Shown: positions 1 to 64,000 of the stretch, one piece after another
Position numbering within the stretch: position 1 is the first letter of the stretch
Layout of the letters: each line of letters starts with the position of its first letter
Origin: Terebella lapidaria
Taxonomy: Eukaryota > Annelida > Polychaeta > Terebellida > Terebellidae
Direction of reading: 5' to 3'
Assembly (NCBI GenBank): GCA_949152475.1
Contig: OX424558.1
Span: 34,110,651 to 34,174,650, forward strand
Length of the DNA: 64,000 nt
The notes under the pieces: model-generated
Databases searched by the model: none
Told to the model about the DNA's origin: nothing
The model's input: the letters and a program-made list of their open reading frames with translations, nothing else
Translations under genes and position numbers: made by a program

Positions 1-1033
1 TGTAACTGCCAGGGGTTGCCAGCATAGCTCGGGGCCGGAGCCACCGGTTGCCAGCTTGCTCCAAGAGCACTGTATGGAGTAGGATAGGACTAGGTAGCCT
101 GAGCTCCCATTGCCGGAACAGTAGAAGCGGTGGCCAGCATGGTCCCTCCAAGCCGCGGCACAGGTGCGGGCCCCAATACTTGGGTACCCAGCACCTGTGG
201 GCTCGAATGAACCAGTGATGAGGTCGACGGACCGAAGCAACTATGAGCGCAGCGGCTGCAGGACTGCGCTGATATTCCGTAAGCACAAGTTGGATCAGCT
301 CCGCTCTCTCTCCGATAGCCGCTACAAGGAGGGCTGTTGTCGTGGAGATGGCGAGCACATCCATGTTGCTGGCCGGCCTCGCCGACGGCACTGCCACAGG
401 GATTGAACCCTGGACAGCCCGACGGTCTAGCCAGAGCCTATGTCACACCATCCCAGGGCGAGAAACTGGTAATCACAGGGACGAGCCCTGAATCAGCACA
501 GTCTCCCTCCCGGGCCCCCGATTGGAAGTCATCCCTGAGGCCTGACGGGCCTCTAGCCAACTGGGACAAGGAGATCATGACTGAGCTCACCTGTCGTGCT
601 CTTACTCTGGGCAACTCCGGCCACAAAACATGTGACCACATTATTTATGCTAGAAGCGAGAGCACGAGTGATGACGTAGACAGTCAGTGTTCAGTACAGT
701 GGATAAGAGGATTAGAGATTAGCTACGCAACGCTCGTGCTTCGAACACGAAGTGGCCAGAAACAAGAAAGTGTTCAGAAAGAATCTCCTGCCGCGATCTT
801 TGGGCAAAATCGCCACATATATGAACACAAGGATGTGAAATCCGGCGTTCTCGAGTATGTAGGCTAGAAATATCAGCAAAAATGCATCAAATTCCCGATT
901 GCATATTTGCTGGACGATTGATTCAAAGCGCGCATGTGACTCTGGAATATTCATACAAAGTATTAACAGAACAATGATGGCCCGCAAGACAGCACACGCT
1001 TAGTACGTGAACAGTCATGTGTTAGTGAGTACA
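1..1033. other. left-edge non-coding region, GC-rich repeat-like
   Basis: The first 650 bases are clearly GC-richer than the rest of the window, which suggests an inserted repeat rather than host unique sequence. Open frames at 164-406 and 337-867 show no recognisable domain and no splice logic linking them to a neighbour. From about 650 to 1,033 the sequence returns to background composition and should include the 3' UTR of the minus-strand gene ending at 1,034. I see no host gene here. Confidence 0.4.
375..460 (-). repeat. possible tRNA-derived SINE head
   Basis: On the minus strand a B-box-like GGTTCAATCCC lies near 400, preceded by an A-box-like TGACATAGG at a tRNA-like distance of a few tens of bases. 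The block sits in the GC-rich left-edge stretch. No clear poly(A) or simple-repeat tail was seen. This is a motif-level guess; it could be a chance match or part of another repeat. Confidence 0.3.
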
Positions 1034-4000
1034 TTAATGACGTTCGACCCTCCTCCGCCAGAAATCCAGTTGCTTACTGAGCGACGCCAAGTGACCACCC
1101 AGCTTGGAGGGGTTGACTAGGATTCTTGACGGGTCAGAGTACTGTTTGAAGCTGTTGTGCTCCCTCGGTGGACAGTAGTCCCACAAGGCGTCGTCCTTGT
1201 ACTCTTTGACGAACTTTCGCAAGTCAGAGCAGTAGCGTTCTGGTTGCCCTAGGGTTGTGGGGTGTGATGGTACCTGGCCTATTCCTGTCTGGAAAAGCCG
1301 CTGAATTTCCCGGCCAAATGTCCCACCCATCTTGCTGCAGCGGTTGAGTGTTGCCTCTGTGTACTGGCCTCGGGTGTGGGAAATCGTCTCTGAAATTTAT
1401 TACCACAAAAAGAATGCAATGGACAGCTGATGTATATGGGATTTTAGCAGAGATATGAAGGCAGAGTGACTGACCTTTGAACTCGTTGATGAGCATTTCG
1501 TTGATCTCATCAAGACCAACATTCCCTCCTTTGCGCCCTGTGAGGTTCCCCACACGCTCCCATGTCAGCTCATGTCGAACCCGGGCAGATTCCACACCAT
1601 GTACATCTGCAATATAGTGTAGAATCACAGTTCATGAGGTTGCATCAATATTTGGCCTTACCACCGCATTCATAGTGTTATGCACCACTTTTGTAAGCAT
1701 ATCGTGCAACATTTATTGATAAGTTAGAATTCGATTCCAATGTTGAACACTGCATTCTGAATTTAAGCATTGACTGTGCTCACTAGCTAAGAGTTGATGT
1801 CCAGCGATCAGGTATTTCGGGTGTCGTGAGGACCAGAACTCTGGAAGCGCAATCCGCCAAAACCGGATTATTTCTGGCCCATTCCCTTCTCTCACAACGT
1901 GGCGCTGAGAAAGGTGCATGAGACCGCGCCACAAGATGACTCTGGAGTGGTTGAGCACGTAGTCATCTCCACCCTCTTGGAGGCTGCACTCCTCAGAGCA
2001 ACACCAGTCGTCTGTGCAAAAATTGTAAAAGACATATATATGAGTTCACACTCATGAAACATTGAGTTCTTACGCTCACCAGGTTATTATACAATAGTTA
2101 TCGATATAATATGCAAGTATGATATATACAAGATGCATGGACTGTATATACGTGTGATAGGAACATACCGGGATTTTCACCGGCCTTGAGACCAACACAT
2201 GATGGATGGTAATACTCATGACGAGTACACTGGCTACCCATGGAGCATCTAATCATGTGCTGGTCTTCCTCGCCCCGTTTGCTTCTGCATAAGCAGTAGC
2301 CCAGCCCCTTGGCGTCGGCACATTGGTCACTGCAATACCAGAGGATTTGTTCATCTCTTGGAGGCTCGTCCACACAGGTGTAATGCAGCCACCCAGAAGG
2401 GCAGTCTGGATTCGCACATTGTGCCATGTCGCCGCCTTTTTCTAGATAACAGATAAGTATGGATTCTGCCTGTTTTCATGGATTAACAGTGACTGTATTT
2501 TCTGCATTCTGGCGTCTCTTTGGGAGACACAATTATTTTTGATACATACCCTCACGGCAGAAGCAGAAAGGGAAAATCGAAGTTGATTTCCTAGACCCCA
2601 GTGCCTCCCTCATGGCCTCAGCCGCCTCCCTCAGGCTGTCTTCGGAAGGAGGGCTCGACACCTGGTCCACTATCCTAACGGCTGATCGGTGAAGCCACTC
2701 TTGTTGGTCTGGTCCTTGCTGGTCGAGGCCCTCTGGCACATCACTGAGGTCGTCCATGGAGTTCAGTCGCATGAAGAGCAGGAGGAGGTATCCCTCTGTT
2801 ACAAACTGTATTTATGGGAAAATTTATTATGCTACATTGCATGTGCATTACCTGTGATATACATATTTCATAAACCCATATCGCATTGATTCAAACAAAG
2901 TGTGTGTATGACTGAATTTCAGTCAATGCTGAAACTTCACAACTGACCTTAATGAAATCCCAAACGTGGTGGAAATTGGACATTACATCAGACTTTAGAG
3001 ATGTGTGCCGGAACTTCTCTTTGATGTTGTACAGAGTGCCTCTGTCGGTGACACTGGTGCCCATGAATAGCATGTTCATTGTGTCCTGCAGCAGTGGGTT
3101 AGCATAAGTACCTGAATAATAGCATCAGCATGTAACCGAAGTATGTAACCGAATTTCACGTGCTTTACCTGTAGCATGATGGCTTCTTTGTGAAACTCCT
3201 GTGGAGTTTCAACGAAGCAGTCAAGTTGGGCCCTCCTGGTAGTTCCCCCGACCCGTGCCCTCTTGGCGTGAGTAACTTTTTCAACGGTGGCCTGGTCACC
3301 ATTCAAGATGATCTTCGGGGGCTCATCACCCGGAGGAACATATTGTGACATGTGCTCCAGCACCTATAATCATTGCATATCATATACCCAGCTGTGATTG
3401 ATAGAGTGGTCAGCTACAGATCTTGGACTCTGTTTGGCCTAATCATACCTGGATTACTCCTGCGGTTGATGATGGGTTGGCGTCTATCACCCCGAGATTG
3501 ACAACGTTTGACTGTCTCCCCATCTCCGTGGACTTCTCATGTGCAAGGTGCTTGCGCACAAAACCCCTCATCTTGGCCAGAGCTGGCACATGGTCCACCA
3601 GGATGTTCTTGACGACGTGAACCATGACGTCCTTGACAGCACGCCAGTCTTCATCCTGATATAAAAAATAGTTTTATCCCATCATTCTCCCTCCCATGTC
3701 CAAGCCCCTCAAGATTCATTACCCAGCTATACGTACAGTTGGCAGAAAAGTTTCTGGCTCCAAGGATGTTGCCTTTAGTTGTTCTTTGTCGTCCAGATGC
3801 AAGGACTCTGTCCGATGCTGAACCCCATAGCACAGTGACATCAGTAGAAATTTGTTCCCATGTTCCAGGCTCTGATGCTTACTGTGTACGTTTGTCTGGG
3901 TGTTGTCGAACCCTAGGCTGTATCCACTGGAAAGAATTTTTTGAGCAATTTCACATGTATTTTCAGTCTCTGGGGGAAACTCAGGATGGGGTGATCATCT

Positions 4001-7000
4001 CCTATACACATACATGCGTTGCTCTTGTCGGTCAGGCTGTGCTAGAGGCAATGATGTCCTCAAAACTGGCCCAGTTTTTCCTAGCTCATCAGGTGCCGGC
4101 AGGGCTCTTGCTTCGTTCAAAGCCTACATTTCGCAATACATTCTCAAGTTTGATACACCATATTGGACATATATGGTATCGACACTGTTTCAGTCTATTT
4201 ATGTTTTATGTGGGTTGCTATCCCATTAACCTGAGTGTGTATTAAGGTAAATTTTACCTTGAACCCGTCCTTCCAACCCAGGATATCATGGTCACTTGAC
4301 GCTACTAGTCGGTCGACATGTCCTCGAACTGCGTCCGCCCCCAACGACAGGCCTAAGAAGTTCAATGAACTGAAGGCTCTCTGTGTGGCTCCCTGTGTCC
4401 ACAGAAAGATACCCAGGAGTTCTTGTACGAACTTGTATCTGTGGGGAGCTCGCCCGCCGAGAACGATTACCAGAAGCAAACTCCTTCTCTGTACGACGTT
4501 CCCATATCGCTCTTCTTGGTATAGTGTTCTATTTTGAAGGAAGTTTTATATAGGTCTATGATTGAGGAGATTAGATGATATATTTCAGTGCGAATGCATT
4601 ATTGATGATGGTGAATATTTTGCAATATTTCGTAAATAGTAATTATATCCCTCAATAAAAAAAGGGTTTGCAATTCGTAATTGTCTAACATTCAGTGATA
4701 TTGGCTGTGAATATTGTGCTGGTACTAGTTATTGCATCCTATATATAGAGCGAGGGATTGCAATTCGTGATTGTCTAACATTCAGTAACGTGTGATAATA
4801 GCTGTGAATATTTTGCTTAGAATAGGGATTGCAAATCGTGATTGTCTAACATTCAGTAACGTGTGATATTAGCTGTGAATATTTTGCTGGTAATAGTGAA
4901 TGCATCCTATATTTAGATCGAGCGATTGCAATTCGTGATTGTCTAACATTCAGTAACGTGTGATATTGGCTGTGAATATTTTGCTGGTAATAGTGAATGC
5001 ATCCTATATTTAGAACGAGCGATTATAATTCGTGATTGTCTAACATTCAGTAACGTGTGATATTAGCTGTGAATATTTTGCTGGTAATAGTGAATGCATC
5101 CTATATTTAGATCGAGCGATTGCAATTCGTGATTGTCTAACATTCAGTAACGTGTGATATTGGCTGTGAATATTTTGCTGGTAATAGTGAATGCATCCTA
5201 TATTTAGAACGAGCGATTATAATTCGTGATTGTCTAATGGTCATGGTCAAGGTGTAAGGTGTGATATTGGCTATGAATATTTTGCTGGCAATCGTGTATG
5301 CATTCCAGATATGAAGCGAAGGTTTGCAATTCGTAATTGTCTAACAAAAAGTAACGTGTGCAACTGCCTGTGAATTTCTTGGTGGTAATCGTGATTGCAT
5401 CCCAGATATAAAGCGAGGATTCGCTATTCGAAATTGTCAAACAATCAGTAACGTGTGTAAATAGTTCTGAATATTTCCTGTGTAATGGTGATTACCTTGC
5501 AGATATAGAGCGAAGATTTGCAATCGCAGTTGTTTAAAAATCTGTAATATGTATAATTGGTTGTGAATCGTTTGCTGGTAATGGTAATTGCATTTTAGAA
5601 ATCGAGCAAGGCTTTGCAGTCGTGATTGCCTCATATTCAATAACTTTTGTGAAATTGGCTGTGAATATTTAGCTGGCAATCGTGATTGCATTCCAGATAT
5701 GAAGCGAAGGTTCGCAACTCGTAATTGTCCAACAATAAGTAACATGTGCAAATGGCTGTGAATATTTCGGGTGTAATGGTAAACACATTACAGAGATAGA
5801 GCGAAGGTTTGTCTTTCGTAATTGTCTAAAAATCTGTAATATGTATAATTGGCTGTGAATCTTTTGCTGGTAATGGTAATTGCATCTTTGAAATCGAACG
5901 AGGGTTTGCAGTCGTGATTGTCTCATATTCAGTAACATTTGGAATTGGCTGTGAATATTTTGCTGGCAATCGTGATTACATTCGAGATATAAAGCGAGGA
6001 TTTGCAATTCGTAATCGTCTAACAATCAGTAACGTGTGCAAATGGCTGTGAATAATTCGCTGGTAATAGTATTACGTTCCAGAGATTGAGCGAGGGTTTG
6101 TAATTCGTAATTGTCTAAAAATCTGTAATATGTATAATTGGCTGTGAATCTTTTGCTGGTAATGGTGATTGCATCTTTGAGATCGAACGAGGGTTTGCAG
6201 TCGTGATTGTCTCTTATTCAGTAACATTTGGAATTGGCTGTGAATATTTTGCTGGCAATCGTGATTGCATTCCAGATATAAAGCGTGGATTTGCAATTCG
6301 TAATTGTCTAACAATCAGTAACTTGTGTAAATAGCAGCTGAATATTTCATGTGTAATTGTAATCACATTCCAGAGATAGGCGCGAAGGTTTGCAATTCGT
6401 AATTGTCTAACAATCAGTGACGTGTGCAAATGGCCGTGAATCTTTCTCGTATTCAATAACTTGTGGAATTGACTGTGAATTGGCAATAGTGAGTGTATCC
6501 CAGACATAAATCGAGGGTTCGTAATTCGTAATTGTCTAACAATCAGTATCGTGTTGAATTGGCTGCGAATAAGTTGCAGGTAATTGTATTTACATTCCAG
6601 AGATAGAGCGAAAGTTTGCAATTCGTAATTGTCTAAAAGTCAGTAACATGTGCAAATAGCTTTGAATATTTTTTGTGTAATGGTTATTATTTCGTGGGTG
6701 ATGGTAATTGCATCTTAGATATAGAGAGGGTTTGCAATTCGTAATTGTATAATGTTCAGTAACGTGTGAAATTGATGTTACTTTTTTGCTAGTGATAGTA
6801 ATTGCATCGAATATAACGATATATTGCAATTCGTAATTGTCCGACATCTTGACATGTGTGGTAATTGCAAACGAATACAGCTGGTGGTGGTAATTGCATC
6901 CAGTGGGATGAGGACTGCCAATACGTGATTGTGTGATATGTATAAAATGTTTTTATTATTAAGAATGTATGCTGGGTGAGACAAAAATAAAAAATAATCA

Positions 7001-9507
7001 ATCAATGTATGTGTGGAAATTGTTGTGAATGATATTTGATAGTGATGGTAATTGCATCCAATAAAGCACGGATACGCAATTTGTCTAACACTGAGTAACG
7101 TGTGGAATCGGTTGTGAATATTTTGCAGGTAATAATAATTGCATCTCAGAGATGGAGCGAGAGTTTGCCTTTCGTAGTTGTCTAACATTGAGTAATGTGT
7201 GGAATTGGTTGTGAATATTTTGCTGGTAATGGAAATTGCATCATGGAGATAGAGCCAGGCTTTATTTTTGCTGGCGAGTGGCTGTGGACATTTTGCGCGT
7301 GGTGGAAATTGCATCTCCTATGATGAGAATTTGCGATTCGTAATTGTGTGACATCTAGGTTTATGTGGAAAATGTAAACAATGTCTGTGGGAATGGTAAT
7401 CGCATCCTGTATTTTGTTATAAACAAATATTGCTGGTGGTGATTGCTTCACAGTGGAAAGAGTATTTGCGAATCTCAATTGTCTAACATTCAGACATGTG
7501 TGGATGTTGCGTGCACGTGTAATTGTTACTATAATAATGTGTGACAATATAAATGTGTTTCCCGAAAACTGATGCAGAACATGTAGCAGAGCAATGTTTC
7601 TGCATTTCACAATTATATTTTGAGTGTGTGCAACTGTCTGATTAGCTTCCAGCAGAAATACATAAGATTATGTATTTCTGCTTCCAGTCAATGAGGTTTT
7701 CATCCAGACACGTCTAAAAAATTCAAATAAAGTGTACTGCAATGTCAATGTTTTTGTTTTTTTTAGCTTACCAACCCATACGGGCTGATGAGCTATATTG
7801 TCGATCTTCGTCATCCATCGTCTGTCCGGCAAATACTTTTTTTTGTTTCCATGAATTTTTTCTTTATAATTTCCATGAATTTTTTCTTTATAATTTTTTT
7901 CTATTTTACAACCCAATATGGGCCCATGAGCTATTGGCATGCTTTGTCATTCGTCGAGCGTGGAGCTAATAATTCTTTTGCACTGATGATTTTTTTTCCA
8001 AACAATTATTAAAAGATATCTTGGGTTAATCCCCTCAGATTTTGCCACCTTTTTGATTGAATCGTTTGGGACATCAGTAGGGTGTTTAAGTGTCCAAAAT
8101 GGTCAATTTCACAGTACATATACACAAATGATTTTTTCAAAAAAGTTGAAAATAAATTATAGTGAGTTTAATTTGGACATTATATCAAAATTGACTGTGA
8201 AACTTGATATTACATGTCACTTTCATGATATAGAATGACGTGGATGACTGTGGTTGCCAGGACCTGATATCCTGACTGTACTGCATGAGTGTTCATTTCA
8301 TAAATACTTAATAGGCCATTAAATAGGTCCTTCAATGAACATTTTGAAAGAAAAATACAAGTATAAGGTGACCTTAAATTTGACATTCTGTGATCTTTGA
8401 CCGAGTGTTTGAATCTCACTTTCTTGATGAGAAATGATATGATCTTAGACAGGAATTCTTAGGTCACTTTCATGATTAGGAATGATGCATGATGCATTTG
8501 CCTTATTGTGATTTCTAGGTCAGTAATTGAAAATCAAATGTCATTAATTCAATTAGTAAAGTATTCAAAGAAGTCAAATGGTTGTGTATAGTGTAGTGTA
8601 TAGTCCAGTGTATAGTCTAGTGCTGATCGTGCTTAGGAGTTATCATAAATCGTCATGTTTTGTGAAATTTTCGTATCACATTTTTATGAAAATGTAATGC
8701 AAGGCAAAGATAACTTTTCGTGACTGACTATATAAGCGTAAAAAGTTTCTAAAGTTCAAGTGTTTGTTTGGTTTGAGGAAACAACCCTCACATTTTTGTT
8801 TACTTTATTTCTGTACTTTCCTTCCAAATATAGTTGTACAGATGACCCATGAATACATGCCTGCGAGCTCCTTTGCGCCCTTTGGTGACTGTAGGGCGGA
8901 TGTCTGCATCCTCTGGTAGGAGCGCGTCCACGAACATGCTCGTCGCAGGCATCACGGCCTCCACCTGCTCCTGAACCTCCCCCCAGCTGAACCTGTCCAG
9001 GGTTTCTACCTCCACATCCCCCTGTAGCAGGGGAACCTCACCCTGCTTGACGCAGCTCTGTATCTCCTTCTCCACAAGGCCGCTGGCAACACGGAGCAGG
9101 GCCTTGCTCGCTGCGGGACACTCTGCTACCATGAGCCTAAAGGCCTGCTCATAGTGGCCGTTTTCTATGTAGCGGCCAGCACTACGTTTCCAATATAATT
9201 GACTACTAGCCGTACCCTCCTTGACTGGTGTGTTTTTGTCATCACGTCGCTTGGCTGCAGGGGTCCTGGGTCCAGACCACCTTCGCTTTGCACTGCCAGA
9301 TTTGACAACCTTAACAGTCTTTTCCCTCAAAAACTTTGCACATGTGTCACAAATGTGTTTATCAGTTGTTTTTAATTTGGGAAATATTTTGTTCAATGTA
9401 TAGGGGGAGGAACACAAAGAGGACAAACTATATTTGAGCAATTTTTCCGAGCTCTGTTTCTGTTTGTACACTTCCCCACACACGGGGCACGATTCACCTG
9501 ATTCCAT
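1034..9507 (-). CDS. DUF6589-like protein with tandem PHD fingers
   Basis: Eleven exons on the minus strand: 8840-9507, 4258-4528, 3737-3967, 3449-3655, 3169-3363, 2948-3085, 2550-2793, 2169-2441, 1784-2011, 1475-1606 and 1034-1389. Phases agree throughout, giving about 980 residues ending in WRRRVERH. Residues 7-10 and 53-56 are two CxxC pairs, probably a zinc knuckle. The middle (ILNGDQATVEKV, VTDRGTLYNIKEKF) and end (ELTWERVGN, GLDEINEMLINEF) resemble the DUF6589 family, which I know from fungi and marine invertebrates. Residues about 646-693 and 702-752 are two PHD fingers with complete Cys/His ligands. I chose the Met before SGESCPVC; an in-frame Met lies 17 codons upstream. The first donor is ambiguous (CT|GTACAA, or a GC donor 22 bases upstream). 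Molecular role unknown; PHD fingers usually read histone H3 tails, so chromatin contact is inferred. It may be mobile-element derived. Confidence 0.72.
4560..7620. repeat. minisatellite, about 97-110 bp unit, in intron 1 of the DUF6589-like gene
   Basis: The word GTCTAACATTCAGTAAC and the phrase GCTGTGAATATTTTGCTGG recur about every 97-98 bases from 4,770 to 5,240. More diverged units of roughly 105-110 bases continue to about 7,500, nearly 30 copies in all. From 4,900 to 5,230 two unit types alternate (TTTAGATCGAGCGATTGCAA and TTTAGAACGAGCGATTATAA), so a block of about 195 bases has itself been duplicated. Long minus-strand open frames here are by-products of repetition. The array lies wholly inside the first intron. 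Confidence 0.9.
7651..7682. repeat. perfect 15-bp inverted repeat (hairpin)
   Basis: Arms AGCAGAAATACATAA and its exact reverse complement are separated by two bases (GA). The hairpin sits just beyond the distal end of the minisatellite, inside the same intron. It could form a strong stem in RNA or cruciform DNA, or be the remains of a small palindromic transposon. Confidence 0.85.
7740..8790. repeat. AT-rich repeat-derived intron sequence
   Basis: Two related blocks, AACCCATACGGGCTGATGAG near 7,773 and AACCCAATATGGGCCCATGAG near 7,911, flank an exact 24-base tandem duplication (period 24, from about 7,846). From 8,210 to 8,500 the phrase GTCACTTTCATGAT followed by GGAATGA recurs loosely. 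This looks like decayed short repeats or a MITE. I see no gene. Confidence 0.45.
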
Positions 9508-10053
9508 TTTGAACACTCTAAATTGCGCTAAATCAACAAAACTTTTATCTGTATTCATCAACACAGTTGGAGAACACGAGTTTCCCTTGTTTTTGAAAAA
9601 TATCACAACATGAGGTACATGGCCTTGACCTACCACTGCAAAATCTACAAGTTCTCTTGCAAATTCTAATCATAACGATTTGTCTTCACTGAATCCAATT
9701 CAAATGGAATAATACGCAGGAGACAAAAATGTTTCAACACAGCTTTATTTTAAATATGAACACATGTATGTACAATCACTACAACTCCATTCAACGACCA
9801 TATACTTGTTCAAGAAGTGCTAAACAATATTACACGATGTTCGCAAAATAAGTACGGTATTACGGTAGCATACTACAATCACGTGATCATGCGACCTTCA
9901 ACTTGACAATATGGCGGGATGCAATGTGAACAGAAAAGTTGTGATGATTTGAATGGATATTTCGACACTAAATGAAGGTATTTCGAATAGATTATGTAAG
10001 TCTCCTAGGTCCTCTCATAAGATAGATCACACAGACAGTCAGAAATTAGGGAA
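9508..10053. other. spacer between the DUF6589-like gene and the DIRS-like fossil
   Basis: AT-rich, with no coding signal apart from the in-frame upstream extension of the DUF6589-like first exon (open to 9,636). It should hold the promoter of that minus-strand gene, but I see no clear TATA box or initiator. A reversed AATAAA lies near 9,745. Confidence 0.4.
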
Positions 10054-12600
10054 ATGCCGCAGCAATATATTCGAAATGCACATTGTTTTCCCACGTCATT
10101 AGGGGCAATGACCACCCGCTTGGACGCTCCGCGTCGCTTGGACTGCCTCAGAGACTGTTTTGCCGACGCTGGATCGTCAGTCAAAATTATCCGTGCTGTC
10201 AGAAGGCTTCCTTCGTCGCATTCCACAGACGGCCAGACGCTGGCAGTCCCTTCTCGGGATGCTAGCGTCCACGGAAAAGTTAGTTCCGTTGGGCCGCCTG
10301 CACATGCGGCCTATTCAGCGGCATCTACACTCTCAATGGTCCCAGGTCACGGGGGACAGATCCCAGCTCGTGCAGGTCTCTCCGGAAGTCGTTTCCCATC
10401 TGCAATGGTGGCTGGATCCCGTCAATCTGCTCCGAGGGTCGTCATTCCGCCGGCCGCTTCCATCCAGGCACGTATTTACGGATGCCAGTATGGACGGCTG
10501 GGGCGCTCACTGGGACGACAGCGAGGTCTCGGGCACCTGGTCTTCGTCTCAGCAGGAATGGCACATAAACCTGTTGGAACTGGAGGCCGTGTTCTTGGCT
10601 CTCAGGCATTGGGAAACACATTTCCTCAATCAGGCTGTGTTGGTGGCCACCGACAACTCCACCGTTGTCGCTTACATCAACAAGCAGGGCGGTACGAAGT
10701 CCCAGTCGCTGTGCCAAGCCGCTATCGACCTCCTGCTCTGGTGTCACGACCGGGGTATTTCGCTTTTCGCGAGGCATATCCCTGGTCATATGAATGTTTG
10801 GGCGGACCGCCTCTCCCGGAGGGGCCAGGTCCAGGCCATGGAGTGGAGTCTTGCCCCCAGGGTATTCCAATCTCTCTGCGGCCTATGGGGCACGCCGATG
10901 GTCGATTTGTTTGCGACCCGGTGGAACCACAAACTTCCTTCGTTTGTGTCTCCCATTCCCGATCCCACGGCCATGTCAGTGGATGCGATGTCGACGTCCT
11001 GGGAGGGCATGTACGCGTATGCTTACCCCCCAGCGGTGTTGTTGGACAAGGTGATCGCCAAGTTTCGGACTCACCAGTGTCGCCTCCTGCTGATTGCTCC
11101 GTGTCTACCGCAGAGGTCGTGGTTCCCGGACCTTCTGGAGTTGATAGTAGACTTCCCTCGTCAGCTTCCGGATCGGTGGGACCTCCTCAAACAACCTCGC
11201 TCCAGCATGTTTCATCAGGCTCCCGCAAGTCTGAAGCTTCATGCCTGGATATTGTCGAGCGATGTTTCCGAAAGAAGGGATTTTCAAGGGAGGTGTCCGC
11301 TAGGATCGCCCGATCAAATCGAAAATCTTCTTTGGCAGTCTACCAATCGAAGTGGACTTCCTTCTGTGCTTGGTGTCGTCGCCGGAAGGTTAGTCCTTTC
11401 AGAGTCGATGCTCCCCTAATTTCCGAATTTCTTCTCGAAAAGTTCAATGAAGGGCGAGCTCCATCCACGATCGCGGGTTACCGTACGGCTATCGCGAAGA
11501 CTCTAAGACCCAAACTTGGGATCGATTTTGGTCATGATCAAGGTTTGACTGCGTTGATTAATAGTTTCGAGATCGAAAGACCGAAAGCTAGGAACCCGGT
11601 TCCTGAGTGGGATCTATCGCTTGTTCTCAACGTCTTAAGAAAAGATCCGTTCGAACCCCTTGAGCGGGCCTCACTAAAGTTTCTGACGTTTAAGACGGTC
11701 TTCCTTTTGGCTCTGGCTTCCGGGAAGCGACGGAGTGAGCTCCACGCTCTGTCCTTTTCCAAAGTTAAGTGGAAGTCGGATGGCTCCTCGGTTCTCCTCG
11801 GAGTCATTCCCTCCTTTCTGGCCAAAACTCAATTAGCAGGTACGCCATTATTGAGCTTTTCCATTCCCGCCCTGACTCCTTCTCTGGGGCCGGGCCTGGA
11901 GGAAGACGCGAAGCTTTGTCCCGTGCGAGCCCTCCGCATCTACGTTAATCGTACGCGTGAGCTGCATCTCGGCAAGCGTTTGCTTTTCGTGTCCTATCTT
12001 AAGGATTTTCCAAATGATATCCGTCCTGCTACGATCTCATCTTGGATCAAGAAGTGTGTTAGATTTTGCTATGAAAAGTCACAGGCGAAAAAATCCACAG
12101 GTTTCAGAGTCAAAGCGCATGATGTGAGGGCTCTCGCGGCTTCACTTGCCTTTACAAATAAAGTGTCTCTGAAGGATGTCATGTCTGCCTGTACCTGGAA
12201 ATCTCATAACACATTCACTTCTTTCTATCTCAGGGAGTTAGCTTGGGAGGATGACTCCGGCCTCCAGCTTGGACGACTGGTGGCGGCGGAGCGTGTAGTC
12301 CAGCTGTAGATACCTGTAAATAGATCAACACGCCTCTGTACAGATGCACCTGAGGTCGACTCCCAGGGGAGTTGCTCCTCTTCTTTGGCGAGGGAAATTT
12401 TTGTTCTTCTGCAAGAGGAAAGTCACCTCTGCAGAGCCCCTGCTCGTCTCCATGCATCTGAAGGTAATTCAGGCGTGTATTATGGTTTAGTTGTAAATAT
12501 CCTGTAAATATGTATTTTCGACTTAAAATTATAATTTAAAAGTAAAACACAATATTTACTACTTTCAATGGATATTTCCTACTCTCACACATCGGTGATG
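10054..12600 (+). mobile_element. DIRS-like tyrosine-recombinase retroelement, partial fossil
   Basis: Two overlapping plus-strand reading frames are visible. One (10,160-11,419) has RNase H features (FTDASMDGWGAHW, ELEAVFLALRHWE, ATDNSTVVAYINK). The other, ending at 12,309, carries a tyrosine recombinase from about 11,250, with the conserved SGKRRSELHAL segment and a C-terminal HDVRALAASLAF segment. Overlapping frames are usual in DIRS elements. The element is broken: the gag-like and most reverse-transcriptase regions expected at its 5' side are not seen. The 3' non-coding part seems to run to about 12,600. The long open frames suggest a fairly recent copy. It lies just upstream of the first recognised EFCAB6-like exon, on the same strand. 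The 5' limit is approximate. Confidence 0.75.
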
Positions 12601-12657
12601 AAATTCCCGGGAGAGGGTTAAACCCACCTCCTTTGGTTATTCTGATATAACCCAAAG

Positions 12658-12756
12658 AGTTTATTATAGAGGTAGTGGTATGGCAATAAATAGGAAGTTT
12701 TAACTTGTTTAAAACCAGTATTTATTACATACCTACCTCTATAATAAACACGATTA
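12658..12756. mobile_element. about 100-bp MITE, TIR GTTTATTATAGAGGTA
   Basis: The two ends are near-perfect inverted copies around a shared core containing AGTTTTAACTTG and AGTATTTATTACATA. Sequences of the same family recur at 12,985-13,050, 28,770-28,946 and 30,550-30,660, all in EFCAB6-like introns, so this is a small, locally abundant non-autonomous family. It has no coding capacity. Confidence 0.7.
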
Positions 12757-12830
12757 TTCTCCCTCCCGCCTCCCCTGCCTTAACCAGGTGGGCAAATTAA
12801 TGGCGGCTAAGGTCAATCATATGACCGGTG

Positions 12831-12838
12831 TGACGTCA
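12831..12838. promoter_or_regulatory. full CRE palindrome TGACGTCA
   Basis: A consensus CREB/ATF site lies 62 bases upstream of the first in-frame ATG of the EFCAB6-like model. It may mark a promoter if that ATG is the true start, but it also lies within the repeat bounded by ACTCTCACACATC. The sequence match is certain; the function is inferred. Confidence 0.35.
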
Positions 12839-12899
12839 CATCTACACCGCGGGGAATCTGAGATGTGTGAGAGTAATTTCCTTCAATTTCGAGTTCGAG

Positions 12900-15800
12900 A
12901 TGGATGTCAGGAATTTTAAGAAAATTCTTGTGACATTCATTTCTCTCTCCTCTTCTTTGAATGCCAAGGTAAGATTACCCAAAGAGTTTATTATAGAGGT
13001 AGGTATGTAATAAATACTGGTTTTAAACAAGTTAAAACTTCCTTTTAAATACTGGTATTGAAGTATATATTGTACTTTTTGAAAGCATAATATGTGCATA
13101 TATTCCACATGGCTATTGAGAAGGTGCATATTGCAGTTGATATAAAACACGACAAATGATTTTGTTACATGTTCACATGACTACGAAATTTAACAAGCAA
13201 ATTTCTACCCGTATTGTGTATTTCCCAGGTGGATGTCAACCCGAATGGCACCGTCAAATACTGTGATTTCTTGGACAAGTTTCAAGGCAGAGAGAAGATT
13301 GTGAAACCCGAACCAAAGAAAACGGGCCAAACACGGTCAGTGCAAATTACATAATACTATAAAATTAGTTTCCTTACTTGCAATATTCGTGTCAATAATC
13401 TCAATATGTTGATTCCACTGAATCTGTTTGTAGCATGCTGTATCATTATATTTACTCAGTATAAGTTCATGTAAATAGAAGATGTAATTATATGTGTGTG
13501 TGTCTTTTTTTGCCACAGATATGTAGATACTCTACCAGTGCAGGAGGGGAATACCGACATGTTGGAGAAGCTGTTGAAAGAAAAGGTGAAAAGAAATAGT
13601 TTACTATATATTATTATTTCAAAATAAGTGTTGAACAATATGTACAATTATATATCGTTTTCAGAATTATACAGAATTCTTTTCTTGAATTCCCAATAAT
13701 TGATATTGTGTTATTTTACAAATAGTTGGTGATTGTGAAAAGTAGGAATTAGAATTCAAGTCTGTTTATTAAATTGGTTTCGTAATCCGTAGATCAACAA
13801 AAACCTGAAGAATGTCATCAAGGCGTTACGACTGTATGACTACAACCGAGACTGTCAGATCCAGCGTCACGAACTGCGTAAAGTCTTGGAGAATTACTGC
13901 TTTCGCATGACTGACGCACAATTCAACAAGTGTGTAAACAGTAATTGCACACATTATACAAAGCTTGTACAAAGCTCATTAGAGAGGTATAAGTTTTTAG
14001 CGCCAAATCACTGAGGAATATCATCTGTTGTGAACCATCCATGTGACATTCGGCGCAAAAATTCTGGATACACCATGGTATAGTCATATTAAATAACGTT
14101 ATGACGTCATATTACGGTACCTCTAAAACTGTGCTACCAGCTGGCGATTAGGGTTTTTTTTGCTCATGCCCTATTGTTGTCATTTATTTACAAACAGCAT
14201 TTTTTTTGTAAATTTTTAACAAATTTTCTCGAACATGGATCATGTCAAAAACAAATTCTCACCTTTTAACGAATACATAATTAATCACCAATGGTTACTA
14301 TCACTGATACCCAGGCTGTACCAGCGGTACGACTTCCAGCACAGGGGCCTTCTCGACTATCGACAGTTCCTATATCAGCTCGGGATTTCAGTGGACCGAC
14401 AACATCAGCCACCTTCTGCTGGACTCAAAGGATGTAAGTCCCAACCAACTAACATATGGAGAATGAATCCATTGTTTTTAATGAAATTCATATGTTTTGA
14501 TAGATACATTGTATTAGTATTTGAATTTCTTGATCAATTTCGGTGGATATTGTTACCCTCATCAAACCAGCAGGTTTGTATTCAATAATATATTTTTGTC
14601 TTGTTTAGCTATACAATGGCAGGAACAAGGCTCCCCCAGCAAACCCGGACCAATTTTACGGAAAGTGGCAGACCCTAGACTGGCTGGCATGACCATTGAC
14701 CAAATCGAAGTGGAATTCCGCAAAAAGGCAAAAAATATTGCTGATATTGTAATGACAAAAATTATCTCTGCCCGTTGTTGTAAAAGAAAACTGTTGTTTA
14801 CAACAATCAAAGAAACTTGTATTTCTAATTCTACCACATGTATGTACAAATTTACACTTTTCTCTCATTTTATTGAATTAATTACCAATCTATTTTATTC
14901 AAAGTCAATTGCTATATGAATATATAAATGTTTGAATGTGATGTCATTCACAGATGAGGGAGAATTACGCCAACCTCAAGCGAATGTTCCTGGTCTTCGA
15001 CAAACATCTCGATGGTTTCATCTCGCTAGAAGATCTGAAATCTGTTCTCAACCAGTTCACAATTCCCATGAGCGACCAGATCTTTTATCAAGTAATGGAC
15101 AGGTTTGTAGGATTTACTTTGTCGTCAGACACAGAATGCCACTCCCATTAAAGCATATATGTTATTGCATTTCACAACATGTTATCCTAAACAGTTATCA
15201 TACAATTTTGCAGATTTGGGATAAAAGCCTCAGGGAAAGTCTCGTGGGAGTTTTTCCTCGAGAAGTTTCAGGATCCACAGAGTCATGGAAATGGTCAGAC
15301 GATTCCGATCAAGTCGACTCACAAGTGAGACATTAATTTCTTTGACATTATAACATTGAGTTTACTACAATACTGTGCTTCATTTACTCTCAAAGTCCCC
15401 AAAATTTATACAAATTTATACGTAAATTCCATGGTTTTTCCCAAGGTATTTCCCAATCCGCGGAGCTGATGAAAAGATGGACATCAAAGATGTTGTACGA
15501 TTACTCCACGAGCACGTTGTCAGCGGATACTCCTCATTCAAACAAGCATTCCTGGAGATCGACAAGGTAAACATGGTTACGGTTGTATACCAAATATACA
15601 TACTGCAACAGAGTCAAACAGATAGGATTTGGATTTGATAAATATATGGATGTTATGCATCATGGAAATTTTGTGAATTCTGCTCAAGCCTCAGAAATTT
15701 GATTATGAAAAGGAATGTTCAGAAGAAGTGGATAAGTGGATAAATATTAGAACCATTGTATACGATCTTGTTCTCAATTTTACCATCACTTGTCAGAATT

Positions 15801-18800
15801 GAATTTCAATAATTATTATGAAATGTCTCAATTTCCCTGCCTTCGTAGAACCGAGATGGGAAGATTTCTCGAAAGGAGCTGAGGAAGATCCTGAACAACT
15901 TCAAGTTCCGGATCTCAGAGGACCAGTTCCGGGAGCTGATGATTCTTCTGGATCCACAGCACACGAATTTCATCGCCTACCACAAGTTTCTGGATCTTTT
16001 CGAGGAGAAAGAAAGCAAGGTTTGTGCAACTTCATCATATATTTGGGTAGACTTGAAAGGTTTCAAAATCCATTCCTTCACAAAAAACTGGCGATCAAAA
16101 CGATGTTTGGAATGTTGCAGGAAGCACACAAGTGGCTGATTTCTTGTCACAGATACAATGATATACAGAAACCTGCTATACTAGCCTGGGAAACAGTGAG
16201 TTTAATGTTTTTCCAATTTCTATGATCTAACCTTGTTGAAATACTGTCATGACTCAATCCGTGATATAAATATTTCGTATTTTTTCTTACATCTCTCATT
16301 GCACCTATACAACATCTTTCCAAATTCTTACAATGTTTTGACGATTGTATCGGAGGAAACCGTCATATTTCCCCCTCAGATTGAAGACCTGCTTGTAGAA
16401 AAGATTGAAGAACATTGGAAACCCATAGCTGAAAGTCTAGCCAAGAAAGATCCTACAGGCTCCGGCAGAGTTCACCCGAAGGCCCTACGCAAGATCATCG
16501 AGAAATACTGCATGCCTCTGTCAGATGACCACTACAACAAGTGAGTAGACAGTTATCAGTATGCAATATATCATGCTGATATCACAGGTAAAATAATGCA
16601 ATAAAAAACATATTTCTGAATTTAGTGCAAGAACTTCTCAGATCCATTCAAAACTTGAAAGAACATCACGTAAATCAAAATATGATCTGCAGAAATAATT
16701 TGAAACATGATATATTTACGAAAATTTTTCAAAAAAAAAAAATTTCCTTGCAGCCTCATCACACGGCTGGCCGAGGATAAAGACGAAAAAGGCAAGATCG
16801 ATTATGCAGAGTTTTTTGGTCGACTTGGGGTCTCGATGAGACCCGGTGATGTGGAAGGCGTGAGCACAAAGATCACCAAAGGCAGTGAGGAAACTGAGAG
16901 CCGCAGAAACGCTGATCTACAGGATAGGTACTCAAAATTCAAATTTTTTCAAAAGCTTTTGCTTGTACATGTACATGTAAAATTTTAACTGGAATTTTCT
17001 TGTATAGGGGTAGTCCGGAATATAAAATCAAAAATTTACATTTTCTAGCAATGTTTTTCTGACAGCTGCTGACAATATGTGATAAGGTATTATTCGTGTT
17101 ATCAATAAAACCAGCATGACTACATACACTTGATGTTGCAATCCTCAATGTGAATCTGTACTTCATCATTATGATCCTAGCCATTATTGTGCATGGATAT
17201 TTTCATATTAGTCAGGCAGCCAGATAGCTTAACCCTGCACCGACTGATATATTATTTTTCTCACTGGATTCTATACCTTTGCAATCTCTACATTTATTAT
17301 CAGCCGGATATCAAGCTGATATCCTTGAGCATTTTGAGAAATCCAAGATGGCCGCCAAGATGGCTGCCGGCCGAGGATTGCTGCCTAGGAAATACAACTT
17401 TTTAAGTATTGGGCCTAGAATCAATTGTAATACCACTTTTCCTGCTGATTTTAGGATGACCAATTCATTTGTGAGGTTAATTTTTCATTTTGAGGTCAGG
17501 AACAGTGTGATATCCAAGATGGCTGCCAAGATGGCCGCCGATTGAAAACCAGTCAGATATTTTTACCGTTCGATGTCTGATATATTGTTTTTCTTTGACT
17601 TTTTTTCTTTGACTTTGTGAACTTTACATTGAATATCAGCCTAATAAAAAGCGGATTACCTTGGGCAATTCGTGGAATCCAAGATGGCGGCCAAAATGGC
17701 CGCCGGCCGATGATCGCTGCCTAGAAAATACAACTTATTATATAATGGGCCTAGATTCAATTGTAATACCACATTTCCAGCTGATTTTATGGTGAGCAAT
17801 CCATTCGTGAGGTTAGTTTTTCAATTTGAGGTCAATAACAAGGTGATATACCATGTTCTAATTTATTCAACATGTAGAGTAGTTGTAGTTCCATGATAGC
17901 ACATAGGAAAATGGTAACTTGTACTTGCTGACTCAGATAACTGTGCCTGATGAGGTATGATTGGTGTCATACTTCGAGACCAAGAATGAAAAAAAGCCTT
18001 GTTTAAAGTCAATTAGCATTGATAATAAACAGAAAATTTTTGGGATACAGAGAACTTGAATCGCCTTAAATTGTGACATTGCTGGGCATATAATTAAAAG
18101 AACAATAACCGAATGCATGCCAGACATTTATTCAAAAAGCTGTATAAGATATGTTGGTGGAAATACCACTGGTATAAAAATACATAATAAAGACCATCTT
18201 AGGTTGAGAGTATATTTAAACACATGACTCGAAACAAATGATGATAGCTGGTAGCATCATCGCCGTACTTATTTGTTGGAACATCCATCTTCCCCTTTAC
18301 AGTGACAGAAGAGGGTACAAGTCAGTCTATTTGCCTTGCAGCTACACCTCGTAGTCGCACATGAATTCGTGCTGCTGCAGCCACATTTGATGAGCTTGAG
18401 TAGATCGGCAGGAGCTAGGGGGGTTCCAGGGGGAACAATCGTCGGGAAGAGAATTGTTCTACCATCAGGACGGTACCACCCATGCTCTGTTGGAGCGAGA
18501 ACAGGTGGATTTGTCTTGAGACAATCACGCCAGGTGACCACTGCTAAGTGACCGCGAAGTGCATTTTCTTTAAATGCTGTCTCTGTTGGAGGAAGCGAAC
18601 AGAGCTTGGGCGGCTCAAGAGCATTTCGTCTCATCTTGTTCTGCCACACTTCCACTCTTGCTGCATTCAGGGAGTCACTGTGACTCATTTTGTAACATGC
18701 TAAGATGAAAGCCTCTGCCTCAGCCAATAACTTCTGGTATTGCTCCACAGGAAGCGAGCTGTCGCCGAACACGTGGAACTTCACTGAACCTTCATAAGAA

Positions 18801-21800
18801 CAACATGGAATTCAATCATCATATTACGTGCACAATAATATATTTGTATGCATGGTGGTGTTTGTTCATGCGTTTTTAGCGTATTTGAAAAGCTAATTAC
18901 CTGCTCTCAAAACTTTAATTGCCATGCCTTTTCCAATGCCATAATGACTGGCCACCGTATCACAGCCCGTCAGAGCATGCGCCGCAAGGAGTCCAGGAAT
19001 AATCGAGAGGTTCTCCTGCACAGTTGCATCGATATCTATTACAGCTCGGCCCCTGAGTGGTGACTCCAGATACACATTGCCTGCCTTTATGGATCCAGCA
19101 TGACGGAAGTGTAGAAGCAAAGCAAAAACGTCTGTGTCATCTGCGACAACGACGAGGGCCTTGTTTTCGGCTGTGTGATGAGCAGCCTAACCCAAACAGA
19201 GCAATGAATAGTGTGTCAACCTACAAACAAATACAAAACATTATTGATGGAGACCCGTATAGAAACCACCCATAATTTGTCACCTGTTGCACGATGATTG
19301 TGTCGGCCTCGTCTTGGGAAGTCCTCAGATCATCTCGAAGGATTAGCATTCCAGATTCAGTATCACTAGCAGGACCAGGTATCTCAAACGGAACAGGATC
19401 AGGGCCAGTGATGATAAGAGTGTGAGCGACGGGGTCGTCCTTGTGATCTTCAAGATCCTGTATGATCATATTGATTATCTGGACCTTATTGAGCGTTACG
19501 GAGAATAGAAGGGACTGTGCTGGCAGGCGAGATGTGCGTTTTAGCTTGAAAACTCGACTCGCCCCTTTGTCTCGTCTCCATCGCGTGACCTCCTTGGTAC
19601 TTCCACTGATGTATCTGAAAACAAATTAAACAAATTAAATATAGGAAGATTTTCTACATTGTGCATTTTTGTACTCGAATTGTTACACAATAAAACATCA
19701 AACTACAGGAATAGAATTTTGGTGAAAATCTGATATTCTTTTTCTCGCAAAATGGCCTGATTCTCGCAGATTATAATTTAGTATATGAGAAAATGATTCT
19801 CGCAAAAAAAAATATGGAAATTTAACTCTGAACGTAATCAGTAAGGTTTTGCGAAAGTGTCTCCATGGACGATTCAAGATTTACCGGTCAAAGATGAGAT
19901 AGACATCGGCTGATTCTTGGTAATGTCTGATGTGCTTGCGGAATGTGTCAATATACGTCTGCACTGTCGCACTACCACCTGGAAAGTCCACAGCCCAAAG
20001 CACTGCACAGCCATCGAGAAATATGGCACTATTCTCCAGACCCCTTCTGGACCTTTCAACTGCCAGTTCTTTCTTGAGGACACTCTTGGGTGTAGTTCGC
20101 ATCTGCCCATCGTCATCGAACAAAGATGTTGCAACAGGTGCGAGTTCTGTGACCAACATGTCAGAGATTGTTGGTACTCCATCACGTTGACTGACTTGTA
20201 GACCAAGGGCACGAGCATAGAATATTCCAACGTCTACAATCTTTTGTCCATTGATGTTGATAGCTTTCTTGTTGGCGGTCCAAGTGACAACATTGATCTT
20301 GACTGGCTCATGGAACGCCTCAGGCCACTCTGCTTCAAACTTTCCGAGCTGCGTTTTGCCTAGTGCGACTGCATCATCAACATTGATAGCCTCGTTCATC
20401 ATAACCTCGCCAGTTGCGATATTGATTAGGTCCTTGGGATGCTCTTCTGGGTTTAGTGGGTCAATACACACAGACAACTTATCACGGAGAGCTCGACGAT
20501 CAATCCCGTCTGCTTTCATGCGTGCCCTGCTCTCCTCCTTGTGCGTCATTTGAACGTTTTCTGCATCAGGGTTCCGCATCTCCTCGAGACCAGTTGTGAG
20601 TGACAGGCAATCATGGTAGCTGAAGGCCCAGGTCTTAATGCTCTCTGGGTTTGTTGTTGACCCAACAACACCCTCTGCAACATGGATTTTGACTAGAATT
20701 TTATGACTGACCATCCTAAATATCAATGTATAGTTATTACTTTGATATCATGGGCATGAATATATTCTCTATTCGCTCACCTGGACCATGACCTTTCTTC
20801 ATCCAAGTTGTCTCGATTGCCATATCGCTCCAAATGCCGTTCCATATTCCAGCACGCAGATGGATTGTGTGGTCTCCTTTCATGAAAGCCTCTCGCACAG
20901 AATCAGGCAGGCGCTCCATCATGCGGAGGTAGGCGACACCATACCGGAGGTACTGATGATGCTTGGCGGCAAAGAACAGAGGGAGACACTCCTCAACGCA
21001 TTTGATGTGGAGGGCATAATCACCTGTAAAGCGAAACAAGGCATTGTAATAACCTCAGTATTGATATTATGAGTCGTAGAGGTATTATTTGTGCCCAGTA
21101 ACATTAACAATAGTATTAGTATTATCAGTTTATCATGCAGGATAGTGTGAACAACTACATGTAAAAGGAGCTTGTTCAAATGATTGATTAACTCCATGAT
21201 TGTTCACCTTCTCGCTCTGCTCGGACAAACTTCATGCACAGGAGTGTCGGTCGAATAATCACATTGATCCAGAATTTTGTTGTCCTGCTCTGCGTGCTGA
21301 GGGTGTCTAGTTGAGACTGTAACTCTTGCATAGATAAGATGTCTGGAGTGAGAATCGGGCGAAGGAGCTCTTCTGTCAGCATCACAAGAGCACGGAAATT
21401 CTGCGGATACTTTTTTCCAGAGAGCATTTTAGCCACACCAGCAAATGCAGCACCAAGGATTTCTGCACAACCACTGTCAGCTGCCAACCCCCCGATGCAT
21501 CCAATAACATTGGTGAGGAAATGCATCCCGCCAAGTCTTGGTATTAGGTAGCTGAACTCCTGAGGATTGTCCCATTTTATTTGGACTGCAATCTTGAACA
21601 GCTGTTGGTCTGCTGTGTACAAAGTGTACTCCTGGCCAGCTGCCATGGTGATCTGTTTGGCTTTGATCATGGAGGTGTACACTGTAGATGGATCAGCTGG
21701 TTTTGCCATAATAAGTGGGTGGTAGATGATGTGAGTTTTTGCGGCGTGCATGTGACCTTGGCATCTGGATTGATGGGTGTTCCAGCCACTCCATTCCGGG

Positions 21801-24800
21801 ACCATATCTTCTTCAGAACTGATGATTGACTGGAGGAGGAAAATTCCTTCAAGTACATGGCAACAAAGAATCATTGTCATACTAACTGTATTATTTACTG
21901 CCGAATAGAAATACATACCTTCAGAAACATAAAGTCCAGGTCACCAGCTCTCTCGTAGGATATTCGCTGAGCCTCGAAGTATTCATCAGGCAGACCATGT
22001 GGAGGCAAAACTGGAGGAATTGGCTTATCTCTACTGTTGTATGGGATTATCTCATCTTCTTCCTCGAGGCAAATGGACTTGGACATTTCAGCTTTGCTGA
22101 TACGGGGTATGGTTTCTGAAACTGGTGCTGCAGGAGGTTTTGAATGAGTTTCGATCGTCGCCATGTCATGGGTCGAGACTAACCCATTGGGACTGCTCAG
22201 TTCAGCATCAAAATTGTCTACAATTACTTGCACGAGTCCGTCCACAGTGACTGGCTGTTGTCGTTCACTACAGATCTGGGCATATTTCTCCACTGCAGAA
22301 GACCGCTTAAAGCGCAGCAACTCGTCATATGAGCAACATACGAGATAATCATGCATATGCATGATGGTTTTCTTTTTGTGGAAGTACACCGCAAGTGCAA
22401 TTTGTAGAGGGGTAGGATGTTTCTTGATGGCACTGGTAATGATGTTCCCAATGAGGAGAGACGGAAGGCCTTGGTCTCCAAGGCACACTTTACTGAGTAA
22501 TTGCATAAGGGTATCAGATGCCGACTCTTCTGCAGTCTCTCTAGAGATTTTGGTACTGTAGGTCCGAGACTGGTATTCAAGCTCCATGCATTCCTTCCTA
22601 ATGCGCTTCCCAACCACATTCAGTGCTGCCTCCAGATTGTCGTCATTCTCATCATCATCCTTTATCATACTGTGTGTAGCAACCGTATTGTCACTGAAGA
22701 ATACTACAGATCGGTAGCCAGGTGCTGAGAGTACAACAAGATCCTTCATCTCATCAGAAAGGGAAGTTATTAGTTTAGATCGCCTGACTGGCTTTCCACC
22801 GAGTTCCACATACCGCTCCATCAATTGTACAGAGTCCCATTTTTGGGTTCGTTGACATTGCATCTCGTTGACAAGTAACATTAACGCATTTTGTGTGAAG
22901 TCTGTTGATGAATTCTTGCTTTCACCAGGACGAGACCGGCCGCTGAAAAATCGTGAATAGCATTCTTTATGGTAACGCGCATTAGCAGTGTGAAGGTCAG
23001 CCGCTCTGAAAGTAAGATCAGCTAAGCGTTCAAGCACATCCCCTGCCCACTGATCTGCTCTTTCAAAACATTTGTCTCTTATTCTCTCCTCTACTGCATC
23101 AGTTGTCTGGGTACCACGTCTCTTCTGTTCTGTTTCCTTCACGAGAAAGGCTGGAACCCATCGACTAGGGTTCTTTGAATCTTGGTGAACATTGCATGAT
23201 TCGTGGCAATAGAAGCATTGATGTGTCCAATCAAAAGGTGGTCCTGTTTTTGAACGTGTTCTTTTCTCTGGTATAGAAGACGAAATCACAGATGTTCCTT
23301 TTCTTTTTCTTGATAACCGTTTGGCCTTTGTGAGGTATTTTGTCACACATGCTTTATGATATTTCCCCTGATAGTTGGGGTCAATTTTCAATTTGTTCTG
23401 AAGTTGAGAATGCAAGATATCACCTTGTATTTTGCTGGCTTCCGTAATTTTTGTCAGTCTCTGTCCGTCACTCTGGCTCACTTGCAGTTTTGCGTCTGCT
23501 GAACAATTGTAGCAAAAGCTGAAAAGGCACTCATCAGCCATTGCTTGAGTTAACTTTCCACAAGTAATATCTAGTAAACACTAGATCTACTAATAATGCC
23601 ATTCATTGATTATCAGTATCCTGATGAATGAATGTGTCCACTACTATCACCAGAGTCAGAGAACTCTCTGCTATTAGTTAGACATATGAATAAGACTGTG
23701 TTATAACAAAAACGAAATGACGTAAATGACAATCGTCTCTCTGAATGCCATACTACAATCTCACATCTAGCTGCCAGGATTGCATCGGTCCATGAGACAA
23801 AATGGTAGACAATAGAAATATACAGAGGGGAATCTCTCTATTTTAAGTTCTTTGCTAAAATCATTTTTTGTTCCTAGGACGTCTGAAAAGTACACATCTA
23901 AAGTGGATGTGGACAATATTTGATAACCAGATCAATTGAAACTATAACGTTGGCTATATGTGATAATATCACAATATGAACACTGTCCATCAATCATACC
24001 TCATCAGGCAAATTTATTTGAGTCAAATTAGTACAAATTACAATTTTCCTATGTGCATCGATGCAACTACAATTGTTAGACTATGGTATCATCATGTTGA
24101 ATTAATTAGAACATGACATATATTACTTTGTTATTGACCTCAAATTGAAAAATAAACCTCACAAATGGATTGGTCATCCTGAAGTCAGCTGAAAAAATGG
24201 TACTACAATTGATTCTAGGACCAATAATTGAAAAGTTGTAGTTTCTAGGCAGTTGTTTTCCGTCGGGGGCCATCTTGGCGGCCATCTTTGCTTGGATATC
24301 ACATTGTTCCTGACCTCAAATTGAAAAATTAACTTCAAAAATGGATTGGTCGTCCTAAAGTCACGTGAAAAAGTGGTACTACAATTGATTCTAGGAACAT
24401 AATTGAAAAATTGTATTTTATAGGCAACTCGGCGGCCATCTTGGCAGCCATCTTGGATATCAACTTGAACTTAACCTCAAATTGAAAAAATAACCTCATA
24501 AATGGTTTGGTCATCCAAAAATCAGTTGAAAAAGTGGTATTACAATAGTTTCTAAGACAAATAGTTAAAAAGTTGTATTTTGTAGGCAGTGTTATTTGGT
24601 CGGCAGCCATCTTGGCGGCCATCTTGGATTTCTCAAATTGCTCAAGGATATCCGCTTGATATCCGGTTGATATTCAATGAATATGTCCTATGGTAATAAA
24701 ATCCACTGAGAAAACCAATATATCGGTCGGTGCAGGGTAAGGCCAAAAAATCGGCTTTGGCTGCCTGACTATATATGTTTCATCAGTACCCAAATGCATG

Positions 24801-27800
24801 GTTCAATTTAGCACCTCCAAGTACATGTGTATGCACAACTAGGATTTAAATTACTTTATGTCGCACACTGAATTTGTTTGTTCATTCTGGACAGAGTCCA
24901 TCCATCTTTACAGACGATTGAAAAAATTTTCAAAAACCAAAAATATTGTGATAAATATATCTCTTTTGTCTATTTAGGGGCTATGGTATAGAAATCATTG
25001 TGACAAATTGAAAAAATAAATTTCATTTATACCCCCTGTAGACAACACCAGGCTGATGATTCTACGGCCAACAGGGCGTCAACCATGAGTGTAGACGAGA
25101 TTATTGTAAGACTGCGGGACAAGATGGCGCAGTACTCGACCCAGATACGCAAGTCCTTCAAGCAGTACAGTCTCAGTGGCAAGGGCAAAGTGTCCAAAAA
25201 GGACTTCAGGAAGGTCAGGGACGTGGCAGCTAGGGTTCATTCGTATGGTGTCTTGACTGAATTTCAATATTCCCTGTAATTTATGGCAATAGAAATTTTA
25301 TGACCAAAACTATAACCATAATAGGGTGTATGTATTATATTTTCTGAACCCTTGAGACAGTAACCTCAGCCAGTTGTTGTGCTGACAAAACTGCAAGAGA
25401 TACCCCGGTATATTCATCTAAATATATTCATGGTGAATTGAAGGTTAAAGTGTTGATTCAATTAGAAACAAACACTCAGTTACTGTTTGTCTCCTACCTG
25501 CAGGTTCTAGAAACTATAGGTTTCTATCTAAGCGATGAACAATTCAAGGAACTGTGCGCAAAACTCTCCTTCCACCAAAGCTACATGACTTACATGGACT
25601 TCGTCATGAACTTTGAGGATCCAAGAATTGACGGACCGTCAGAGGCACTGCTAAAGATTAACAACCATCGAGTGAACAGAATTAGAGGGGATGAGTATAG
25701 TATGACTGCTGAACAGGTCGAGAAAGCGCTACTTCATAAACTTCGGGAAAACTTTGAGGTACATTTAAGGTGATGGACCGTATCAGGGAATTCTTTTTGA
25801 AAGTGAATATGAGGAAAGACTGGGGGAAACCAAGAGTTAAACAGACGAAGCTAAACTTAGAATATTAAGATTGAAGTTTTAAAGAGCTTCCATTTCATCG
25901 TAGGACTTGCGAGGAGCTTTCTACAAGTTTGACGATGATCACAACGGCCTTGTAACGAAGAAGAACTTCCGACGAATGCTGGACTCTTTCATGTTTATTC
26001 TGAGTGATGAAGAATTTGAACGTTTCTGTCAAATAATCGGCGTGACCAACAAGTCCAAGATCAGCTACCGAGACTTCCTCAAAGCCTTTGAGTTGAGAGA
26101 TACGGCCGAGGGTCACAAATGGCTTAACTCCACGCACAAGTTCGTAGATTTCTTTGAACGCTATGAATATATTACTCAGATGCTCATTGTGCACAGTAGA
26201 TTTTATTTTATAGATGTTGTTTAACCCATATATGTTTTTATAACCACTTCTAAAGAGTGATTTGAATGGCAATGGTTGTCGGGTTTTGCACATTGCTGTG
26301 CATGGTATCAACACCATCAACAACAAGTTATTTCAGACTTGACTTTGAAGAAAGATAGCCTTACACATCCTTTGCACATTTCTCAGGTATAACCCAGTAC
26401 CACCAACAAAGCTGCTAACTGCAGAAGAGGTCCATGCTTTGCTGGCTGTGAAAGCTCACCAACAGTATAAAGATCTGGCCAAGGTATGTGATCAGTTTCT
26501 CTCTAGTATTAGCTTATATTCTACAAATATACACATGTTTGCCATCATTCCTGATTTTTTTCCTCAGTTAAGCAGCAGTGAATTATAATAAACATTGTCA
26601 TTGAAGTATTTCTCCTTTTCAATCATTTCGCAGGCATTCCGAGTGATGGACTCGTCGAGTAATGGAGTCATCTCCAAAAACGAGCTGCGGGAAACTCTCT
26701 ACAGGTTCATGATGCCCATGACGAAACAGGAGTTCAAGAGGCTGTGGGCAAGGTGGGTGAATCTTTCTGTGAAATGAATATATGTGTCTGGAGAAATGAG
26801 AGGGCAATGGAATCCATGAAGATCAGAAATAAAATCAGTCAAAGGGGCAAATGGAGACAAGAAAAATTGAGTGTGAAATTCCTGCAGTTGAACCAATTAG
26901 TGATCTGGAAATCGGTGATACAACTCTCATCTTTTTAAAAATATCATACAACCTGATATTTGCATGCACCAGGTATGATCCGAACGGCAATGGAAAAATA
27001 AGCCACCAAGACTTCCTCACACATCTGTCGGGGGAGCAGTTTGCACCAGGTGACGACAAGGGAACGTCCGAGAAAATTGCGGAGACAAGTCGAGTAAACC
27101 TGGAGATTCATCATCAGAACCAGCTGGACAAACAGCAGAAGATCATGGAGAGTCAAGCTGACCGCTCAGCAGTCTTTAGTGTAAAGGAACTGCTTCAGCA
27201 ACTCAGGTGAATTGCTGTGCTAAATTTGGTGTATGATAGTTTTGTATTGCTGTAGTTGACTGTGTTATGAACTGAATTTGTAAGTCACACATTTAAGAGT
27301 ATTTTTATTGCACAAAAAAGTGAGATGAAAAAATTTGGTAATCAATTTTGATCATGTTTTGAGAACACATATATATGCATTGCACTTGATTTAAATATGT
27401 AATGTATTCACCCGAATACACAAAACTATAATGCATTTATATCACGTTTATGAATTGACCTGACTAGATGCAACTCATCGAATACTCATGAATATATTTA
27501 TAAATCATATATGTGACCCTGAAATATTGCTTTCCACAACCCCCCAGAGACCAGATCCGAGATAAGTACAAGGATTTCCACACAGCGTTTAAAGCATACG
27601 ACAAGCGTCAGCGCGGCTTCCTCACCTCCGCAAACATACAGAAAGTCCTTGTCGACTTCAACTACTTCTTGGATGATGATCAGTACTACGACTTGTTGGA
27701 GAAGTAAGAAACTCGCAAAACAGCTCGCCCGCTCAACGTGATGTAAATTTCTGAAAAATAATATGAAAAGTCTACCGGTAATTGAATAAACATAAGATTG

Positions 27801-30800
27801 ATAGAAATTGTTCTTGTGGGTTTTTTGTCTCATTGCCATCACTCATGCACCTCTATAGTGAACACCTTCCTGATCATCCAATATTGTTTGTTATAGAGGT
27901 TAGTATGAAACTAACTCCCTGGTTCTTGCAGACTGGAGCTGGTCAAACCGAAGGCCCGACTGACGTACCCCGACTTTCTCCGAGTGTTTGAGGAGGGACG
28001 CAAGGATCATTACAGCGCTGCGCCCGCTGACGCCCACTACCCGCAAGTCCAGAATGCACATCTCAGCAACGACCAGGCCCAGGCCAAGCTCAGGGAAACC
28101 ATAGCCAAGGAATTAGATGTCTTGGATAGTGTAAGTGATCTTGAGTTTAAGTTCAATATCATTTACCGGTACTGTCTGGCATTTTGAATGAATGAATATG
28201 ACTCCAGTTGGTATAGTACCTAGTAATGTTATGAGGCAGTTCTCTGTGAACACAGATCTATACTTTCTTGTCTCAAATAGGACATGTAAATGCCTAGGCC
28301 AAGTTTTCACAAATAATTGCATTCAAATTTACGGAAAAAATTTTTAGTTGAATAATTCGTCCTTCACGCTTACAGGCTTTCCAAGCGCTGGACCCCAAGT
28401 ACACGGGGAGGATCGCAGTTCCAGAGTTCCGCAGAATCCTGGATAACTTCTGCTTCAAGATGACGGATGAACAGTTCAAGCATCTGACTGGCAGCCTCGC
28501 CATCAGCCAGGACAACACGGTCGACTACACTGCATTCGTTACAGGCTTCAAGGATAATGATATGCTGGTCAGTTCTTGATCTAAACTCAACAACTGAATT
28601 CTGCGTGCACCTCAAAAATGTTATTTGAGATACACGAGCATTGTTTTTTCATGCATCGCACACATGAACAGCAGCTGCACATGTAAATTTGTAACTTTGA
28701 TCTTTCCATGTAAAATACTGTTGCAATTCACTTTGAGTCATTCCTTTCATTTATATTTATTGCCATACTTCTACCTCTATAATACTTTGGAGTGTTTATA
28801 ATAGGGGTAGGTATGTAATAAATACTTGCTTCAAACAGGTTAAAACTTCCTATTTATGTCCATACTACTACCTCTATAATAAACACTTTGCAAAAATAAT
28901 GTAATAAATACTTGCTTCAAACAGGTTAAAACTTCCTTTTTATTCTCAGGAGCCAATAAACTGGGTAGACTCCATCAAGCAGTACACACAGAACAACGAG
29001 CCCCTTCTACAAACGCAAGAGGACGTTGACAGTCACATTCGCGAGGTGGTTTCCGCACGATTCAATGCCATCGCTCGTGCCATTTCTGACATCGATTACG
29101 CTAAGATTGGGGTCGTCTCCAAGGACGATTTCAAAGGGATTGTCTGCAAATATTTAGCCCGACTGACCGAGGATCAGGTAAGGATCAGTGCATTGCTGTT
29201 CTGTTGTGGCAACCTTTCACCAATTGAAATTTAATTCCTGAAATTTCGAAAATGCAAGTAAAAGATTCTACATATGAGAAAGTTTTGTGCAACAAATTTG
29301 TCAACAATAGAGACATGTTACTCATGATATGAAGATCACTTCATCTATGCATGTTGATGAAAAGTTATTTATGGTAGCCATATATATACTAAAGCTACAT
29401 GCACAGCATTTTTACTTTATTTCCAGTTCGATGAGCTCTGGGATCGACTGAAAGTGAACGAGTTCGATAACTTGGACTACCATGATTTTTTCCGACGCTA
29501 CTCTGGAGATTTGCCGCGGCCTGCCACATCGTCAGGGTTACCCGCCCGGCGACCTAGCACCAGCAACTCTGAAACAGGACGGGTGAGGGCTTCGAGATCC
29601 TAACCTTAGTTGTCTCTTTGTAGTCTCGTGTATGAGTATGAAAGAAAATAAAAGTCAGGGATTTACGATGAATTATATTAGATGGGAATTCGGTAAAAAT
29701 ATCACTTGCGAGTCAATTGAAGACAATTAAACTTTGCATTAATCTTTTTACAGCTACAATGTACAGGTATATTCACAAAACCATGAACCAAGCTTATTCC
29801 TGAATAAATAGTTGTAATAACTTAATCATACATAATAATCTTTTATCATACATGTAGAATCTGTACAGTTCTTGGAGCAACTCCAGCAACCAGCCCGCTC
29901 GGCCGTTCACGCCGATGGTCAATGCCGAGGACACGGAGAGACGCCTGAAGGATGTCATCTACAAGCACTGGAAGGACATCCAGCGACAGTGTCGAGCAGG
30001 CGACCCACACAACTCCGGGCAGATCTCACAGCGAGACTTCAAGTGTGAGTCCGGGCCTGTAGCTCGCTGATCGAGACTGATTTCTCTAGTGTGCGAAAAT
30101 TTTAGCTCAACAGCCTGAAATTCATACGTGGAACTAAAATGCATTCATAACAATTCAGGAATCATAACCTTGTTACTGTTACTCGTGTCAGAAACCTACT
30201 TGTTTCTATTCGTGTTGAATGAAATTAAGTACCTTAAGAAATCAGTTGCAAATGCGATATTATTTTTTTCGCTTTGACAGTTATCATGGGCCGATACGGT
30301 TCCAATATCTCCGATGACGACATGAGAAAACTGCTGCTGAAGTATGACCTGCGAAACAACCAGCAGTTCTGCTACGCCGAGTTCCTGCGACATTTCGTCT
30401 TACACATGCGACCCAACGAGCCGGAGATCGGGCCGCTCCTCTCCCGCCGGAAGGTACAACCAGCAAAGGTGAGCAGTCAAGAATGGTACACAGTTCAGGA
30501 AGTTCACATAGAGGCTGTACATTGACCAGTACATATATAATGTTGAATATATAATGTATTGCCATACACAACCTCTATAATAAACACTAGTCAAAAGGAG
30601 GGGCAGAAATTGTTGTTATTGCCATTATTGCCCCACTTTTACCTCTATAATAACACTAGTTAGGAAGGACGGGGATTTTTATTCCATCAGTGTATTCATC
30701 GCCCTTATTTACACTTTTTTGTAAAACAATTTCAATATAGGATGTGCAGGAAATTAGGACAATATTGGAAAGGATTCAATGAATGAACCACTCTTCTTTT

Positions 30801-31085
30801 CAGTTGTCCCCACCGCCAAATAAAACCAACAAGCAGAGTTCAGTAGGAGAGAGACTGCACCAGTGTGTGACTAGCAACTGGAAGGAAATGCGAAGGGATT
30901 TCAGGGCATGCGACGCTCAGAACATCGGAGTTGTGAATTCCGACGATTTCCGGCAAACTCTCCGGAACTTCAACTTGAATCTTACCGAGGAAGAATTCTC
31001 AGCACTGACTGGAAACTACGGACAAAGCAATGAAGGGTTAATTAGCTATAATGATTTCATAAAAACTTTCTTGAAAAACACTTAA
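12900..31085 (+). CDS. EFCAB6: EFCAB6-like multi-EF-hand protein, 27 exons
   Basis: Exons: 12900-12968, 13229-13335, 13519-13585, 13793-13929, 14315-14433, 14609-14748, 14954-15102, 15214-15324, 15446-15566, 15849-16019, 16121-16195, 16380-16540, 16754-16927, 25042-25213, 25504-25758, 25904-26139, 26387-26483, 26634-26752, 26973-27206, 27548-27703, 27932-28130, 28376-28567, 28950-29177, 29427-29582, 29858-30044, 30281-30468 and 30804-31085. Phases agree throughout: about 1,433 residues, near the roughly 1,500 of vertebrate EFCAB6. The protein is a long series of EF-hand pairs. Several loops keep calcium-binding positions (DKNRDGKISRKE across an exon junction, DPNGNGKISHQD, DSSSNGVISKNE, DKHLDGFISLED); others are degenerate. 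In vertebrates EFCAB6 is linked to sperm flagella and to DJ-1/androgen-receptor binding; I infer a ciliary or structural role. The first exon is short, and the start is uncertain because true 5' exons may lie outside the window. Intron 13 holds a large transposon. Confidence 0.85.
12985..13050. repeat. partial copy of the GTTTATTATAGAGGTA MITE
   Basis: The sequence after TACCCAAAGA matches the reverse complement of the 12,658-12,756 element over its first two thirds (GAGGTAGGTATGTAATAAAT and AAACAAGTTAAAACTTCC). It lies in the first EFCAB6-like intron, only about 15 bases after the exon's donor site, and in inverted orientation to the neighbouring copy. Confidence 0.7.
17209..17975 (+). repeat. 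left terminal inverted repeat of the Academ-like element
   Basis: It contains three modules about 168 bases apart, each with CCAAGATGG/CCGCC-type words (17,345, 17,516 and 17,681) followed by GGGCCTAGA and CAATTGTAATACCAC. AAGATGGCGGC is the classical YY1 site, so the terminal repeats may bind a YY1-like factor. The inner end carries TGCCTGATGAGGTATGATTG, matched in inverse at the right side. Confidence 0.85.
18269..23541 (-). CDS. Academ-like transposase with XPG/FEN-type nuclease and CXC domain
   Basis: Seven minus-strand exons: 21919-23541, 21208-21829, 20781-21023, 19885-20674, 19284-19614, 18901-19186 and 18269-18783. Phases agree, giving 1,469 residues with no internal stop. N-terminus: Cys/His clusters (residues 5-13, CxxC with Cys near 107-115, YHKECY near 188), probably DNA-binding zinc knuckles. 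C-terminal third: a FEN1/XPG-like nuclease. FLDG (about 1044), IFDR (about 1090), DEADT (about 1194), ADDTD (about 1218) and LTGCDT (about 1276) supply the acidic metal ligands in family order, followed by GIGK, the helix-two-turn-helix DNA-binding turn. The final 38 residues are a CXC (tesmin/TSO1-like) cluster (CGCSSTNSC, RCSC, CHC). I infer that it cuts or processes the element's ends. Which part is the transposase proper is not clear from sequence. It has no homology to the surrounding host gene. Confidence 0.8.
23985..24773 (-). repeat. right terminal inverted repeat of the Academ-like element
   Basis: Reverse complement of the left repeat: GCCATCTTGG-type words at 24,271, 24,437 and 24,608 (again about 168 bases apart), then GGTCGGTGCAGGG and GGCTGCCTGAC at the tip. 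The two repeats differ by scattered substitutions and small indels and do not look freshly identical. The transposase start is about 440 bases inside its inner edge, so this repeat probably includes or borders the promoter. Confidence 0.85.
28770..28946. repeat. compound MITE insertions, GTTTATTATAGAGGTA family
   Basis: At least one nearly complete copy (about 28,790-28,886) is flanked on both sides by partial copies with the same TACCTCTATAATA ends and the same AAACAGGTTAAAACTTCC core. The core is repeated about 75 bases apart. This suggests repeated insertion into the same spot or local tandem duplication. It ends immediately before the acceptor of the exon at 28,950 and supplies its pyrimidine tract. 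Confidence 0.65.
30550..30665. repeat. degenerate MITE copies, same family
   Basis: CCTCTATAATAAACACTAGT (30,572) and CCTCTATAATAACACTAGTT (30,642) are two partial copies, about 70 bases apart in one EFCAB6-like intron, separated by GTTGTTATTGCCATTATTGCC. They share the end motif but not the full core. Confidence 0.55.
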
Positions 31086-31672
31086 CTAGGTCGATTCCAA
31101 GAACCGAGATGAAGTGAAATCTGTAGAAAAAGCTTAGCCGAGTACGTGAATGGTCAGAATTATATTGATTCTACATATTATCTCAATGCATGTTATTTAT
31201 TGACAGTATTATTAATGATATTATGGAATTTTATATTTCAATGTTTTTTTATGTAGGTCAATATATTCTATGGAGTTTTTTTTTTTTTCTGTGCCAAAAT
31301 GACATTCGACTCATGACCAATAATATTATATATCATTTGTGCATTATTATTTCTATATGATGTGCCAAATTTTGAATACTCAGTTCCTGGGTATGGTTTT
31401 ATATTTCATTTCTGGGATACATTGTATGTTATTCTGCTTGTATTTGACTGTGATATTTATTATATTTATTGATATCACCGAGTTTTCAAAGGCGTGGATG
31501 TTATGAAATTGATTGTGCCAAACCATGATATATTTGTTTCTTCTCATGACAAACGTCTCATGTAAAATGTACTATTGTGACACTATTTCCATATAACAAA
31601 ATTCTAAATATCTCAACACTGTGATATAAAAAAATATCTATTTATCATTGCAGAACGAAGGTTTGTATATGC

Positions 31673-31678
31673 AATAAA
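31673..31678 (+). terminator. candidate poly(A) signal of EFCAB6-like gene
   Basis: AATAAA, 588 bases past the stop codon, in a strongly AT-rich 3' region. It is the first consensus hexamer downstream that I noticed. Confidence 0.5.
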
Positions 31679-31739
31679 ATACTGTATTATATGGGAAAAA
31701 ATAATTCTTGGAATAAGTGCATATCTTGTATATATGCTG

Positions 31740-31745
31740 TTTATT
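31740..31745 (-). terminator. candidate poly(A) signal of HLCS gene
   Basis: AATAAA on the minus strand (TTTATT on plus), about 1.23 kb past the HLCS stop codon. Other AT-rich near-matches exist, so use of this one is a guess. Confidence 0.35.
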
Positions 31746-32975
31746 TGCCAAACCATTGTTTCAATTCCAAAGTATCAATGCTTGCATTACATCTCTATTG
31801 TATCAGTAACACTCACCTACCCTTGTAGGGTCTCGTCATAATTGTGTACTTCATTGGTTTGCCAATAAATGTGTCGCAAAAAAAAATATACGCATAAAAG
31901 TCCATATACACATACATGTATACACAAAATGGTTCAGACAAACCATTTCCCAAATTCTCATGTCAAATACATCTGAAGCATTTACGTAGATATTAATAAT
32001 TAATTTTTGATTGATTGGCATTGTGCCAAATTCGTTCTTCATCCATATACATATGCTAAACACAAACAAAGGAGACTCGAGGATAGTGTTTTGCTACAAC
32101 AAATAATACATATGGCATCCAGTCGATAAGCAAGAAAACGTGTATACCAATGTTGAATCTACATATACAAATACAAAATAAACAGTAACATTACTACAGA
32201 CCAGTTTTCAACATCAGTCTACACATTTCATACTCCTATTTTGATCAAGTACAAATGTACATGACTTGTACATACCGGTATGTAGGCATTCATTCACAAT
32301 AAATCCGTACATTATTAGTGTCCTTAGAAATACATGATAGCAGCAACCCAAAACATCTCAATAGTTCCTGATGGTAATCCACACATTGCTTAACTTATCA
32401 TAAAGTACTCCTTACCGGGTAAGATTCTTGATAACTGTTAGAAAAGCTAGATTACAAATTCGGAGTTCACAGAAATGTCTGGATTCAATTCCTGCCAATG
32501 TTCATGACGTATAAATTTCAAAATTATACCAATCACAAAAACTTATGGACAATCCAATTTTAACATCCAAATGTGCACAAATATTCTCAACTTTCTGTGT
32601 GTGGTGTAAACCAAACTATCAGCAATAATTTGGATGCATTGCTAGAAATGAACTGACAAGACTCAGTGCAACATAATCTATACATGTATACCGGTGGTTT
32701 CAACAACTTATATACAAGTACAGGCAAAGTATAATGGAATGCTATGGAGAAAAACTTTCTTAGCAGCTATAGTGTATGACTAGTGCAAATATACATGCCT
32801 TCAAAACACAAAACAATCATCGCATGTACAATCAGGTTCATGTTAACTTCATGTCCCGTTCATCACCAACAACTGATATGCAATCTCAAGATTGCATGAG
32901 TTACTACCTGGTATGTGTGCCTTTTCCAAATCTCAATTTCAAGATTGTGCGTTGGTTCGCGTTTTACATCTCTGG

Positions 32976-35900
32976 TTATCTCGGTTTAGGGACGATAAGG
33001 TTCCGCATCATGTCGAAGCTGTTTCCGTCGTCATGAACACTGAGAGTGCTGCCATCTGGTGTAGACACCGAGAGGTAGCCATATTCGTCAAGTCCAACAA
33101 TTGTGACATCAAGATTCTCGTTCTCTATATGCACAGGAGCATTACTGAAAGGAAACATATTGGGAAGATCATTACAAGTTTTGTAATGAGTTAAGTTTTA
33201 TTACAAATACAACATATTGGTATATATGTCTACAAACTGAATCAGGTTACATGTATATCAACTTTATAATCCATCTGACAATGATACTGTGTTTGAATGT
33301 TCACCTGTGCAGCCATTTGGCGTAATAAAGCTCCAGAAATGCCTCACGACCCCTGCTTTGGAACAAACCAATGAGCTTCTCGATGTGGCTGACTGTCCTA
33401 GCCAGTAACTCTTCAACAGTGAAAGGCTGGAGATTTGCCCCACAGCTTGCGTTGTGTTGTCTTATGAGATCGTTAATGCAGATTGTGGGGTCCGTGTTGG
33501 TCACATTGAAGCCGCAACCTGCAAAGGAGAGGAACAATGGAAACTCATAAAATGCAGAAATTTTATCAATTTACAGATCATTTATTTCATACTTAAGAGT
33601 CATTATAAAAGTTTGAACACTGAAAACACAGTTGTCTTTTCTACCTGTCGAAAAATCTGTTGAAACTGATTTTCACATAGAAAGAAAGTTATCAGTCTAG
33701 ATAATTGATTTTTATTTGCTTGGTAACATTACACAATGTATTTGAACTCTTTTACCGATGTTTGCATGAATAACATCAGCCATCACTGAAGACTTGACAA
33801 GGACACCTCCCAGTTTCATGGTGCTGCTGAAGTAGATATCATTTGGCCACTTCAAACGTAGGTTTATGTCCTGAAAATACACACAAAAGACGCAATTCAG
33901 AAATATCGCCATAATGCGACAGAACTTATGTGACACCTTTCATACCACACTGCCGCTTTCAAAGTCTGTCAGGACAATAATACATGTATGCAAAATATTT
34001 CCGAATTATACCATACCGTTCCATACTTTGGAGTGACATTTAGAAAATCTACACAACACCATCAAGTAACTCTACCAGAATTCATTTTATCACCTGACCT
34101 GGTATCCCTGCTGTTCAGTGACAGCTCTGACCACAGCGAGGGATGCTATGTGTTGGATAAATGCGACTCTCTGTCCCAACGGAGAATGTATTGGCACTCT
34201 AATGTGTAATGAGAACATCGCACATCCAACCGGACTGATCCACGCGTTACCGCCGCGACCTGGGAAATGTGAAATATGCATGATGTAATACTTTGAACTG
34301 AAGAACATTTTCCATATATAGGAAGATTTCCAAAAGATTTTTATATGTATGAGCTAGTTAATTTTCTAACCTTGGCCAGCAGTTTGTCTGGAAGCTATGG
34401 CAATCAATCCTACATTCGTTGGAACAGAGAACATCATTCTGCAACAGAATTATAATTTTCTCACTCCTGTTTCATCCATAATACTGATTCCCGAAGTACA
34501 AATAACTGAGAGGAAAGGAGACATTTACTGATGAACCCTAACATACCCTTGAAACAAGTTCATCGTAGTGTTGACAACTTCAGCGTACATAACAACTTGG
34601 CCCAAAATTTTTGTGGATAGATGTTGCTGGTAGACCTTGGAATTGAAGGTCTTCGGCGTGACACTGTAATCCGTGCATACGGGAACTGTTTCCTTGGTGA
34701 CAGTTGCCATGGATACATCACTCTCAGAGCAGAAGACAAGTGATAAATCGCTTGATTGAAGGACTTTGTTCTTCAGTCGGGACTTGATCGAGTTCAGCAA
34801 AGCAGATTCCAGACTCTGGAAACATCAAGGGAAATATCATGTCGGTCGACAGAGAAAATGCCATGTTGAACAAAATATTACCTAATCTAAATTTATGATA
34901 GTTTATAGCAGTAATACTGGTGTGATAGAAATATACTTACTAGTAACACATTGAATTTTACACAACACTGTACAATGTTAGCATGGGTTGTAAATTTTAT
35001 CCTCACAGATTTAGATTCTACATTCAAATGTCAAAAAATATCAAAGCACCACAAATTTATGCAAAAACTCTTACGAGTTTTTTCCAAATTTACTGCTTTC
35101 AACCAGCAGCAATTTTTTTCTTGATTGAATCTACCTTGTTGGCAGGCAGCAGGTAACAGGGAGTGAGGTCAGGAACAGAACCCGCACTGCAGTCCAGCCC
35201 GATCTGTGTTAGAATCTCTGTCAGAATCTCAAACCGGGCACGATTGTGTTGCTTCAGTGTGGCGAATATCTCAGGGTCAGAGCCAAGCTCCCCAGGGTCA
35301 CGATCGAGACTGACCTACCATAAACATGAGGATGTCAAATGTTCTCATAATAATATGTATGTTCAGTAATGTTATTTGGTGAAAACATACATACTAGTAT
35401 ACAATTATATATTTTCATTGAAATAAAAGTTCTTTTTGTTCCAAATCTGGAATGTTCACCCCATCACACATGGATGAGGTAATAAATTTGATCTGTTCAA
35501 CATCATTATTGCTTGATTTGCTTGAGAAAAATATTTCAGTATATATGGCTGGATATAAACTTGTGCAATATGTAATCATTTACCTGTGAAAGGATGGCCA
35601 CACCACCGCTCAGCTCATGACTGGTTTCTACAATCACCGGTTTGTCTGTGTTACTGTCAGTGGCTAGGCATGCCACGTTCACATCAGGCACCATTGGGTC
35701 GGTGTTCTTGTATGTGTGTTGTCCACAAATCACAGATATTCCCTTCAAATGTTTGTAATTCACTGCTAGAGTGCCACTGATTTTGCTTATAGGGGCACAC
35801 TCAACAAACTGGTAATCAAAGGTGCTTGCGAGACTGAGGATGGTTCCACCCTGGTTGAAAAAGTTTGAGAACGATTTTCCAACATCCTCACTGAGTTTCC

Positions 35901-38900
35901 CACCTGAAATCACGAGGAGAACTGTGTTTTCTTGCCAGGGAGTCGTGCGCACTTGATCGTGGTTCAACTGGTACACTGTGTATCGCTCCGGGTTCAGGCA
36001 CTGTCCAAGAATTCCACTCACTGTTTCAAACTGTTTAGTTGCATTTGAATCACCGCAGTAGACAAGGACATTCGGTGGTTTGCTCTTGTTCGCATCTCTG
36101 CGCCGTACGGGCGTCTGCATGTCCGGCCCAATCATGTCCATGTCGGCAGGAGCCTCACCCGCGGTCGTATCTCCCAACACACTCGACCCTTCGGTTCCTG
36201 AATCGATATCCCGCGTGGCTTCATTCATCTCTTTCAGTTTGAGAATTTGCTCGTGTTGGGGCGTTAAACCAGACTTGAATTTCTCGTTGCCTTCATCCTC
36301 GTCGCAGCCCTCCGGAAGAGGCAGTGATGCCAGCGATTCATTGGACTCGTTGTCGGAAAGAGCCTCAGCCCCGGCTTGGACCTCCTCCTCCAGAACACTG
36401 TGCAGGCTGTCCAAGATGTTACTCCATGACTTCTGACGTTCTACCATTGAGAATGATGGAGACAAGGTATTGGATGTGGACTCCCGCTGCTCAACATCTT
36501 GCTTGCTGTTTGTACGAAGCAGGCTAATTGGCCGACCGTGCAGGCACACAGCTGGGGATGGCAACAGACAAAAAGTTTTCATGTGAGAAAAAGTTTCGAA
36601 GCATATTAGTTTCCATATGAATAAATTACTTTACTATCTATACTTATTCCCTTGATAACATTCACAAATGGCAAGTAGTATGAACAGAAAACTAGACGCT
36701 TCCGGTCGCCTACGACCGCTTGGGTGTATCCCCCGTAGCCCTATCATCTCTGTTGCCCCAAATATATCACTGTCAAGTGTGAAAAACTAGAGCAAGGGCT
36801 AAAAAAGATTACCAGAGAAATGTTAAATCCCAAGTCACAACTGTTTTCTTTTCCCCACCAAAACTGCTGCACTGATTTTCCGAGGTTATTGAAGGTCGAA
36901 TTCAAAATCACCACTGAAATCTCTTTATATGAATTTCCATTCGACATGTTTGATAAAATAACGAAAATACAGACAGATCAATCTTTTCACCTATTTATAT
37001 TTCAACTCAGAATATTTTACAAACTTGGTTCCAAGTTGAAATTCAAAGTAAAATTTGACCAAAAATGCATTTCAAGATGACGAAATTGGAGCTAGATTGA
37101 ACTTCTCACCATAAGTTATATTTCGATTCATAATACATGTATGGGCTAAACATGGTTTCAAGTTGAAATTCAAAGTAAAAGTTAATCAAAACTGCATTTC
37201 AAGATGACAAAATTAGAGCCAGATCAAACTTTTCGTCATAAGTTATATTTTAACTCATAATACCTGCCCAACTTGGTTTCAAATTGAAATTCAAACTAAA
37301 AGTTGACCAAAACTGCATTTCAAGATGGCGAAATTGGAGCCAGATCGAACTTTTCACCATAAGTTATATTTCGACTCATAATATGTGCCAAATATGCTTC
37401 CAAGTTGAAATTCAAAGTAAAAGTTGACCAAAACTGCATTTCAAGATGACGAAATTGGACCCAGATCAAACTTTTCGTCATGAGTTATATTTCAACTCAT
37501 AATATGTGCCAAACTTGGTATTAAGTTGAAATTCAATGTAAAAGTTGACCAAAACTGCATTTCAAGATGACGAAATTGGAGCCAGATAGAACTTTTCGCC
37601 ATAAGTTATATTTCGACTTATAATATGTGCCAAACATGCTTTCAAGTTGAAATTCAAAGTAAAAGTTGACCAAAACTGCATTTCAAGATGACGAAATTGG
37701 AGCCAGATCGAATTTTTCACCATAAGTTATATTTTAACTCATAATTTGTGCCAAACATGGTCTCAAGTTGAAATTCAAAGTAAAAGTTGATCAATGTTTT
37801 CATAAAAAGCTATTGTGATCAATAATAGACTTAACTAGCAAAAAAATAATGTTAACTTATTTGGTCACAAACATAAAATCTCTACTGGACAAAGCCTTCA
37901 CCTTGTTGAGCCCAATAATAAATATTTCTTGTCTTAACTATTTTCATTGTGGTCAATAATAGACTTAACATGTAAAAATAAAGTTAACTTATTCGGTTAC
38001 ACCCAGAAATTTCTACCAGACAAAACCTTAACCTTGTTGAGCTCAATAATAATTGTTTCTCATCTTAACTATTTTTATTGAGGTCAATAATAGACTCAAC
38101 TAGCAAAAAAAATGTTAACTTATTTGGTTACAGACATAAAATGTCTACTAGACAGAATCTTTACCTTGTTGAGCCCAATAATAAATATTTCTTGTCTTAA
38201 CTATTTTTATTGTGGTCAATAATAGACTAAACTAGTAAAAATAATGTTAACTTATTCAGTACACCCACGAAATCTGTACTGGACATACTTTCACCTTGTT
38301 GAGCTTAATAATAAATATTTCTCATCTTAACTATTTTTATTGTGGTCAATAATAGACTTAACTATTTTTATTGTGGTCAATAATAGACTTAACTAGTGAA
38401 AATAATGTTAACTTATTCGGTTACACCAATGAAATTTGTACTGGACAAATCTTCAACCTTGTTGAGCTCAATAATAATTGTTTCTCATCTTAACTATTTT
38501 TATTGAGGTCAATAATAGACTTAACTAGCAAAAAAAATGTTAACTTATTTGGTTACACACATAAAATGTCTACTGGACAGAATCTTTACCTTGTTGAGCC
38601 CAATAATAAATATTTCTTGCTTAACTATTTTTATTGTGGTCAATAATAGACTAAACTAGTAAAAATAATGTTAACTTATTCAGTACACCCATGAAATCTG
38701 TACTGGACATACTTTCACCTTGTTGAGCTTAATAATAAATATTTCTCATCTTAACTATTTTTATTGTGGTCAATAATAGACTTAACTATTTTTATTGTGG
38801 TCAATAATAGACTTAACTAGTGAAAATAATGTTAACTTATTCGGTTACACCAATGAAATTTGTACTGGACAAAACATTTACCTTGTTGAGGTTAATAATA

Positions 38901-39721
38901 AATATTTCTTGTCTTAACTATTTTTATTGTGGTCAATAATAGACTTAACTATTAAAAATAATGTTAACTTATTCAGTTACACCCATGAAATTTGTACTGG
39001 ACAAAACCTTTACCTTGTTGAGCTTAATAATAAACGTTTCTCGTCTTGACTATTTTTATTGTGGACAATAATAGACTTAACTAATAAAACTAATGTTAAC
39101 TTATTCAGTAATATTGTCCTGTTTTCACTGAAAACTTCAGTTCTCCATTCTGAACAAGAAACCAGTGTCATTACCTTCCACTGTACAGGCTATTGGAATG
39201 ATCGTACATGTCAAAATGGATATTTCAAAATTCTGTAATAAGTTAGGCTGTTAACATATTAATATTTATATGATCATTCTAAAAAACGATTGGTTTCGTG
39301 TGACAGCCCTTACCAACAACACTTCCAAATATTATCGAGATTCGTCAAAAATTGCCATCTGTAGAGCGTTCACAAGCCATGTGTCTCAAACAGGCTGTTT
39401 TCAATGCAAAATGTGTCCCCAAACGACCAATTCAGTTGCCACGGCAACCAAAATCGATTGGTGTCGGGATCTTACCATAATATATGTGCCTGCAAAAAAT
39501 AATGGTGATCGGGTGAGAATTGCGGCCTGTAGGGCGTTCACAAGCCATGTGTCTCAAACAGGCTGTTTTCAATGCAAAATGTGTCCCCAAACGACCAATT
39601 CAGTTGCCACGGCAACCAAAATCGATTGGTGTCGGGATCTTACCATTATATATGTGCCTGCAAAAAATAATGGTGATCGGGTGAGAATTGCGGCCTGTAG
39701 CGCGTTCACAAGAAAATCTCT

Positions 39722-39767
<46 letters not shown>

Positions 39768-41002
39768 GCGCGGACGCGGACGCGGACGACGAAGCCAAAT
39801 CCATAGTATCCGCCGAACTTTGTTCGGGGGATACAATAATGTTCGAATGTCAATTTGTTCCAGTTAATTAGAGCTAATTGCATTCTGTACAGAGAACAAC
39901 CATTTTGACTTGATTCAGGAAGACAATTGCAAGGACAACCATCAAAACAAATCAGCCATACATGTGATGCAGTGCAGTTCAAGCATGTCGTCCAGCAGTA
40001 GTCTGCCCTCCTTGAGACCCAGTCCAAGCTGCGCCATGTTTTCCAGTGTACACTCAGCCACGATATTGAAGGGCGTACCAGACTTCCACGCTAGAGGCTG
40101 GGCCAAGTCCATCACCTGGGGGTATCAAGTCTACGGCTCTCATCTTAAACAGGCATGTATGGCTATGCAGAACATTCTTATTTTAAATACAGCATGTTTC
40201 ACATTCAAGTTTATATTCAAGCAGTGCATGTAGCACTATTACCTAAATATATGAGAAATGGTTATCACACATACGGTATTTTGTTAAATTCTTATTTAAT
40301 ATTTGAAGCTTGAAAACTTTGCAAACGGCAATCAAATGGCCGCACCTTGACACGTTTGGCCGGCGGGATGGACATGGAGTGTTCTAGGAAGCCTTGGGGA
40401 TCCTCAGGAGGGCTGACTTCCAGCAGAATGTGACAGTTCCCACCACACACAGATGACTGCACATAGTCCTGTGTGCCTAGGTATGAGGTCCAGTCTGCCA
40501 GGTTCACATGCAACTGTAAAGGCAAAGCAAGACAAATTTAGTGTTGTTGCATGTTAGTATGTATTGAAATTCATTTTTTTTTTCATGATTTAAGAGTAAC
40601 TTAGACCTGTAAGCAACTTAGCGATGCACGTATATGATGTATGCATGCATCATTCTAATTGATATTGAATGGACTGAGAATAAATATTTTATATTGCATT
40701 ATGATATCAGTATCACCCACCTGGGGCTCCACACATAGCACCTCGATGTCGCTGTCTGCCCAGAGCTGTGTGCTACACTCTGGCGGTACTAGCTCCTGCT
40801 TCGGCGAACACTCCACCGACTCCCTAGCTGACCTCCCTGTGACGACAGTGGTGTCCAACGTGGCACTAACCCGTGAATTCCGGAAAATCACGCTAGATTT
40901 CTTGACGTTGTTGGTGATGATGCGGACGAACTGCATCTTGACGGACTTTTCAATGTAGCGTTGGTAAAGTGCCAGTAGCAGATTTGTTAGGTAGAAGATC
41001 AT
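32976..41002 (-). CDS. HLCS: holocarboxylase synthetase (biotin-protein ligase)
   Basis: Eleven minus-strand coding exons: 40721-41002, 40346-40513, 39962-40115, 35584-36551, 35135-35314, 34547-34815, 34371-34438, 34099-34259, 33756-33870, 33305-33518 and 32976-33144. Phases agree, giving 915 residues. HLCS makes biotinyl-AMP and attaches biotin to the lysine of acetyl-CoA, pyruvate, propionyl-CoA and methylcrotonyl-CoA carboxylases in cytosol and mitochondria. The GRGGNAW segment (about 697-703) and [10 protein letters not shown] (about 755) are the ligase signature. [18 protein letters not shown] and the ending [15 protein letters not shown] match vertebrate HLCS closely. The central [13 protein letters not shown] region is the glutamine-amidotransferase-like N-terminal domain. 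The start [16 protein letters not shown] is the first in-frame Met after an in-frame stop in the 5' leader, and resembles the longer vertebrate isoform. An untranslated leader continues to an acceptor near 41,070. Confidence 0.93.
36552..36930. other. HLCS intron 3, distal unique part
   Basis: This stretch lies between the large HLCS exon and the tandem arrays. A few hundred bases of AT-rich unique sequence with no coding signal. The rest of the intron to 39,961 is dominated by the tandem repeats listed separately. Confidence 0.5.
36930..37795. repeat. tandem repeat, about 121-bp unit, about 7 copies
   Basis: AAGATGACGAAATTGGAGCC recurs at about 37,074, 37,200, 37,322, 37,443, 37,564 and 37,685, each time followed by ATAAGTTATATTT and AAGTTGAAATTCAAAGTAAA. 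Units are about 90% alike by eye. It lies in the long HLCS intron. No open frame is shared by all units. Confidence 0.9.
37795..39110. repeat. second tandem repeat, about 130-160-bp unit, about 10 copies
   Basis: GTTAACTTATT recurs about ten times between 37,851 and 39,095, with ACTATTTTTATTGTGGTCAA and CCTTGTTGAGC in each unit. Some units carry an extra copy of the GTGGTCAATAATAGACTTAA piece. Two stretches of three units (about 38,060-38,440 and 38,480-38,870) are nearly identical, so a higher-order block was duplicated. It abuts the 121-bp array with no unique sequence between. Confidence 0.88.
39371..39706. repeat. 168-bp direct duplication carrying RFX-type X-boxes
   Basis: Two near-identical copies (39,371-39,538 and 39,539-39,706) begin CACAAGCCATGTGTCTCAAA. 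Each contains the perfect 14-base palindrome GTTGCCACGGCAAC (39,435-39,448 and 39,603-39,616), a textbook RFX X-box. They sit in the HLCS intron, about 260 bases from the next exon (39,962-40,115). Confidence 0.85.
39720..39790. repeat. GACGCG hexanucleotide microsatellite
   Basis: About 11 units of GACGCG, with one GGCGCG variant, directly follow the second 168-bp copy. About 20 bases further, CCGCCGAACTTTGTTCGGGGG forms an imperfect hairpin. The tract is the only CpG-dense spot in an AT-rich intron. Confidence 0.9.
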
Positions 41003-42059
41003 GTTGCCTTCTTGTGGAATTTGCTGAATGACACCTTGAGGTCTTGGGTTGTGTTCTCCATACGTTCACCCTGTGAAATCCCAAACATACAATAGTAGTG
41101 TATAATCGAGCATATGGAGCATTTCCATACAGGAATATTGTATTTCATAGTTCTTGGCTAAAAAAATGAGTGTCTGAAGTATAGGAATATGTTCTTAAAT
41201 TTCAATTTAAAACGTCACCCCCAATAAATGACATATATGAGATGAAAGAGTGAGTGAAGCGATAGTGATATCAGCCAGAAAACAGGTTGCAAGGCAACAC
41301 ATTTCAGATGAGAAACCAGGGCAATACTTGACATTACTGGTAATTTTTTGTGTGAAGGGGTTGGTGAAGCTTTCGTACGATTATTGATCATTGACAGTAG
41401 GTGTAGCAGTAGGTCTGCCAGCTTGATACTTTGCATTTTCTGTTGCAAAAAGAAACCTTGAAATCATATCAGGTAACATAGTCTCGAAAATGAGAAGATG
41501 GAAGCCCTTGGAATATCGCTTGTGTAGCCAAAAAAAGCAAACAATCTCAGATCTCGATAATAGAAACAGTGTAGGAACATGTCCCTAGAGTCCTATAGTC
41601 GAATAGAACAGAAACTGATTTGATACAATTTATGTTCACATATAAAATCTGATTTACTCGATATCAATATCATAAATCTCATGAGTCTTCATAAACATTC
41701 AACACAATCAACAGAGAATGAGATTTTGAATGAGCTCTGAAAGGGCATGGTGGCAGAAACTTTTCTCTTGTATATAAAAGTACAGAAGTTGATTCACAGA
41801 ATAATCACATCTCATGTATATATGAGATGCCTTGAGTTTTTGGAGACGTGTCAAATGTAGGGCTACACTGAGCAATTTTGATCATTATGTTATCATGGTT
41901 GTAGCTCAGTTCTTAGTTAGTTGTTGTCAAATTAGGTTGCAGCATTCCTTAATTGATTGTTGGCAATCTGTTCGAGTGGTCGACACAGTGTAGTTTTGCT
42001 CGGAAATGAAAGGACTTTCTTACAAAAAATTAAGGTATGTGGTTTGCAGATGCTAGAGC

Positions 42060-42500
42060 TACCATATATGGTGCCCGAAGGGTAAAATTACAGCCCAGAC
42101 GAGTCCACGGGTACCCGAAGTCAGGGTATATTACCCGGGTCGGAATTTCGTTACCCGTACCTGAGAATGAATAAACATAAAGTTTTTGTTTTGAATATTT
42201 GCGATAAACACCAGTAAAATTACGAGAATGACGGGGAAATCATCAGGTATTTTCATGAGGTCATGTGATCTCTTTCAAACTTGAGAATAAACACTGACGA
42301 AACAAATAATATGTGTCAAAGATCGATGACTGGCGTTTACATGATGTTACAAATTGCTCCAGTATCAGAGTATCGTTTAAATTTTGATATATATTTGGAC
42401 GGGTTAAATTGGGGCGGGTTGGGTCATGGGTCGGGTCAGACCACACGGTGACACGGGTACCAGAGTCGAAAATTTTCGACTCGTCCGTGCCCTATGTAAA
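42060..42500. repeat. possible MITE rich in GGGTACCCG motifs
   Basis: GTGCCCGAAGGG...GACGAGTCCACGGGTACCCG on the left and, in reverse complement, GGGCACGGACGAGTCG...GGTACCCGTG on the right form loose inverted ends. The interior contains GGGTCGGGTC-type words. The arrangement resembles ends of hAT-type non-autonomous elements, but the inverted match is patchy. Confidence 0.35.
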
Positions 42501-42946
42501 ATGTACCAAATGAAGTCATGTCTACGACTGTAGGGCTAAGTAGTCCGGCTAAGCGCAATCGACAGTCACACAGACACACAGTGACAGTCACAATAAGTTA
42601 ACAATTCCCTGTAATATCGCTCACTGTCACTATATTCAAGCGGTCGGTAAGCCTTTCGCGACTGAAAAAACAACCCAATTCAAGAATATTGCTAATTGAA
42701 CATTTCAATAATTTATTTGTGCGTCAGTTTCTACCAAAACAATTAAATCAAAGCTTAAACCGACGAGAAATTGCAAGCATGGGTGATTCCGCCGTGAAAT
42801 TGTTTATGGGACATTACAACATTCGGAATTTACGAGGACCGCGTTTCGCACTGACTAGACGGTTTGGTCGTTCAGGACTGTGCAGATATCCTCGGCCCAT
42901 ATATATATATATATATATGAGTTATGGGCAACATTAAGTTGAATGT

Positions 42947-43228
42947 ATTGGTCCTAATAGTGGCACACACCCTAATAATAGAGCGCCCCCTCTTTTCCCC
43001 AAAACTGTTCAATTTTTGTAACTTTGCAATTCACTTTATGTCTTTCTAATAAGATCTGGGAGTGTGCCAATACACACATTTATGTTATTTGAATCATAAT
43101 AAAGGGGATTAAAGGTTTTAGGTGTATGATTCAGTTATTTTCTTAAGATTGACCTCAAGTTTGACATCAATTTTGCGTGCGCTGCAGCAATAGGTCTTTC
43201 TTTGGCTTGCCGTGCTACTATTAGGACC
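42947..43228. mobile_element. about 280-bp MITE, TIR GGTCCTAATAGTGGCAC
   Basis: GGTCCTAATAGTGGCAC near 42,950 is mirrored by GTGCTACTATTAGGACC near 43,210 (one mismatch). TA occurs just outside both ends, compatible with a TA target duplication. There is no coding capacity. The interior includes an AGCGCCCCCTC block. Probably a Tc1/mariner-type non-autonomous element. Confidence 0.6.
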
Positions 43229-44498
43229 AGTACGATAATTGGCGGCAGTGACGACCTTTGCATAAATTCAAAATATGATTCATAAAAAAAAAGGAGTTGA
43301 CATGAAATAGATGTAAACTTGTGATTATTAGCCTATGAGAGAACAGTAGAGCTACGTGACTGAACGATACCGTGAGATTGCTCTAATAGAATATACATAT
43401 GACCAGAAATACATAACGAGAGATTATGTATTTTTGATATGACTGAAATGTGAATTTAAATATGATTGGTTCAGAACTGTGTACATGCTTAAGGACAAGA
43501 TAATTTGAAAAAAAAAAAAAATTTGTCAGGAAAGTCGTGAATATTAAGCCATCACAAAAGATTTTCTGTGTATACAGCCCACCAATTGGCAGCTACGTAC
43601 AGTGAGCGTAAAGATTCCTCCCGATGATGATCGTACTTGAATGTATGTCATTTAACTGCAGAGTAATGTGCAAGTGTATAAAATAAGTTTCATATATATA
43701 GGAGCTGGGCCCAATCATGTGTAATTCTGCACGCAACACACCATTATTTATCCAATTCAGCAGAGATTGACCGGGGAGTGCAAGGCTATAAACATAGACC
43801 TATTATCACCAGTGTCCCTGAATATAACAATTTCCTGATATTTCATGAATTCGCTGTATTGCAGAGGGCAGACTCAAAGTTTTGTCGACAAATTTTGTGT
43901 GGTAAGATAGAGAGAAAGAGAAAGGTGTGCAGATTGCATTGCTTGTGGTTCATGTGTTGTCGATCTGGTGTTTAGATTAATCGAGAAGGTCCAGAACAAT
44001 GGTGCTGCAATATGATGAGAATCGGATATTCTGTACAAGCAATCTGCCTCCTCAATCTGTTTAAACCCGACACCACTTCTGATGAGGCATCTTTTGCATG
44101 GCTTGATTCAGCATTTGAATGTTTCATGAAATCCGAGAGAAAGTCTGGGTTTTTTTTCATTTACCTTTATACCATCACTCAGATGTCACGATCGGACATT
44201 TGCACGTTTTTATTTAGCAGATGAATTAGTGAATCAATAAGTGACTAGTGATTGGATTTGTTTGGTCGAGTTACAGTTTGATATATTCGTGCTCAAGTGA
44301 CATGCTCACTACTGACATAACAATCAATTGTATCATGTATTATCAAATATTAAAAATAATAAACATTTACGTTATTGCAATTTGAATGATTACACGATAA
44401 AAGTCTGCTTGTTTTCGTAGAAATAATTACATGTAATATTAATGAAAGTGCCTGTGGGGTGAAATAGCGCATAATGTATTATTGTATTATAATTTTAG

Positions 44499-46079
44499 TT
44501 ATTTTCTAAAAGTTAGGTACAGTTCGTGTCCGATGTATTTTTCGTGTTCAATGTCAGCCAGTCCATATTGTAAAGGTATCAGCCTTAGAACTGAAGACTT
44601 TTCCTTGCCAAACCAGCTGCGGATTTCATCTGCTCGTGGGCCTCTCGAAACATTAGCAGGTTTCAAGTAAATATCCGCCTCCAGTGCTGAATCAGTGACA
44701 TATCTCCCTCCAGTCGTGTCATAGATTGCCGACTGGGAGTTTTGGACACGATCTGGTGCAAGGTCGTTCTCTAAAAACGAGCTTTCGCGAAACTCGATGT
44801 GGGAACTGTACAAAGCTGTTCGATTCGGGAAAATAATTCGCAATGCATAGAAGCCATCCCCAATGGTTTCCAATGTATCTCTGTCTAAGACTCTTGGCAT
44901 TATCATCGTGCGATTGAGAATCTTTGCTATTGTAAGTAAATTCAGGAGTGCTTCGGGACCTTTCCACCTGAAGATGCCTGGGTGATATTTTATATATTTC
45001 CTGGTCGCATCAGTGTAATAACCAGAATTTTCACCGCCATATTCCCACAACAAACACTCTTTGAATCTATTGATCTTATCATCAATGCTGTACAACCAAT
45101 TGTTGTGTATGATAACGGCTTTGTCGTATTTATCTTTTGTGGGACAAGAGTTCATCTCGAAGAATATACCTGGTGCGCCACATGGAAAACTGCAGCTATC
45201 GAGAACAATCGCTGATATGTGGCCAGTTTTGTTCATCTGTTTGATTCCTTTATTCAACATCGTTTGATCATCCAACCCGTCTTCAATCTGACCTCTAAGC
45301 ATTTCAGAGTAGAGAGATATTGTAGCATTATTGGGTCTTACATAAATGAAGCCACCATTGGCACTAAAGTAATTGGATTGAACTGCAATATCACAGGACC
45401 TGCCAGGACACAATTCTTCAAGGTATGTCAGCGGATTCTTTAGAAATACAATATCGACGTCGACTTCGAGAACAATATAACCGCGAGTGAGCATATCTAG
45501 TGTCAGTCTAGTCTTCTCGTGCATGATGTTCAAATACTGCTCCGACATGAAACTCAAGACGCCTGAAACGTTGTCTCTTTTGAATGGAAAACAGATTCCC
45601 AGACATGATTCACTTTGCTCTCGGAGAAACGTGCACGACTCTTCGTCGGTCGCCAGAAAGAGAACGTTGCTGAGTCCGTGCTTGACAATGGAGGAAAGGT
45701 AGAAGTTCATGAACATGTCACGAAATCCGAAATTAATCAGAGTAAATATGATAACATTGTCATCTGATGCGCTCAGTGCGTAGGCCTCGGATAGAGATGT
45801 AGGGTTTAATCTCTGGGACGGGTCTTCTAAGTCCGTGTGATGATTAATCATCTCTTCCTCGCTGCGTGCGTCAGCGCGATCAGGTGTCACTTCATTTTCA
45901 TTCTTGTTTCCAAGGTCACGATGTTGCTTTCTAGCATATTTTTCGCAACATTTGTCCATTGTTAACGGGTTTTCCATGAAATCCCGACGTCGGTCGGTAT
46001 TTTGTCCTGGGAATAGTACAATTATCATTATGAATGCAGCAAAAAAATTACCACATATCCACAAAATTCTTCTTGCCAT
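44499..46079 (-). CDS. intronless type II membrane glycosyltransferase, DxD family
   Basis: A single open frame of 526 residues. Residues 5-24 are a hydrophobic signal anchor after a short basic MARR tail, then a charged stem, as in Golgi type II enzymes. From about 108 (NVIIFTLINFGFRDMFMNFY, FLATDEESCTFL) to about 350 it resembles the nucleotide-diphospho-sugar transferase fold. EVDVDIVFLKNPL (Asp207-x-Asp209) is the DxD motif that binds metal and sugar nucleotide, and SANGGFIYVRP and DDQTMLN are typical later motifs. The C-terminal part (HPGIFRWKGPEALLNLLTIA, NRTMIMPRV) resembles the second half of plant XEG113-type arabinosyltransferases. Several N-glycosylation sequons (NVS, NAT, NKT, NRT) agree with a lumenal location. 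Donor sugar and acceptor are unknown. Lack of introns beside intron-rich neighbours suggests a retrogene or a family that is intronless by nature. The frame is undamaged. Confidence 0.82.
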   Translation of the reverse strand: MARRILWICGNFFAAFIMIIVLFPGQNTDRRRDFMENPLTMDKCCEKYARKQHRDLGNKNENEVTPDRADARSEEEMINHHTDLEDPSQRLNPTSLSEAYALSASDDNVIIFTLINFGFRDMFMNFYLSSIVKHGLSNVLFLATDEESCTFLREQSESCLGICFPFKRDNVSGVLSFMSEQYLNIMHEKTRLTLDMLTRGYIVLEVDVDIVFLKNPLTYLEELCPGRSCDIAVQSNYFSANGGFIYVRPNNATISLYSEMLRGQIEDGLDDQTMLNKGIKQMNKTGHISAIVLDSCSFPCGAPGIFFEMNSCPTKDKYDKAVIIHNNWLYSIDDKINRFKECLLWEYGGENSGYYTDATRKYIKYHPGIFRWKGPEALLNLLTIAKILNRTMIMPRVLDRDTLETIGDGFYALRIIFPNRTALYSSHIEFRESSFLENDLAPDRVQNSQSAIYDTTGGRYVTDSALEADIYLKPANVSRGPRADEIRSWFGKEKSSVLRLIPLQYGLADIEHEKYIGHELYLTFRK

Positions 46080-47226
46080 TCTCAGCTCACTTCATGGCGC
46101 CATGGATAATAGGTAAACAGCAGTATGTGTTTGAGTTACAGGAGCTTTCAGAGATTCAATAGATTCTCAGGTAGCATTGAATACTAGTACATGTGTTCTT
46201 TATAGATTGCTCAGCATGAATCAATACACCTTACAAGCAGTCACATAATGAGCGTCAGGTGTCGCGATGTTGACAAATATTGGAACAGCGTTTCAGACAC
46301 CCAGATACAGTTTGAGTTTGAGAGAAAAGTTAGAAACAGCTTTCGATCTGAGTTATCACTATCCATGTTACATGTACTTTTTGAGTATAATATAATTGTA
46401 GTAGAATTCTACATGACTTTTGTTCTAATTCCCACAAGACTCTAAACAGCTTGTCAAGATCCGTTTCGATTAGACCACACGCATAAATAGATTTGTATTG
46501 GCACATGACCAGATTCATTGTCCCCATGTGCACGGGTAATGATGTGATAGTTGATCAAGCCCGTGACAAATCGTGCATGCAAGGTCACTGGTACCCAACA
46601 TTCATCAAGAGGGAAATGTGTCATGGTTACAACTCTGCTCTGTCATCTTCTGTCCATCTGGTTCAAATTAGTCAGTATTAATCCCTACACCTCTAAGTCC
46701 CGAGAAAATGTATCCTGGTTGTACTGTAGACGGAACAGTGGCTGGTGACAAACCGTGCTCCAATCAGTCACTTTTTGTCACCACACCACAGCTATCGATC
46801 GTGGGTGACTGAACCGGTTCCATCTGAGTCATCAGTAATTTGTTAAGCACCCTGCTGGTTGCGATGACGTAACGCAAGTCAATTAGTCGGACCACGTGGG
46901 GACGTGTGCCACCAACCGACCGTGACATTTCTCGAACCCTTCCGTGTAGCCTACATCCTTTCCAAGGGTTTATTACCCGGTAAGTAGTATTACTATATAG
47001 TACTATAGTACTATACTATTTTTGATGTTTCTTTTCTTTATACAATATTGATTGTATCATAATCAATTAGTCGGACCACGTGGGGACGTGTGCCACCAAC
47101 CGACCGTGACTGTCAAACTCCGTTCATTTCTTGAACCCTTCCGTGTAGCCTACATCCTTTCCAAGGGTTTATTACCTGGTAAGGGGAGAGGGGTTGAATA
47201 AGCCATTTCAAGTTATTTTCAAATAT

Positions 47227-47267
<41 letters not shown>

Positions 47268-48599
47268 TTCTCTCGAAGCCTAAAAGTGTCTTGCAATATG
47301 TTGCCACCCTTGAAACTGAAATATAACACTTCATGGTTATTGCGCCGAGCTGTCAGTGCAGCAGGCCTCACACCTTTCTGGGAACGACCCTTGCCCTTTT
47401 GTCGAACTCCTCCTAGAAGTTATAGTTACGGGACCTTTGACGGCACCATACATCTATCTGTTGATCCGAGGTTTGAATGGCAGGCGCGCCAGGTGTTTGC
47501 AATTAACGGTACCCAGGTTATTTGAAAGGATAGCGAGTCCCGTCGGAGAGGGCCTGGGTGTGACAAAGAGCACGGGGTAAAAACCCCGAGGCCCGTGTCC
47601 AATATTGCTGCCAGCTGATGCATGTAATTAGTGGGCATTGAACGCAGCCCGACGGGTGATCTACCGCCAGTGTCATTGTGGCACGGGCGACATGGCGTTT
47701 TAGGGGTGTTCTATGGTTACTGTTTGATACACAAGGGGACTCCATTAACAGCACGTGCCGCCAGTGCAGGTAACGGTTGTTAAAGTGTGGGGACGGCAGG
47801 TGGAGGGTGTCTTTGTGGGTCCGTCGGCTGCAAACTGGGCACTGACAAAGGAAACCCCAGTTCTTGGAGGGGTTTTAGCGGGAACACCAGATGGTCCTTC
47901 CATGCAGCACCGAGTGACATCTTGGCCCATAGTCATCGGGAGACTCCAACAGTGTGCAAATTGTGTTTGTCATTTGTAGAAGTACTTTTTGTTGGATTTA
48001 TTTCATCAAACCCTATTTTATGATCACATGTTCCCCCATAGTCTCATGGTCCATTGTGTCTCAAGAATACCTAGGCTATAGGCCCTGTTAAATAATAATA
48101 ATAATAATATAATAACTTTAAAATTTCAATTTCGTGTGTATAGCTGCTGAGGTCTATAACGAATGTATCATAATATCTAGATAATCGTTTATTTTACTAG
48201 TCCAGCTGAAATAATAATCAGTTATGATAAAATACAATATTTCATACAATCACGTTTACAGAGAAAATAATATACCCGTAAGCTCCACATGTGTACATGT
48301 TTTGAAAAAAATGTAGGCCTAGGCCTATGCCTACACAAAATTACAGTTACAAAATATATAGATTTAGCTGTCATGGGGTAATCGTTGGTTTCATTGTACA
48401 GAGGCTAACCCATAAATTAATTCAAGGCAGGGGACAGCTGTTTTAGCAGTCAACTCAGCCACTGCTAGATTGGAGATCATAGGTAAAACCTACGAACGGT
48501 CCCCAATATCCTGCCCCCTGGGTGTTGTTCTCGTGCCCAACAAAGCGCTCACCCCTCGACAACAGTAAAACCTGGCTTATAGTCCCGTTTTTCCATCAA
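46080..48599. other. intergenic region between glycosyltransferase and zinc-finger gene
   Basis: The two genes diverge, so both promoters should lie here or just beyond. Visible structure: a near-direct duplication at 46,879-47,183, an (AAT)n microsatellite near 47,229-47,270 and a shorter AATAAT run near 48,093. The GC-richer part 47,290-48,000 has several open frames on both strands but no recognisable domain. I see no supported gene. Confidence 0.4.
46879..47183. repeat. direct duplication (period 184) with CACGTG E-boxes
   Basis: Copies at 46,879-46,984 and 47,063-47,183 share TCAATTAGTCGGACCACGTG through CCAAGGGTTTATTACC. The second has a 15-base insert (TGTCAAACTCCGTTC). The spacer contains AGTACTATACTATTTTTGAT and a TTTCTTTTCTTTATACAAT phrase that recurs near 50,760. 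Each copy holds one CACGTG E-box. It lies 0.8 kb upstream of the glycosyltransferase start. Confidence 0.85.
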
Positions 48600-48819
48600 T
48601 TTTCCCTACCTTTACAACCCACGCCGCCCCCACAACCCCCACCCCCTCCCCTGGATGCCAAAATAATCAAGCACCCAACAAAGAAAACACCTGGCGCTAG
48701 CGTCCCGTGTGCTGCCATCTTGCGGTTGCATCCAGGGCCTACCCACTCCACGCATGCGCATTCCCCATTATTTCCGGGTGTTGCCGACGAGGGGAAAGCA
48801 GTCGAGAATTTTGTCACAG
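48590..48819 (+). promoter_or_regulatory. promoter and 5' untranslated exon of the zinc-finger gene
   Basis: A C-rich island is followed by GCCATCTTG (YY1-type, 48,714-48,722), CGCATGCGCA (NRF1-type, 48,751-48,760) and TTCCGG (ETS-type, 48,771-48,776). This trio is common at housekeeping-type start sites without TATA. A strong donor, TCACAG|GTAATT, ends the putative exon at 48,819; the next exon begins at 50,427. Exon status is inferred, since no transcript evidence is available. Confidence 0.55.
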
Positions 48820-50522
48820 GTAATTAAATCCCTATTTATTGCGGTATTTTCACTGGGATCGTGCAAAGCGAGAACATATTTAGGTGGATACGGGTTTCTT
48901 CTTGCAAAAGCTGTTTGTGGTAAGTGCGGACATTCGAAATCTAAGGAGAAATGAACGGTTGAAGTTAGTGGTGTGAAGCCGGCTCGTGCCAACCCAAACA
49001 ATGGGGGCCCTGAACAAAGGAGCCTGGAACCCACATCGATGTTTGGGATGCTTCCTTGGTCGGGGACGCAACAAAGGATGTGTTGAAACACCGTGAATTG
49101 CAATCAACAGAGACGGAATATACTACTTCAAGTACCTTTAATTACATGGTCACTTTATACATTATTTTAAAGCACGTTCAGTGTATGTAAATATGAAGGT
49201 TGTTGATGGGAAATGGGCGAGGCAAGCTGGCAAGTGACGCAGCAAAGCGATCGATATTTTGCCAGGAACTCACGTTGTTTGCGTCTGGGCTGCAGCCAGG
49301 TGCTCTTTCGGCGTGTGGGGCCCTTTGTCTGTGACTCATCATCCAGGAATATTATGGGAGTCGCCTTGCATGATTGAAACATTTAAAAATTCATGGGTTG
49401 GTTATATACTTCTTGTATTCCTCAATCCTCACCATTTAAATAGTCTCATAATTTATTTCTCTGTGACTGTCCTTATAATATAGATATAGATCTATTCATA
49501 AAAGCTAAAATATTCCAATCTTTTGATTCCCCAAAAGTAATATGTCACTTTATTTGTTTTGCTCTTATATACTAGTATAATGACAAATGTTAACAATTTT
49601 ATGTTGAGATTTTGATGTAATTTCCATGTTGCAAATATATCAATTTACCATTGATATCTGCTGATCATGTTGATAAATGTATATATATTGAGTCATTCAC
49701 ATCAACTCTTAGACTTAAGAATGTGTACAGTGTATTGTAAAAAGTCCTGAAATAACTGTGCCAAGATTTAATTAGTTCCAATTGCCATTGTGTTATCAAT
49801 TTCATTGTAAAAATTATGGCTGGCTTTCAATTGGGTCTATGTGTAGAACTGTAATATCAGCAAGGAAGTTTTATCATTGATGATGAACTCGAGTTGTGAG
49901 TCATCGCTGGTCGAGAGTGTGACCAATAAAAATGACATCAGACATGTCTGCAGATTTGCACATTGATTGATTTTGGTGAGGGGGGAATATTTCAGTTTCA
50001 TGGTGTGGTTATAAATATTAATAGAGTACAAAGGTATTTTCAGCTTCCTCGAATATGATATCAGGTTTAATCTTTATGATCTTGCTTTTCCACAGCAATA
50101 TTTCGTCAGTATTACTATGAAATAAGGAAGTTGCACATGGGGAATTATACCGAGCCTTGGCTGTGGAAATAAAAAATTTTGCTTCGAGGCAAACAATGAT
50201 GTGTGATTAGTTGGGTTGCGCAGTGATTGGATGAGCAAAGATGACACTTGAAATTCGAGCAGTTAAAATGAAGCAGCTCATTAGGATTTCTTGACTATCT
50301 TTGCAGCATTCAAGTGGATATCATCGAAAGTTTGTGGGCAATTCGTTATAGATTGTGTCTACCACTTGTACTGCTTCAGATTTTTAGAAAGAAAAATATA
50401 TCACGAAAACGATCTTTATTTTCCAGGTCAGTTGTTCCATTGGTAGAGGGAATTGAGTCCAACCAGGAGGATTGATCAACAAAGAACTTCAAGACCAAAC
50501 TCAACGTAAACATTTCGAACCA

Positions 50523-50537
50523 ATGGATGAACAATAG
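50523..50537 (+). promoter_or_regulatory. short upstream ORF (MDEQ-stop)
   Basis: A four-codon open frame lies 24 bases before the main ATG at 50,561, in the same untranslated exon part (exon start 50,427). Such small upstream frames commonly lower translation of the main frame. The function is inferred. Confidence 0.5.
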
Positions 50538-50560
50538 ACAGTGATTGGAAACAAAGGAAG

Positions 50561-53126
50561 ATGATCAGTATGGGGCCTGTGCTGGATTTGGACCGCCTAA
50601 AGACTTCTTTCACTTCGCTAATCGCTCAGGCGGAACCCAATGTCTTGCCAGCGTTCATGCTTTGGGTGGACTTGAAAGTGTCAGAATTCAAAGTCAACTG
50701 CAAGCCATCAGCAGCCAGCAAAGAAGGTAAAGTTACCACTAGAGTACTATATTATTGGTGATATTTCTTTTCTTTGTACAATATTGATACATGTACTATA
50801 TTGCTGGAAAGAATTATATTTTAAAAGTACAGTATACAATTTGATAATGCCTCATTCTGAAGTCAGAAAATAGCATTTGCATGACTTGAGTTATATAAGT
50901 CAAAAACTTTACAGAAAATCGATCAAATGTATATGATGAAATAGAACAATGGACATCATGACATAAAATGATTGTTTTTTAGGGTCAAGACCAGAGCATA
51001 ACAGACATCAGTGGGATGACCGTGCCACAAAAACAAAGAGCTTGCAGCAACAGTGCCTTGATCTCGAGTCAAAAAACATGTCCCATCGCATGCAACCCTC
51101 TACTAGTCCAGACTTAGCGACTGCCATGGATAGCCCAGTCAATCTCGTCAAAGATCTCAGCACGAAAAACAGAAAGCAAGAAGTTAACCAACATGAAGCG
51201 ATGACCAGCCAAGCTGGAGAGCACTCGCCAAAGAAAACCTTGAAAAGCATCATTGATCACATAGTGAAGAAGGAGACTCTGTCAGATAGGCCCAGTCTTT
51301 ATGATGTGCACAATCACATGCAGCTCCCAGTTGTGACACCCTTCATGCCTCCAGCTATGGCCTTGGCCCAGACCCACTTCAACATGGCCAAGTTTTTGGC
51401 CCAGGGTCCTCCAATGATGCCGCCCAATGTTGCCGATATTCCTGAGGTTCGTTCCTTGAAACACATGCTCCCAATGCCCGAGGCTGAGATGTCCTCGCCA
51501 AAGAGAAAGTGCAATGAGCCTGTTGGAAATCCCGAGCAGGCAATGTGTCTGAAGAAGGATCCCGCCCCAGTCATCCCACCGGTGATCCGAGAAGGTTCCT
51601 ATTTCCCTCAGTTAGTGGCCTACAACCCAGAGTCTCCAGTCAAGGTCCCAGAGAAACAACACAAGAAGGAGGGCAGCAGCTCTGAGACTCCTACCAAATC
51701 CCACGTCACAAGTGCCTTGCGTGACCTGCTCACGTCTAAAATCTCTAGTCAGTCAGCCAACCGTGAAGAGGCAGCCAGCCCAGAGCCAGAAAAACTAGTC
51801 ATTGATGAAGACAGAGCTCCAGACACCTTGGAGATGGATTCCGAAGTCCCGAGAAGTCCCATGAGTGAGGATGATGCTGGAGACCAAAACAAGCACCCAA
51901 ACAAGTGCCCAGTTTGCAGTCAGATGTTCCAGTATCGCTCCAGCTTCCGTCGACACATGAAAGTCCACCAAGGCATCTTCAGTCACGTTTGTGCCATTTG
52001 TGCGAGAAAGTTCACCAGAAAGGAGCACTTCGTTCGCCACAAGTGTAGCCGTAAGCCCAACAAGGCCAGTCGTGGAGCACACACTGACATTTCTGGAACT
52101 ACCAACGTCACACCGAAAGTTGAGTTCCCACCGATCCAATCTAGTCCAGATTACCGCAGTGAGGCGAGCTTGGATGGATCACACTCTGAGTTCTCTGACT
52201 ATCCATGCTCTCCGATCAAGGTCCCACCGAAAACCACACAAGTTGCGGAGTCTCGACGAAAAGCTGCCGTCCCACGTAAAGTCGTCATGGTCAATGAACC
52301 CGTTGAAGAATCTTTTGAAGAAGACCAGCAGACAACTGAATTCACCAAGCCTCCAAGCCATGACCAGATCTCAGAGCCTAGTGCCAGTCCATCAAAGTCC
52401 GACATGAGCCAGTCCCCAGATAGATGTACTCCAGATATCTACTACAGCCCGAGGAAGGACTGCGTCAGCCATGCCGAGTGCGAGGAGGCCCTAGACTTGA
52501 GCTGCCCACAAGTCTCATCTTCTTCTTCGCCCCAGACCTTATACGACGAGGAGGCGCCCGCAAACCATGTGGGATCCAAGGCCCCTGGGCTGCCACCCCA
52601 ACAGGAGTTCACCATCAACACCGGCAGCTACAAAGTGGTGACCAACACCGACCCTGAACCCGAGGGTAAGGAGCGTGGCAACCAATACATCAAGGTCGTC
52701 AAGCAGGGAAACTATCTCCGCCTCAAGGAAGAAGCACAAGTCATCGCGGGACAGCTCTGCTTTGTTTGTCCGACCTGCGGCAAGATTTTCCACAGGAGCT
52801 CCAACTTTTCCCGTCACATGCGCATTCACCGTGGCGTTTACAGCTATGTCTGCCCCAGCTGCCAGCGTGGGTTCTTCCGCCGCGAGCACTTCCAGAAGCA
52901 CAAGTGTAGCCGCCGCGGGATGTCGCACACATGGGACCGCAAGACAAAAATCGACATGGTTCTCGCAGCCAACGAGGGCCAAGACGTCAGTGACACGGAA
53001 GGAGCGTCCGACGCCGCAGAGAGCGAGGAGTCTTACCCGATGGCAGGCTTCGAGCTCGCTGACGAACACAGAGAGGAAATCCCTCACGAGGAATCTACCG
53101 CAGTCGATGTGGTTAAAGAGGCATGA
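50561..53126 (+). CDS. C2H2/C2HC zinc-finger transcription factor, two finger pairs
   Basis: Coding exons 50561-50726 and 50983-53126, phase-consistent, 769 residues. Fingers lie at about residues 364-416 and 651-703, two pairs separated by about 235 mostly disordered residues. Each pair is a standard C2H2 finger (CPVCSQMFQYRSSFRRHMKVH; CPTCGKIFHRSSNFSRHMRIH) followed by a finger whose ligands end HKC (FVRHKCSRK, FQKHKCSRR), an unusual H-x-C spacing. The near-identity of the pairs points to internal duplication. Linkers are rich in Ser, Pro and acidic residues (SPMSEDDAGD, SASPSKSDMSQSP). EALDLS resembles the CtBP-binding PxDLS motif and may indicate a repressor. No SET, BTB or KRAB domain is visible. 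Role: probably sequence-specific DNA binding in the nucleus. I do not recognise a one-to-one vertebrate orthologue. Confidence 0.82.
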
Positions 53127-55990
53127 GATCTCAGAAAGTATCTCGTCGATTACACGTACTCAGAAGCTCAGACTGTACATTGTGCTTTTGTGCTTTACTG
53201 TTGTTTACATTCTCTGTATCAGCCTTTGGTACATTGCTCAAATGTTTCTAAAAACACTATTGTGTATGTACATTACCTTTATACCTGTATACTGGTATGC
53301 TCATGGTGCCGTTTTTGAATATTTTTGAAGATATATTTATGGATATTGTCAGTTTTGCAAAAATGTTAGAGTAAGTATATATATATATATATATTACTGT
53401 GTCTTGTATTTATGACTTGACAGATTCATATCACACATATATATGATATTGAAAGTGCCTACTACACAGAGTATTTAACGGTGAACAGGTTTTCTGTGAC
53501 CAAAAAACAAAAATTGCTCTCAGATGTATTTGTATACCCGTAAGTGTAGTGCGTATTACGTCGTGTTTCTCCTGTCTTATATAACGGTAATTTTCGTGGT
53601 GTTGTGGCGTCAAATTGAAGTCCAAATATAAATTGTGAATTTTATGTTCCATGCAGATCAAATTGGGGCCATTCATGTCAAAACATGTATTCGATTGTAG
53701 TGTATTATACAAAATATTTATTTTTTGCGTACATAACAAACTTGTATAATCAGAATCTCAAGTCATAAGATCTCAACATTCTCATATATATTTTGTTATT
53801 GTCTGTCCGGAAAACATTGAAAATATAATATTCCCCCCTCAAAATATATTCATGTATATAAAATGTAGAATCGTTTTGGATGCATTTGCTATTTACCACT
53901 GGTATGTCGCTGTAAATTGCTTCTTTAATATTTTGAATGTGTACTTTTGTAATGTATGGTCATATTTTGTAACTAATCCAAGCCAAAAATGCCCATCTTG
54001 AATATTTTTTTATACATTTGTGCATTAGTAGTCGAGAAACTCTTGATTTTCTGCTACTTGCCTAGTTGTGTGTGTGTAATATTTATGAGTTCGTTATGAT
54101 GATGCCATAGGTTGCTACATGTTTGCGAAATAAGTGCTAACTAGTCATGAATGCACGTGTTTATTGTCAACATATTTATTTTATTTATCCAGTTTGTTTC
54201 TGGTAAGTTCACATGAAATCAAATTACTAGTACCTTGCATTTTTGGAACAGTCGTGTTGATTTGAAACCAATGAACTTGGTCAAATGTATTGTGGAATTT
54301 TTTTGTCGTCTAAAGCTCAAAGTTTTCCCACCATTTTCTAGACATGTGTCGTCTTTGTATTGTCATTCAAAATATGTGTTTGAGGATTTATCGAACATTG
54401 CCACTAGAAGTATGCATGCTAGTTTGTAAAATGGATGGCAGTTTTGTATGTAACAGTTGGGCGGCAGTATTGAACCAAATCTGTGAAAAATTATAACAAT
54501 CGGATAATTGCATGCATTCCAATGTTGTTGTTGCCCTACAGCAACACCTGTGCTATATGCCCGCATATTACATAATCAATATTTAATCAATATATTCTAA
54601 TCAATATCTGACAATTATTGATCTCAATCAGGCAGCAATGTGTGACATAGTCATGTATCATGTTCAATGTACATCAATATAGATTTGGCTATAGTTCACT
54701 ATTATCTATTGCATTTATCTGATATGTACTGATATTGTATTTACAAAGATCTATTTGGACAATTGATCTAAATAGGTTTTCCTCATATATTTGGTGTCAC
54801 AATTTCGTTTATCCTGAACCTTTCCCTCAGATTTATGACATTTTTTGTGAGTGTCCGCCATTATGGTAACAATCAAAGCCCAGTATGTTCATTTTGTACT
54901 TAATTTTGAAGTTGTAACCAATTTTTGATAATATTTACCAGTACTTCCTCAAGTTTTTAGAGATAGACACCTGATGATGTTCAAAAATATTCTTATCAAA
55001 GACTGTTGCCTTATTGAAAATGTGTCTACTTTATTGGTGCTGAAAGTTTAGATCAGTTTTGTTTGCACGGAAATTCTAACAACTTAAAGTGCATGAACTT
55101 ACTAATAACTGTGTGGAGTGCTTTAGTAATATGTAGTCGTAGTTTGTTGTAGTTTTCGGGCACAAGTCCGTACAGTTTTGTGCTAGAAAAAGACAAAGAC
55201 TGAGATACCAAAGTGTTCATGAATATATGACAGTAGGTAGTGTAGATCTGTAGATATTTATTGCGATTGTTCGACCAAATATATTTGTACAGAATATAGC
55301 TTTTTGATGTTCCGACTTTCTAAGTGGTATACGGACCCGAATACAGATGTCATGGAAATGCTCTATTTTTGTATGGAAACAAATGATGCTTCATTCGATA
55401 ACTGGTGAAAAAGGCTTTTTCTAAGTACACAAATATGGCCTGTTTCAGACCACGTTATGTAGGATATGTGCCTTTTGTAAAGCATTTAGTGTTGGGAGCT
55501 GTCGTTTGCTGGGAAATGACCAATTCGCTTTGTAAGTGCTACATGCCAGCACTGCTCGTATTAGTTACATAGCCATAGTTATCGTAGATAGATCCTTTAT
55601 TTATAAGTTCTAGTTTGTAGTCATATTTATCATGTGTGGAATTGATAGTCAAGATTTCATCCTTTTCTCATCATGCTTTTTTCATGCCATCTTTTGCCCT
55701 CACATCATCAGGTGAATTCAAATCCACCGGCCACATATTTATATTTTGTGCAAAAAAACAACAAAAACATTTGTACTATTGTACACATAAACATACATCT
55801 ACAAATTTTGTACAGATGTATCTTTATTGTTTTTTTCGTATTTTTTCTCTGCTGTTTGGTTCCTGTTTATTTTGTATTTTCGTGTACTATTTAGTTGTAT
55901 TTGTGTGTTGTAGCATTTAGTTTTATATGTAGTCAAGGTCATGTGTCCCTATTTGTGCTTGAAAAAAATATTTTGTGAGTAAAAAAAAAC
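53127..55990 (+). other. long 3' UTR of the zinc-finger gene
   Basis: AT-rich and lacking coding signal for 2.9 kb up to the reverse poly(A) signal of the facing gene. Pumilio-type words occur (TGTATATA near 53,872, TGTAGATA near 55,247). A (TA)n run lies at 53,376-53,393. I found no good consensus poly(A) hexamer near the end. Long, AT-rich 3' UTRs are usual for regulatory genes. Extent inferred. Confidence 0.45.
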
Positions 55991-55999
55991 ATGGCTGAA

Positions 56000-58900
56000 A
56001 ATTTAAGTGTTTGTCTTTATTGATATTTTCATAGAGCACATACAGTACACAACAAATGGCCTAAAATACCAAGATTTGGCACTACTGATTTTCCACTTCA
56101 TTCAAGACAAAACTTCTCCATACAAGAATGAAACTGAAGTCTTTTCTTGGTATTCTAGGCTCTGACTTACACAGTGGTATCCGTACCAAGTACATCCAGC
56201 AGAAATTTTCAATAGTAAAGTAGTGTGCTGTCTACAAACAGTAGAAAACTCCAGTGACAGTTTAGCCCTGCCTTGGTGCAGTGCTAGAAAGGCATCATAA
56301 CGTTCCCACTAATTGCCCATAGAGATGTAAACCTATTACATTATACCATAGAAATATAGATATGTATATACTGTATTCATTAATGTTTCTCCAACCTTCA
56401 ACAAACTTCATCCGGCAGTGGCTGCCAACTACCCGAAAGTTAACTGCTGCCCCACCAGATAAATTCTGGGTCTGGAAACAGTTTTGCATGAGCATTTGCT
56501 TGATTTTAGAGTCTTTCGCTTTCGTTCCTCATTTGCTCCGATTCCCCAAGACCCCGTTTGGGGCTGAAATTTGATATTGGGCTGTATATTGCAAACTTTT
56601 AAATTTTTTTGATGTGGGAAGTATGGAATTTGATAGAAATTTGCCGTTGACTCCCATGTGAAATGTGCCGAGTTCTAACATGATATCATTCAGCATCGCA
56701 TTGATAGGAGCAAAAAACAGTGTAAATGAGTTAGAAATATCACAGTATAGATTAAGTGTCTTTGCAAAGAGAAAACTATCAAAAACATTTGATTTGTTTA
56801 TTTACCTTGTAACAACATTAGTACATCTTCACACATCCCACAATGCATTGCAATTCAATACGTTTCAATGCTACAAAGAAATATAAGTGTAAGACTGCTA
56901 ACTATACAGTTAACTACATATCAGGAACACTGACGAATATTTATCAATCTCGTATGGAACAGTACACCTCAACATCCAGAAATTCATCACGTTCTATAAT
57001 TAAAAATAAAAAAATAACAATAGTTTAATAGATTCACATTCAATACTTAAGAACTGTGAAACGCACTGAGCCAGAAACTTTTCAACTATTTTTCAATAAA
57101 CCCAAGCCAAAAAATTTATTCCTTATACTTCATAATTAACAATTCATGTATACAAAAATACCATGCTTACAAACTAATGCTATTCTTCACTCGACTTTGG
57201 CACGATACAATTGCACATTAAAATACAGAAAATATGCGTTTTCGTCTAGATGCAATCTGTTTAAATACAGAAAATATGCTTTTTCGACTACCCGGTATAC
57301 AATTTGTTCCATGTTGAAAATTGGTGTCTGGTTGGAATTGATTTTGCACAGTGATGCGCAAAATTTCAACATATTTAGTGAATTCTACACAAAAACATAG
57401 TTAACAAATACAGAAGCTAAACAAATATCAAATTCATTCTATTTGGCTGGGTCGGTTATGGGAATTCATAACAATACTACATACATTTGCAAAGAGATAG
57501 TCATATAAAAAATGTATGTAAACTTGCAAAAATGTGGAGAAAGTATATTCTATTCTCACCTATGCACATGTATTAGTGCAGATATTTGGACCAAGCTGAC
57601 GAAATATCCATACTGATTATCATTGATTGATCTAACATGATTTGTAATGCAGAATGTCAAACAAACATTTTATAGAATTTGTAAAATTATGTACAAGTAA
57701 TGCCCCAAATTTTCTGTTATAAATCTTGAAATGGATGAAAAAAGGGAAAAATCTACAATTTGAAAATCAAGATGATCCATTAGTAAGCAGTTGACAATCA
57801 CCAAATCGAAACTTGAGAGAAATAGTTAAAGCATAATAATATATAATCTTATGAAAGTCTTTCCACATATCAGCCTGTAGAGTTCACAGGCTTTTCGAAC
57901 CCAAACACCAGAAATAACCCGAGAAACCTGAAGATACACTGTAATCATACTTTCTGTGATAAAATGAGCACATTTTGGCAACCTCTTGTTATCTTGTCAT
58001 TTATCCATGCATATTTAACGTTAACAAACAACTTCAAAATCTCAAGTTCACACATCGTGAAAAATTGAAGGACTCTCAGGCTACATAACTCAACTTGAAC
58101 TTGGTTTATAATGTCAGTATCTAAGCACTAGTATGTACGGAATAAATATGCCCATAATTACGTATGTCGTAAGAAGGTAATGCACTGACCACCCTGACAT
58201 GAGCAGTACTGTTCGGAGAGTCCAAGATGTACACTTTCATCATATTTCTTCCAAGTACACATTGACTGAATTTTAAAATTTTTCACATGATGTGTGTAAG
58301 ATACTATAAAAACATCAACACTGTACACAATTTTTCTCATTTTTTCGAACAATATATACATGTACATATATCGAATATATCAATGATAATACCACAATAT
58401 ATAGCTTACCACAGGGAGAATAGAAACACGTACCTGACTCATTCAACAAGCGTAAATTAACTAAAAAATCACAAAAATCAAATGAAAACTTCATGTATTA
58501 CATTGAGCGTACATATAACCTGCAGATATTTCAACATCGGAGATCGTGCATCGCGCAGCTCGATGCTTCACAGTAATGTCAAAAAGAATCGTCCTATCCA
58601 GCCCTGGATGAGAGTGCGATCCATAAAGCTCCTCAAAACAGTAAATAGGTCAGCAGCTTTTACGTCTTTTGCGTTTTGAGGTGATCATGCAAAAACTAAA
58701 ATCTTGGCGTGAAACACAGTGATGATTGATACAATTTGATGCGAATACACTGTCTTGAAAGGGCTCAATAAATACAGCACTGACCAATGTGCATCCAATT
58801 CCATTTGCAACAAAAATACAGCAGTGATTTTACGAAAATAACAGTTACTTATCGAACAATCAGTTGCCGCGCGTTAACAGAAACAACTGGGTGCAATTGT

Positions 58901-59236
58901 GTGCTCAAATATATAAATAAGTCACGCGTCTAATGGTTTCTGGACAAGCACAATAACGACGAACATCACTTTTTGTCCAAGCGTGTCAGACGCATCACCA
59001 TCAACAAACAAAAGTTGTCATCAATAAATATAACAGTACCATAACTTGGATCACAAATAAATGCAGAAACGTGATAGCTTTATGTAACACTACCTGTCCA
59101 AACAAATTAGAACTGTACACAGCGCGAGTAGTGGCATTCATTTGAATATTCATGTGTACACATCTTTATTCATGAGTAGAAATATATAATGTATTATAAT
59201 CATCAGTAATTGTATGTATATATGCGAGAGCTATTG
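56000..59236 (-). other. presumed 3' UTR of the PDE3-type gene
   Basis: There is no convincing coding signal on either strand between the poly(A) region near 56,016 and the stop codon at 59,237. The sequence is AT-rich. Open frames such as 56,362-56,574, 57,146-57,400 and 58,482-58,679 are short and featureless. A small duplicated phrase AAATACAGAAAATATGC(G/T)TTTTCG occurs at about 57,220 and 57,262. Confidence 0.4.
56016..56021 (-). terminator. candidate poly(A) signal of the PDE3-type gene
   Basis: AATAAA on the minus strand. It is about 3.2 kb past the stop codon, so the 3' UTR would be long. It lies within tens of bases of where the opposing zinc-finger transcript should end. Confidence 0.4.
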
Positions 59237-63982
<4,746 letters not shown>

Positions 63983-64000
63983 CTGGTGTCAGAGATATGA

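Follow-up and report, generated by a model that had tools for sequence, protein, structure and literature searches.

Here we describe an apparently intact DNA transposon of Terebella lapidaria that is very likely an Academ-type, AcademX-like cut-and-paste element, the comparison with AcademX being made by published description. It was found in a stretch of 64,000 nucleotides (hereafter the window). Passages of PMC10045372 associate AcademX with a nuclease and with target duplications of 3-4 bp, and AcademH, of the same superfamily, with a helicase and with duplications of 9-10 bp; a passage of PMC9587614 states that Academ encodes a DDD/E transposase. The window element has terminal inverted repeats, as expected of Academ, and a target duplication within the 3- or 4-bp range of AcademX. 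As the first-pass annotation of this DNA had proposed, the insertion lies in an EFCAB6-like intron: joined translations of the host exons match EFCAB6 chains on both sides (E = 1.7e-29 on the left, 5.3e-51 on the right). The host gene is a worm flagellar-protein gene. Academ is a little-studied transposon group, and no bench assay of Academ transposition was found in the open-licence literature searched. The element looks autonomous, its ends are exactly defined, an unoccupied copy of its site exists and its gene is spliced, which makes Academ transposition testable at the bench.

The boundaries of the element (Table 1) were set by an empty site. The joined window flanks match C4:34016958-34017350 (L041) with 100% identity over 393 bp and a single TAT. 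This empty copy lies 110 kb from the filled site; it could represent the second haplotype, put in the wrong place during assembly, or a locus from which the element was precisely excised. The target duplication of the window element is 3 bp, TAT/TAT, just outside a terminal TA that at each end is the element's own, the termini being of the TAG...CTA type (TAGTCAGG...CCTGACTA). A second comparison was provided by a related insertion (L011) in a Helitron-like repeat, for which 37 of the 41 places listed match straight across the junction; a single GCA is present in two of the three empty repeat copies examined in sequence. TA as a 2-bp target duplication is rejected because it would predict a different empty sequence in both comparisons. 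Since the TA is inside the element and the 3-bp duplication outside, the puzzle of the TA disappears, and with it any target preference for TA. The first-pass annotation had correctly noted the TA adjoining both ends and the start at 17209, but its end, at 24773, moves to 24771, and the TA next to the ends belongs to the element. The long inverted ends that it reported are real. The repeats are imperfect and ∼760-780 bp long, with arms of 315, 223, and 174 nt and shorter pieces out to 17966 and 23988 (77-91% complementarity); the right end matches the left at 75% over query positions 1-758, and tandem repeats of ∼161-176 bp lie inside both.

Table 1. Features of the Academ-type element in the window (window positions)
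Feature	Position	Strand	Remarks
Whole element	17209..24771	.	7,563 bp, TAGTCAGGCAGCC ... GGCTGCCTGACTA; ends set by empty site
Left 3-bp target duplication copy, TAT	17206..17208	.	single TAT in empty site L041
Right 3-bp target duplication copy, TAT	24772..24774	.	single TAT in empty site L041
Left terminal inverted repeat	17209..17966	+	imperfect, with internal ∼165-bp tandem repeats
Right terminal inverted repeat	23988..24771	-	
Transposase gene, 7 exons, 1,471 aa	18269..23541	-	
Exon 1, 541 codons	21919..23541	-	N-terminal Cys/His residues; invariant D442, D445
Exon 2	21208..21829	-	invariant D615, H644, E695
Exon 3	20781..21023	-	invariant D815, E819 (candidate third catalytic residue)
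Exon 4	19885..20674	-	first nuclease motifs at its end, D1050 and D1092 (FDRY)
Exon 5	19284..19614	-	nuclease E1195-A-D1197
Exon 6	18901..19186	-	nuclease DDTD (D1220, D1222), GCD (D1279)
Exon 7	18269..18789	-	C-terminal cysteine cluster (CXC-like) and stop
Box, head-to-tail pair of AAGATGGCNGCC	17345..17368	+	left end
Box pair 2	17516..17539	+	left end
Box pair 3	17681..17704	+	left end; second unit 1 mismatch
Box pair, outermost	24602..24625	-	right end
Box pair, middle	24431..24454	-	right end
Box pair, innermost	24265..24288	-	right end; one unit 1 mismatch

The same kind of end and duplication recurs elsewhere in the genome. In 18 two-ended copies the ends were located independently of the duplication; of these, 15 are flanked by matching 3 bp, one (L058) by matching 4 bp, and two (L012 and L028) by none; TAG...CTA-type ends occur in 16, the exceptions being one end each of L012 and L028. 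L055, L056, and L057 also have 3-bp duplications, but the match served as a search criterion and helped to choose their ends. Left out of the duplication count were L017, L018, and L020 to L026, with one kind of end in the scan, and L027, with none. Two candidate giant elements were rejected, one on C2 with ends 24 kb apart and no shared duplication (CCC versus CAC), the other on C13 with altered ends 29 kb apart.

All introns of the transposase gene are GT-AG, phases are consistent, and no stop interrupts the 1,471 codons before the terminal one. The earlier gene model thus keeps its seven exons, agreeing phases, and open frame, with 1,471 codons plus stop in place of 1,469. The splicing model is supported by the intronless relatives L030 and L031, which align over the full length (residues 1-1471 and 1-1470, respectively). 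DUF6589 (PF20231) matched all four proteins scanned, that of the window and three relatives; relative to the curated cutoff of 27 bits, L031 scored above (32.5), and L030 (22.6) and the window protein (17) both below. Pfam scans of these four proteins found no helicase. A DDE-like set (D442, D445, D615, and E819) is invariant in five of five proteins, down to ∼24% identity, and so are seven FEN1/EXO1-type acidic residues (D1050, D1092, E1195, D1197, D1220, D1222, and D1279), matched to the corresponding positions of FEN1. These seven, in an XPG/FEN-like part of the protein, agree with the XPG-type nuclease that the first-pass annotation had proposed. The best PDB matches of the protein profiles were to EXO1 and were weak (E = 0.36-0.87); unrelated chains in that list scored 0.64 and 1.8. 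When the genome was searched with Pfam XPG_I, 12 rows came back, none on any place listed in the Academ searches; two could be assigned, one (L052) to a host gene resembling EXO1 and the other (L049) to a ciliate-like FEN1.

At 136-156 bp from the ends, 8 of 10 families have a conserved box, CAARATGGCYGCC, that points inward; a ninth, L057, has a weaker form (ACAATGGCCGCT). Box counts cover 10 families and 20 ends; the window-family copies L010, L011, L013, and L014 and the sister copies L015, L016, and L019 were not counted as families. ATGGCNGC is present in 16 of the 20 ends (absent at one end of L030, one of L057, and both of L033), and AAGATGGCNGCC, with at most one mismatch, in 15 at offsets of 130-165, compared with a mean of 0.03 ends and a maximum of 1 in 100 shuffles. 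An unbiased 8-mer scan placed ATGGCCGC first (nine families), followed by TGGCCGCC (eight) and AAAATGGC (seven), where shuffles never exceeded five; a T-rich 8-mer, TTTTTTTA, reached six families in the same scan. Genome-wide, terminus plus box gave 899 matches (some ends counted twice) versus 15 with the box flipped. CAARATGGC occurs near at least one end in eight families. Box number and spacing differ by family, with repeats every ∼165 bp in some. Strict placement is spoken against by the sister-subfamily copies L015, L016, and L019, which also have boxes far from the ends, and by one box-like match with a mismatch that faces outward in L056. A translation start (AAG ATG GC) was rejected because the box faces inward at both ends, whereas the gene runs from only one.

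The box core, CAAGATGGC, is on the other strand the YY1 consensus GCCATCTTG, as the site is defined in passages of PMC7481187, and the box differs at one letter from the JASPAR YY1 motif quoted there. The same paper describes, in the inverted repeats of lancelet ProtoRAG, a conserved 9-bp TR5 element, GCCATCTTG, that is bound by YY1; a YY1-type site is likewise found in the inverted repeats here. We therefore put forward, tentatively and from sequence analysis, that YY1 or a YY1-type zinc-finger protein may be a shared host partner of Academ, recruited by the box about one nucleosome length inside the ends, where it would activate or repress the transposase gene and also mark the true ends. 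An even call, in our judgment, is that the boxes are the transposase's own binding site alone and the YY1 likeness coincidental: their most constant letters include a GCC on the 3' flank, outside the YY1 core, a position that is G in the YY1 motif is mostly C or T in the box, and families differ in how many boxes they carry and how far apart, a variability also seen in subterminal repeats bound by transposases. However, a site read only by the transposase should have diverged, whereas CAARATGGC is kept across families with proteins 36-45% identical to that of the window, and the core coincides with both the YY1 consensus and the ProtoRAG site described above. A YY1-type partner presupposes YY1 in the worm genome, which we assume, and the site seems to face opposite ways, with respect to the end, in ProtoRAG and in the Academ box. 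If YY1 is the partner, two unrelated groups, lancelet ProtoRAG and annelid Academ, would have settled on the same host factor. The box turns a vague question about host proteins of DNA transposons into a direct test: does YY1 bind at the ends of Academ, as at those of ProtoRAG?

Regarding the identity of the element, the first-pass annotation had held that its TA ends do not fit Academ and might mark a distinct branch; the 3-bp duplication of the two empty-site comparisons fits the 3-4 bp given for AcademX in a passage of PMC10045372. That the element belongs to an unnamed superfamily of its own, close to Academ and with TA fixed at the ends, is quite unlikely: the prevalence of TAG...CTA-type ends would suit it, as would an Academ likeness drawn from description and not from a reference protein or termini, but a protein with a candidate nuclease, together with 3-4 bp duplications, fits the traits published for AcademX in that passage, and the TA inside the element implies no target preference. 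AcademH was rejected, given 3 bp and not 9-10 bp in both empty-site comparisons and the absent helicase match; a putative DUF6589-type core common to AcademH and the window element is plausible.

Three near-full copies on C1 and C5 (L010, L011, and L012, identical at 99.28, 98.97, and 97.03% of aligned bases) argue that the element is not a chance assembly. Of the two outcomes that were to speak against a transposon, a single genomic copy and a host protein family, neither was found: genome searches with the inverted repeat and the protein returned several copies and many divergent relatives, and Pfam and PDB named no host family, save the weak EXO1 matches to the nuclease part. Mitochondrial gene order marks the genome that holds these relatives as that of an annelid. 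Pattern matches in viral contigs (36) and in bacterial or archaeal genomes (90) yielded no relative confirmed by tblastn. The gene-plus-ends architecture is common to several families, and duplications and flanks differ from copy to copy. pN/pS of the window gene against L010, L011, and L012 is 0.31, 0.42, and 0.62. Although the window copy alone is open and the other three have frame-breaking gaps, a domesticated host gene or dead relic sitting by chance between repeats is highly improbable in view of these per-copy differences, the empty copy of the same site, the 99% copies, and the shared architecture. The window element is autonomous-looking and, judging from close copies with differing 3-bp duplications, the empty site, and pN/pS, was probably mobile recently. 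This agrees in part with the earlier "autonomous, possibly still mobile"; the other three near-full copies being broken, the element may or may not be active today.

Our working model is that the transposase would bind the element ends, aided by the subterminal boxes, and that its putative RNase-H-like core (D442 or D445, D615, and E819) would cut the ends and join them to the target. Joining would leave 3-nt gaps, the repair of which would make the 3-bp duplication. The XPG/FEN-like domain could nick or trim the strand not cut by the core, or process flaps. Host YY1 may bind the boxes and would in that case tune gene expression and the choice of ends.

Among known systems, FEN1, EXO1, and XPG nucleases resemble the element protein in seven acidic residues, which follow one another in the same sequence and with similar neighbors (D, FD, E-A-D, D-x-D, GCD), and corresponding motifs are also found in exons of the host EXO1-like gene; in contrast, the element protein is too weakly similar for Pfam XPG_I, and its best match to EXO1 has an E of just 0.36. 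AcademX, as described, is matched by the element in its 3-4 bp duplications and in having a single large protein, here with a candidate DDE-type core and a candidate XPG-like nuclease; this comparison by description shows no difference, and the published passages are silent on a conserved subterminal box. ProtoRAG, in the published passages, resembles the element in having inverted repeats with TR5, that is, the box core read on the other strand, but differs in its transposase and its 5-bp duplication; YY1 binding was demonstrated by experiment in ProtoRAG, whereas at the Academ box it is a prediction from sequence.

Further copies of both the inverted repeat and the protein of the element, which the first-pass annotation had suggested to be autonomous and possibly still mobile, are present in the 761.6-Mb genome, and the element (in the window at C4:34110651-34174650) clearly belongs to a large, diverse population. 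Genome searches returned 83 rows with its left end as a DNA query, 81 with exon 1 as a protein query and, for the nuclease part of L030, a related Academ-like locus, 150 out of 417 candidates at first look, each row being a piece rather than a whole element. The inverted repeats are imperfect, extending to about 17966 on the left and 23988 on the right, and the right one contains a ~161-bp tandem repeat. The TA noticed earlier at both ends is present, but other copies show that it belongs to the element's own TAG...CTA termini, and it is the outer 3 bp that match. Target duplications are of 3 bp in 15 of 18 copies and of 4 bp in one; in the remaining two, L012 and the altered-end copy L028, the right end is altered and the flanking letters hold no matching duplication. 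Three further loci of related families, L055 (TAT), L056 (CAA) and L057 (TAA), are consistent with a 3-bp duplication and were kept apart from the tally of 18, since their ends were picked using the duplication as a criterion.

Features of the window element, pieces of the second EFCAB6-like region copy, and target duplications of Academ-like copies
Feature	Window position	Strand	Detail
Element start	17209		first letters TAGTCAGGCAGCC
Element end	24771		last letters GGCTGCCTGACTA
Exon 1	23541-21919	minus	
Exon 2	21829-21208	minus	
Exon 3	21023-20781	minus	
Exon 4	20674-19885	minus	
Exon 5	19614-19284	minus	
Exon 6	19186-18901	minus	
Exon 7	18789-18269	minus	
Second-copy piece	13021-15153		97.7%
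Second-copy piece	15148-16951		95.9%
Second-copy piece	10141-13046		99.6%
Second-copy piece	24963-28500		99.97%
Window element			duplication TAT
L010			duplication ACA
L011			duplication GCA
L013			duplication TCA
L014			duplication GTG
L015			duplication ATA
L016			duplication AAG
L019			duplication CTA
L029 (other family)			duplication TGA
L030 (other family)			duplication TTT
L031 (other family)			duplication ATA
L032 (other family)			duplication AAA
L033 (other family)			duplication TAT
L034 (other family)			duplication CCA
L035 (other family)			duplication ATA
L058			4-bp duplication TATC

The flanks of the window element, joined through a single TAT, are matched at 100% over 393 bp at C4:34016958-34017350, the only place in the genome where the exact 26-base empty junction occurs, and similarity around this empty site extends over 1.9 kb at 98%. 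The site lies within C4:34007000-34027300 (L041, L043 and L044), a second, rearranged copy of the window's EFCAB6-like region, with a changed order of segments relative to the window and identities of 95.9-99.97%. This second copy arose by recent duplication or is a haplotype placed wrongly; either the two region copies had already split when the element inserted, or the element precisely left the second one. The assignment of the host gene to an EFCAB6-like family held, as exon translations to the left and right of the element best match EFCAB6 chains: the left and right pieces correspond to residues 163-239 and 615-737 of 7rro_t, respectively, and the left piece is also placed at residues 797-876 of 9cpc_1P, in a protein composed of repeated EF-hands. 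For L011, another copy of the family, the joined flanks match straight across the junction at 37 of the 41 listed places (80-99%), and the host repeat, in our own reading of the joined letters, reads like a Helitron PIF1 helicase. A single GCA stands at two of the three fetched empty places of this repeat (L036 and L037), and the exact junction probe was absent from the third (L038). The flanks of L010 matched only themselves.

The seven-exon gene was upheld, with GT-AG at every intron, and its exon model is supported by the intronless relatives L030 (1,467 aa used; 39%) and L031 (1,497 aa; 36%), which align to the window protein end to end. The gene of L032 (1,470 aa) has a single intron, at the same position and phase as the fourth of the window gene. 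Since intron counts vary among these related genes (0 in L030 and L031, 1 in L032 and 6 in window 18269-23541) and this one intron is shared, introns have been lost or gained within the transposon lineage. The 1,636-codon frame of L033 (1,625 aa from the first Met) is ~24% identical to the window protein.

Residues invariant in five proteins include D442, N443, D445, D615, H644, E695, D815 and E819, a group that we read as holding an RNase-H-type triad, as well as D1050, D1092, E1195, D1197, D1220, D1222 and D1279, which are read as the FEN1/EXO1 set of seven metal-binding residues, on what we take to be the FEN1 positions. Corresponding motifs (FDG with SKKEV, EAD, EDSD and LSGCDY..PGIG) are carried by the exons of L052, a host gene taken for EXO1. 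For the nuclease, profile searches are weaker support than these motifs: against PDB, EXO1 was the top match with the whole protein (E 0.52; 4 of 5 rows) and with the nuclease part (E 0.36; 4 of 6 rows, beside two unrelated ones), and element copies were not among the matches of an XPG_I search of the genome. Pfam placed DUF6589 in 4/4 proteins (E up to 1; above the cut-off for L031). Elsewhere in the window, a minus-strand 76-codon frame at 3440-3670 with one internal stop (DUF6589, 27.1 bits, barely above the cut-off) is perhaps a second Academ-like relic. Separately, C403 (grouped with C436 as L047-L049) carries a FEN1-like frame with in-frame TAA/TAG as in ciliates, C436 gave XPG_I matches with in-frame TAA, and C417 (L046) holds a second cox1-like match; these contigs look like contaminants. 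On the mitochondrial contig C438, frames read as nad3, nad2, cox1, cox2, atp8 and cox3 follow one another on one strand and use AGA and TGA as sense codons; this is the annelid order, which makes an annelid host most likely.

Family members differ from the window copy at 54/7,537 (L010; 99.28% identity), 77/7,508 (L011; 98.97%) and 192/6,462 positions (L012; 97.03%). Coding changes among copies are restrained, with pN/pS against the window copy of 0.31, 0.42 and 0.62 for these three; the partial copies L013 and L014 give 0.51 and 0.71. All of these values come from few changes, the non-synonymous ones numbering 12.5 to 75. Gaps that break the frame are present in L010, L011 and L012, and large deletions in L013 and L014; because it alone among these six has an open gene, the window copy may be a source copy. 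Another Academ-like family, of ~6.26 kb (L033-L035, at C3:1.05 Mb, C5:11.55 Mb and C9:24.04 Mb), has its 1,636-codon frame open in 3/3 fetched copies, 99.5-99.7% identical to L033, each with a separate 3-bp duplication. Nuclease-domain matches at C15:20970135, 20975019 and 20979903 and at C1:35405524 and 35410405 are spaced by about 4.88 kb, which suggests tandem copies of an Academ-like unit. At C13:6465488-6494677 and C2:34818351-34842620, element ends face each other 24-29 kb apart without a clean shared duplication, possibly as unusually long or nested elements.

A short subterminal box is common to most of these families. The window contains 15 matches to AAGATGGCNGCC when one mismatch is allowed, against 0.51 expected from shuffling; 12 of them lie inside the element, as three head-to-tail pairs per inverted repeat, 165-171 bp apart and in mirror order. 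Facing inward 136-156 bp from the ends, the box is found in 8 of the 10 families compared (window, L029, L030 at one end, L031, L032, L055, L056 and L058); L057 has a weaker form at one end, and the box is absent from L033. It repeats at 163-165 bp in L031 and at 168-200 bp in L032. In an unbiased 8-mer count, ATGGCCGC ranked first (9/10 families; shuffles never exceeded 5). Matches by blastn between box families are mostly patches of 15-60 bp, many surrounding the box; longer ones join L055 to L056 (177 bp at 69%) and L029 to L032 (123 bp at 67%), and the window and L057 have a 53-bp patch in common beyond the box. Genome-wide, TAGTCNGG-N(126-154)-AARATGGCNGCC gave 899 matches (443 + 456), some ends being counted twice owing to paired boxes, against 0 for the pattern read backwards and 15 with the box flipped; about a dozen terminus kinds were counted by eye among the first ~100 listed. 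Many box-carrying matches begin with TAGTCGGGCATGTACGGGGGG, with C-runs of varying length (e.g., C1:13969976-13972710), often in facing pairs 1-3 kb apart, and are probably abundant non-autonomous Academ families.

The main rival reading of the box is that it is a binding site of the transposase. A good guess is that YY1 would bind the box, which holds a YY1 9-mer; the box departs from the JASPAR motif at one letter. The Academ literature found here, as far as accessible, gave only short mentions. In PMC4669652, AAgATGGCggcg is named as a YY1-binding motif. The motif quoted from JASPAR in PMC7481187 has G where 34 of the 36 boxes counted here have C or T, and leaves free a position that is G in 22/36 boxes and A in 13/36. 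PMC7481187 gives GCCATCTTG both as the YY1 consensus and as TR5, an element conserved in ProtoRAG of the lancelet; in that system YY1 binds TR5, keeps the RAG-like genes repressed and suppresses transposition, and aids the ProtoRAG recombinase in choosing the right ends. This 9-mer of ProtoRAG TR5 is contained in the Academ box, on the other strand.
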